Shown in pieces: positions 1 through 40,556 of a stretch of DNA of 40,556 nt. Within the stretch, counting starts at the first letter, position 1. Each line of letters begins with the position of its first letter. The notes beneath the pieces are model-generated. The model made no database searches. It worked only from the letters and a program-made list of their open reading frames with translations, and was not told where the DNA came from. The translations under genes and the position numbers were made by a program. This DNA is from a virus: positions 624 through 41,179 of the IMG/VR virus record IMGVR_UViG_3300005096_000081. The stretch is one strand, 5' to 3'.

Positions 1-1
1 G

Positions 2-91
2 CATGTTGCGCGGCAGGTGGTTATCTTTTTGCAGACTGGGAAGTTTGATCAGGAGACGACGACGCCGTTGTTTGATGCGGAGTTAGCTTAG
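2..91 (+). CDS. 3' end of a host gene, product not recognised
   Basis: An open frame enters from the left edge and ends at TAG (89-91), giving 29 visible residues with a plausible mixed hydrophobic/acidic tail ending in DAELA. No start is visible and the fragment is too short to assign a family. It lies outside the prophage, so it is a host gene transcribed towards the insertion site; the prophage sits about 110 bases downstream of its stop. Confidence 0.45.
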   Translation, partial: HVARQVVIFLQTGKFDQETTTPLFDAELA

Positions 92-119
92 TTTTTTTCT
101 TTGTTCCCATATTTTCTCG

Positions 120-141
120 TTCCCACGCTCCCGCGTGGGAA
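120..141. repeat. Palindromic intergenic hairpin repeat (host)
   Basis: TTCCCACGC and GCGTGGGAA form a perfect 9-bp stem with a 4-base loop (TCCC). It resembles a dispersed 'CGTTCCCACGC...GCGTGGGAATGC' element that I recall from intergenic regions of many gammaproteobacterial genomes (from memory, not searched). No T-run follows, so it is not a typical terminator. Confidence 0.6.
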
Positions 142-194
142 TGCATGGCTTCTTAATTTGCTTGCCTGATTTTTACGACTTGTGCTTACTTTGG

Positions 195-200
195 CATTGC
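195..200 (+). repeat. Target-site duplication, left copy (CATTGC)
   Basis: CATTGC directly precedes the TG that starts the prophage, and the identical six bases follow the terminal CA at the right end. This is the signature of a Mu-type transposition event. Confidence 0.8.
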
Positions 201-243
201 TGAAACCCCCTGATATAACTAGGGCTGAGATAGTGTGATAACT
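201..243 (+). repeat. Left prophage end (attL) with two transposase-binding repeats
   Basis: The end starts TGAAACC and contains two similar motifs about 23 bases apart, ending ATATAACT (213-220) and GTGATAACT (235-243). The reverse complement of the right end has the same arrangement (GAAAACT, then GCGATAACT, 22 bases apart). Over the inner 16 bases (AGATAGTGTGATAACT on the left) 13 match the right end. By analogy with Mu these are MuA-type transposase binding sites. Confidence 0.8.
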
Positions 244-335
244 GGGATGACGCGGAACTTAATGGTACTTAATGGGACGGGTTATTGTAACAGTGTTGCT
301 AATAGTGTAAACGAGCGCGGCGAATTTTTATTTGA

Positions 336-716
336 TTATGCGTGTCTTCTTGATGGGTTGTTTTGCAGGTCTTCGTCCGGGAAGGCATCGATCTGTTTTT
401 CAGAAAGCTCGTGCGCTCTCATGTAACTTGTAATCTTATAAACCCACTGAACTGAAACATCGAACTCTTTGGCAAGTTGTTTGTGGTTGCTGCCATTAAA
501 CTTTGACCATAGTTCGCGATCACGGGCCGAGAGGGTTTCTTCGGCGCACTTTGGAATGTAGATCTGCTGGCCACGCCAGTCGTTCTGCATGACCTTTATC
601 ATTACACTGGCGGATTTCTCAGCGGTGTCTGAATCGAGGCCGATGTCTGACTGAAGCTTTTCCTGGCACTTATCTTTAAGATCGCTGAGAAGCTCTGGCG
701 CGCTTGTGAATGACAT
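336..716 (-). CDS. mor: Mor-family transcriptional activator
   Basis: The 126-residue product matches the Mor/C family of Mu-like phages. It has an N-terminal dimerisation region and a C-terminal helix-turn-helix (about residues 78-98, with the segment KQLAKEFDVSVQWVYKI). Mor proteins are made early and activate the middle or late promoter together with host RNA polymerase. Here the gene is the last of the leftward early operon, next to the left end, and its ATG touches the stop of gemA. Likely targets are the paired palindromes at 13186 and 23600 (inference). No clear terminator is visible between its stop and the phage end. Confidence 0.9.
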   Translation of the reverse strand: MSFTSAPELLSDLKDKCQEKLQSDIGLDSDTAEKSASVMIKVMQNDWRGQQIYIPKCAEETLSARDRELWSKFNGSNHKQLAKEFDVSVQWVYKITSYMRAHELSEKQIDAFPDEDLQNNPSRRHA

Positions 717-1174
717 TAGTATTTTACCTCTGTTCTGTCACACCATTTTTTTAGTTGTTCGATTACGATACCTGCAACACTGCCTGGCATGAACTGTGGT
801 GCTGTCCAGCCCAGTCGGCGCGCGTGGTGGCTGCGTGTGGTTTTTTGCAGCCACTTTCGTAGACCGGCTTCACTTTTGTCTTTAACAACGCCTGCGTCGG
901 AAAGGTTTGACCAGAGCGCATGGATCATGGCGATCTGGCTGGCGCTGGCGTTGCCAGGTTGTCGTTTAGTCTGTTTGCGCTTTGTGAAAACAACGCCGGA
1001 TTTTTCCATGTGTTTAATTACCTGGTGGCGGCCATGTTCGTCGAGATCGGCTGACGAGTGAACGCGGCCCTGTGTCCACAGCATGTCTTCGTAGGTCTGG
1101 CGGTCCATACCGAGCTGTTTTTTTCCGATGTGGATTTTTGCCAGTTCTTTGTTACGTCTATCTTCTGTGGTCAC
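716..1174 (-). CDS. gemA: GemA-like protein (DUF1018, Mu gp16)
   Basis: The 152-residue product has the family's features: an N-terminal 'RNKELAKIHIGKKQLGMD' segment, a basic middle (KRKQTKRQPG) and the C-terminal 'GLRKWLQKTTR' region. In Mu, GemA is an early protein reported to affect host gene expression and DNA supercoiling. The frame starts at GTG and overlaps the upstream gene by 17 bases. The direct pairing gemA-mor is conserved in Mu-like phages and supports both calls. Confidence 0.88.
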   Translation of the reverse strand: MTTEDRRNKELAKIHIGKKQLGMDRQTYEDMLWTQGRVHSSADLDEHGRHQVIKHMEKSGVVFTKRKQTKRQPGNASASQIAMIHALWSNLSDAGVVKDKSEAGLRKWLQKTTRSHHARRLGWTAPQFMPGSVAGIVIEQLKKWCDRTEVKY

Positions 1175-1421
1175 AATGCTTTCTCGCTGCTGTGGTTGCG
1201 CGTTTTATTGAGTAGTAAATAAAGTCATTACCAAGCTCTTCTAATTTTCTGCGAGCAATATTTACAGGCATGACTCTTATTATTTCACCAGGTGGTGGAA
1301 GCGCGGTTTTTTTGCGGCCTATAAAAACACCTTGAATAACTGGGCAGTGATATTTATGCACGAGATAAATTGTTTGGCCCTGTCGAATTGACTTTGTTGT
1401 CGGGTGCTTAGGCTTTGCCAT
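1158..1421 (-). CDS. Small early protein, unknown
   Basis: The 87-residue product is basic and starts at ATG with GAGG 9 bases upstream. It has a predicted beta-rich body (QTIYLVHKYHCPVIQGVFIG) and a C-terminal Arg/His-rich tail. I do not recognise a family. It overlaps both neighbours by a few codons, which indicates translational coupling within the early operon between the small gene at 1408 and gemA. Confidence 0.7.
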   Translation of the reverse strand: MAKPKHPTTKSIRQGQTIYLVHKYHCPVIQGVFIGRKKTALPPPGEIIRVMPVNIARRKLEELGNDFIYYSIKRATTAARKHCDHRR

Positions 1422-1611
1422 TGTTGATAACCTCGTTTAAATTTACCGGCTTACTGTCAAGTACTTCGATTACATCAACCCAGCGACCACTAAAGTGATC
1501 AGCTGTTTTATCGGCCTCTGAGCAGGCTGCTTTGTGATCTTCTGCATCGAATATTTGCATGGCGATCTGCTTGCCGTTGTGAATCAGTATTGCTAAAAAT
1601 GTTTTATTCAT
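1408..1611 (-). CDS. Small early protein, unknown
   Basis: The 67-residue product starts at the ATG at 1611 (MNKTFLAILIHNGKQ); a longer TTG start at 1629 is possible but less likely. It is acidic with one conserved-looking 'GRWVDVIEVLDS' segment. I recognise no family. It is the first gene after the distal edge of the cassette array and overlaps the next early gene, so it looks like backbone phage sequence. Confidence 0.65.
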   Translation of the reverse strand: MNKTFLAILIHNGKQIAMQIFDAEDHKAACSEADKTADHFSGRWVDVIEVLDSKPVNLNEVINNGKA

Positions 1612-1643
1612 TGCTTCCACATATTCCAATATTACGGACTTCC

Positions 1644-1662
1644 ATATAACACACTGTTATGT
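1644..1662 (-). other. Collapsed attC-like site (distal edge of the cassette array)
   Basis: On the minus strand an R''-like box (ACATAAC, rc 1656-1662) is followed after only five bases by an R'-like box (GTTATAT, rc 1644-1650). The stop codon of the 1657 gene lies inside the R'' box, exactly as for the five full attC sites. The intervening hairpin seen in the others is missing. The 19 bases form a short palindrome (ATAACA/TGTTAT), so chance cannot be excluded. Confidence 0.5.
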
Positions 1663-1983
1663 GTTTAAAAACACGTTGCAGTCATTTCTAAATTCATCAT
1701 CAACCTGTGAATCATCTTCAGGATGTGCTTCGCGATACCAGTCAAGTGCATTGAGAGCCTGTTCAAGCAATAATTTCAGTCCGTTATTGTTTACCATTGT
1801 TTTTGCTACCAGCGATTCAAGCTCGCCTTTCTTCTCTACCAGCTCAGCATTATGGTTGCACGAAGCATCAAAGCTATTTTCAAGTCCAGTAAAATGCTCA
1901 CGTAAAACCTTTATCATGTCGGCTTTAATAATAGGGTTTTCGGTTTTGCTAAGTACGTCCAGTGCCTTTTTTATCTTGTTCAT
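1657..1983 (-). CDS. Cassette-borne coiled-coil protein, unknown
   Basis: The 108-residue product starts at ATG 1983 (MNKIKKALDVLSK) with GGCGAG upstream. The frame stays open further upstream only because it reads through attC1. The protein is almost entirely helical and acidic, with heptad-like stretches (residues 35-85) and an acidic C-terminus (HPEDDSQVDDEF). It is the last cassette of the array: attC1 lies upstream and the collapsed site at 1644 contains its stop. No family is recognised. Confidence 0.65.
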   Translation of the reverse strand: MNKIKKALDVLSKTENPIIKADMIKVLREHFTGLENSFDASCNHNAELVEKKGELESLVAKTMVNNNGLKLLLEQALNALDWYREAHPEDDSQVDDEFRNDCNVFLNT

Positions 1984-2042
1984 TTGTTTTCTCGCCTGTA
2001 ATGGGTTCTGTCTTAAAAAATAAGGTATTAGCAAATATTCAC

Positions 2043-2108
2043 ACATAACAAAACGCTGCACCGGAGCTTCGCAAAAAGCGGCTCGCCCCGTGAGCTGCAT
2101 CGTTAGGC
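2043..2108 (-). other. attC1 integron recombination site
   Basis: On the minus strand it has R'' GCCTAAC (rc 2102-2108) and R' GTTATGT (rc 2043-2049). The L'' arm GCTCACGG pairs with L' CCGGTGCAGC leaving extrahelical bases, and there is a central hairpin (GAGC..CGC TTTTT GCG..GCTC). The stop TAA of the 2103 gene is inside R''. The arms are almost identical to attC2. Confidence 0.82.
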
Positions 2109-2642
2109 ATTGCTATCAACCCAGCCCGCAATATTTGTTTCAGCCCAATCTGGTACCGACCTGTCTCTTTCATAAAGAGATATATAACTTGGTGGTACGC
2201 CAATTTCTTCGGCCAGCGCACTTTGAGTTAAACCAAAGGCATCACGTAGCGACTTTAAATGATCGTGAGAATCAAACTTAGGATGCTTTGTTCTCATGTG
2301 TTGCAATAAATTCTGAAATGTCCGGCTACAACACGGGCACACGCCATTCTTTACGCGCTCTCTCATCTTTCCATAGCTTCTACCGAGCTGGTCGCGCTGC
2401 TGTTCTAATAATGCCGCCCGCCCGCTTTCTGCTTCTAGCATTCTTTGCTTCTGCTCAAGTTGTTTTTTTAGTTTTTGCGCTTCTGTTTTACCTGAGTAGT
2501 GCTGGCCGTGCCCGCGAGGACAGTAAAAGCTTTCATGGTCGTCAAGCCGTCTGCGCTGGTAATCTTTTGTCATGGCAAAAGGCATGCCGCAGTTACAGCA
2601 TTCTTCTGTTATAAATTCAATTTCATCTACATAATTGCTCAT
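2103..2642 (-). CDS. Cassette-borne zinc-finger / XRE helix-turn-helix protein
   Basis: The 179-residue product begins at ATG 2642 with a strong GGAGG seven bases upstream, just after the attC2 R' box. It has an N-terminal zinc-ribbon-like cluster (C15, C18, C41, H45), then a charged coiled coil (about 52-90). A C2H2-type finger follows (C102, C105, H115, H120), and the C-terminus is an XRE/Cro-type HTH (about 128-165, with GLTQSALAEEIGVPPSYIS). It is presumably a DNA-binding regulator. Its stop codon is in attC1. A cassette gene with both finger and HTH domains is unusual; its target is unknown. Confidence 0.78.
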   Translation of the reverse strand: MSNYVDEIEFITEECCNCGMPFAMTKDYQRRRLDDHESFYCPRGHGQHYSGKTEAQKLKKQLEQKQRMLEAESGRAALLEQQRDQLGRSYGKMRERVKNGVCPCCSRTFQNLLQHMRTKHPKFDSHDHLKSLRDAFGLTQSALAEEIGVPPSYISLYERDRSVPDWAETNIAGWVDSNA

Positions 2643-2659
2643 TTGTTACCTCCAAACAT

Positions 2660-2731
2660 GCCTAACAAAACGCTGCACCGGAATTTTGTTACGCTGCGCT
2701 TCACAAAATCCCGTGAGCTGCATCGTTATGC
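2660..2731 (-). other. attC2 integron recombination site
   Basis: On the minus strand it has R'' GCATAAC (rc 2725-2731) and R' GTTAGGC (rc 2660-2666), a good match to GTTRRRY. L''/L' arms pair as in attC1 with unpaired bases. The inner stem ATTTTGT/ACAAAAT encloses the reverse complement of TACGCTGCGCTTC, which is also present in attC3 and, apart from its first T, in the equivalent part of attC5. The stop codon of the ASCH gene lies in R''. Confidence 0.85.
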
Positions 2732-3001
2732 AGATAAAACCTGCCCTAATTTCAATATGTACACCGTTTCATTTTCGGGCGCACCCCATTCGACAATACC
2801 TAAACTTTTTGATATTCCTCTGAGTTCAACCATCATTACAGGCGCGTCTTTGCTGTACCCGTTTCTAAACTCAATAACATCATATTTCTTGCTCAGGCGC
2901 GTATGCCAATACTGTTTTAGTTCGCGGTATTCCTCTCGTTTTTCACCAGAGGCAATCATATCGAACCATTTTTTCTTTAAAGTTAAGTGTAAAATCTTCA
3001 T
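2726..3001 (-). CDS. Cassette-borne ASCH-domain protein
   Basis: The 91-residue product spans one ASCH domain. Its start MKILHLTLKKKWFDMI, the segment GEKREEYRELKQYW and the later 'EFRNGYSKDAP..VELRGI' are characteristic. ASCH proteins are PUA-like and bind or act on RNA; some are nucleases or amidohydrolases, so the specific activity here is open. The ATG overlaps the attC3 R' box (GTTATGA) and the TAA lies in the attC2 R'' box, the compact packing typical of integron cassettes. A longer frame runs to 3175 but only by reading through attC3. No separate ribosome binding site is seen. Confidence 0.8.
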   Translation of the reverse strand: MKILHLTLKKKWFDMIASGEKREEYRELKQYWHTRLSKKYDVIEFRNGYSKDAPVMMVELRGISKSLGIVEWGAPENETVYILKLGQVLSA

Positions 3002-3069
3002 AACAAGTCGCTCGTTCGGAACCTCATTACGCTGCGCTTCATTCGTTCCGCACAGCTCTTGCGTTATAA
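2998..3069 (-). other. attC3 integron recombination site
   Basis: On the minus strand it has R'' TTATAAC (rc 3063-3069) and R' GTTATGA (rc 2998-3004). Arms GCTGTGCGGAAC and GTTCCGAACGAGC pair with one extrahelical base. The centre carries the shared TACGCTGCGCTTC block (plus-strand orientation, 3028-3040). Confidence 0.8.
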
Positions 3070-3071
3070 AC

Positions 3072-3224
3072 CTAGTGCTTATGCTCTGGAAATTCTCCAT
3101 AAAATGAATCTTCGGGTGATTTTCCAGCGTCATAGTCTTCACGCCATGCGTCAACATCAGCAACACTTTCACCATGTTTATTTGCTAGGTCAATTAAAAT
3201 GTCATACCAGTTTTCAAAATCCAT
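3072..3224 (-). CDS. Cassette-borne 50-residue acidic protein, unknown
   Basis: This small ORF is bracketed by attC4 (upstream) and attC3 (downstream). It starts at ATG 3224, preceded by AGAGGA seven bases away, and stops at TAG 3072-3074, next to attC3. The product (starting MDFENWYDILIDLANK, ending GEFPEHKH) is acidic and probably helical. It matches no family I know. Its position and good ribosome binding site make it a credible single-gene cassette. Confidence 0.65.
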   Translation of the reverse strand: MDFENWYDILIDLANKHGESVADVDAWREDYDAGKSPEDSFYGEFPEHKH

Positions 3225-3260
3225 AATTCAATCCTCTAAAGTTAATGTTCTAATATCGGT

Positions 3261-3345
3261 TTATAACAAATCATCCAAGCCGACCCTTCGGGTCGCCGTG
3301 CCTGCTCATACAGTGTGCCTGGGCGGCTTAATTCAGGCGTTAGGC
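3261..3345 (-). other. attC4 integron recombination site
   Basis: On the minus strand it has R'' GCCTAAC (rc 3339-3345) and R' GTTATAA (rc 3261-3267). Arms AAGCCGCCC and GGGTCGGCTT pair with one extrahelical base. It is the longest of the set (85 bases), and its variable part differs from those of attC2, attC3 and attC5. The stop of the 3340 gene lies in R''. Confidence 0.8.
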
Positions 3346-3579
3346 TACCCTGTAGCCAAAGTGTTCTTGCGCACAATCTCTGCAATAATAAATTCCACAA
3401 TAAAGGCATCGATGCGCGTAAAGAACTTTTACCTTCTTATTGCACCCGCATTTCACCGTGACCTTATCGGCGGTTATTCCCCAGCCAACCTGTTCTTCAA
3501 TCATCGATAATTGCCAGCCCATAAATTTAAGTTTCTGCTGGCGCTGTTCGGGCGTAGCGGTACTTTCGTAAACGGGCAA
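3340..3579 (-). CDS. Cassette-borne small zinc-finger protein
   Basis: The proposed start is TTG 3579, the base after the attC5 R' box, giving 79 residues; an internal ATG at 3522 is the alternative. The frame is open to a GTG at 3633, but that part would be translated attC5. The C-terminal half carries a Cys/His cluster (CGCN, then HRCLYCGIYYCRDCAQEH), likely one or two zinc sites. Its role is unknown; nucleic-acid or protein binding is plausible. Its TAA is in the attC4 R'' box. Confidence 0.6.
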   Translation of the reverse strand: MPVYESTATPEQRQQKLKFMGWQLSMIEEQVGWGITADKVTVKCGCNKKVKVLYAHRCLYCGIYYCRDCAQEHFGYRVA

Positions 3580-3654
3580 GCCTAACAATCCGGTTAACGT
3601 TGACTCCTCACTACGCTGCGCTTCGTTCGTCACAAGTTACCTCCGGCGTTACCC
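3580..3654 (-). other. attC5 integron recombination site
   Basis: On the minus strand it has R'' GGGTAAC (rc 3648-3654) and R' GTTAGGC (rc 3580-3586). Arms CCGGAGGTAAC..TGAC and GTCAACGTTAACCGG pair imperfectly. The centre has ACGCTGCGCTTC (3613-3624), shared with attC2 and attC3. The stop codon of the 3649 gene is inside R''. Confidence 0.78.
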
Positions 3655-3909
3655 TTCAAACAGATCGCCCTGGTTTTTATCAACCAGGCGATTTTCTATT
3701 ATCGGTTTCATCTGGCACGCTCCGTTTTCATCTACCAGGCAATTCATGACTTCGCTCGCCAGGGTTTCTTCGCTATTGCTATCGAGCTGTTTGTAGTTGT
3801 AGGTCATCTGCACACGCAGAATCGGGCAGCAGGCATCATTGGCTACCGGGCATTTTGCGCACTGCTCATCTAATACCATACCTTCGCTGCCGTTAGAAAA
3901 ATAAGCCAT
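3649..3909 (-). CDS. Cys-rich small protein, first gene of the cassette array
   Basis: The 86-residue product has an N-terminal cysteine cluster (CAKCPVANDACCP) and a further Cys pair (residues about 57-65), suggesting metal binding, and an acidic C-terminus. It starts at ATG 3909, eight bases after the stop of the upstream gene, with AGG upstream. Its TAA sits in attC5, so it behaves as the first cassette. An R'-like box (GTTGACT, rc 3911-3917) between it and the upstream gene could mark insertion at a secondary integrase site. Alternatively it is a backbone gene with an attC acquired at its end. Function unknown. Confidence 0.65.
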   Translation of the reverse strand: MAYFSNGSEGMVLDEQCAKCPVANDACCPILRVQMTYNYKQLDSNSEETLASEVMNCLVDENGACQMKPIIENRLVDKNQGDLFEG

Positions 3910-3917
3910 GAGTCAAC

Positions 3918-4430
3918 CTATATCGCTCTGCCAACATAATATTCTGGCAGGCCGCGCACCTCTTCTGTTTTGCTTGAGGTGCAGCCTGGGCAGATATGGT
4001 TTCCCTTGCCGCTGTGTACAAAGTCATTTCGACAACGAAGGCATTTATGCGTGTCGCTTCCAGAGGGTGTTTTTCCGGTGAGCTTTGCCTGCCAGTTAAC
4101 GCTGTTTATATTAAAGGCCCTGATGTCGTGGCGATTACAAAAGCTGCGAACAGATTCTACTGACCGGTTGAGGTGCTGCGCAATTTCAGGTAGTTTTTTT
4201 CTGTCTTTCATCATATTGATCAAGGTTACCTTGTCGTCATCTGGCCACTTTTCGTGACCTTTTACCGGCGTGGCTTTTAGCTTTGATGCACGCTGCCGGA
4301 CGGTTGATTCTCTGCGCTTCAGTATGATGCCTATGGCGCTGTAATCTTTTCCGTCAGCAAGCATTTCACGCAGCTTGTCGTCTTCTGATTCGCACCAGTG
4401 GTGGCCGCTTCTGTCAACTATTGAGATCAT
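3918..4430 (-). CDS. SANT/Myb-like and zinc-finger DNA-binding protein
   Basis: The 170-residue product has two successive Trp-containing helical repeats that resemble SANT/Myb or HTH modules (about residues 10-52 and 60-100: 'WCESEDDKLREMLADGKDY', 'WPDDDKVTLINMMKD'). A C-terminal C4 zinc finger follows (HKCLRC..HICPGC, about 127-150). It is a likely DNA-binding early protein, with its start at ATG 4430. It is the last backbone gene before the cassette array. Regulatory targets are not evident. Confidence 0.72.
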   Translation of the reverse strand: MISIVDRSGHHWCESEDDKLREMLADGKDYSAIGIILKRRESTVRQRASKLKATPVKGHEKWPDDDKVTLINMMKDRKKLPEIAQHLNRSVESVRSFCNRHDIRAFNINSVNWQAKLTGKTPSGSDTHKCLRCRNDFVHSGKGNHICPGCTSSKTEEVRGLPEYYVGRAI

Positions 4431-4442
4431 TTTTAACCTCCT

Positions 4443-5066
4443 TTATAGCGCTGCTATATCTAATGGAATTGGTGTGTACTGTTCGCTGTCTTCAATGCGC
4501 TCATAAAAGCGAACGTATGATTTTGTGCTGGCCACCTGCATCGAATCACTAATGGCGCGCATGGCGTTTTTCCACTTTTTGTCCTTGATGTTGTGGCGTT
4601 TCAGGCCAAGGATTCGACTGACTGACAGGTTGCCCTGCTGGTCGGTTTTGAAGGCGTCCTGGACAAGTACTTTGATCTCCATGCGCGATCCTTTTGACCA
4701 CTCATTTATGCACTCGTCGACCAGGGCTTTGGCTGCCTGCAGGCGTTCGTCGAAGTAAATTAATTCTGAAAAACTGCGAACAACTTTGAATCGGCCATCG
4801 AAGCTGTAGATTGTGACGTTGCCTTTTTTTCCACCAATTTTTGCGCCATATGTTTTGGCTGAATCATCGACGAAATCCTGAATAAGTTTCATGGCATCAC
4901 GTTTGAATTCTGCCATCGGCTGCTGCACCTTATGCGCCTCTTTTATTAGCGATTTAACCAGCTTGTCGCAAATTAAATCGCGCTCTGAAACCATGTTTTT
5001 AGGCACCAGCGTGCCATCACCTTTTTGCATGTAGCCGCGTGGAATTTCTGTTTTATCGTTTGTCAT
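4443..5066 (-). CDS. DUF3164 family early protein
   Basis: The 207-residue product has the family features: N-terminal 'GYMQKGDGTLVPKNMV', a central helical region, then 'KVVRSFSELIYFDERLQAAKALVDECI'. DUF3164 proteins are conserved in early operons of Mu-like phages, and some have been misnamed as sulfate transporters; the molecular function is unknown. It starts at ATG 5066 with GAGACG upstream. Its position between the transposition genes and gemA fits the Mu-like order. Confidence 0.85.
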   Translation of the reverse strand: MTNDKTEIPRGYMQKGDGTLVPKNMVSERDLICDKLVKSLIKEAHKVQQPMAEFKRDAMKLIQDFVDDSAKTYGAKIGGKKGNVTIYSFDGRFKVVRSFSELIYFDERLQAAKALVDECINEWSKGSRMEIKVLVQDAFKTDQQGNLSVSRILGLKRHNIKDKKWKNAMRAISDSMQVASTKSYVRFYERIEDSEQYTPIPLDIAAL

Positions 5067-5123
5067 GATCGTCTCTTTTTAAGTTGTTTCCGGGGCTGAA
5101 AAAATCAGCACCCGGAGACCAGG

Positions 5124-5426
5124 TTAAATGTAATTTTCAAGAAGTTTTTCGGTTGATTTATTTGTCTCGACAGCCGTGCATGGCATGCCTTCAACCAGAC
5201 TGCCACCACCACGGATCATGTAGTGCGATGGCAGGCCGAGTAACTCACACTGGCCATGCTTAACCGGCACGCCGAGGCGGCATTTTGTGGCGACTATTTG
5301 TGCTGGTGACTTACAGAAGGTGTCCCAGGCGGCACAGGTTCTAAAGCATGTTGTTTCCTTTGGCTGCGCTGTGGCTGCGGTTGATGAAGCGGCCATTAAA
5401 ATGATAGCGATTATTGATTTTTTCAT
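5124..5426 (-). CDS. Secreted Cys-rich small protein
   Basis: The 100-residue product has a clear signal peptide (MKKSIIAIILMAASSTAATA, cleavage likely after ATA at 20). The mature part has seven cysteines (CFRTC, FC, KC, QC, PC), suggesting disulphides in the periplasm. It starts at ATG 5426 with GGAGA upstream. An exported protein in a Mu-like early operon could act on the host envelope, for example in superinfection exclusion, but that is only inference. No family recognised. Confidence 0.7.
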   Translation of the reverse strand: MKKSIIAIILMAASSTAATAQPKETTCFRTCAAWDTFCKSPAQIVATKCRLGVPVKHGQCELLGLPSHYMIRGGGSLVEGMPCTAVETNKSTEKLLENYI

Positions 5427-5453
5427 AATGTTTTCTCCGGTTGTTGGCGGTGG

Positions 5454-5735
5454 TTAATCTGCCTGTCTTCTTAAAGAAGCAGGCAGGTTTTCTTCGTTGC
5501 AAATTGATAAATCGTATGGCGGAATAGCTTCTGTTTTATTGTTAAACCAGCGGCGGATTGCATAGCTTTTAGCGACAGCGATGATGGCGAACCACAGGCC
5601 GATGATCAGGTTTGATGCCAGGGAAACGCTGATGTCGAAAATCGGGAAAATTAATAGCTGGCCGATGACCGCAACCATGTAGCCGACAACAACCTGGCTG
5701 AGGCTTTCAATAAAACTATTTTTTCGTGACTGCAT
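5454..5735 (-). CDS. DUF7220 family membrane protein
   Basis: The 93-residue product has two predicted membrane helices (about 12-32 and 38-57) followed by 'KSYAIRRWF', matching the DUF7220 pattern I recall for small phage membrane proteins. It starts at ATG 5735 with GGAGC six bases upstream. A soluble polar tail of about 35 residues follows the conserved part. Function unknown. Confidence 0.75.
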   Translation of the reverse strand: MQSRKNSFIESLSQVVVGYMVAVIGQLLIFPIFDISVSLASNLIIGLWFAIIAVAKSYAIRRWFNNKTEAIPPYDLSICNEENLPASLRRQAD

Positions 5736-5744
5736 TGTTTGCTC

Positions 5745-6101
5745 CTATGTTGGCAGGCGAAGCTGGCCGCGAAGGTCTGGCACGGCGACACGCTTCATGG
5801 CTGAAACCTGTGTGAGCGAGCACATAGCGCGGTCGTGCAGAAACTCGCAGGTTTCGTTCAGCTCGGCTTCGTTGGCGGCGATGAAATAGCCGTGTTTTGG
5901 TGTGGCACAGATGTGGTGGCCCTGGGCGCGCAGGCATGCAACAACTTTACGAACACGGCGTTTGTAGTGTTCGTTATGTAACAGCCTGCCGCTGAGTTTT
6001 TCTGCCAGCTTGTTGGCCGGAATGCCGTTGTCGGCACCGATATGGTTCTGCATTACAGTTAGTAAATCGTCAGGGGTAAACAGCGTATTTGCGCTCATCA
6101 T
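5745..6101 (-). CDS. Winged-helix-like early protein
   Basis: The 118-residue product has a predicted winged-helix N-terminal domain (about 10-80) including 'KRRVRKVVACLRAQGHHICATPKHGYFIA', in which the wing-like GYFIA segment is typical. An AAGGTG ribosome binding site precedes ATG 6101. Such proteins recur in Mu-like early operons. It may bind DNA; no role is known to me. Confidence 0.72.
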   Translation of the reverse strand: MMSANTLFTPDDLLTVMQNHIGADNGIPANKLAEKLSGRLLHNEHYKRRVRKVVACLRAQGHHICATPKHGYFIAANEAELNETCEFLHDRAMCSLTQVSAMKRVAVPDLRGQLRLPT

Positions 6102-6107
6102 TTCACC

Positions 6108-6356
6108 TTATTTTGTGACTGTATAAGACGGCAGAAAAGTGCCGCCGTGTATCTGTTCGTGCCCGGTCATTTCGACGCGGCCATCGGCCATCAGGTGCGA
6201 CATAAATAAAACAACAACGAATCGCTGCACATCGATTGCGGCGGCTATCTGGCGTGTGTTTCCCGTTTTTCCCTGGGCTTTTTTCTGCTGCAAAAAGTTG
6301 ATGATGCGGCCTTCGGTAATCTGATCACGGATTGATTTTTTGTTTGTGACTTTCAC
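6108..6356 (-). CDS. Small helix-turn-helix-like early protein
   Basis: The 82-residue product has a predicted HTH region (about 28-62: GNTRQIAAAIDVQRFVVVLFM). The frame begins at GTG 6356, overlapping the stop of the upstream gene (ATGTGA), so translation is likely coupled. It forms a run of three small early genes just downstream of the ATPase. Family not recognised. Confidence 0.68.
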   Translation of the reverse strand: MKVTNKKSIRDQITEGRIINFLQQKKAQGKTGNTRQIAAAIDVQRFVVVLFMSHLMADGRVEMTGHEQIHGGTFLPSYTVTK

Positions 6357-6694
6357 ATCGCCACCTCACGCTTTATGTACTTTGGTGCTTTGCGTGCAAA
6401 GCGGTGGTGTTTCATCGGCTCAAAAAACCGACCGTTTCGCTGGCATACACTTTTCTCTTCCAGCATCATTTCTTCGCGGCGCTGGTAGTCACGCATGGCA
6501 TCGTTATGGCGGACGCGTGCAGCCACTTTCCGCTGCTGTGGCAGCAGCGGTTTAAAGCAGCTGTCGTGCAGTGACTTCAATATTTGAGCCGGGTACAAAA
6601 TAAATATTTCAAAACGAATGCCGTACTCAACGATTTTTTCCTGCAGGTAAACCTCACCCCAGTAGTTCAGGTGTTCGTCGGTAATTGTTCCCAT
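6353..6694 (-). CDS. Early protein of unknown function
   Basis: The 113-residue product is Arg-rich at the C-terminus (RRVRHNDAMRDYQRR-like stretches and KAPKYIKRE). It starts at ATG 6694, immediately after the MuB-like ATPase. It has predicted helical content and no metal or catalytic motif. Its place in the operon argues for a role in transposition or replication support, but there is no direct evidence. Confidence 0.7.
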   Translation of the reverse strand: MGTITDEHLNYWGEVYLQEKIVEYGIRFEIFILYPAQILKSLHDSCFKPLLPQQRKVAARVRHNDAMRDYQRREEMMLEEKSVCQRNGRFFEPMKHHRFARKAPKYIKREVAM

Positions 6695-6696
6695 GA

Positions 6697-8007
6697 TTAC
6701 AACTCCCTTATTATTTCAGCGGTGACTCTTGCCTCGCCCATATCTGCGGCCAGGTTCATCGCTTTGGTTACGGTGATGTTGACGATCAGCGGATACAGCA
6801 TGCTTTGTGATGCTGCGGTACCACGCTGGCGAACGGTGCAGCGTTCACGGATGGCATCGAACGCGTCATCTTCAAATACCTGGTCAAGTGTTTTGTCTGC
6901 ACGATCAAACTTGAGTTTCAGGTACTGTTCGAGGTTGCCGTTGAGTGGGTGCAGCTCAACCGTTTCGCAGCGGTTGATCACTTCGCGGGCATCGTAGTTT
7001 TGGCGGACATCGAGCATGCCTTTTAACTCGGGCTGGCCGATTAGAATAATTGCCAGCAGCTTGTTGAAACCGTCTTCAAGCTCCCAGAATCGTTTTAAGT
7101 ATTTGAGGGTTTTAATAGTAAGGTCGTGCGCCTCTTCAATGATTAAAACGTGTTTGCTGCCGCCGCGTGATCGGCTGGTTAAAATGCGCTCGATCTGCCT
7201 GGCTTTAGCTTCCAGTGACTGCTTTGGCGTCTCGCTGCTAACATCGCGAATGATGGCTTCACAAATTGAGCCGGCAGTCAGCTTGCCTTTGTCGATAATG
7301 CGCGGCTGAATAATTGACACCGGCAGGTTTTCACGGTTGACGCGATCGATGAGGTCACGGCGCAGCGTGGTTTTGCCCGAGCCGGATTCGCCGATGATGG
7401 CAACGAAGCCGCCGTGCTTGCCTGTTTGATACATGGCGGCGCGCACGTGCATTTGATCTTCGCTTAAATAAATATCGTCGGCAGACTGCACGTCGTCCAT
7501 AAATGGGTTGATGAAAATGTTGAAGTGTTTTTTGGCGGTGGTTGATAGCATTTCGTTCTCCGGTAAATTCAGGTCGAAAATTGTTCTTTTGTGGGTGTTT
7601 TTTTGCGGGCCGCGCTTTGCGCCCACGGGTATTTTGTTGCGACCATTGTCCTGCTCGTCGACATCCCAGATGGTGGCGATCAGTCCTTCGGTTACGTTGT
7701 GTTTTCGTAAGAAACTTTCGGTTTGCTCGACGATGGATTTTTTATCGGTGAGCTTTGGCCATTGGTTCCAGTTGAGAATTTGTGTGCCGGCAGAGCTGGA
7801 TAATGATCGGCCAGTGCCGCGTCCTCCCTTCTGGATGATTGCGTCTTGCCAGTCAGATTGTCGTAGCCCGTTATCTGCCAGCACATTTTTTAGTTTTAGT
7901 GGCATGTAAAGTTGTCCCCATTTATTTTTTTTGATGGCGGTGTGTTGCTTGTGGTCGCCAGCAGAGCTATCTGCTGGCGGGTATAGGTTGGCGGCGAGTT
8001 GTGGCAT
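6697..8007 (-). CDS. AAA ATPase, MuB/ExeA-type transposition partner
   Basis: The 436-residue product has an N-terminal DNA-binding-like region (about 35-125). An AAA domain follows, with Walker A GESGSGKT (206-213) and Walker B LIIEEAHD (288-295). This is the ExeA/TniB-like class used as the B protein in BcepMu-type phages. By analogy with MuB it binds target DNA with ATP and activates the transposase, giving target immunity. It starts at ATG 8007 with AGGAGA five bases upstream, nine bases after the transposase stop. It is longer than Mu gpB (about 312 residues) because of the N-terminal extension. Confidence 0.9.
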   Translation of the reverse strand: MPQLAANLYPPADSSAGDHKQHTAIKKNKWGQLYMPLKLKNVLADNGLRQSDWQDAIIQKGGRGTGRSLSSSAGTQILNWNQWPKLTDKKSIVEQTESFLRKHNVTEGLIATIWDVDEQDNGRNKIPVGAKRGPQKNTHKRTIFDLNLPENEMLSTTAKKHFNIFINPFMDDVQSADDIYLSEDQMHVRAAMYQTGKHGGFVAIIGESGSGKTTLRRDLIDRVNRENLPVSIIQPRIIDKGKLTAGSICEAIIRDVSSETPKQSLEAKARQIERILTSRSRGGSKHVLIIEEAHDLTIKTLKYLKRFWELEDGFNKLLAIILIGQPELKGMLDVRQNYDAREVINRCETVELHPLNGNLEQYLKLKFDRADKTLDQVFEDDAFDAIRERCTVRQRGTAASQSMLYPLIVNITVTKAMNLAADMGEARVTAEIIREL

Positions 8008-8016
8008 TGTTTTCTC

Positions 8017-9804
8017 CTACTTAACGACCTGTAACGCAGTCGCTGTGGTTGGTGCTCGGCCTGTACGTATCAACTCGCACAGGGTTTCAATTTCGTCGGG
8101 TGGCACGCCATCGGGATACGCTTCGCGCATGGCGCGGTTGTCGTCGGGTGAAAGTGCGCGGCCAAGCTGGCTGATAAGCAAGCGCGCTGCTTCGATGTAA
8201 CTGAGAGGCTTCACTTCGACGTGCATGCGGTTTGGCACATCAAGTTCGCTGCCTGGTCGCCGCATGTAAGACGGCATGTCGGTGTCAGCCAGGTGCGAGT
8301 GTGCGTCGATGGTGCCATTGAATGGCACGGCATTTTTGCGCTGCAGTTTTTTGATCTCTTCCTGCGTTTTGCCAGGGAAAGCTGCCTGGTCGGCTGCCTT
8401 GCCTGCGGTCTCGATGACGGTGTCGGGTTGTGATTTCATCTCGTCGCCGATGACAGCTGCGTCTAATGCGAAACCGCTGAACTCATCAAACGCCACTGGC
8501 TCGATAATGTGCTCGGTTTCATCGCCGTTGTAATCTTCAACATGAAGAACAATTAATGCGTTACCGTAAATTAATGCGCTGACTTTAACTTTTGCTTTTG
8601 GATAAACATTTGGTATGCCGGCAACACTGTAAAAATTACGTCCGTCAGACATTGGGTGCTTGAACGAAACCGAAAGATCAGGCCTTACCGTGCGTTCAAC
8701 GGGTTCGGCAGAAAACAGGTATCGGCAAACCATTTCATCGGGCAGCAACCGTAACTGATTAACGCCGTTGCGCTGCCACATTTCATAACGCGCACATGGC
8801 GTCATGCCTGGTCGGTTTAATTTGCAATTTAAATCATCAATGGTGTCGCTGTTGTAAGCGTTCATCCAGTGCTCGGCAGCAACATTTAATTCTTCAACAC
8901 AGGTAACAGGCTCGAACATCAGCAAAGATTCAAAATGTGTTTCGACTAAATCATTAGCTTTCTCGACCGAGCCTTTGGCGCGAGGGTTGCCCGCCTCGTG
9001 CTCAATCGTTTTTACATCCAATGATTTAAGCGCTGTTTTTATTGCGCTGGCCGTATTGGCGCTGCCTTTGTCCCAGCATAAAATCTCTGGCACACCGTGA
9101 AACGGTACATCTTCTTTTTTCTTCCAGCACCACAGCAGAAAGTCATACATGTTTAACTGGGTTTCACCGTGACTTCGGTAATAGCGCACCATCACAGTGT
9201 GGCTGTAGTGGTCTACCAGCACGTAGCGCCACACCTTAAACTGCTTAATTTTCTCGATGTTTTCTGGCTTATTTTTGTAAGCCTCATCGTCTCGAATGTA
9301 GCTTTGCCCTTTTTTTGGATCGTAATAAAGCAGGCATAAAGACGGGTCAACCATGTGAACATGATTTGGATAAAGCGAGCGCTGCGCCTGAAAAGGCCGC
9401 TGTTGTTTTTGTTGGGCAATGCCCATGCCACGCTGTTTTGATAAAACGTTAAGGCGGGAATTGCTAACAGTAAACGAGCGGTCGTTAGAAGAAAGCATGC
9501 TGCGCGCCACTGTTGTGTGCATTGTCACTTTGCCGTTTTTTCTAACGCACTCTTTTTTCGCTGCACACAAATCTGTAAGTGCGGCCATGTCCTGGCTGGT
9601 GGTTCCTTTGTCTTTGCGCGTGCTGCGGCCACTGCTCCAGCCGACTTTGTTTTTTAAGTCTCGATAAACCTTGTTTTTGCTAAAGCCTATTTGCTCCGCA
9701 AAGGAGGCAACTAACTTGCCACGCTGCGCACCAGGCTCGTCCATTTTTCTGGCTAACGCCTGCAACTCATTAATTACTGCAATGTTGACCGAGGATTTTG
9801 ACAT
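8017..9804 (-). CDS. DDE transposase (MuA-type, phage transposase A)
   Basis: The 595-residue product has an N-terminal HTH (about 25-55, 'SFAEQIGFSKNKVYRDL'). An RNase-H-like rve catalytic core follows, with candidate residues D153 (HMVDPS), D245 (CWDKGSAN) and E281 (GSVEKAND), and then a Mu-transposase-type C-terminal beta domain (about 360-460). The C-terminal 'PLSYIEAARLL' tail may contact the ATPase. It performs replicative transposition using the end repeats at 201-243 and 37893-37934. It starts at ATG 9804 with AGGAA upstream. Its length is close to the usual 600-690 residues of Mu transposases. Confidence 0.95.
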   Translation of the reverse strand: MSKSSVNIAVINELQALARKMDEPGAQRGKLVASFAEQIGFSKNKVYRDLKNKVGWSSGRSTRKDKGTTSQDMAALTDLCAAKKECVRKNGKVTMHTTVARSMLSSNDRSFTVSNSRLNVLSKQRGMGIAQQKQQRPFQAQRSLYPNHVHMVDPSLCLLYYDPKKGQSYIRDDEAYKNKPENIEKIKQFKVWRYVLVDHYSHTVMVRYYRSHGETQLNMYDFLLWCWKKKEDVPFHGVPEILCWDKGSANTASAIKTALKSLDVKTIEHEAGNPRAKGSVEKANDLVETHFESLLMFEPVTCVEELNVAAEHWMNAYNSDTIDDLNCKLNRPGMTPCARYEMWQRNGVNQLRLLPDEMVCRYLFSAEPVERTVRPDLSVSFKHPMSDGRNFYSVAGIPNVYPKAKVKVSALIYGNALIVLHVEDYNGDETEHIIEPVAFDEFSGFALDAAVIGDEMKSQPDTVIETAGKAADQAAFPGKTQEEIKKLQRKNAVPFNGTIDAHSHLADTDMPSYMRRPGSELDVPNRMHVEVKPLSYIEAARLLISQLGRALSPDDNRAMREAYPDGVPPDEIETLCELIRTGRAPTTATALQVVK

Positions 9805-9806
9805 GG

Positions 9807-10712
9807 CTATTCCTGGCCACCTTTCTTTTCCCAGTACTCAAGCATTGGCATTGGCTCAAGCGCATAGCCGCTAAAAGTTTGTTCGCAGTTGCCAGCGACC
9901 AGACCCATGCGTCCTGTTAGGCGCTGTATTGCATCAAAATAAACGCAAGCCATTGCATGGTAGGCAGCATCTTTTTCTTCGCCAAAGTCTTCGTTGAGAA
10001 AAATATCGCGCAGCGTATCCAGGCGGTCTAGCGATTCATGTATTTCGTTAGAAATCGTGCCTGTTTCGATGTTAAATTCTTTTACCCTGACATCCCATGC
10101 GTTGGTTTTTTTCCTAATTAGTTTTGCTTCGAGCTTGTTTTTATCCCGGTTTATTTTCTCGATGTACTTTGCGTCAGTGGCCACGTTGTTTTCAAGTTCG
10201 GCAATACGTTTGTCTTTTGCTTTTGCCTCGCGATCATTGCGGGTAATCACGTCTTCCAGTATTTCGGTAACAAGCGTTTTGTTTTTTGCCGCAAGCGCCA
10301 GCTTTATTGTTTCTTTTTTATCAGTCGGAAGGTGGTCGATAGTTCGAAGTGTGCTGCGCGTTAGGCCGAGTTGTGTTGCGCCGTTATATGCTTCTTCGCC
10401 CAGCGTGATCAACTGCTGCGCTTTTTCGGCCAAAACCCGATATGAGACACTTAAAAAAACCGAACAGTATTGTTCAATTGAAGTAATGGTAACGGCATTT
10501 CCTTTTTCATCCGTGTAAGGCAAACCTTTGTAGCATTTGCTTTCACGCACTTCATTGAAGTTTTGCACAAGTGCAAACTCACTTATTTGACTGTAACCAT
10601 TATGGGCGTTTATTTGTCCCGCAAAGGTAAGCGCACGCTTGAACCTTTCAACGGTTTTAGCTTCGACGGTTGCCAAAGCTTGCTCGCTAATCATGTTGTT
10701 GTTTTTTGTCAT
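9807..10712 (-). CDS. Early protein preceding the transposase, unknown
   Basis: The 301-residue product starts at ATG 10712 and ends two bases before the transposase ATG, so coupling is certain. A predicted HTH-like segment (about residues 110-150, 'GLTRSTLRTIDHLPTDKKETI') is followed by a coiled coil (about 158-195) and a C-terminal helical domain. I recall similar proteins beside the transposase in BcepMu-type phages, without known function. It may be a DNA-binding accessory factor for transposition. Confidence 0.78.
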   Translation of the reverse strand: MTKNNNMISEQALATVEAKTVERFKRALTFAGQINAHNGYSQISEFALVQNFNEVRESKCYKGLPYTDEKGNAVTITSIEQYCSVFLSVSYRVLAEKAQQLITLGEEAYNGATQLGLTRSTLRTIDHLPTDKKETIKLALAAKNKTLVTEILEDVITRNDREAKAKDKRIAELENNVATDAKYIEKINRDKNKLEAKLIRKKTNAWDVRVKEFNIETGTISNEIHESLDRLDTLRDIFLNEDFGEEKDAAYHAMACVYFDAIQRLTGRMGLVAGNCEQTFSGYALEPMPMLEYWEKKGGQE

Positions 10713-10732
10713 TGCTACTTGCTCTGTTGTTA

Positions 10733-11035
10733 TTATTTTGGTAGGCAGCTATAGCGCTGTTTGACTTCATCAATTTTTCCTTGTTCGCGTGCCATTGCGT
10801 TCAAGTGCGCCTGTGCAATCTGAATCATCTTTGGGCCAAGGCGATAACGGCCTTGCAGGGAGGGTATTTCCTCAATCATGCCGTCATCCATTAGCCGCTG
10901 GCGGTATCTTGTTGCATCTGGCCCATTAAGCTTTGCGGCTTCTGCAAGCTCGCCTGCCGACAGCCCGTTTAGTTCGTGGCCTGAAAGCGCGAATATTATT
11001 TGGTAGGCTTTTTCAACTGATCCTGGCTTACTCAT
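10733..11035 (-). CDS. IclR-like winged-helix early regulator
   Basis: The 100-residue product starts at ATG 11035 with GGAG eight bases upstream; two further in-frame starts (11041 and 11107) lack this spacing. The sequence 'SVEKAYQIIFALSG..GLSAGELAEAAKLNGPDATRYRQRL' is a clear winged-helix of the IclR N-terminal type, without the ligand-binding half. It is presumably a DNA-binding regulator in the early operon. A palindrome pair (11064 and 11139) lies directly upstream. Confidence 0.78.
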   Translation of the reverse strand: MSKPGSVEKAYQIIFALSGHELNGLSAGELAEAAKLNGPDATRYRQRLMDDGMIEEIPSLQGRYRLGPKMIQIAQAHLNAMAREQGKIDEVKQRYSCLPK

Positions 11036-11063
11036 ATACATGTCTCCTATGGTTATTAAAACT

Positions 11064-11079
11064 CTGCGCCGCGGCGCAG
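11064..11079. repeat. GC-rich perfect palindrome, copy 1
   Basis: A 16-base perfect palindrome CTGCGCCGCGGCGCAG flanked by AAAACT and GTTTT. A second variant copy lies 60 bases away with the same flanks. It may be an operator for one of the neighbouring regulators, or a hairpin attenuator in the early transcript. Confidence 0.55.
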
Positions 11080-11138
11080 GTTTTTTTAAATATTTTTTTC
11101 TAAGCAACTGTTTTTACTTAACTGTTGTTTTTAAAACT

Positions 11139-11153
11139 CTGCGCCGTGCGCAG
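11139..11153 (-). terminator. GC-rich hairpin, copy 2, just after the XRE gene stop
   Basis: CTGCGC-ACG-GCGCAG (minus strand) begins three bases after the stop of the 11157 gene and is followed by AGTTTT. This could be a weak intrinsic terminator or attenuator. It shares its flanks with copy 1, so an operator role is equally possible. Confidence 0.4.
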
Positions 11154-11156
11154 GTT

Positions 11157-11405
11157 TTATGTGTTTTTTGTCTCAATTCTTTTTCCGGTTAATATGTAAT
11201 TAACGTCAACACCGGTGGTTAGGTGGATTACTGAAAGATAATGTGCATCAGGGCTTGTCTCACCTGATTCAAAAGCTAATTGCTGCTCTTTATTTGTTTG
11301 GCCAGCCTCTGCAAATTCCTCGATCTTTAGGCCGGTGCGCTCCCTTTCTTCTTGTAAACGGGACGCTATTTGAAGGAAAAGAGGGGCGAAGTTGTTATTG
11401 CTCAT
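11157..11405 (-). CDS. XRE/Cro-like regulator
   Basis: The 82-residue product has one HTH_3-type domain (about residues 11-70: 'RLQEERERTGLKIEEFAEAG', 'QLAFESGETSPDAHYLSVIHLTTGVDVNYILTG'). The ending 'DVNYILTG' mirrors the phage repressor at 12153 ('DVGYILTG'), so the two may be paralogues competing for related operators. It starts at ATG 11405 with a GGAGAC-type site upstream. The XRE helix 2 is divergent (QTNKEQQ). Confidence 0.82.
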   Translation of the reverse strand: MSNNNFAPLFLQIASRLQEERERTGLKIEEFAEAGQTNKEQQLAFESGETSPDAHYLSVIHLTTGVDVNYILTGKRIETKNT

Positions 11406-11417
11406 TGGTGGTCTCCT

Positions 11418-11807
11418 TTATATGTGTTGGCCACGGCCTGTGTCTGCCAGACCGTAGTAACCGCTGTTGTATTTTTGAATGAGGCCGCACCTTTGTAAGC
11501 TATCTAGCGCGGCCTGTGTTTTACTGAATTTCAGCTCATCAATTATTGGTACATGTTTATTGTCTGCTCTGCTGACTCCAACGAGAGAGCTGGCGCGAAA
11601 GCAGACGGGATGCGTGTCTTGAATGAGCTGGTAAATTTTTTGCGTTTCTGCCGCCGTTACTTTTAGTAGTGGCTGGGCTTCGCCGCCCAAAGCGGCTGCA
11701 ACTTCATTCAGGCAGGTGAGTAAACGATTTTTTTCAACCAGGCTGAGTTTTTGGATGCGGATATCGCTCGCCATGTCCTGGTAAATGTTCCACGTACGTT
11801 TAACCAT
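11418..11807 (-). CDS. Early protein with winged-helix-like C-terminus, unknown
   Basis: The proposed start is ATG 11807 (MVKRTWNIYQ) with GAGG seven bases upstream; a GTG two codons earlier is the alternative. The 129-residue product ends in 'KTQAALDSLQRCGLIQKYNSGYYGL', which looks like helix-wing. It overlaps the upstream Ner-like gene by eight bases. A regulatory role is likely but unproven. Confidence 0.68.
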   Translation of the reverse strand: MVKRTWNIYQDMASDIRIQKLSLVEKNRLLTCLNEVAAALGGEAQPLLKVTAAETQKIYQLIQDTHPVCFRASSLVGVSRADNKHVPIIDELKFSKTQAALDSLQRCGLIQKYNSGYYGLADTGRGQHI

Positions 11808-12042
11808 TGGCACACCTCATTATGTTTATCTGATCGTTTGCGCGTGACGAAGAAATTAGCTTGGTAACAAGTCTTCGAGCGGAGGGTCCTGTCCAGCCAC
11901 CCAGCAATGCTTGGCGAGCATTTGGGCGCGATATATTGTTTTTTTTGCACCATTCACCGAGCGATGTTCCCTGCAATGTAAAACCCGCCCTTACCGCGGC
12001 ATATAATTCCTGACTGCCTATGTGGTCAGCTGTTGGCTTCAT
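11800..12042 (-). CDS. Ner-like small DNA-binding protein, first early gene
   Basis: The 80-residue product starts at ATG 12042 (MKPTADHIGSQE) with GAGGAAAG upstream; a start 13 codons earlier (12081) has no ribosome binding site. The HTH-like core is 'GTSLGEWCKKNNISRPNARQALLGGWTGPSARRL', a pattern I recall at this position in BcepMu-type phages. As the first gene of the early operon, divergent to the repressor, it is a good candidate for the Ner/Cro function that shuts down early and repressor transcription. Confidence 0.75.
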   Translation of the reverse strand: MKPTADHIGSQELYAAVRAGFTLQGTSLGEWCKKNNISRPNARQALLGGWTGPSARRLVTKLISSSRANDQINIMRCANG

Positions 12043-12094
12043 GGGGTATACTTTCCTCTGTTTCGTTCTATTGTTATGCATTTATGTGTATTGT

Positions 12095-12110
12095 GATAAG
12101 TTATCTTATC
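12095..12110. promoter_or_regulatory. Operator-like inverted repeat in the early/repressor divergent region
   Basis: GATAAG-TTAT-CTTATC is a perfect inverted repeat between the first early gene and the repressor gene. A TTGACA (minus strand, rc 12112-12117 read as TGTCAA's complement) adjoins it as a possible early -35 element; the -10 is unclear. The motif GTGATAA overlapping the left arm also occurs at the phage ends. Confidence 0.55.
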
Positions 12111-12152
12111 TTTGTCAATACTTTTTTTAAAATATAGTAAGGATTCTTACAA

Positions 12153-12629
12153 ATGACTGAATCACTATCGATTGCTGAAAGACTGCGCACTGAAAGGCAA
12201 AGGCTGGGTTTGAAACAGGACGAGTTGTCAGCGCACGGTGGCGTGTCGAGGGTGACTCAAGGAAAGTATGAGCGTGGCGAAGGTAATCCAGATGCTGCGT
12301 ATCTTGCAGCTATATATCATTTTGCTGGTGCAGACGTAGGCTACATACTTACTGGTATTCGGTCTATTGCATTACCGCGCTCTGTAGAGAGCAGCCAGCT
12401 TGGCACTGCTGAGGACGGGCAGGCATACTCTGTGCTTGATGAAGCGGCGTTGCGCGAGGCAACAATGCGGGTATTTGCTATTTTGGCCGAAAGGGATGTG
12501 CAGCCTAATGACCCGATGAAGATCGGGCCAATTAGGGACTTCGTTTGTATGCTACAACTTACTGATGAGCAGACGCGGCTGCTTTTTGATTTGCTTGAGC
12601 AAGCGCCCGATATTTATGGTGGTGCGTAG
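12153..12629 (+). CDS. Phage repressor (XRE family, c-type)
   Basis: The 158-residue product has an N-terminal HTH_3 domain (about 8-68; 'RLRTERQRLGLKQDELSAHGGVSRVTQGKYERGE'). The C-terminal part (80-158) is probably for oligomerisation; there is no S24 peptidase motif, so SOS-type self-cleavage is unlikely. It starts at ATG 12153 with AAGGA nine bases upstream. It is the only rightward gene in this control region and is divergent from the early operon, as expected for the lysogenic repressor. Confidence 0.85.
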   Translation: MTESLSIAERLRTERQRLGLKQDELSAHGGVSRVTQGKYERGEGNPDAAYLAAIYHFAGADVGYILTGIRSIALPRSVESSQLGTAEDGQAYSVLDEAALREATMRVFAILAERDVQPNDPMKIGPIRDFVCMLQLTDEQTRLLFDLLEQAPDIYGGA

Positions 12630-12643
12630 CAAATATTTGAAAA

Positions 12644-13159
12644 TTATCTACATGCACTTTTTGGTAAGGACAAACTCTTTTTGATGCTGTTTTTGTTTTT
12701 TGATATATCAAAAACGACATCGCGTTTGGTTGACTTATTGGGATGATACCTGATTACAAGCTTCTTACCGTTTATGAGTTCACCAATAAAGCCACAGCTG
12801 TTATCTTCTTTTGCGCTGCCATGCCAAAGCAGAAACCCCATAAGATTTGGGTTCCACTCATATGTGTGTACTTTAAATGCCTTTTGTAATTTATCGTTAA
12901 TTTCTCTAGGTTTGTTTTTATCAACTCGAAGTAACAACTGATCGTTTATTTTAAACTGCTTCATGCCTGTAAGATTAAAATAACCCCATACACTGTTGTC
13001 AGTTTTTCGAATAAGTGTAAATTTTTCCCCGTTATGCGCCTTTACATATATGGTGCTGCTGGTTTCATCTGACATTGCATCTGTTGTTGTTTTGATTTGC
13101 CAGTTAGCAAAAACTGCTGCGGTGTGAAATAATAAAATAGTTGCTAAAAATGTTTTCAT
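12644..13159 (-). CDS. Secreted protein of unknown function (moron)
   Basis: The 171-residue product has a signal peptide (MKTFLATILLFHTAAVFA). The mature part looks beta-rich with many Lys residues and two spaced cysteines (SCGFIG; SACR at the C-terminus). It starts at ATG 13159 with a strong AGAAGGAG. It lies convergent to the repressor and divergent to the late genes, which suggests an independently transcribed lysogenic-conversion gene. It vaguely recalls IalB-like periplasmic proteins, but I would not assign it. Confidence 0.7.
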   Translation of the reverse strand: MKTFLATILLFHTAAVFANWQIKTTTDAMSDETSSTIYVKAHNGEKFTLIRKTDNSVWGYFNLTGMKQFKINDQLLLRVDKNKPREINDKLQKAFKVHTYEWNPNLMGFLLWHGSAKEDNSCGFIGELINGKKLVIRYHPNKSTKRDVVFDISKNKNSIKKSLSLPKSACR

Positions 13160-13185
13160 GTCATAACTCCTTCTCGTTAGTTTTT

Positions 13186-13201
13186 ATTAAAGCGCTTTAA
13201 T
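13186..13201. promoter_or_regulatory. 16-base palindrome upstream of the late operon, copy 1
   Basis: ATTAAAGCGCTTTAAT is a perfect palindrome 34 bases before the endolysin ATG. The identical sequence occurs at 23600, again upstream of a late transcription unit, and I saw no other copy. It is a candidate binding site for the Mor activator (a dimer) at a late promoter. Confidence 0.65.
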
Positions 13202-13235
13202 GTTAACACGCCGCGGTCATCTCTAAGATGGCCGC

Positions 13236-13754
13236 ATGCGTATTCAATTATCCGATAACTTCTATCTCGACGAATTTACTTTTTCCGATACGGCCATCCG
13301 TAACGGCATTGAAATTGTTGTCGAGCAAGGCGCTATTCAGTTTGATCGTTTAGAACGCTTTGCACAAACCATTGCGCAGCCGCTGCGTAATGAGGCGGGC
13401 CGTATCAATGTTTTATCTGGTTATCGTCCGTTGGCTGTTAATCGTCTTGTTGGTAGTAACGATGATTCTCAGCACATTAAGTGTCTGGCTGGTGACCTTG
13501 ATGCTGAAGATGAGGCGGTAACGCCTTACGACCTGTGCAAGCTTGTCATCAAATTAAAGCTGCCGTTCGATCAGCTCATCCATGAGTTCGGTCGCTGGGC
13601 ACATATCTCAATTTCTAAAGCCAGCCGCGTGCCTCGCGGCCAAATCTTAACGTCTTACCGTGCCAAACCGATTATCGGCAAGCAGCATACCGCGTATGTC
13701 AGCGGGCTGGTGACGATGGAATCTTTGTGGAGCCGTGCCAATGGATCCAGTTAG
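13236..13754 (+). CDS. Peptidase M15-family endolysin
   Basis: The 172-residue product matches M15/VanY-like D-Ala endopeptidases of phages. Candidate zinc ligands are H80 and D87 (SQHIKCLAGDLD) and H123 (WAHISI), with E117 near the active site. The opening 'LSDNFYLDEFTFSDTA' is also typical. It would cleave peptidoglycan cross-links for lysis. No signal peptide, so it depends on the holin encoded next. First gene of the late operon. Confidence 0.88.
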   Translation: MRIQLSDNFYLDEFTFSDTAIRNGIEIVVEQGAIQFDRLERFAQTIAQPLRNEAGRINVLSGYRPLAVNRLVGSNDDSQHIKCLAGDLDAEDEAVTPYDLCKLVIKLKLPFDQLIHEFGRWAHISISKASRVPRGQILTSYRAKPIIGKQHTAYVSGLVTMESLWSRANGSS

Positions 13755-14310
13755 CATCGCGCTCGGCCTTGCCCGGTTTGTACCGGATGTGCTGCGCTGG
13801 TTTGGCGGCGACGACGAGGCGACGATGGCGCAGAAGGTTATCAATGTTGCCAGTGCGGTTACCGGCCAGAGCGATCCTGTGGTTGCGCTTGACCTGGTGC
13901 AGAACGATCCTGAACTGCAAATCGAAATGGCAAAGGCAATGCAGCCGGTCATTGTTGCGCAGTACCAGGAAGAAAGTAAACGCCTGGAAACGATCAACGC
14001 CACCATGCGCGTTGAGATTCAGAGCGACGATAAATTCAAATCTTACTGGCGGCCAGTGTTTGGTTACATCATGGCGATTAGTTGGGGCGCGATGATGTTC
14101 TCCATTATTTACGCAATAATTCAAACGCCTGAACAGGCTAGTCTAATCATCAATTCATTTTCTGCGCTGGGCATGATGTGGTCGGTCGGTTTGGCCGTGC
14201 TCGGCGTGCAGATCAGTGCGCGCAGTAAAGACAAAACGGTCGCCAATGGCTTTGCGCCAGCGCCGGGCATTATGGCCGCCATCGCGCAACGGATAAAAGG
14301 CCGTGACTGA
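13735..14310 (+). CDS. Holin, GTA/3TM-like family
   Basis: The 191-residue product has a soluble N-terminal part and two clear membrane helices (about 107-129 and 138-160) after the 'KSYWRPVFGY' motif, as in the 3TM/GTA-type holins. It starts at ATG 13735 or 13741, overlapping the endolysin gene. It forms the lysis module with the M15 endolysin. Confidence 0.8.
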   Translation: MPMDPVSIALGLARFVPDVLRWFGGDDEATMAQKVINVASAVTGQSDPVVALDLVQNDPELQIEMAKAMQPVIVAQYQEESKRLETINATMRVEIQSDDKFKSYWRPVFGYIMAISWGAMMFSIIYAIIQTPEQASLIINSFSALGMMWSVGLAVLGVQISARSKDKTVANGFAPAPGIMAAIAQRIKGRD

Positions 14311-14545
14311 TACTTTAGACCGCGCCAAAGAACTTGAGATGCAGCAGCGTGATATTGCGCTGAAAAAGCAGCAGGCCGCTGCCAGGCAAACTAAGCCGGC
14401 ATTGATTATTGATGGTCAGCGGTGTTGCCGGGACTGTGAGGATCCGATACCGGCTGAGCGAATGAAAGCATCACCCAGTGCTGTGCGTTGCGTCTGGTGC
14501 CAGCAGGATTTTGAGTTGAAACAAAAACTGAGTGGGTGTTGTTGA
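14303..14545 (+). CDS. DksA/TraR-type C4 zinc-finger protein
   Basis: The 80-residue product has an N-terminal coiled coil and a C4 zinc finger (RCCRDCEDPIP...RCVWCQ), the DksA/TraR signature. TraR-like proteins bind the RNA polymerase secondary channel and could modify late transcription. It starts at GTG 14303, overlapping the holin stop. Confidence 0.85.
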   Translation: MTDTLDRAKELEMQQRDIALKKQQAAARQTKPALIIDGQRCCRDCEDPIPAERMKASPSAVRCVWCQQDFELKQKLSGCC

Positions 14546-14907
14546 TGGGTGCGGATACGGTAGCGGGTATTGACTGGAAAACAATTGGAATTTTGGTGGC
14601 AATGCTAACGGCGTTTAGTGGCGTGGTTTTACTGGCGGTAAAAGTGATAGTAAACGCCAGTCAAAAGCATATCGATAATGCGCTGGTTTCGTTGAGCGAA
14701 GGCATTGAAAAAAACAACAGCGAGTGGCAGCGCATCGAAAACGATTTTTTAAAGTTTCAGGCGAAGTTGCCTGAAAAGTACATGGCAAGAGACGACTGGA
14801 TTCGATTTAGTAATCTTATCGATGCAAAACAGGACGCACTGACCGCCAACTTAATGTCGGTTAATGCAACGTTGGAACGACTACTAGAGAGAACAAAACA
14901 ATCATGA
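14545..14907 (+). CDS. DUF2730-like membrane/coiled-coil protein (Mu gp25-like)
   Basis: The 120-residue product starts at ATG 14545, sharing bases with the previous stop (TGATG). One membrane helix (about 10-32, 'TIGILVAMLTAFSGVVLLAVK') is followed by a long coiled coil. Size, topology and position before the small terminase match Mu gp25-type proteins. It could also act as a spanin-like or assembly factor; the function is unknown. Confidence 0.7.
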   Translation: MGADTVAGIDWKTIGILVAMLTAFSGVVLLAVKVIVNASQKHIDNALVSLSEGIEKNNSEWQRIENDFLKFQAKLPEKYMARDDWIRFSNLIDAKQDALTANLMSVNATLERLLERTKQS

Positions 14908-15212
14908 GTGAACACGAAGGTTTGGAACGCGCACGACGGTTAATGATTCGCTATCGCCTGCTGAAAATACTGGATGCCGGCGGCTCGCTGCCTGTTGGTG
15001 AAGGTTTGATTAAGCAGATTCTGGTCGATGCAGATCTGGCCGCATCGCAAAGCGACGTGCGCCGGGCTATGCAGTACCTGGCAGACAAGAGTTACATCGA
15101 GATCAAAAAAGGTAGCCAGTATTGGGATGCGCGTTTGCTGCCAGTAGGTGTTGACTACCTCGATGATCACAGCGTTGTCGATAGCGGCATCGCCCGACCT
15201 GAAAGCATTTAG
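14904..15212 (+). CDS. Winged-helix protein (Mu gp26-like)
   Basis: The 102-residue product has a winged-helix fold pattern (about 15-80: 'LLKILDAGGSLPVGEGLIKQIL..SQSDVRRAMQYLADKSYIEIK'). Mu-like phages usually carry such a small protein directly before the DUF3486 gene. It starts at ATG 14904, overlapping the upstream gene by four bases. DNA-binding is likely; role unknown. Confidence 0.75.
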   Translation: MSEHEGLERARRLMIRYRLLKILDAGGSLPVGEGLIKQILVDADLAASQSDVRRAMQYLADKSYIEIKKGSQYWDARLLPVGVDYLDDHSVVDSGIARPESI

Positions 15213-15222
15213 GTTTAGCGCC

Positions 15223-15762
15223 ATGCCACGTCGATCATCTATATTGCAACTGCCCGAAGACCTGCGCCGCGAGCTTAATGCGCGGCTGGTTTCCCAGGGC
15301 TTTGCTGATTACGATGGCATGGAGTCGTGGCTGGCTGGTGAGTTGGTGGAGCGCGGCCTGGAGATTACGGTAACACGCTCTTCCATTCATCGCCACGGCC
15401 AAAAGTTTGAAGTCAAGCTGGAAAAATTGCGCGTCGCCACCGAGCAGGCCCGAGCCATTGCCGAAGGATCAGAAGATGATGCCGGTGCACTGAGTGAAGC
15501 GCTGCTGCGTATGGTGCAAACCAAAACGTTTGACGTGTTGATGGACATGGAAGACGGCGATAAAAATATTCACAAGATCGGGCTGACCGTTGCCAGGCTG
15601 GCGCGAGCGTCGGTTAATCAGAAAAAGTGGGCAGCAGAAGCCCGGAAGAATTTGAAGGTGGTTGCCGATAAAGTGCAGAGCCTGGGCAAGCAAGGTGGCT
15701 TGACGAAGAAGGTAGCCGACCAGATTCGTGCTGAAATTCTGGGGGTGAGCCTCAATGGATAG
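15223..15762 (+). CDS. Terminase small subunit, DUF3486 (Mu gp27-like)
   Basis: The 179-residue product starts at ATG 15223 (MPRRSSILQLPEDLRRELN), the DUF3486 hallmark. An upstream extension to 15148 is possible but unlikely. It has an N-terminal DNA-binding region and a C-terminal helical part. In Mu-like phages it recognises the packaging site near the end of the integrated genome. It overlaps the large terminase gene by eight bases. Confidence 0.85.
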   Translation: MPRRSSILQLPEDLRRELNARLVSQGFADYDGMESWLAGELVERGLEITVTRSSIHRHGQKFEVKLEKLRVATEQARAIAEGSEDDAGALSEALLRMVQTKTFDVLMDMEDGDKNIHKIGLTVARLARASVNQKKWAAEARKNLKVVADKVQSLGKQGGLTKKVADQIRAEILGVSLNG

Positions 15763-17347
15763 CAAGCAGCGCGAAGATTATCTGGAGCTTGTTGACGAGA
15801 TTCAAAACGAGCGCGAGACCAAAAATCTTGAAGGCAAAGAAATTCCTAAAATTTTACTGCCGTATCAGATCAAGTGGCAACAGGATTTGTCACCGGTGCG
15901 TATCGCTGAAAAATCACGGCGTATTGGCTGGTCGTGGGGCGTGGCTGCCGAGGCGGTTTTAGAAGCGTCTGAACAGGATGGCATGGATCAGTTTTATGTC
16001 GGATACAACCTGCCGATGGCGGCAGAGTTTATCGGCGACTGTGCGTTTTTCTGTAAAGCGTTTTCACTGGCTGCAAGTGCCATCGATGTTTCATACGAAC
16101 ACGCGGTGCTCGCTAACGAGAAACGCGACATCGTGAAGTACAGCATCAAGCTGGATTCCGGCCACAAGATCGAGGCGCTTAGTTCTAACCCGCACAACTT
16201 CCGTGGCCGTCAGGGCCACGCACGCATCGATGAGGCAGCGTTTCATAATGACCTGGCCGAACTGCTAAAAGCCGCGCTGGCGTTTTTGATCTGGGGTGGC
16301 CGGGTTGACATTATCAGCACACACAACGGCGACGACAACGTGTTCAACCAGATCATCCGCGAGATCGTGGCCGGCAAGATTGATTACTCGCACCACAAAG
16401 TCACGTTCAACGATGCACTCGACCAGGGCTTTTATGAGCGCATCTGTTTAGTCCAGGGAAAAGACTGGTCAGAGAAAGGTGAAAAAGAATTCCGTGATCA
16501 CATCGTCAAACAATATGGCGATGGCGCAAACGAAGAACTGTTCTGCATACCCAGCAAAGGCAGCGGCGTTTACATGCCGCGCATTCTTATCGAACGCTGC
16601 ATGGATGATTCGATTCCGATATTGCGTTACGCGCTGAAAGACGAAGACGTGCTGGATGATCGTCGCCTGGATAAGGCTGAGAAATGGTTTAAAGATAATT
16701 TGAAACCGGTGCTGGATAACCTGCCGCCTGATAAGCGATCTGTTTTTGGCCAGGACTTTGGGCGCAGCGGCGACCTCTCTGTATTCTGGCCAATGCAGGA
16801 AGTTGAAAAGGATAAATGGAAAACAGCGTTTGTATTTGAGCTTCGCAATATACCCTTTGATGTGCAGCAGCTGCTGGTGTTTTTGATTATCGAAGAGCTG
16901 CCACTATTTCATCATGGCAAGTTTGATGCGCGTGGCAATGGACAGGCGCATGCCGAATATTTCATGCAGAAGTACGGCCCGATTCGAATCGACTGTGTGA
17001 TGGCCACAACTGCCTGGTACTTTGTTTCGTTTCCCAAATACAAGGCAGCGTACGAAGACAAGTCGATTATCGTGCCGAAATCAGAAGACATCATCGCTGA
17101 CCACCGCCGGGTAGTGCTTGATAAGGGAAATCCAAAAATGGACGACGGTCGCGACAAAGGCAGCGACGGTTTAGCCAGGCACGGCGACAGCGCCGTGGCC
17201 GGCCTGCTGGCGTGGATGGCAACGGAAGAAGATGGCCAGCCGCCAGCGGGTGAATCGATTGAAAATATTGATGGTGTTTATATGCCTGAAGCAGCGCGTG
17301 GTCGACGTAGTGTGAGTTTGTTTGGGCGTGGTAGTCGGGTTAATTAA
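15755..17347 (+). CDS. Terminase large subunit (Mu gp28-like)
   Basis: The 530-residue product has the ATPase N-terminal domain with a Walker-A-like EKSRRIGWSWG (52-62), Walker B RIDEA (D159, E160) and the coupling motif ISTHNG (187-192). A C-terminal RNase-H-like nuclease begins near residue 330 ('FGQDFGRSGDLSVFW'). It powers headful DNA packaging into the prohead with the portal and cuts the DNA. Its length and motifs match the Mu-like terminase family. Confidence 0.92.
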   Translation: MDSKQREDYLELVDEIQNERETKNLEGKEIPKILLPYQIKWQQDLSPVRIAEKSRRIGWSWGVAAEAVLEASEQDGMDQFYVGYNLPMAAEFIGDCAFFCKAFSLAASAIDVSYEHAVLANEKRDIVKYSIKLDSGHKIEALSSNPHNFRGRQGHARIDEAAFHNDLAELLKAALAFLIWGGRVDIISTHNGDDNVFNQIIREIVAGKIDYSHHKVTFNDALDQGFYERICLVQGKDWSEKGEKEFRDHIVKQYGDGANEELFCIPSKGSGVYMPRILIERCMDDSIPILRYALKDEDVLDDRRLDKAEKWFKDNLKPVLDNLPPDKRSVFGQDFGRSGDLSVFWPMQEVEKDKWKTAFVFELRNIPFDVQQLLVFLIIEELPLFHHGKFDARGNGQAHAEYFMQKYGPIRIDCVMATTAWYFVSFPKYKAAYEDKSIIVPKSEDIIADHRRVVLDKGNPKMDDGRDKGSDGLARHGDSAVAGLLAWMATEEDGQPPAGESIENIDGVYMPEAARGRRSVSLFGRGSRVN

Positions 17348-17370
17348 ATTTTTTATTGGGGTGAGTTGTT

Positions 17371-17811
17371 ATGGGAAAATATGAAGATGAGCGGAGTTGG
17401 GTCGATAATGGTGATAAGACTTTTTCGCAGATGGTGTCAATACAAAACCGCCCGCTGGATAAAGTCCTAAAACGCACATTTACGCTTAATTCAGCAACCA
17501 TAAATGATAGCCACACTATTACTGACTTTGAGAAGTATAAAGAAGTCACTGTAGACTTTTCAGGAGGCACTGGTACTGCTAGAGCATCTGTTCAGGGCGA
17601 TTTGTCTAGCGATCAGTCTGGCGTTTTTAGTGGCGATCTTGCCATGTTCGATGAGGCAGGCGCGACGTTAAATGCCGGCGGAGTTATAAGTGTACCTGTG
17701 GGTAGTTTCCATCGGTCACAGCTTGTTTACACCGCGTTAAAAATATACGTTAGCACTATCGATACAGGAACGCTCACCTTTACTGTAACTGGCCGTGGGT
17801 TGGCACAGTAA
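17371..17811 (+). CDS. Beta-rich protein of unknown function (cargo block)
   Basis: The 146-residue product is Thr/Ser/Gly-rich with predicted beta-strands (for example 'KEVTVDFSGGTGTARASV'), like a virion decoration or carbohydrate-binding domain. It overlaps the SGNH hydrolase gene by one base, so the two are co-translated. It lies in a block (17371-19507) inserted between terminase and portal, genes usually adjacent. No family recognised. Confidence 0.7.
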   Translation: MGKYEDERSWVDNGDKTFSQMVSIQNRPLDKVLKRTFTLNSATINDSHTITDFEKYKEVTVDFSGGTGTARASVQGDLSSDQSGVFSGDLAMFDEAGATLNAGGVISVPVGSFHRSQLVYTALKIYVSTIDTGTLTFTVTGRGLAQ

Positions 17812-19190
17812 TGAGTATCGCTAAGATAACTGATGTCGGCCCTCACATATTGCTTGCCTCTACCCTGCGTAGTGCAGCAGATGTTACGTCTCCGTTAATC
17901 GGCCCTGCTGGTGTTATAACTGGTACGGCCACTTTAGATGCAGAAGGTCTTGATCCCGGTTCTGCTGGCTCTGTTTCATTCTCTAACATCGACCCAAAAG
18001 GTCAACTTAAATATGCTGGTCAGATTGTTGCCACATTCACGACACCCCATGTATGTGAATACGATGACTCATCAAGTATTTCTGGCTCAGAAGGTTTTAA
18101 CTGGGCCGCTACAGCTTATATGTTTGCACTGGAAAACGCAGCAGGTGCAAACCAAGGTCGCATGTTTATGTCATCTAATGAAGCAATCACGTCTCGTCTG
18201 CATTCTGGCGATACGCAAGCTGCAACACAAATAACAACATCAGGCAAAGGTGTAAAAACAGAAATTTGCTGGTGGTGGAAGGGAACAGAAGTTGGAATCT
18301 TAGCCAACGGTTCAGAGGTTTATAAGAATACTCGCACCGTAATAAATGAAGACGTTTTCTATAAACTGATTTGTATGGCTGAGTGGGCTGGTTTAAACAA
18401 CCCGATGACTGGTGCAAAGATGATCGACCTTGTTGCATCGCGCATTCCTCCAAACTTTGCAACTAAAGCTAATTCAATTAGTATCGGTGACCTTGGTGAT
18501 TCTTATGCCAATCAATTTGTCACCGCATCTTATCCACTGACAACTCCACGTTTTGACGGGTTGGTGTATCCAGCCATTGAAAAAGAAGTTCGTAAGGGAA
18601 ACACTTATTCATTCTCACGGATTGTTGAGCACGGCTACAGCGGCTATACGATGTGCGACACGGTCGGCAATAATTTGCAGCCAAAGTTTGCAGCCTTTGT
18701 TGCTGAGCACTTACAGGTTGCCATAATTACAGTGGGTCAGAATGATGCTATTGCATTACAAGCTAATGTAACAAATGCCACAACTGGCACAGATGCAAGA
18801 TTTAAAGAGCTGCTGGGGTTGCTTGCAGTTGATCCGGCTAATGAGTTAATTGTTATCACAAACTCAGGCTCTCTTCGTAATCACGTTACGTTAGACACAA
18901 CGATTAACCGCGAAACAAAAGCCATTGTAGATAATATCATTGCAGCACTCCCAGCGTGGTTTGATCAAACCTATCCTGCACGAGCAGGCAGTTTAATCTT
19001 TATCGATCAACACGCAATACTCGGCGGAGATAGCGATACTAATCTTAACTATCAAGGATATTTAAATTCACTTGGTAATGTTTCAACTCCCGGTGTTGCT
19101 ATACAAAATGACCGACATCGTACAGGACTTGGATGCTATAACACTGGCACAGCAATCGGAAAAGAAATAAAAAGGTACTTACAGCTATGA
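17811..19190 (+). CDS. SGNH/GDSL hydrolase with N-terminal beta domain
   Basis: The 459-residue product has a beta-sandwich-like N-terminal half (1-215) and a C-terminal SGNH hydrolase domain (about 222-459). Block I is GDS (G229-S231), block II is Gly-rich (275-278, GYSG), block III is GQND (309-312), and the block V region is NDRH (433-436). The last differs slightly from the usual DxxH. It is probably an esterase, perhaps deacetylating surface glycans as part of a virion receptor-binding or depolymerase protein. An unusual location between terminase and portal. Confidence 0.75.
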   Translation: MSIAKITDVGPHILLASTLRSAADVTSPLIGPAGVITGTATLDAEGLDPGSAGSVSFSNIDPKGQLKYAGQIVATFTTPHVCEYDDSSSISGSEGFNWAATAYMFALENAAGANQGRMFMSSNEAITSRLHSGDTQAATQITTSGKGVKTEICWWWKGTEVGILANGSEVYKNTRTVINEDVFYKLICMAEWAGLNNPMTGAKMIDLVASRIPPNFATKANSISIGDLGDSYANQFVTASYPLTTPRFDGLVYPAIEKEVRKGNTYSFSRIVEHGYSGYTMCDTVGNNLQPKFAAFVAEHLQVAIITVGQNDAIALQANVTNATTGTDARFKELLGLLAVDPANELIVITNSGSLRNHVTLDTTINRETKAIVDNIIAALPAWFDQTYPARAGSLIFIDQHAILGGDSDTNLNYQGYLNSLGNVSTPGVAIQNDRHRTGLGCYNTGTAIGKEIKRYLQL

Positions 19191-19507
19191 AAAAATTAAT
19201 CTTACTTTTACTTATCTCTCTTAACGTAGCCGCTTTATCTTCCTGCAAGATAGATGTTTCACCAAACTTTGAAAATCAAACGTTTATTACCCGCTCGACG
19301 GATGTGTTTGAAGGTACGCTCGATGGCAGCCCGGTATAGTTTGAGTTTGGTGCTGGATACTACACATGCAATAAAACAACACTAACGGTTGCATACTTTG
19401 ATACAGATGTGGCTTATTCAGGCGGCGTAACAACTTGCACAACGAAGATATTTACGCGATCTGATGTTGTGAATGATAAATCGCCTCTACCTTTGATAAG
19501 TAATTAA
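19187..19507 (+). pseudogene. Small lipoprotein gene interrupted by an amber codon
   Basis: The frame starts at ATG 19187 with a lipoprotein signal (MKKLILLLLISLNVAALSSC; lipobox LSSC). It stops at TAG 19337-19339 after 50 residues. The same frame then continues open for 55 more codons to TAA 19505-19507 with two further cysteines (YTCN, TTCT), so an original protein of about 106 residues is likely. TAG serves as an ordinary stop elsewhere in the phage. Either the 50-residue form is the product or the gene is recently disabled. Confidence 0.6.
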
Positions 19508-19519
19508 CTGTAAATGATG

Positions 19520-19547
19520 ACCGATTGCGAAAATGGATCGGTTTTTT
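19520..19547 (+). terminator. Intrinsic terminator after the cargo block
   Basis: ACCGAT (19520-19525) and ATCGGT (19537-19542) form a stem followed by TTTTTT. It separates the SGNH cargo block from the portal operon. Confidence 0.6.
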
Positions 19548-19631
19548 GTTTAAAAAATAAAGCCGCGTGTGCGCCTGTGAGTAGGCGATGCGCATGGTGA
19601 TAGCCAAATGACCGGAACATTAGTTTATAAA

Positions 19632-19645
19632 CGCTTTATAAAGCG
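19632..19645. repeat. Palindrome upstream of the portal gene
   Basis: CGCTTTATAAAGCG is a perfect 14-base palindrome 49 bases before the portal ATG. Its half-sites (CGCTTTA/TAAAGCG) are those of the 13186/23600 palindromes in the opposite arrangement, so it could be a related regulatory site or just a hairpin. Confidence 0.4.
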
Positions 19646-19693
19646 GGATATGGCCAGTTTTATGTGTGGCGAGAGTGTTGAATCGAGGAAATT

Positions 19694-21160
19694 ATGGCAG
19701 TAGCGAAAGATGATATAAGAATACGGTTGGCCAATGCGCTGAACGATCAGGTGTTGACCGATGTTCTGGCGGCTGAAAAAAGCATTCCCGACAATGTGGT
19801 GCCATTGCGTGAAGCTTATGGCCAGACCATCGATGTTGATGATGCGGAGTGGCGAAAGCTGACCGGTGATGGTCGCCGTGACCTGGCACCGATGACGCAG
19901 AAGCGCATGATTGATCTCGGTGTGTATCTGTGGGAAAGCAACATGCTGGCGAATCGCATTATCGAGTTGCCGATTGCTTTTCTGCTGGCCGAGGGCGTAA
20001 CCGTTTCTGCCGACGACGAAGTTATTGCCGATGTTATCGATGATTTCTGGTTCGACCCGATTAACCGGATGGACATCAAGCTGGTAAAAAAGGTGCGCGA
20101 GCTTGGAATATTTGGTGAGCAGTGCTACCCGGCGTTTGTCAACGAGTTTAGTGGCCGGGTTCGCCTGGGCTATCTTGATCCAGTCGTGATCGAAACCGTG
20201 GTGATGGATCCCGACAACCCGGAACAGCCGATTGGCATCGTCACCAAAAAAGATAATCACGGCAATGCCCGGCGCTATCGGGTGATCGTTAATGGTGATG
20301 AGCAGGATCTGTTTACCCAGCGCACGGTGGCCATCCGCGAAACCTTCGACACCGGTGACTGTTTTTATTTTCGGGTAAACGAATTATCCAACAGCACGCG
20401 TGGCCGCTCTGATCTGCTGGCGCAGATCGACTGGGTAGATGCCTACGAGCAGTTTCTGTTTGGCGAACTTGAGCGCAGCGGTTTTATGCGCGCATTCATT
20501 TGGGACGTGACACTGAAAAATGCCACGCCCGAAGAAGTAACAAAACGCGCCAAAGACATTCACCCGCCATCACCATCCAGTGTGCGTGTACATAATGACA
20601 GCGAAGAATGGAACGCGGTATCCCCCGACCTTGGCAGTGAAGACAGTGCAAATAATGCAAGGCTGTTTCGAAATCACAGCCTGAGCGGCGCATCGATGCC
20701 CGAGCACTGGTTCGGCGGTGGTGGCGATGTGAACCGCGCTACTGCCAGCGAGATGGGTGAGCCTACCTTTAAGATGATGGCGATGCGCCAGCAGATGATC
20801 AAGTACATGATTACCGAGATGGTGACCTTTGCGATTCGCCAGGCAGAGCTGATCACTGGTAAAGAGCCAAACATGCGTGACGAGTTTTACAAGTTCGATG
20901 TGCAGTTCCCTGAAATGGTAACGAAGGATGTCAGCAAATATGCTACCGCGCTGACGCAGGTGGTGATGGGTGTTGCCTCTGCAATTAACGCGGGGCTAAT
21001 GACTAAAAAACGTGCCTTGCAGATTATCGAGAAAGTTGCTGCGCGTCTTGGTGTTGATTTTGATTGTGAAGACGAACTTGCTGACGCCATGCAGGAAGCG
21101 AAGAACAAGGTTGAGGATGATGTGTTTAGTAATAAGGGTGCCGCTGGAGGTAAGATGTGA
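19694..21160 (+). CDS. Portal protein, DUF1073 family
   Basis: The 488-residue product matches DUF1073-type portals ('MIDLGVYLWESNMLANRIIELPIAFLLAEGV', 'GRSDLLAQIDWVDAYEQFLFGELERSGFMRAFIWDVTL', 'GGGGDVNRATASEMGEP'). It forms the dodecameric DNA channel of the prohead. Mu itself uses a different portal (DUF935), so the head module was exchanged. It starts at ATG 19694 with GAGGAAA upstream. Confidence 0.88.
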   Translation: MAVAKDDIRIRLANALNDQVLTDVLAAEKSIPDNVVPLREAYGQTIDVDDAEWRKLTGDGRRDLAPMTQKRMIDLGVYLWESNMLANRIIELPIAFLLAEGVTVSADDEVIADVIDDFWFDPINRMDIKLVKKVRELGIFGEQCYPAFVNEFSGRVRLGYLDPVVIETVVMDPDNPEQPIGIVTKKDNHGNARRYRVIVNGDEQDLFTQRTVAIRETFDTGDCFYFRVNELSNSTRGRSDLLAQIDWVDAYEQFLFGELERSGFMRAFIWDVTLKNATPEEVTKRAKDIHPPSPSSVRVHNDSEEWNAVSPDLGSEDSANNARLFRNHSLSGASMPEHWFGGGGDVNRATASEMGEPTFKMMAMRQQMIKYMITEMVTFAIRQAELITGKEPNMRDEFYKFDVQFPEMVTKDVSKYATALTQVVMGVASAINAGLMTKKRALQIIEKVAARLGVDFDCEDELADAMQEAKNKVEDDVFSNKGAAGGKM

Positions 21161-21387
21161 AAAAAAACATCCATGCATATACAGAAGCAGGTTTCTCACC
21201 TGCGTACATTTCAGTAAACACCGAGGACGACGGTAAGCATGTAGTAACTGTTCGCGGTAGTGGTGCTGGCGCTGGCACTGGTGAAATAACCATGACGGGC
21301 GAGCAGCTGGCTGAACTTGCTGCTGATGTACTTATTGCCCTTACCGAAAAGATCACAGTTACGGATAACGACGAAACAATGTTGTGA
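21157..21387 (+). CDS. Small protein of unknown function
   Basis: The 76-residue product starts at GTG 21157 with GGAGG upstream, overlapping the portal stop. It is acidic with a Gly-rich middle (GSGAGAGTGE). It may be a head accessory protein; unidentified. Confidence 0.65.
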   Translation: MKKNIHAYTEAGFSPAYISVNTEDDGKHVVTVRGSGAGAGTGEITMTGEQLAELAADVLIALTEKITVTDNDETML

Positions 21388-21662
21388 TCCCTGCCATCTC
21401 CAGTCACTTTGTCGTCCGTGCTCGCGAACGCGCGCCCTGGTTGATCGATCTCGAAAACCTGCAAAATGCCATCGAGCGTTCGCAGATTGTGGATCCACCG
21501 CGCAGCATTTATGCAAAGATTCGTGATGCCAATGCCCGGTCAAGTTATTTGCTGGTGCCTGAAACAAGCCCTGTTCGCCCCGCGCTTCTGCTGGTTGTAG
21601 CTGACAACAGGCTGGTAACTGTTTACCTGGCCGACGAGTCATTGCAGGATCAGCAGCTGTGA
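21384..21662 (+). CDS. Small head-region protein of unknown function
   Basis: The 92-residue product starts at GTG 21384 and overlaps both neighbours by four bases. The segment 'FVVRARERAPWLIDLENLQNAIERSQIV' and the beta-rich C-terminus suggest a compact alpha/beta fold. Translational coupling to the MuF gene suggests a joint role, which is unknown. Confidence 0.65.
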   Translation: MIPAISSHFVVRARERAPWLIDLENLQNAIERSQIVDPPRSIYAKIRDANARSSYLLVPETSPVRPALLLVVADNRLVTVYLADESLQDQQL

Positions 21663-23170
21663 ACGATAAAGAGCGCAATAAAAAATTCAGCAAGGAACGC
21701 GCGAAAATCATCAAAGGCAAAACCGCTATTCAGCGTGACACGCTTGCCGAAATTGAACGCCTGTTAAAACTGGCCGGCACGCAGATCAGCGCCACGCTGG
21801 CTGCCACGCCTACTGATTACCAGGCGTGGAATCTGCCGCAGCTGCAAAATGCAGTGAACACAGCAATGAGTGACATCGGCCAGCTGAGCGCGCAGGAAGT
21901 TTCCGGCGCATCAAACAAGATCTGGCAGCAAGGTATCGACCTGATCGATAAGCCAGTGGCCGCTGCCGGGCTGGAAATTGCAGCGGTGCTGCCCGCCATC
22001 GACACCCGGCAGCTGATTGCCATGCGCACCTTTATGACTGGCCGCATGACAGATATCAGCATGACCATTGCCAACAGCGTGAACAGTGAGCTTGGCCTGG
22101 TCGCCATCGGTGCCAAAAGTCAGCAGGATGCTATCAATAATATCACCGGTTTTTTAAAGTCCGGGCGGTCGCGGGCGATTACGGTTTTGCGTACTGAGCT
22201 TGGCGGTGCGTTTTCTGTGGCCACGCAGCAGCGCATGACCCAGGCCGCTGAGATTTTGCCTGGTCTGAAAAAACAGTGGCGGCGCAGCGGCAAGATTCAT
22301 TCGCGTCAGTCGCATGATGCAGCCGATGGCCAGATCGTTGACCAGGATAAGCCGTTTAGACTATCGGCAAAAGTTGGCACGGCAACGGCCACCGGTGCGG
22401 TGGTTTTAATGTTTCCACGAGATCCGGCGGCCCCGGTTGGTGAGCGTGTAAACTGTGGCTGCGAGTCGCTGCCATTTATGGACGATTGGGAAGTCAAAAA
22501 TCCGAAGCGCATGCCTTTTACTGATGAAGAGCTGAAGAACAATTCATTCAAACGTGCGCTAAACGAAGAAGCTAAAAAGCTTGATTCCAGGAAAAACATA
22601 AAAACAATTACAACGCCGTCTGGCAAAAAAATTAAGGCCAGCGTTATTGACTATAATGGTACCGAGATTGTTGTGCCAACAGATTTAAATACGGATTATC
22701 AGCGCATTAAGGTTGATGACCTGAAGCGCTATATTGACCAGGTGCCGGAAAAGCACCGTGGCCAGCTCAAAGAGATCCGTTTATTTGATGAGCATTTTAC
22801 TGATGGCGTTAAGGTTAATAAAAAGTCGGTGGCAACGTTTGATGTTGATAATAAGTTTATCGAAATGTACCGGAATGATCGCTTTGAGGCTGATGCGCTG
22901 GATAAGATTATTGGCGATACAGTACGGCATGAGACAGGCCACGTAGTTGAAAGTAACCTTGGCGCTGAATTTTTAAAAGACTGGAAAAAAGCAATCAAAG
23001 CTGATGGTGATTATGTAACGGACTATGCGCGCACCGATATTCACGAGGATGTCGCGGAGACAATGATGTATCACTGGTCCGGTGATCGCATGGACAGGCG
23101 CGTTATTGAAATGTTTTTTCCTGAACGATTCAAGTTGCTTAAAAAATACAAAATTGAGGCTGGCTCATGA
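21659..23170 (+). CDS. MuF-like minor head protein with C-terminal HExxH metallopeptidase-like domain
   Basis: The 503-residue product has a MuF domain (about 155-275: 'VLRTELGGAFSVATQQRM', 'HSRQSHDAADGQIVDQDKPF', 'GERVNCGCES'). A linker follows, and a C-terminal extension (about 310-503) has HETGH (424-428) and an acidic follow-up 'DIHEDVAETMMYH' (E463 or E467 as the third ligand). MuF proteins sit at the portal and are injected with DNA; polymorphic toxin C-termini on MuF proteins are known from temperate phages. Here the tail looks like a zincin peptidase, possibly for virion maturation or as a toxin. Its targets are unknown. Confidence 0.85.
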   Translation: MNDKERNKKFSKERAKIIKGKTAIQRDTLAEIERLLKLAGTQISATLAATPTDYQAWNLPQLQNAVNTAMSDIGQLSAQEVSGASNKIWQQGIDLIDKPVAAAGLEIAAVLPAIDTRQLIAMRTFMTGRMTDISMTIANSVNSELGLVAIGAKSQQDAINNITGFLKSGRSRAITVLRTELGGAFSVATQQRMTQAAEILPGLKKQWRRSGKIHSRQSHDAADGQIVDQDKPFRLSAKVGTATATGAVVLMFPRDPAAPVGERVNCGCESLPFMDDWEVKNPKRMPFTDEELKNNSFKRALNEEAKKLDSRKNIKTITTPSGKKIKASVIDYNGTEIVVPTDLNTDYQRIKVDDLKRYIDQVPEKHRGQLKEIRLFDEHFTDGVKVNKKSVATFDVDNKFIEMYRNDRFEADALDKIIGDTVRHETGHVVESNLGAEFLKDWKKAIKADGDYVTDYARTDIHEDVAETMMYHWSGDRMDRRVIEMFFPERFKLLKKYKIEAGS

Positions 23171-23316
23171 ACGATAAAAAAAAGCTGAAAAAGAAAACCA
23201 CGTATTTAAACAACAAACGTGAGATCGTGAAAAAGTCGGAGGCATCGATTGCCATTGTCAAGTACTTTGACGCTGCTGGAAAATTTGTTAAAGAAAGAAC
23301 CGATATTTTAAAATGA
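23167..23316 (+). CDS. Small basic protein after MuF (possible partner)
   Basis: The 49-residue product overlaps the MuF stop by four bases (ATGA) and is Lys-rich (MNDKKKLKKKTTYLNN). Its position directly after a MuF fusion is where an immunity gene would lie, though its size and charge do not resemble known immunity proteins. Confidence 0.6.
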   Translation: MNDKKKLKKKTTYLNNKREIVKKSEASIAIVKYFDAAGKFVKERTDILK

Positions 23317-23320
23317 TGTT

Positions 23321-23515
23321 ATGCCAGACAACCAGCTATTCAACTCTGCCCACGGCGATGATCAACAAAAAATAAACGAACACGTCGTGTATTTATATCG
23401 CTGCGCCAAGCTGAGCCTGCCGGTATTTGCCGAGTCGTTAACCGATGAGCAACGCAAGATCGCGAAGGCGCACCTGGTTAATTACAAAAAAGAAAATTGC
23501 AATAAAAAACCATAA
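23321..23515 (+). CDS. Small protein of unknown function
   Basis: The 64-residue product starts at ATG 23321, a few bases after the previous stop. It has a helical core and a Lys-rich tail. It is the last gene before a terminator (23540) and a new transcription unit. Not recognised. Confidence 0.6.
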   Translation: MPDNQLFNSAHGDDQQKINEHVVYLYRCAKLSLPVFAESLTDEQRKIAKAHLVNYKKENCNKKP

Positions 23516-23539
23516 TAGGTAATCTATTACTTCACCGCC

Positions 23540-23563
23540 AGCGCACATTCGTGCGCTGTTTTT
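23540..23563 (+). terminator. Intrinsic terminator
   Basis: AGCGCAC-ATTC-GTGCGCT is a perfect 7-bp stem followed by GTTTTTG. It ends the portal/MuF transcription unit. Confidence 0.8.
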
Positions 23564-23599
23564 GTTTATTTTTCACAGCACAATATCTCTCTGTTAATC

Positions 23600-23615
23600 A
23601 TTAAAGCGCTTTAAT
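23600..23615. promoter_or_regulatory. 16-base palindrome upstream of the capsid operon, copy 2
   Basis: ATTAAAGCGCTTTAAT is identical to 13186-13201 and lies directly after a terminator and before the capsid transcription unit. The next two bases (GT) are also shared. It is probably part of a second late promoter. Confidence 0.65.
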
Positions 23616-23691
23616 GTAGCTTCTGCGCGCGCATGGGTAAGGTTCGGTCTGACGTTTTTACTTTTAAAAAAACAACTCACCGGAGAATACC

Positions 23692-24021
23692 GTGGATCCC
23701 AAAGACAAAAAAGCCGCCGCACCTAAAAAACCTGCTGAGCCTAAAAAACCTGCTGCACCTAAAAAACCTGCTGCACCTAAAAAACCTGCTGCACCTAAAA
23801 AACCTGCTGCACCTGAAATGACTGCTGCTGATGCAGCCAAGCTTGTGCATCGTAATGTGCCTGCGCTTGATGATAAAGGCCAGCCAAAATTTGATAAAGA
23901 CGGCGAGCCTGTAACAAAAAAACAAGCTGTTGAAACAGACGAAGTGATGAGCTTTGCAGACTACCCGGACTGCGTTGTGGTTGTTACCACGTCTGGCGAA
24001 AAGCTGACTCACAACAAGTAA
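23692..24021 (+). CDS. Capsid-region protein with AAPKKP repeats
   Basis: The 109-residue product starts at GTG 23692 with CCGGAGAA upstream. Residues about 8-41 are near-identical Pro/Lys/Ala hexapeptide repeats; the DNA shows repeats of 18 bases (23724-23812). The C-terminal part is acidic ('FADYPDCVVVVTTSGEKL'). A histone-tail-like repeat next to the capsid gene suggests DNA- or capsid-binding, for example a head accessory protein. Confidence 0.7.
   Translation: MDPKDKKAAAPKKPAEPKKPAAPKKPAAPKKPAAPKKPAAPEMTAADAAKLVHRNVPALDDKGQPKFDKDGEPVTKKQAVETDEVMSFADYPDCVVVVTTSGEKLTHNK
23724..23812 (+). repeat. 18-base tandem repeats encoding PKKPAA
   Basis: Successive copies of CCTAAAAAACCTGCTGCA (one with GAG for GCA), ending in a partial unit, inside the 23692 gene. 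Near-perfect copies imply recent expansion or contraction. Confidence 0.8.
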
Positions 24022-24063
24022 CCGTAAAGCCTTTACTCATTAACTTATAACCGAGGTTTTACG

Positions 24064-26373
24064 ATGGTCGACAAAATTAAAAAAATTCCAGCACAGGGCT
24101 TCGAGGGCGAAATTGCTCTGCGCGAAGCGGCGGCTGGTGAATTTCGCACGATTATCGGCATGGTACGTAAAGCGCTGGTCGCAAAGCTGAAGCCTGGCAT
24201 TGCTGATGCGTATATCTACGTGCCTTCTATTTTTGCCGACAAGGTTATCGCCGAACTCGATGGCCGGTTCTACAGCTACCCGTATTCAATCAACGACAGT
24301 AACCAGGTAGAAATTGGTGCGGGCGTTGAGGTGGTGCTGAATTACAAGCCAGTTGTTACGCGTATGGCTGAAGCGATGGGGGACCGCGTTAAATCTGATG
24401 AGCCTACGGTGTTTCTTGAGGCGAAAGATGACAAGGGGTTGAGGTGGCGCATTAAAGCCGTGGTCGCAGGGCTGTCGGGTAATAAAACGTTTTATTCTGA
24501 TGCTGTCTTACGTGAGGCTACGCCGTTGTTTGATGGTGCGCGTGTTTTTGTTAAGGCGGATGAAGAGCATATCAAAGGCAAGGGAAAAAGCTTTAATCAG
24601 CTGATTGGCGGGTTGAGCAACGTGTCGTTTATCGAAGGCAAGAGCAAAGATACCGGCGAAGTGCATGCAGACTTTGATGTGCTTGCCAGTGCTGGTGACG
24701 TATCTGCCAAGTTGCGCGAAGCATTTCAGCGCGGCATGAGTAATTTATTCGGCTTCTCGATGGATGCCAGCGGCCACGCCAGGCACGAGAAAGGCAAACA
24801 AGTTGCTACCAAAATCACCAAAGTCGCCAGTGTCGATTTAATTATCGAACCGGGTGCGGGTGGTTCAATCATTAATTTTATTGAAGCGAAAGCTTCTTCT
24901 ACGGCCCCGGAGGGTGATGCAGATATGAAACTGCGAGATAAGATGATCGACAAAATAAAGTCGGCAAACAAGGGTGTCCTCCCGACTGGGCTGGATGTTG
25001 AAAATGACGATGCGCTGGAAGTGGCTTATCGTGAATCGCTGGCTGACGACGGTGCTGGTGGCGAAGAAGAAAATCCAGCCGCATCGGGTGTGACCAAAGA
25101 AGATTTGGCGAACACTGTGCGCATGGTCGAAGCCAAAAGCTACATGCGTGAAACAGTTGCGGCCAGCAAGCTGCCGGACGCGGCCAAACAAAAACTGCGT
25201 GACCAGTTTGGCGCAATGGCTGACTTTAAAGAAGCACAGGTTGACGCGGCGATTAAAGCCGAAGGCGAATACCTGGCGAAGTTTACCGAGTCTGGCAAGC
25301 CGTCTGGCATGGGCGGTGCTGTTCACCTCGAAGATCGTGCCGATAAGGTTAATGAAATGCTGGATGATTTCTTCCGGCCAAAAGATGGCAAGCGCCTGAT
25401 GTCATTTAAAGAGTGTTACGTCGACATCACCGGTGACAGCCGCGTTACCGGCCTGCTGCGTGATACCGACAACGCCCGTTTCCGCGAGTCGCTGTCTGAT
25501 GCCGGCAACCTGGACGTGTTGCTGGGCGATGCAATTCACCGCGCGATGATCGCTGACTACCGTGAGATTGGTCAGTACGATGTTTATCGTCCGTTGATCA
25601 GCACCGTACCACTGGCAGATTTCCGCACCAACCACCGCACCCGTTTAGGCGGCTATGGTGATCTGCCAACCGTTGCCAAGATGGCAAATTACCTGGCATT
25701 AACATCACCCGGCGACGAAGAAGCGACTTATGCGCCGAGCAAAAAAGGTGGCCTGGAAACCATCGGCCTGGAAGATATTCGCAACGATGATGTCGGCCTT
25801 ATCCGCCGCATTCCGCTGCAATTCTCCCGTGTGGCCAAGCGCACACTTTCAAAATTTGTGCTCGACTTCATTCGCACTAACCCGGTGATTTACGACACCA
25901 CTAACCTGTTTACGGTCGGTCACGGCAACCTGGGATCAGCGGCATTAAGCGCTACCACCCTGGCAGCACGTCGCCTGGCAATGGTGCAGCAAACCGAACT
26001 GGGCAGTGGCGAGCAGATTGGCATTGGTCCGAAGTTCCTCATGGGGCCTGCTGCACTTGAGCAGCAGATGTATGACCTGTTTGCACGTGATACCAACAAC
26101 GATGAGACCTTCATCCAGAAGCTGGCGCTGACCATTCTGCCGGTGTGGTACTGGACGGATGCAAACGACTGGGCACTGGCGGCGGATCCGATGGATATTC
26201 CAGGCATCGAAATCGGTTTTCTCGATGGCCAGGAAGAGCCTGAGATCTTTGTGCAGGACAGCCCGACTAATGGCTCGATGTTTAACAACGACAGCCTGAC
26301 GTGGAAGATTCGCCACATCTACGGCGGCACAGTGGTTGACTTCCGCGCCTTCGATAAGAGTGTTGTGGCATAA
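24064..26373 (+). CDS. Prohead protease / major capsid fusion protein
   Basis: The 769-residue product combines an N-terminal protease-like domain (about 1-270; candidate H169 and S232 in GFSMDA), a charged helical scaffold-like middle (about 285-430) and a C-terminal HK97-type major capsid domain (about 435-769: 'YRPLISTVPLADFRTNHRTRLGGYGDLP', 'GPKFLMGPAALEQQM'). The protease presumably cuts the scaffold away during maturation. Fused protease-capsid genes are known in some phages; here one gene replaces the three-part Mu set. The catalytic pair is inferred by pattern only. Confidence 0.82.
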   Translation: MVDKIKKIPAQGFEGEIALREAAAGEFRTIIGMVRKALVAKLKPGIADAYIYVPSIFADKVIAELDGRFYSYPYSINDSNQVEIGAGVEVVLNYKPVVTRMAEAMGDRVKSDEPTVFLEAKDDKGLRWRIKAVVAGLSGNKTFYSDAVLREATPLFDGARVFVKADEEHIKGKGKSFNQLIGGLSNVSFIEGKSKDTGEVHADFDVLASAGDVSAKLREAFQRGMSNLFGFSMDASGHARHEKGKQVATKITKVASVDLIIEPGAGGSIINFIEAKASSTAPEGDADMKLRDKMIDKIKSANKGVLPTGLDVENDDALEVAYRESLADDGAGGEEENPAASGVTKEDLANTVRMVEAKSYMRETVAASKLPDAAKQKLRDQFGAMADFKEAQVDAAIKAEGEYLAKFTESGKPSGMGGAVHLEDRADKVNEMLDDFFRPKDGKRLMSFKECYVDITGDSRVTGLLRDTDNARFRESLSDAGNLDVLLGDAIHRAMIADYREIGQYDVYRPLISTVPLADFRTNHRTRLGGYGDLPTVAKMANYLALTSPGDEEATYAPSKKGGLETIGLEDIRNDDVGLIRRIPLQFSRVAKRTLSKFVLDFIRTNPVIYDTTNLFTVGHGNLGSAALSATTLAARRLAMVQQTELGSGEQIGIGPKFLMGPAALEQQMYDLFARDTNNDETFIQKLALTILPVWYWTDANDWALAADPMDIPGIEIGFLDGQEEPEIFVQDSPTNGSMFNNDSLTWKIRHIYGGTVVDFRAFDKSVVA

Positions 26374-26509
26374 GCCATCGTAACGATCACCTGGCGGTGA
26401 GTTAAAGCCGGTTTGCAGACTGCGTATCAACTGCAAGCCATAAGAGCTTCCCTGGTGGGCCGGTACGTGGCCGGTTCACCAACCTTTTAACAATGTGAGA
26501 TTTTATCTT

Positions 26510-26908
26510 ATGAAGAAAACCATTTTGATGATCGCTGCGGCGATGACAATGATGACGCCTGCAGTGTATGCGGGTAGTGAAAATGCTTTGCATATTGTGC
26601 AAATGGAAGTGGCAAGCAACGCTGCCGACAAGTCGGCGGAAGCATACCGGCCACCGGTTGTTGCCAACTGCGAAGTTTTGCCTGGTCAGCCGGCGGCAAC
26701 GATGCCGGCACCGGCAGCATTACACATGCCTGGCATTAGCCAGTTGATTTCCTATCCGCCGCGCTGGTCGCGCAAGGGTTTGTATATTAACAGTCGTGGT
26801 GAGGTTGCCAGTTGTTATGCGCCAAAAGTGAAACTGGAAAAATCATCTGGTTCGAAGGCAACGACTGTTGGCAACGCGGGTTTCTGGGATTCGTATTCAT
26901 CTGTTTAA
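26510..26908 (+). CDS. Secreted protein of unknown function
   Basis: The 132-residue product starts at ATG 26510 with a signal peptide (MKKTILMIAAAMTMMTPAVYA). The mature part is Pro/Ala-rich with two cysteines. It follows the capsid gene after about 130 bases and is closed by its own terminator. Possibly a moron exported to the periplasm; a virion role is unlikely given the signal peptide. Confidence 0.68.
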   Translation: MKKTILMIAAAMTMMTPAVYAGSENALHIVQMEVASNAADKSAEAYRPPVVANCEVLPGQPAATMPAPAALHMPGISQLISYPPRWSRKGLYINSRGEVASCYAPKVKLEKSSGSKATTVGNAGFWDSYSSV

Positions 26909-26937
26909 AAAATAAAACAGTTTAGAGCCAAGCAAAA

Positions 26938-26965
26938 GGGGCTGGCTCACGTCAGCCCCTTTTTT
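26938..26965 (+). terminator. Intrinsic terminator
   Basis: GGGGCTG and CAGCCCC form a perfect 7-bp stem (loop 8) followed by TTTTTT. Confidence 0.85.
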
Positions 26966-26994
26966 AATAACTACAAAAACTCAATGCCAAATTT

Positions 26995-27672
26995 ATGCCA
27001 ATAACTGATTACCAGACACTGATTGATAACAAGGTACGTGACGATGCCAGCGTTATCAGCACCACTGATCGCGACCAGGCGCTGGCTTCTGCGGTTACCC
27101 GTTATAGCAGTGACAGCCCGGACGAGAAGGTTGAAGACGTTGTGTCTACCGGCGGCCAGTACATCGATTTGCCGCCAGGTTGGCAGGCAAATTTTAGTGA
27201 GCTGAACAGCATGGAGTTTCCCATCGGTGATGTGCCGCCGAGTTATCTTGAGTCGGGTGCGTATGGTATTTACAACGCGCCGGGCGGCAAGCTGGTTATG
27301 GTGCGCAGTAGTTTAAATTCTGGCGATACCGTTCGTATGTCGTACAGCATTGAACACGTTGTTGATGCAACAAACGACACGCCAAAATCTATTCACCGCG
27401 AAGCGATTGCCAGTTGGGCAGCGGCGCTGCTGTGTGAGCAGCTGGCCAGCTACTACAGCAATGATGGTGACAACGTCATACAGGCCGACTCAGTTGATCA
27501 CGCAAGCAAGACGCGTGACTTTGCTGCACGGGCCAGAGTACTGCGCAAGTTTTACCTGGACACGCTCGGCGTAGACCCGAAAAAAAATATAGCTGCCGGC
27601 GCGGTCGTTGACTGGGACGCACCAAACAGCCGTGGCAATGATGGCCTAACGCACAACCGCCGCTTTAGATAA
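26995..27672 (+). CDS. Head-tail connector / adaptor protein
   Basis: The 225-residue product has the features of gp6/gp15-like adaptors: helical N-terminus (MPITDYQTLIDNKVRDDASVIS starts it), a beta insertion, and C-terminal helices ('HREAIASWAAALLCEQLASYY', 'FAARARVLRKFYLDTLGV'). It would bind the portal to extend the DNA channel. It starts at ATG 26995 without a strong ribosome binding site; TAATG overlap with the next gene. Confidence 0.72.
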   Translation: MPITDYQTLIDNKVRDDASVISTTDRDQALASAVTRYSSDSPDEKVEDVVSTGGQYIDLPPGWQANFSELNSMEFPIGDVPPSYLESGAYGIYNAPGGKLVMVRSSLNSGDTVRMSYSIEHVVDATNDTPKSIHREAIASWAAALLCEQLASYYSNDGDNVIQADSVDHASKTRDFAARARVLRKFYLDTLGVDPKKNIAAGAVVDWDAPNSRGNDGLTHNRRFR

Positions 27673-28193
27673 TGACGATTGCAGCTGTACAAATGGATAC
27701 ACGGCAGGCAAAAAATTATGCCGTGTTTTTGAAGAAAGCCCCGGAGATTTTGCGTGAAGAATCGACGCTGGGTATTACCGAGATGCTGCTGCTGCTGGAA
27801 CGGGAAATCAAGGACGACACGCCGGTTGGTGTTGGTGGTGCTGCCGGCTTGCGCGGCAGTATTTCACATGATATGCGCGGCACTACGCAGAACACTTTGC
27901 AGGGCCGTGTGTTTAGCCCGCTGGCACATGCGCAGGCTGTTGAGCACGGCACCAGGCCGCATCTGCCACCGTGGGTCGCACTGATGGATTGGGTAGAAGC
28001 AAAGCTTGGCATCACCGATCCGGACGAAGTGATCGGCGTGTCGATTGCTATTGCATTAAAAATTAAGGCGCGCGGCACCAAGGGCAAGCACATGTTTGAA
28101 AACAACTTTAAAGAGCGGCAACCACAAATTAGCAAGCGCCTGAGTGATGCCATCGACCGCACGTTTGCCAGGCTAAAGGCAGGTGAAAAATGA
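27672..28193 (+). CDS. HK97 gp10-like head-closure / minor tail protein
   Basis: The 173-residue product has the pattern of gp10-like proteins: an N-terminal helix, 'KDDTPVGVGGAAGLRGSISHDM', 'HAQAVEHGTRPHLPPW' and a C-terminal helix. The 'VEHGTRPH..P' signature is typical of this family. It likely works in neck completion. It starts at ATG 27672. Confidence 0.75.
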   Translation: MTIAAVQMDTRQAKNYAVFLKKAPEILREESTLGITEMLLLLEREIKDDTPVGVGGAAGLRGSISHDMRGTTQNTLQGRVFSPLAHAQAVEHGTRPHLPPWVALMDWVEAKLGITDPDEVIGVSIAIALKIKARGTKGKHMFENNFKERQPQISKRLSDAIDRTFARLKAGEK

Positions 28194-28663
28194 GCGACCT
28201 GGCTACCATTCGCACCGGCATAAAAAACACACTGTCGTCAGTAAATAGCGTCGGCGTTGTACATGACTACGAACGGTTTGCCACCAAGAAATCAGAGTTT
28301 CAGGCGCTGTTCGAAAGCAATGGCGTGATGCGTGGCTGGTTCTTTTTTCGGGAACGCTCGCAGGAACTTGATGGCGATACCGGCGAGGTTCGAGTGCTGC
28401 ACTACTGGAAGTTTTACGGTTTCGAGGCGTTGAATGATGCTGCCGGTACCGCCAAAAGTTTTCAGGCACTGGTCGAGGCAATAGTTGCCGCCTTCCGTGC
28501 TGATCCCACGCTGGGTGGCGTAATTGATGACAACAAAGATATGGCGCAAAACTTCGGCCCGGTCGGTATGCAAACCGATGGCGTCGAAAATGTGATGTTT
28601 GCCGGCGTGCTGTGCCACCGGGCGCGGCTGAGCTTAACAACCGAAACGACTGAACCGAAATAA
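28190..28663 (+). CDS. Tail terminator-like protein
   Basis: The 157-residue product, between the gp10-like and tube genes, has the size and position of siphovirus tail terminators ('SFQALVEAIVAAFRADPTLGG'). It caps the tail tube. It overlaps the preceding gene by four bases. Confidence 0.7.
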   Translation: MSDLATIRTGIKNTLSSVNSVGVVHDYERFATKKSEFQALFESNGVMRGWFFFRERSQELDGDTGEVRVLHYWKFYGFEALNDAAGTAKSFQALVEAIVAAFRADPTLGGVIDDNKDMAQNFGPVGMQTDGVENVMFAGVLCHRARLSLTTETTEPK

Positions 28664-28686
28664 CACAACGCACGCAGAGGTGAGCG

Positions 28687-29637
28687 ATGAAGATCCGCAA
28701 TAAAGTATTTTTACACAAAGTTGAAACAACAAAAGGCACCGACGCCGTGCCAACAACCAGTGCTGACCTGGTTATTTTAAATGGCGACATTAACATTAGC
28801 GTGCCGACTGAAAAGGACGATGGCGCAGAAGATCTGAAAGGCACCTTCGGCCCTGGTGCCAGTGTTACAACTAAACAGGCGATGAATATTCCTGCGGCTT
28901 CGCGTGTGCGTGGCCTCGGTCAGGGTGCGGGCGCACTGATCGTACCCGACATTCATGCCGCGATGATGGCCAGTGGCCATAAAGTCGTTAGCTCCGGAGA
29001 CGGTGCAGCGACAGCACGTAAATCTATTTATTCACCGACCAGCGTTATTGCTAATTTGAAAAGCGCGAGTAGCTATTTTTATGAAGACGGCCTGTTGTAC
29101 AAATTACTGGGTGGCGTTAACGATTTGACGTTTGAAGCCAGCATGACGGCGCTGAAAGCCAGCTTTAATGTGCAGGCCGGTTATGCCGCACCGACGGTTG
29201 TAGCACTGCCATCGATTACACAGCCATCGCAGGAAGTGTTCCGCATGACCAGCGCATTGTGTGTTGTCAGCGAAGGTGGCAGCACGATTAACATCGGCGC
29301 ATTCACCTTTAATGCCGGCGTAGATGTGCAAGAGGCTTACGAAACAGGTGTGCATTATTTCGAAGTTTCTGACCGCGCACCAACTATCACTATCGACCCG
29401 CGTGCCGTGGCTTCAGTGGCTGACTGGAATGCACTGACTAACTCAACGCAGATCGCGATTGTTGCGACCTTTACCAACAGCCTTGGCGAAACGCTGGTGT
29501 TTAGTGCACCAAAAGCAGAGCTTTCTGAAAACGCACCGGGCAGCCGCGCCGGTAACATTACGCGCGGAAAAACCTATGCATTGAAAGAAACGTCTGGCGA
29601 TGATCAGTACACGATTACCTGGACCAGCGTGCTGTAA
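28687..29637 (+). CDS. Major tail tube protein
   Basis: The 316-residue product is beta-rich ('KDDGAEDLKGTFGPGASVTTKQ', 'FEVSDRAPTITIDPRAV') and precedes the tail chaperone pair, as expected for the siphovirus tube. It starts at ATG 28687, 23 bases after the preceding stop, with an AGAGGTGAG site. No contractile sheath gene follows. Confidence 0.78.
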   Translation: MKIRNKVFLHKVETTKGTDAVPTTSADLVILNGDINISVPTEKDDGAEDLKGTFGPGASVTTKQAMNIPAASRVRGLGQGAGALIVPDIHAAMMASGHKVVSSGDGAATARKSIYSPTSVIANLKSASSYFYEDGLLYKLLGGVNDLTFEASMTALKASFNVQAGYAAPTVVALPSITQPSQEVFRMTSALCVVSEGGSTINIGAFTFNAGVDVQEAYETGVHYFEVSDRAPTITIDPRAVASVADWNALTNSTQIAIVATFTNSLGETLVFSAPKAELSENAPGSRAGNITRGKTYALKETSGDDQYTITWTSVL

Positions 29638-29801
29638 TGATCAAGTTTTTTGTTCTGGCGCTGATTATCTTTTCGATAATGCTCGGCTGGAATTTTTATG
29701 GCCAGCCCGGCGATCACCACAGCGGTTTTTTGCGAGTTGTATTGCTTTGCGTAGGTGTGATGATCGGTGGGTTGGCCAAATATGCTAATTCGTTATTTTA
29801 A
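29637..29801 (+). CDS. Small membrane protein
   Basis: The 54-residue product overlaps the tube stop (TAATG). Two hydrophobic helices (about 2-19 and 32-48) flank a short polar loop (YGQPGDHHSG). Unknown function; an odd membrane gene between tube and chaperone genes. Confidence 0.6.
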   Translation: MIKFFVLALIIFSIMLGWNFYGQPGDHHSGFLRVVLLCVGVMIGGLAKYANSLF

Positions 29802-29824
29802 TTAATCAACAGGAAACCTTAAAC

Positions 29825-30277
29825 ATGAAAATGCACCGCCCTGGTAAAACCAAAAAATACATTCTTGAGCAGGATCGCGATTCTGAACACCCGACTGAAT
29901 TTGAGCTGCGCGGCCTGACGTGGAAGGAGCTGGATAAGGTTAACACGCACAGCACGATGAGCATTGCCGATGCAATGGCGATTCGCTCGATCACCGAAAA
30001 AGCCAAAAACGAAAACCGTGATTTAAATAATGACGAGCGCGAGAAAATTAATGGCATTGCTGCGCTGGATAACGAGGCGTCACACAAACTGAACGTGCAG
30101 CATGCTACGGCCTGCAAATATGGCCTTGTGTCAGTTGGCAAGCTGTTTGACGACGAAGGTGAGTTTGAGATGACATCTGAAGAATTTATTGAGAAAGCAC
30201 CTGCCTTTGTTTTGCATGAGCTGGGCGGTGAAATTATTCGCATGAGCCGCTACAGCGAGGACGACACAAAAAACTGA
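29825..30277 (+). CDS. Tail assembly chaperone (G-like)
   Basis: The 150-residue product is acidic and helical, and lies between the tube and tape-measure genes. Its last codons ACA AAA AAC TGA contain the slippery heptamer A AAA AAC directly before the stop. The downstream frame is compatible with a -1 fusion to the next ORF, as in lambda G/GT. The chaperone binds the tape measure during tail assembly. Confidence 0.82.
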   Translation: MKMHRPGKTKKYILEQDRDSEHPTEFELRGLTWKELDKVNTHSTMSIADAMAIRSITEKAKNENRDLNNDEREKINGIAALDNEASHKLNVQHATACKYGLVSVGKLFDDEGEFEMTSEEFIEKAPAFVLHELGGEIIRMSRYSEDDTKN

Positions 30278-30305
30278 GGCGCGCCACTCGTGCGTGGGCG
30301 AGTGG
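30268..30305 (+). promoter_or_regulatory. -1 programmed ribosomal frameshift signal
   Basis: Slippery A AAA AAC (30268-30274, in the zero frame), stop TGA (30275), a 9-base spacer, and a perfect 7-bp hairpin CCACTCG/CGAGTGG (30284-30290 and 30299-30305). After slipping, the -1 frame reads CTG AGG ... GAA ATG without a stop into the 30319 ORF. Confidence 0.85.
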
Positions 30306-30318
30306 TGATAGTTGTGAA

Positions 30319-30603
30319 ATGTGTCCACGTTTACCAAATAAGCCAGAAGATTGTGTTTGTGATGAACCGGATTTATGGCGTGATGGCGATACCGAAGAAG
30401 GCACGGTTTGCCCGTTGTTGTTAGTCGGCCAGTTCGAATATGCCTTTAAAGCATACAACATGTTGCAGCACAACCAGTCACCCGGCGCGGTGGGTTGGGA
30501 AAACGAAAGTTATTTGTGGAACCAGTCGGTTGAAATTATCGGCGGTGTAACCGCCAGCATACAACGCAACAAACTTGATGAGATGAAACGTAACCAACAG
30601 TAG
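30319..30603 (+). CDS. Tail chaperone T extension (frameshift product)
   Basis: The 94-residue ORF from ATG 30319 is open upstream in its frame to the slippery site, so its main product is likely the GT fusion of about 259 residues. It has a Cys cluster (CPRLPNKPEDCVC, VCPLL). Whether ATG 30319 is used independently is unclear. It precedes the tape-measure gene by two bases. Confidence 0.75.
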   Translation: MCPRLPNKPEDCVCDEPDLWRDGDTEEGTVCPLLLVGQFEYAFKAYNMLQHNQSPGAVGWENESYLWNQSVEIIGGVTASIQRNKLDEMKRNQQ

Positions 30604-30605
30604 CT

Positions 30606-32894
30606 ATGGCAGTAGGATTCGGACAAAACGGTGAAATGGCAATCGTCCTGAAGGTGAAGGACGATGGTAGCGTTGTTGTCGAAAAGTTTGGCCAGAAAGC
30701 CGAAAAAGCTTTTGGCAAAACGGGAAAAGGCGCTGACCGCGCAGATGGAAAGTGGAAGTCATTTTCAAATAATGCAACTAAATATGGTGGAATTATTAGC
30801 AGTGCACTTGCAATTGTTGCAAGCGCTGGCATTATCAAAAATCTGTTTGATGAAAATAAAGAATTTGAAAAGCTTGATGCCTCGTTAAAAACTGTTACCG
30901 GTTCAGCGGCTGGAGCAAAGACTGCTTTTGCAGTCATTGATAAATTTTCAGCAAATACACCATTTCAACTGAACGAAGTAGTCGCTTCGTTTATAAAACT
31001 TAAATCACTTGGTCTCGATCCATCAGAAGCCGCGCTGCTCAGTTACGGCAATACAGCATCTGCAATGGGTAAAAGTTTAAATCAGGTTATTGAGGCAGTT
31101 GCGGATGCGGCCACCGGTGAGTTCGAACGACTAAAGGAATTTGGTATTCGGGCGAAACAGGAAGGCGACCAGGTAACTTTTACATTTCAGGGTGTTGAAA
31201 CGACCGTAAGAAAAGATGCTGCCAGTATTGAAGGCTATTTGCGCTCTATTGGTGACGTTCAGTTTGCTGGTGCAATGGCTGAGCAAATGGATACGCTTGG
31301 CGGCGTAATGTCTAATTTGCAGGATTCTTTTAGTCGCTTGGCACGCTCTATTGGTGCCGGCGGCTTTAATGATGTTGTGCGTACATTAATTCGTGATGCC
31401 AGTAATTTTGTAAATGTTTTGGCTGGCGTCCCTGACAGCATTGATAAGGTTAGTCCTGCGGTTAAGAGCCTCGTGCAAACGACGACTGATTTATCAAATG
31501 CGATGGATTTGCTTCCTGGAAGTGTGGATGCATCAGGTACGGCAATGTCTGTTTTGAGCAGAATAGCTGTTGGATTGTCCCAAACCTTCGAGCTTTTAGG
31601 CACAGGAATTGGTGGAAGCGCGGCAGCATTAGTTCAGTTTGTAACTGGTGATTTTAGCCAGGCAAGTGACACCATTAGCCGAATGCTTGACGACATGGAT
31701 GCGATAGCTTTGCGCGGTGCAGACCTTATAAATCAAATTTCGGAAGCGAATACGTCAGATGCAAATGCGGCAGGGAGTGCCAGCAACGACCAAGCTATAG
31801 CCGGCGATTCTGGTGATGGTGCGATTGTTTCCGGTCGTGGTGATCGCGAAGCCGCACAAACTGAACTGCTGCGTGAAAAATTACTTGAGCAGGTTGACTT
31901 GCTCGCCGAAAGCCAGCTTTCTGAAGAAGAATTGCTGGTCGAGAAATATGCCAATGAACAGTCCTTGCTGGATGATGCGCTGGAGACGAAGGCGATTTCT
32001 GAGCAGCGGTTTATGCAGTTGTCACTGGCATCAACTCAAAACTTTGAAGTTAGCAAAACAGCAATAAAAGAGAAGCAGGATAAAAAACGATTAGCTGCTG
32101 AAGCTAAAGTTAATAAAGCGAAAAAGAAATTTGACGACACTAGAAACAAAGCTGAGCTGGCAGGCCGGCAACAAGTTTATACACAAGGTCTAAATCTGTT
32201 ACGCAGATTTGCTGATGATAACAAAGCAATTACACTGCTTTTAATTGCCTTGCAAACAGCTAAAACAGTTTCTGATATTCAAAGTAACGCCACGGCGCAA
32301 ACTGCAGCAGTAACGGCCACTGCTATGGCCGCGTCTGCACAAATCATAGCCTATTCACAGATTGAAGCGGCTGCAATCATGGCAATGAAGCCGCTTGTCG
32401 GCGCACCTTTGGCAGCAGCCGCGCTTGCTAAAGGTTTAACGTCTGCTGCTGGTGTGATGGCTGAAAGCGTTGCAACAGTTGCCAGTATTGAAGGCAGCGC
32501 ACTGTTGGCATCTGGCCTCGCTATAGCGGGCGGCATTGTCGACGCCATCGATGCCAGCGCTGGTGCGCCCGGCTCGTCTACCAACCCGATCAATGTGACC
32601 AACCCAGATGTGACTGCTGCCGACTTTACAGTGGACGCCAACCCGATTGACCAGGCAGTAAACAACGCGATTAACACCAGCGTTTCTGCAAACACATTCG
32701 ACAGCGGTGTTGAGCCGCCACCAATACTAACGCCCGCACAACAGCAGGCAGTTATTGCCCAGCCGCGTGAAATTGATTTAACGTTGTCAGGCAGCAATAT
32801 TTATGATTCTGAGCAGTTTGCTGACGGCGTTGATAAGGTGTTATCGCAGTTGTTTTTGGACGGAAATTACACGCTCAATGTGGAGGTAGTTTAA
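30606..32894 (+). CDS. Tail tape measure protein
   Basis: The 762-residue product has the tape-measure N-terminal domain (about 70-250: 'EFEKLDASLKTVTGSAAGAKTAF', 'PFQLNEVVASFIKLKSLGLDPS', 'FGIRAKQEGDQVTFTFQG'), a coiled coil (about 420-530) and an Ala-rich hydrophobic stretch (560-660). It sets tail length and takes part in DNA delivery. Its short length suggests a short tail of roughly 100 nm or a little more (about 0.15 nm per residue). Confidence 0.9.
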   Translation: MAVGFGQNGEMAIVLKVKDDGSVVVEKFGQKAEKAFGKTGKGADRADGKWKSFSNNATKYGGIISSALAIVASAGIIKNLFDENKEFEKLDASLKTVTGSAAGAKTAFAVIDKFSANTPFQLNEVVASFIKLKSLGLDPSEAALLSYGNTASAMGKSLNQVIEAVADAATGEFERLKEFGIRAKQEGDQVTFTFQGVETTVRKDAASIEGYLRSIGDVQFAGAMAEQMDTLGGVMSNLQDSFSRLARSIGAGGFNDVVRTLIRDASNFVNVLAGVPDSIDKVSPAVKSLVQTTTDLSNAMDLLPGSVDASGTAMSVLSRIAVGLSQTFELLGTGIGGSAAALVQFVTGDFSQASDTISRMLDDMDAIALRGADLINQISEANTSDANAAGSASNDQAIAGDSGDGAIVSGRGDREAAQTELLREKLLEQVDLLAESQLSEEELLVEKYANEQSLLDDALETKAISEQRFMQLSLASTQNFEVSKTAIKEKQDKKRLAAEAKVNKAKKKFDDTRNKAELAGRQQVYTQGLNLLRRFADDNKAITLLLIALQTAKTVSDIQSNATAQTAAVTATAMAASAQIIAYSQIEAAAIMAMKPLVGAPLAAAALAKGLTSAAGVMAESVATVASIEGSALLASGLAIAGGIVDAIDASAGAPGSSTNPINVTNPDVTAADFTVDANPIDQAVNNAINTSVSANTFDSGVEPPPILTPAQQQAVIAQPREIDLTLSGSNIYDSEQFADGVDKVLSQLFLDGNYTLNVEVV

Positions 32895-33682
32895 TGTACG
32901 GCAAGCCGCTTTTATTATTTGATGATGTGATGTCTGTGGCTGGAACCACGCGTACTTTAAATGCAGGGTCAACCGATCCACTGGCAACATATTCCATTTC
33001 TCATCTAACAGACTACCGGCCTTATACTTTTTGGAAGGGAAATGCGACAACATCTGCGAATGGTTTTATTGTTATTGAAGATGCTAATCCAGCCGGTTTA
33101 ACTGCTGATTATGTATTGATCATGGGGCACGATCTTGCGGACCAAACTGCAAATGTTTTTGTTCGTGGAAGTAATGATAATTTTGCTACCTTTACAGAGG
33201 TTTTGGCTATAGCGCCAACTGATAATTCGCCAATTTTTGTTACTTTTCCAAGCGAAACAAACTTGAAATGGCAGGTTACAATAAGTGGCATTGATTCACC
33301 GTCTGTGCTTATCAGCACATTAATTTATGGCCAAAAACTAACGCTGCCACGTAATCTACAACAGGGCTTTGACCCGCTCGGCAGCAAACCACGTGGTCGC
33401 CTGTTGAAATCATCCAAAGGCCAACCACTTGGCACCGCCGAAAGCTGGCGCGAGTGGAAACAAAAAATCCGCTTTAACAACATCGATGCCAGCTGGTTGC
33501 GTAGCACCTGGCAGTCAGCGTTCGATTCGCATTTAAAAAACACGCCAAGCGTGTTTGTGTGGGACCCAACAGATCACCCGACTGAGCTTTACCTGGTGCA
33601 CCCGATATTTAATTATGCTGCGCCACATGTGCAAGGCCAGTTTGCTAATCTGAACTTTATACTTGAAGGTTTAGCACCATGA
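32894..33682 (+). CDS. Distal tail protein
   Basis: The 262-residue product has a beta-sandwich N-terminus ('RPYTFWKGNATTSANGFIVIEDANP', discoidin-like) and a C-terminal 'SWREWKQKIRFNNIDASWLRSTWQSAF' domain. It follows the tape measure with overlap, the position of Dit/distal tail proteins. Function by position. Confidence 0.65.
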   Translation: MYGKPLLLFDDVMSVAGTTRTLNAGSTDPLATYSISHLTDYRPYTFWKGNATTSANGFIVIEDANPAGLTADYVLIMGHDLADQTANVFVRGSNDNFATFTEVLAIAPTDNSPIFVTFPSETNLKWQVTISGIDSPSVLISTLIYGQKLTLPRNLQQGFDPLGSKPRGRLLKSSKGQPLGTAESWREWKQKIRFNNIDASWLRSTWQSAFDSHLKNTPSVFVWDPTDHPTELYLVHPIFNYAAPHVQGQFANLNFILEGLAP

Positions 33683-35631
33683 CGGCACGGGATGACGCAC
33701 GAACTTCCTGGAAGTTAAAGCCGGCTTTTGCGGCCCTGCTACACTACGAAGGGTGCAGCAACGTTTACGGCATCGCACCCTGTACGGCCAGCGGCGGCGT
33801 AGGTAATGAGTGCTACAACACCCGGCCTACCTGTCAGGATTTACCAAACTTTGCCGCTGTTGATAAGACGTTGCCACTGTGCAAGCGTGGCATGCGAATT
33901 CCACTCGGTGAAACATACTTACCTTATATTAAATCAAGCCGTTTGCGTCCGAGCAAAATCGATCTGGAAAAAGGTTTATCGAACCGTGCCAGCGTGCGTT
34001 TGAAACTGGTTGATGATGCCATCGATGATCGCTTACTTGACCCATATATTGATACGCGCCCGGTGGCAGCTGGTAGCACGTTCTGGCCGCGATTTATGTC
34101 ACGTAATAAAGCACTGCGCGGCAAGCTTGTGGAACTGCGCCGTGGCTACGATGTTGAGCCGTGGGATTGGAACACATTTATCACTGAGCTTTATGCTATT
34201 GACACGCTCAATGGGCCGAACCGCAACGGTGAAATGGATCTGGTTTTGAAAGACCCGGTAAAGGTAATTGACACCGTTCAGCTGCCACGACCTACACGCG
34301 GTAAATTGGTAAATGATTTACCACAATATGATGATATTGGCACTGCGCAGGCAGGCGGTGCAAACACGATTACATTGCGCGCCGACGCTTCAGCCGTTGA
34401 CGGTTTTTATGACGGCATGGCGGTGCGCATTTATGACCAGACCGGTGCCGGCCAGGAACAGGTAATTACCGGCTATGTTGGTGCAACAAGGGTGGCAACG
34501 GTTGGCAGTAACTGGGCCGTTAACCCGGACAGTTCATCACTGTACTTCGTACAGCAGCTTTCAATTACGCTGGATGCCAACGGCGCTGATTATGATATTT
34601 ATGGCGTACCCGGTTTTGTTCGTGTTGGCAAAGAGATCATCAAATTTTCAGCCCGTGCCAGTCAGGTTTTAAGCTGGCCAGACACGAGTTATCGCGCGCA
34701 GTTTCGCACAGCTTTGCAAGACCATTCGGCAGACGCTTCCGCACAGGTTTGCAAGGCATTTTCCAACCAGGCATACACCGATGTGGTCAAGTGGTTTTAC
34801 ACTGAAAGCGGGCTGGGTGTTGCTTACATTGATGAGGCTGGTTTTGCGTCTTTGGACAGCACGTGGCTGGGTGCAAATTACATAATTAATGACGTTGCCA
34901 TCAGCACACCACGCAAGGCCAGCGATTACATTATTGAGCTGCTGAAATCAGTTAGTGGCATGACGTGGTGGGATGCGCAAAGCCAGAAATTAACGCTGGC
35001 ATTGTCGGTGCCACCAACACCAGGAGTAACAATAAAACTGTTAACTGATGAGGCCGGTTTAGTCGATGGCAGTGTCGATGTTCAAACGCTGAACGATGTT
35101 CGTTTAACACTTTCCGCATTGTATTTTGACCTGCAAACAGCCACGTCCAATGTGCGTGAGTCCAGCAACTTTTTAAGTGGTGCTGTGGACTACGACCAAA
35201 GTGCGGTTGATGAATACGGCACCGAGCAGTCAGAGGTTTTGTATTCCCGCTTTTTTACCAAAAACAACGATGCTGCCGCGCGCGATTATGTAGCGCGCAA
35301 TGCGGCAACGCATCGTGATCCGCCGCTGCTTATTAAATGTGAAATTCATCCTAAAGATTACGATTTTTCACGCGGTGATTATCGGGATTTTTTAACTGAC
35401 AAAATTGTCGACGAAGCCGGTCAGCCAGTTATTGTCCGGGCGTTAATCACCATGATCGACGACCAGGGCGACCGTATTAAAGTTGAAGCCCGCACCACCA
35501 TTTTCGACAGACGGTTTGCCGCGTTTGCACCTAACGGCACGGCAAATTATCCCAACAACAATGGCTATGCCTGTTTTTCTCAGGCCGACGGTTTTATGGC
35601 CGACGGTACTGAAGGTTTTTTGTTTTTTTGA
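33679..35631 (+). CDS. Tail hub / tip protein
   Basis: The 650-residue product begins with a Cys-rich segment (CSNVYGIAPCTASGGVGNEC, CQD; about residues 26-72, possibly a metal site) and continues as a beta-rich protein. A hub-like 'ASDYIIELLKSVSGMTWWDAQSQKLTLAL' region lies in the second half. By position it is the baseplate hub connecting tube and fibre. The Cys cluster resembles iron-sulfur or zinc binding in GTA-type tail tips. Confidence 0.72.
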   Translation: MTARDDARTSWKLKPAFAALLHYEGCSNVYGIAPCTASGGVGNECYNTRPTCQDLPNFAAVDKTLPLCKRGMRIPLGETYLPYIKSSRLRPSKIDLEKGLSNRASVRLKLVDDAIDDRLLDPYIDTRPVAAGSTFWPRFMSRNKALRGKLVELRRGYDVEPWDWNTFITELYAIDTLNGPNRNGEMDLVLKDPVKVIDTVQLPRPTRGKLVNDLPQYDDIGTAQAGGANTITLRADASAVDGFYDGMAVRIYDQTGAGQEQVITGYVGATRVATVGSNWAVNPDSSSLYFVQQLSITLDANGADYDIYGVPGFVRVGKEIIKFSARASQVLSWPDTSYRAQFRTALQDHSADASAQVCKAFSNQAYTDVVKWFYTESGLGVAYIDEAGFASLDSTWLGANYIINDVAISTPRKASDYIIELLKSVSGMTWWDAQSQKLTLALSVPPTPGVTIKLLTDEAGLVDGSVDVQTLNDVRLTLSALYFDLQTATSNVRESSNFLSGAVDYDQSAVDEYGTEQSEVLYSRFFTKNNDAAARDYVARNAATHRDPPLLIKCEIHPKDYDFSRGDYRDFLTDKIVDEAGQPVIVRALITMIDDQGDRIKVEARTTIFDRRFAAFAPNGTANYPNNNGYACFSQADGFMADGTEGFLFF

Positions 35632-35638
35632 GGTTTTT

Positions 35639-35884
35639 ATGAGTGAAGAAGCAGCACAATATGACGAGGAAGAAGTGGCAATTCCATCGACAGCATACAC
35701 AAACTGTCCGCTGTATGGCGACCGATATCCGCTGGTGAGCATTTTAAAATATTGCGCGCCGTGCGGTCATTTTCAAGGTTTTTTTAAGCAAAAGTGTGTC
35801 GGCCAGGGCGTAGCATTTTCGAGGGAGTACTCGGTGAGATGTGGTGTGCCTGTTTCACGATCAATTGTTGAGGTAGTTAACTAA
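35639..35884 (+). CDS. Small Cys-containing tail protein
   Basis: The 81-residue product starts at ATG 35639 with GAGG five bases upstream; a longer frame to 35483 is only overlap with the hub gene. Cysteines (C23, C39, C42, C53, C68) suggest a metal site. Acidic N-terminus. Probably an accessory tail-tip protein. Confidence 0.65.
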   Translation: MSEEAAQYDEEEVAIPSTAYTNCPLYGDRYPLVSILKYCAPCGHFQGFFKQKCVGQGVAFSREYSVRCGVPVSRSIVEVVN

Positions 35885-36936
35885 TGGCGGCAATTACTAA
35901 AGTGTGGACGACACCCGTTGCCTCGCAGCAGGATCCAGCGGTGCCTATAACTACAACGTGGGGAAACAATGTTAAAGATAACGAGCAGTTTGTTATGGAA
36001 TGGCTCGGCGCAGACTACCTTGCCAATGCGGTGCAAAATCACAATCATGATGGCGTAAACAGTGCTGTTGTTAATATATTTTCTGGTTTAATGCCGAACG
36101 GCACCTTTGATGAAGTAAGTGGCGGCCTGCCCATTGGCTGGACGGCAACGGAATTTACCGGCGGCACGATAGCCAGCAGTTCGGCTGTTAATAAACATGG
36201 CGACCAGGTTGTCGCTATTACATCGACGGTGCTGGCAAACGGTGGTGGCTCGTTAATTCAGGATAAGTACAAGCCGGTTACAGATAACAAGCGTTATGGC
36301 GTTGAGATTTACCGGTGGGCGTCTGTGGCTAATGTGAGCTGCCGGGCTGAGTTAGTTTGGTACGATGCCGCAAAAGTGCAAATTTCGGCAACTGTGTTGT
36401 TTACTGATACCAACACGGCAACAGCGGCAAGCCTTTATTCAAACACGGTTACGTCACCTGCTAACGCACGTTTTGTGCGGGTGAAAATTACTGGTGGTGT
36501 GCCTGGCAGTGGCAGTGCGGTTGGTACTGTTTGGTTTGATGGTGGGCAGGTTGTTAATACTTTGCCTAAAAATGTTGTTGATACTGAGGCGCTATTGACT
36601 GGTGCTGTTAATGCTGCTGCACTTCTCGACAATATTATCAGTGGCCTTAAAATGACCATTAATGCTGTTAGCTCACGTGAATTGGCAACTGCGAGCGCGA
36701 CTGGCAGTAGGGCAATGGGAGCTAACTCAACTTATACTTTGCCTGCTGGGTGGTACATGATTGCGCAGACAGTGACCGATGCTGCTGGATTAACAATACA
36801 GATCAACACATCAGCAGGATGGGCTGATTGCATCGTACTAAATGCTGGCGGGATTGTATGGTCTGATGGCACCAACACCAAAATCAGCAATGTTGGTATT
36901 TTAACTCCCACTGTTCGCTGGCGTAAATTCGCTTAA
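35884..36936 (+). CDS. Tail fibre / receptor-binding protein
   Basis: The 350-residue product starts at ATG 35884, sharing bases with the preceding stop. The N-terminus ('TTTWGNNVKDNEQFVMEWLG') is a virion anchor seen in phage tail fibres. A CBM-like beta-sandwich follows (about 70-220), with a C-terminal 'YTLPAGWYMIAQTV' domain. It would bind host surface glycans. No chaperone gene follows. Confidence 0.75.
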   Translation: MAAITKVWTTPVASQQDPAVPITTTWGNNVKDNEQFVMEWLGADYLANAVQNHNHDGVNSAVVNIFSGLMPNGTFDEVSGGLPIGWTATEFTGGTIASSSAVNKHGDQVVAITSTVLANGGGSLIQDKYKPVTDNKRYGVEIYRWASVANVSCRAELVWYDAAKVQISATVLFTDTNTATAASLYSNTVTSPANARFVRVKITGGVPGSGSAVGTVWFDGGQVVNTLPKNVVDTEALLTGAVNAAALLDNIISGLKMTINAVSSRELATASATGSRAMGANSTYTLPAGWYMIAQTVTDAAGLTIQINTSAGWADCIVLNAGGIVWSDGTNTKISNVGILTPTVRWRKFA

Positions 36937-36959
36937 TAGAAAAAGAAGAGCGCCGCGCA

Positions 36960-37048
36960 GGATGTTGACGCATCCTTTGCGACCTCGACAACAGTGCTTT
37001 TCCACTGTGTCAAACAAGGCTCTCCCACCGTGATCACGGTAACGGGAG
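36960..37048 (+). promoter_or_regulatory. Structured leader upstream of dam
   Basis: Three hairpins in 89 bases: GGATG/CATCC (36960-36975), ACAGTG/CACTGT (36991-37008) and a nested CTCCC..GGGAG around CCGTGATCACGG (37022-37048). The last contains a GATC site, the target of the encoded methylase. It may act as a regulated leader or small RNA. Confidence 0.45.
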
Positions 37049-37081
37049 TGTAGTTGATAATGATGCATTGTGAGGTGTACG

Positions 37082-37837
37082 ATGGCAAAACCAGTAATTC
37101 CCTGGATGGGTGGCAAAGGCCGCCTGGCAGATAAAATCCTTCCGTTATTTCCCGATCATACCTGTTACGTCGAAGTGTTTGCCGGCGCTGCGGCGTTGTA
37201 CTTTCGTAAAGAACCCAGTAAATGCGAAGTGTTAAACGATGTTAATGGCGAGCTAATTAATATGTACCGGGTGATACAGCATCACCTTGAAGAGTTCATC
37301 AAACAGTTAAAATGGGCCATCAGCAGCCGTACGATGTTTGAATGGGAAAAGGCAAAGAACATTGATACGCTGACAGACATCCAACGCGCAGCGAGGTTTT
37401 ATTATCTTCATAAAACATGCTTCGGTGGGCGTGGCCAGAACTATGGTACCGCAACAACATCGCCAAGCAGATTCAGAATATTGCATATAGAAGAAGACCT
37501 GGTTGACGCGCATTACCGGCTATTAGGCGTTAACGTCGAGCAGCTTGACTGGAAGCAGTGCATCAAACGCTATGACAGGCTGCACACGTTCTTTTATCTC
37601 GATCCGCCATACTGGGCTACCGCCGGGTACGGCGTTGAGTTCGGCATTGATGAGTACGCTCAGATGGCTGATTTAGCGCGATCAATTAAGGGGAAAATGT
37701 TGATCAGCTTGAATGATCATAAGGACATGAGGGAGGTGTTTAGTGGCTTGCAGATGCAGAAATTGCCGATCACTTATAGTGTAAGCCGCACCAATAAATC
37801 AAAGAAAAGCTATGAGTTGATAATCAAGAACTGGTAA
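37082..37837 (+). CDS. dam: DNA adenine methylase (Dam family)
   Basis: The 251-residue product starts at ATG 37082 (MAKPVIPWMGGKGRLADKIL) with GAGG seven bases upstream. It has the SAM-binding motif I (YVEVFAGAAALYF), the motif IV DPPY (in FFYLDPPYWATAGY) and the 'CFGGRGQNYGT' region. It is a Dam-type N6-adenine methyltransferase, target probably GATC (inferred). It sits at the right end of the phage, where Mu carries its mom modification gene, suggesting protection against host restriction. Confidence 0.9.
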   Translation: MAKPVIPWMGGKGRLADKILPLFPDHTCYVEVFAGAAALYFRKEPSKCEVLNDVNGELINMYRVIQHHLEEFIKQLKWAISSRTMFEWEKAKNIDTLTDIQRAARFYYLHKTCFGGRGQNYGTATTSPSRFRILHIEEDLVDAHYRLLGVNVEQLDWKQCIKRYDRLHTFFYLDPPYWATAGYGVEFGIDEYAQMADLARSIKGKMLISLNDHKDMREVFSGLQMQKLPITYSVSRTNKSKKSYELIIKNW

Positions 37838-37892
37838 CACGAATGCAAATAGTGTAATTTTGTTGCGTATATTGCAATTATTTATGTATGGT

Positions 37893-37934
37893 AGTTATCG
37901 CATAATCTGAGCATAGTTTTCGCGCGCGGCATCA
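37893..37934 (-). repeat. Right prophage end (attR) with two transposase-binding repeats
   Basis: Read on the minus strand from 37934 it is TGATGCC..GAAAACT..GCGATAACT, mirroring the left end. It ends with CA on the plus strand (37933-37934). Confidence 0.8.
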
Positions 37935-37940
37935 CATTGC
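37935..37940 (+). repeat. Target-site duplication, right copy (CATTGC)
   Basis: Identical to 195-200; marks the first host bases to the right of the prophage. Confidence 0.8.
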
Positions 37941-37944
37941 GGGT

Positions 37945-37989
37945 CTCGCCCCGCTGGCGAGGCACTTTTTTTCTACAGCCAAAAAAAGT
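37945..37989. repeat. Host intergenic double-hairpin element
   Basis: CTCGCC/GGCGAG (37945-37961) is followed by ACTTTTTTT/AAAAAAAGT (37964-37989). The pair resembles a dispersed host intergenic element (remembered, not searched). The first hairpin followed by T-run could also work as a terminator. Confidence 0.5.
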
Positions 37990-38046
37990 ACCCAAAAAAG
38001 GCCGCCACACCAACTACGCCCCTGGTAAAAAGCACAGGGGTACCCA

Positions 38047-38202
38047 TTGAGTCAGCACATCTACCATGCCGCGAAAAAACTCGCGCACGTTGAAAAGCAC
38101 GCACGCTCAGACAGTTTTCACGGAAAGCCCATGGCAGATGCACTGCCTCAATGGCTTGCTGAAGTGGATGAAGGTCAAAAGAGCAGGAGTAAGTTTATGT
38201 GA
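38047..38202 (+). CDS. Small host ORF, unknown
   Basis: A TTG-started frame of 51 residues (MSQHIYHAAKKLAHVEK..) preceded by AGGGG. Its composition is plausible but it has no ATG start and no family match. It could be a gene remnant. Confidence 0.35.
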   Translation: MSQHIYHAAKKLAHVEKHARSDSFHGKPMADALPQWLAEVDEGQKSRSKFM

Positions 38203-38297
38203 GTGTAATTGAAGAAAGATAGAAGGCTTTTTTTAATCATTTGAACTTATTGGTGTGCGTTTTATAGCGCGTTTGGTTGAATGATTGTTATATGCAA

Positions 38298-40061
38298 CTA
38301 TACGTGCTCTTCTCCACCCAACTCTTTGAGCAACCAACTTAATTGATTGCGAGACGTGGAAATTATCTCATCAAAAATTAATATGCTTGTATTGCTCTCA
38401 ATATTGTTAGGATCGGGCAGATCGTTTCCGCGTTTACCGCCAATGATTAATACCTCTATCGATGCATCAGTATATGCTATAAAGTCATTTCTATATGCTG
38501 TGGCTTGTTGATAGTCAGCATGCTTAAGTGAATGGCTAGGGCGTTTAAACTCAATTAGTAAGTAGTCACCGAAAAAATTACCACTGAGCATTAGGTCTGG
38601 TCGTTTTTTCGCCCTAGTACCTGTATATTTTTTTCCTAAATAGTCCTCAATCTGTCTACGTAGTGTTTTGTTGCTACTAAATAGAGAATATTGTGCGCCA
38701 AAAACCCATAGATTTTTCTCAAGTGCAGCATGGACTAGTGCTTCATCTGTGTCTGCGTTTAAGCATAATTTTTCTAATTGATCTAGAAATTCCAAGCGTC
38801 CCTTTGCTTGTTCACCTAATATGGCTAATTCAGCCAAACCGAATTCTGACAACACTCCTGCAAGCTTGGAAATATCGGCACGATCTGCTTCGTGGATATA
38901 GTCAAGGATTGCACGGTATTCAGTTCTTTCTAATGCGTCAAGCAAAACGCTCACTACTGGTTCGATTTTAGATTCGGGTTCGCCATAATATTTACTGAGC
39001 ACGGCTTTTATAGATCTGTCAGCATACGTTCTTTTATATTCTGGAAGGGTTGCAAGTCGCTCGTTGATTTTCTTTTGCAGCCTAGCTTGGGCTAGTGCAA
39101 TTTCTCTGCCATATTCTTCTTTTACTTTCTCACGGATAATGGGCTGAACATGTTCTTTTACTTTTTCATATATCTCACTACCTTCAACCAATGCTCCCCA
39201 GTCTGCCGTAACATGATCGCTTAAACCGTCAACCTCGATTTCACCATATATTTTATCTAATAGTTTTTCTGGGAAATCATCAGATTTGTCTAGCCCAAAG
39301 AAATCAGGTTTTCCAACGATTTTTCCATCTACACGAATTGAAATGCCAGCTTGTTTCAGCTTGCCTTTTTGATTTGATACGGTAAAACTTAATTTAACTT
39401 TCCCTGCTGTTGGCAGGTATTCTTCATGCGAAGTAAATACGCCTTGTATGTCATCAACGCCTAGCTGCTTTTTATTTACAATGACTTCAAAATTATCTTC
39501 ACGACCATATTCTTGTAACAATATCCGTCTGAATTTTTCAGGACTAGGAAATGCTAAGTTTTGACGTAATGAGGAGAGAGATATTCGAGTACCATGCAAT
39601 TGATCTTTACAGTCAGTAACCTCTAAATCAATTGGCAATTTCTCAATATCTTCTGTTGAATCTAGAGCAGCAGTGCTGATTGAAAATTGGCATTTCTTTC
39701 CTCTTGCCCATGTTTCCAGCTTCATAGTATTGGCTGACATTAACCCGGCAAATTTACCTATACCTTTTTTGCCTTTAACCTTCCTGTTCTCATTGGGTGT
39801 CAATTCCCCACGTCTTTTTCGTCGATCGCTAGCTATGAAAAGATATTCTCTAAGTATTTCTTCCTCAGTCATGCCAGAACCATTATCGTGAACGACAATA
39901 TCATCATCTGTCATTGCAGCAGGCAAGAAAACAGAGACAGATAATGCATCGGCATCCCATGCATTATCAACAAGTTCCTTTAAGGCTTTTTCAGATGAAC
40001 GATAGTTTTCAGAGAGAAGCTTTGCTAAACGAGTATCGACTTGGAATGCAATTCTTTTCAT
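38298..40061 (-). CDS. GHKL ATPase fused to a Shedu-like PD-(D/E)XK nuclease
   Basis: The 587-residue product has an N-terminal GHKL ATPase: N-box ELVDNAWDAD (29-38, N33), G1 DNGSGM (59-64) and G2 GKKGIGKFAG (97-106). A transducer-like region and coiled coil (about 300-340) follow. The C-terminal nuclease-like domain (about 435-545) carries LEKNLWVFG (E448), D489 (RPDLML), E504 and K506 (LIEFKRP) and Q518, the pattern of DUF4263/Shedu proteins. ATP-driven dimerisation may control cleavage. It lies in host DNA 364 bases outside the prophage and is a candidate anti-phage or anti-plasmid gene. Start at ATG 40061 with GGGAT upstream. Confidence 0.85.
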   Translation of the reverse strand: MKRIAFQVDTRLAKLLSENYRSSEKALKELVDNAWDADALSVSVFLPAAMTDDDIVVHDNGSGMTEEEILREYLFIASDRRKRRGELTPNENRKVKGKKGIGKFAGLMSANTMKLETWARGKKCQFSISTAALDSTEDIEKLPIDLEVTDCKDQLHGTRISLSSLRQNLAFPSPEKFRRILLQEYGREDNFEVIVNKKQLGVDDIQGVFTSHEEYLPTAGKVKLSFTVSNQKGKLKQAGISIRVDGKIVGKPDFFGLDKSDDFPEKLLDKIYGEIEVDGLSDHVTADWGALVEGSEIYEKVKEHVQPIIREKVKEEYGREIALAQARLQKKINERLATLPEYKRTYADRSIKAVLSKYYGEPESKIEPVVSVLLDALERTEYRAILDYIHEADRADISKLAGVLSEFGLAELAILGEQAKGRLEFLDQLEKLCLNADTDEALVHAALEKNLWVFGAQYSLFSSNKTLRRQIEDYLGKKYTGTRAKKRPDLMLSGNFFGDYLLIEFKRPSHSLKHADYQQATAYRNDFIAYTDASIEVLIIGGKRGNDLPDPNNIESNTSILIFDEIISTSRNQLSWLLKELGGEEHV

Positions 40062-40187
40062 TTATGAAATCCCTGCTGCTTTTCTATGGTGTACAACTTC
40101 AATTCGACACTCAAAAAACAACCCTTGTGAAGTGACTTTTAGGATACATAGTAACTTGAATCGTAATAGAAACAAGTATTTGTTTTC

Positions 40188-40427
40188 TTATTTGGTGATT
40201 CTTAGATTGGATTTACCTGAGTGTTCTTTATGCGGATTGATGCCTTCTTCTGCGCAGGTTTCCAGGAAAGTCTTTAATGAGTTCTTAAATTCTTTGCGAA
40301 GGCTGGCAGGGCTTTTGCCATAAAAATTGGCACTGCCGTTTAGGCCAAGGATTTCTCCTTTGAATTGATCCAGTTCCGGGTCGTATTCAATTTTTGCTTT
40401 GTAACTATCTATTTCCATCATGCTCAT
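40188..40427 (-). CDS. HicB-like antitoxin domain protein, C-terminally shortened
   Basis: The 79-residue product has the HicB-like partial RNase-H fold ('YKAKIEYDPELDQFKGEILG', 'FYGKSPASLRKEFKNSLKTFLETCAEEG') and ends at SGKSNLRITK. Family members I recall continue from 'SGK..LRI' into a ribbon-helix-helix DNA-binding domain, which is missing here. No hicA is seen in the 129 bases upstream. It may be an orphan or decayed antitoxin. Confidence 0.75.
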   Translation of the reverse strand: MSMMEIDSYKAKIEYDPELDQFKGEILGLNGSANFYGKSPASLRKEFKNSLKTFLETCAEEGINPHKEHSGKSNLRITK

Positions 40428-40512
40428 GATTTTTCCCCAATATTTTTAGGTCTTCCTAAGCCTGCTCTTCAACCTTTGAATTTATTTTAATAGTAGCCAT
40501 GTATGTACAATG

Positions 40513-40536
40513 ATTGACATGCATTTATTTGTCAAT
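40513..40536. promoter_or_regulatory. Inverted repeat upstream of the HicB-like gene
   Basis: ATTGACA (40513-40519) and TGTCAAT (40530-40536) form a 7-bp inverted repeat, 10 bases apart, about 90 bases before the HicB-like ATG. Each arm includes a TTGACA -35-like element, so it could be an operator/promoter. Confidence 0.4.
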
Positions 40537-40556
40537 ACGGTGGGTGTTTTTGACTT

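Follow-up and report, generated by a model that had tools for sequence, protein, structure and literature searches.

How do small genes separated by integron recombination sites come to be part of a transposable phage's early operon, and how could they be expressed and exchanged there? The question is raised by a viral DNA of 40,556 nucleotides, analysed here over its whole length (the window), for which the original prediction had proposed a cluster of attC sites and small genes within a Mu-like early operon. Integrons are bacterial devices that stockpile genes behind one promoter; a complete integron comprises an integrase gene (intI), an attI site and a cassette array, and a CALIN is a group of at least two attC sites without a nearby integrase.

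attC sites within a Mu-like early operon

An attC site is defined by R'' and R' boxes, L boxes with extrahelical bases and a hairpin. A covariance model trained on 25 attC sites from intI-linked arrays of Gammaproteobacteria, bacterial sites only, was run with filters off over the whole 40.6 kb and identified exactly five sites, all on the + strand, with E-values from 1e-9 to 5e-3; the best match beyond these had an E-value of 0.36. The five sites, which lie within 1.6 kb (Table 1), are the same five claimed beforehand, when a covariance search of this region had been named as the check. A hand-made scorer, independent of the covariance model and based on boxes, spacer lengths and extrahelical bases, gave four of the sites scores of 21.0-23.0 and the fifth 19.0, with 0 hits of at least 21 in 400 kb of Markov sequence. 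A generalised scorer at a low threshold produced false sites at a rate of about 3.5 per 40 kb, and the covariance model was used instead. An Rfam gathering scan of the window matched no attC family and gave no hits at all. DNA folding z-scores (free energy) of the single sites ranged from -2.8 to +1.4 and are weak, so the case for attC sites is made by site architecture rather than by folding energy. Terminators or chance palindromes as the identity of the hairpins were ruled out by the covariance model and the R' breakpoints described below, and wrongly assigned attC orientation by control arrays beside intI, which fall on the expected strand. In attC2, 70 of 70 aligned bases match an attC of viral contigs L076 and L077, whose flanks differ.

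The array sits between the gene at 3918 and the genes for GemA and Mor, within the Mu-like early operon of a transposable phage; MuA, MuB, GemA and Mor were all identified in this one operon by Pfam and PHROG. No match to the integron integrase model TIGR02249 was found in the 41,179-base record, so the array is a CALIN of five attC sites without intI and not a complete integron, as the prediction had it. Three of the cassette genes belong to phage gene families (PHROG). The product of the gene at 2726..3001 has an ASCH match (0.0029) under the Pfam gathering score, and the ATG of this gene comes from the reverse complement of the attC3 R'' (GTTATG). Homologues of the HTH cassette product were limited to one weak, HTH-only match in Gammaproteobacteria and none in plasmids, neither providing a useful relative. 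The gene at 1657..2046 had no significant Pfam or PHROG match and the product of 3340..3633, which may start either at a GTG in attC5 or at a TTG near 3579, had no family match in Pfam or PHROG. The gene at 3649..3909 had no PHROG family match and is absent from the closest relative.

Table 1. Genes and attC sites of the array and its surroundings in the window (CM, covariance model).
Feature	Position	Strand	Evidence and remarks
Mor middle-operon activator	336..716	-	Pfam Mor 8e-28
GemA, downstream flank	716..1174	-	Pfam GemA 4e-25
Small gene	1657..2046	-	ORF; start at ATG in attC1 R'' or later ATG near 1983
attC1	2043..2108	+	R'' ACATAAC ... R' GTTAGGC; CM 30.8 bits, E=1.8e-5; scorer 22.0
Cassette gene, zinc-binding-like and HTH	2103..2642	-	Pfam HTH_3 5.5e-10; phrog_33336 3.3e-29; stop in attC1 R'
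attC2	2660..2731	+	CM 40.6 bits, E=6e-8
Cassette gene, ASCH-like	2726..3001	-	phrog_625 5e-24; start in attC3 R'', stop in attC2 R'
attC3	2998..3069	+	CM 34.3 bits, E=2.4e-6
Cassette gene, 50 aa	3072..3224	-	phrog_519 2e-10; stop 3 nt past attC3 R'
attC4	3261..3345	+	CM 47.6 bits, E=1.1e-9; classic L boxes CAAGCCGAC ... GCGGCTTAATTCAGGCGTTAG
Cassette gene, cysteine-rich	3340..3633	-	ORF; stop in attC4 R'
attC5, weakest of the five	3580..3654	+	CM 21.2 bits, E=0.0046; scorer 19.0
Gene at upstream border of array	3649..3909	-	ORF; stop in attC5 R'
Flanking early gene, D5-like regulator	3918..4430	-	phrog_323 7e-12; missing in closest relative
MuB-like transposition protein	6697..8007	-	phrog_296 1.5e-64
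MuA-like transposase	8017..9804	-	phrog_310 7e-73

The closest relative, a prophage, shares 87% (MuB), 68% (MuA) and 67% (GemA) identity with the window phage. Its corresponding slot contains other small genes and two attC sites of its own, one with a mutated R' (GTCATG), and lacks all of the window cassette genes. This comparison, specified in advance, indicates that the cassette genes are not conserved backbone. The host of the relative carries two integron integrases, at least one of which has an ordinary sense attC array. No further MuB relatives besides this prophage were found in the order to which the host belongs, and the Mu-like relatives represent one lineage only (L001/L012).

Cassette genes are antisense to their attC sites

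In a canonical gene cassette, the gene is oriented as its attC and its stop codon lies near R''. In the window, the five attC sites are found on the + strand and the cassette genes on the - strand, and codon usage called three of the cassettes antisense and one without a clear call. Capture of ordinary cassettes by the phage had been proposed; the cassette array was confirmed and the ordinary polarity was not, as the genes are antisense to the attC sites, the arrangement of a reverse-polarity array in a phage operon. Stop codons had likewise been placed in R''; those of the - strand genes are in or next to R', the GTTA... of which reads ...TAAC on the other strand.

Codon-usage strand calls classified 56 cassettes as sense and 2 as antisense in bacterial integron loci, a control set from Gammaproteobacteria only, and 7 as sense and 164 as antisense in viral contigs, most of which had been retrieved with polarity-blind patterns. 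Antisense polarity was found in 48 of 51 viral contigs (Fisher test, p=7e-43 per cassette and 8e-12 per contig). These contigs are mostly uncultured, with phage hallmarks examined in only about a dozen; non-viral contamination behind the reversed set was rejected, given that the checked contigs carry genes for capsid, tail, terminase, Gam, helicase and phage integrase. On GC-rich viral contigs, a plain (longest-ORF) strand measure was inconclusive and misleading through shadow ORFs, and was replaced by codon usage, homology and ribosome-binding-site tests. Antisense ORFs inside the arrays match DNA methyltransferases, Lar-like anti-restriction proteins, PAPS reductase and others, and long sense ORFs in the arrays had no match of any kind (9 of 9). 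A ribosome-binding site with a start codon was found at phage attC sites on the antisense strand in 50% and 47% and on the sense strand in 1%, and at bacterial attC sites in 6% and 10%. Two contigs (L100 and L152) each contain arrays of opposite direction, both antisense to the local genes. The rule of reversed polarity in phages is strong, not universal, with sense polarity in phage TJE1, viral contig L190 and four intI-bearing loci.

Breakpoints and phage-borne integrases

IntI recombines attC sites at G|TT in R', using the bottom strand. Among 28 breakpoints that end cassette bodies shared across phages, 17 were found at R' and 2 at R''; the other 9 lie inside attC, which suggests that homologous recombination also acts. 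Contigs L125 and L139 have exactly one R'-to-R' cassette in common (394 bp, 99.5%).

An intI gene with an attC array was also found in other phages (e.g., G442, G460 and G464). The catalytic motifs of phage-borne intI are intact, and the contigs carry capsid or tail genes or a phage integrase. Viral-contig arrays beside intI were antisense in 22 cases and sense in 4, with 5 ties. In these intI-bearing phages, attC and intI are placed to each other in the canonical way, but the operon would be read through the array in the direction of intI.

A proposed class of phage integrons

The identity of the attC sites, their polarity, the breakpoints at R', the membership of genes in phage families and the linkage to intI are read directly from the sequences, and on this basis we consider it highly probable that the window represents a member, lacking an integrase, of a class of phage integrons with reversed polarity. 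A cassette unit would consist of an attC together with the gene starting there and reading antisense to it. We infer that an IntI from the host or from another phage, acting on the window in trans, would carry out recombination at R' on the folded bottom strand of attC, by which cassettes could be excised, inserted and swapped among phages. A Pc would be unneeded, as the early operon, from its own promoter, would transcribe through the array, with ribosome-binding sites and starts located in or adjoining the attC hairpins. Where phages keep intI, transcription would enter from the far end and run toward intI, which, with canonical attC geometry, would fix the opposite gene polarity. Since DNA methyltransferases and other genes of phages are plentiful in the pool, its benefit most likely lies in letting phages exchange counter-restriction and further accessory functions. 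Somewhat less firmly, phages probably keep an integron class of their own, with canonical intI/attC geometry, reversed cassettes and operon read-through toward intI, and thereby a closed circulating pool of phage genes, those for anti-restriction among them, that would be silent behind a host Pc, just as host cassettes would be silent in phages.

Other explanations were considered for these arrays. That the window holds ordinary host-integron cassettes, captured in canonical polarity through off-target IntI insertion, would agree with genuine attC sites, with the integrons in the relative's host and with off-target insertion at attG sites, an established idea (PMC12901181); however, normal cassettes are sense to attC (56:2), every window cassette with a strand call is antisense, and three window genes fall into phage families, which makes this reading highly improbable. 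The attC sites could also have entered phages long ago and now be fossils or linkers for homologous recombination of mosaics, or RNA hairpins, an explanation consistent with the breakpoints inside attC (9/28), the mutated R' in the relative and the window without intI. It appears distinctly improbable in light of the excess of R' over R'' breakpoints (17:2), the one exact R'-to-R' cassette exchange, the retained extrahelical bases, the intact intI of some phages and the active sites of PH101 (PMC9892861).

Two further explanations concern the origin of the polarity. Insertion chemistry may have set it: where a stop codon TAA is followed by C, the opposite strand reads GTTA, which is a minimal target for IntI, and with antisense entry at phage gene ends the genes in between would have become cassettes. 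The window stop codons in R' and the cassette genes of phage families fit this possible, if doubtful, scenario, which is superfluous in intI-bearing phages, where the geometry of attC with respect to intI is enough on its own to explain polarity, and for which no intermediate was found. It is an origin story compatible with the phage integrons proposed here and not an alternative function. Polarity could instead have been selected for placing the recombinogenic attC bottom strand on the coding (non-template) strand, where it would be single-stranded during transcription; the opposite arrays of L100 and L152, both antisense to local genes, point in this direction, but replication direction is inseparable from transcription here, and we regard such selection as improbable.

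If the proposed class of phage integrons is real, the phage version, which in some phages includes an integrase of their own, would be a second use of integron recombination chemistry, driven by a phage operon, and would give phages a dedicated route for single-step swaps of methyltransferases and anti-restriction genes. It would also account in part for the mosaic early regions of phages. Antisense cassettes, R' breakpoints and co-transcription with intI are predicted by this reading. Reverse-polarity arrays could also aid the annotation of many uncharacterised small phage genes, and they raise the question of whether polarity separates phage from bacterial cassette pools.

Comparison with known systems

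The presence of attC sites in phages as such has been published: Qi et al. 2023 (PMC9892861) reported phage-borne integrons and CALINs in TJE1, PH101, Vibrio phages and P1. As among the phage arrays analysed here, attC clusters occur in these genomes mostly without intI, and methyltransferase cassettes are present; the sites reported there are active with IntI1, and in PH101 both tested attC sites recombined with attI1 (PMC9892861). The arrays are called typical in that paper, the searched text of which makes no mention of gene/attC polarity, and it describes neither a Mu-like early operon nor a common reversed class with phage-encoded intI. With our covariance model, PH101 was found to be reversed, with sites on the + and annotated genes on the - strand, TJE1 showed the ordinary sense polarity, and the attC sites of P12002L were missed. 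The 'reverse' integrons of Spirochaetota, in which the integrase gene is reversed (PMC9668308), share with the phage arrays an odd direction of parts, whereas in phages it is the cassette genes that are reversed, with canonical geometry of intI and attC. Phage morons and early-region accessory loci resemble the window in that their small genes vary within one fixed slot of an operon; unlike these, the units of the phage arrays are bounded by attC sites and probably exchanged at R'. Bacterial integrons and CALINs (class 1, the Vibrio superintegron and sedentary chromosomal integrons) have in common with the phage arrays the attC architecture, the R' breakpoints, an IntI of the TIGR02249 family, an array pointing away from intI and mostly one small gene per cassette. 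Unlike in bacterial integrons, the genes of the phage arrays read antisense to attC and in the direction of intI, with the start and ribosome-binding site in or next to attC and probably no need for a Pc, and their cargo is phage-type, including many DNA methyltransferases.

Identity of the attC sites in the Mu-like early operon

The window covers almost the whole of the 41,179-base IMG/VR record, and the phage is a Mu-like transposable phage with a minus-strand early operon and late genes (terminase, head) on the plus strand. Small minus-strand ORFs lie between the gene at 3918 and the gene at 1408, parted by five attC sites, and three of these cassette genes match the phage families phrog_33336, phrog_625 and phrog_519. 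The C-terminal part of a 587-aa ORF near the right phage end is, by eye, possibly nuclease-like, and the ORF may function in defence or represent a moron.

An attC covariance model was built from the standard attC structure and 25 aligned attCs of loci linked to an integron integrase gene (intI), which were taken from Gammaproteobacteria via TIGR02249 (75 of 185 genomes). With filters off, the model recovered all five sites at full length, all on the plus strand, with scores of 47.6, 40.6, 34.3, 30.8 and 21.2 bits (E = 1.1e-9, 6e-8, 2.4e-6, 1.8e-5 and 0.0046), while the sixth-best match in the window had E = 0.36; this bears out the original prediction of an integron cassette array in the early operon. 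A second scorer, built from a textbook aadA-type attC, concurred; 400 kb of Markov sequence yielded no false match reaching its threshold of 21. Folding energy alone, which is weak evidence, was unremarkable for most sites. Judged by their sequence, the window sites are genuine attCs; site 5 taken alone would not convince.

Features of the window phage and of other phages compared
Feature	Position	Strand	Match or content
attC site 1	2043-2108	+	
attC site 2	2660-2731	+	
attC site 3	2998-3069	+	
attC site 4	3261-3345	+	
attC site 5	3580-3654	+	
R''-like ATATAAC with R'-like GTTATGT close by	1644-1662, downstream array end		perhaps sixth-site remnant
Early operon	~12,081 down to 336	-	
MuA-like transposase	early operon	-	phrog_310, 7e-73
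MuB-like protein	early operon	-	phrog_296, 1.5e-64
GemA	early operon	-	4e-25
Mor	early operon	-	8e-28
587-aa ORF	38298-40061	-	putative Hsp90-type ATPase, by eye
Phage arrays L132, L173	388-5179; 5942-11497		11-13 attCs per array
Phage contig G442 (L212/L213)			intI sharing an operon with a reversed attC array; major head and tail-fibre genes
Phage contig G460 (L214/L215)			intI sharing an operon with a reversed attC array; capsid, tape measure, DUF2303
Phage contig G464 (L217)			intI sharing an operon with a reversed attC array; phage-type serine integrase
Tetrasphaera phage TJE1 (HQ225832)	L202:244-1519		sense attCs
Pseudoalteromonas phage PH101 (KR534323)	75919-77987 (L204:25919-27987)		reversed attCs

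Reversed polarity of phage cassettes

In bacterial integrons, a cassette gene and its attC share direction and the gene stops near the R'' box. In the window, the attCs are all on the plus strand and the genes all on the minus strand, so that stop codons fall within or beside R' and start codons at or past R''. IMG/VR was scanned with two attC patterns blind to genes, covariance-model sites then defined the attCs, and the coding strand of every inter-attC segment was called by codon usage. The viral set, whose contigs are mostly uncultured and include the window, the prophage L012, the viral contig L076 and the deliberately added TJE1, held 164 antisense, 7 sense and 47 unclear cassettes, whereas the bacterial loci, from Gammaproteobacteria only, held 56 sense, 2 antisense and 24 unclear. 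By contig, 48 of 51 in the viral set were antisense. Fisher's test gave p = 7e-43 when cassettes were counted and p = 8e-12 when contigs were counted, the latter being the safer figure because cassettes are not fully independent. L190, a 70-kb viral contig with sense-polarity attCs, may be a piece of a chromosomal integron that was wrongly classed as viral.

Homology, translation signals and breakpoints provided independent checks. Antisense genes in the arrays match several DNA methyltransferase classes, a Lar-like restriction-alleviation protein, PAPS reductase and DHH phosphoesterase, among others; none of nine sense ORFs of similar length in the arrays had any homology match. On the antisense strand, a Shine-Dalgarno sequence and start codon leaving the hairpin were found at 50% of the attCs from the pattern-derived phage set and at 47% of those from the phage intI set, compared with 1% on the sense strand of phage attCs and 6% and 10% at bacterial attCs. 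Several attC loops of the L132 and L173 arrays hold both the ribosome-binding site and the start codon from which the following gene is read. Between phages sharing a cassette body, homology ended 17 times at R', twice at R'' and nine times inside the attC (17:2, binomial p = 0.0007), and the viral contigs L125 and L139 have exactly one R'-to-R' unit in common (394 bp, 99.5%). Since the integron integrase (IntI) cuts at R', these ends confirm the assignment of the R' box.

Variable cassettes and phage-borne integrases

The single close relative found is one phage met twice, as viral contig L001 and as prophage L012 in the Thiotrichaceae MAG NORP24, with identities to the window of 87% (MuB), 68% (MuA) and 67% (GemA). 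None of the window cassette genes was found in this phage; between the same flanking genes it carries different small ORFs together with two attCs (32.9 and 30.3 bits), also antisense. The genome of the relative's host, NORP24, encodes two integron integrases, and an ordinary sense array (L050) accompanies one of them. The second window attC has a perfect 70-base match in an attC of viral contigs L076/L077, where the neighbours differ.

In three of the 40 contigs with reversed arrays (G442, G460 and G464), a full-length IntI with intact catalytic motifs scores above the curated cut-off; placed in a tree together with gammaproteobacterial IntIs, the three occupy at least two separate positions. 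The attCs of these contigs are directed away from intI, as in bacteria, but their cassette genes, inside the phage operon, are parallel to intI and read toward it. A viral scan with these IntIs gave 151 candidate loci, of which 80 were kept; model attCs lay near intI in 39 of the 79 examined, and polarity was antisense in 22 contigs, sense in 4 and tied in 5, some overlapping the first viral set. Several other viral loci have intI followed by a phage integrase gene, and one contig has a terminase gene close by. In the viral contigs L249 and L291, attC arrays lie downstream of intI on its strand with mostly sense genes, resembling inverse integrons.

Taken together, the sequences show that the attCs are genuine and the genes reversed, with phage gene families among them, breakpoints at R' and, in some phages, linkage to intI. 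IntI would recombine the attC bottom strand and so shuffle cassettes between phages, and cassette expression would come from read-through of the phage operon across the array in place of the integron promoter Pc. The window phage would depend on IntI supplied by its host or by a co-resident phage. The orientation of the attCs relative to intI is fixed, and the operon reads the opposite way; only antisense genes would therefore be expressed, which would separate phage and bacterial cassette pools.

Comparison with published phages

The attCs of TJE1 have ordinary polarity, and those of PH101 are reversed relative to its own annotated CDS; both polarities are therefore used by phages. Both PH101 sites tested recombined with attI1, among five active sites of six tested (PMC9892861). 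A search of open-access literature turned up no description of phage cassettes with reversed polarity. Clusters of attCs and a few integrons were already known in phages (PMC9892861).
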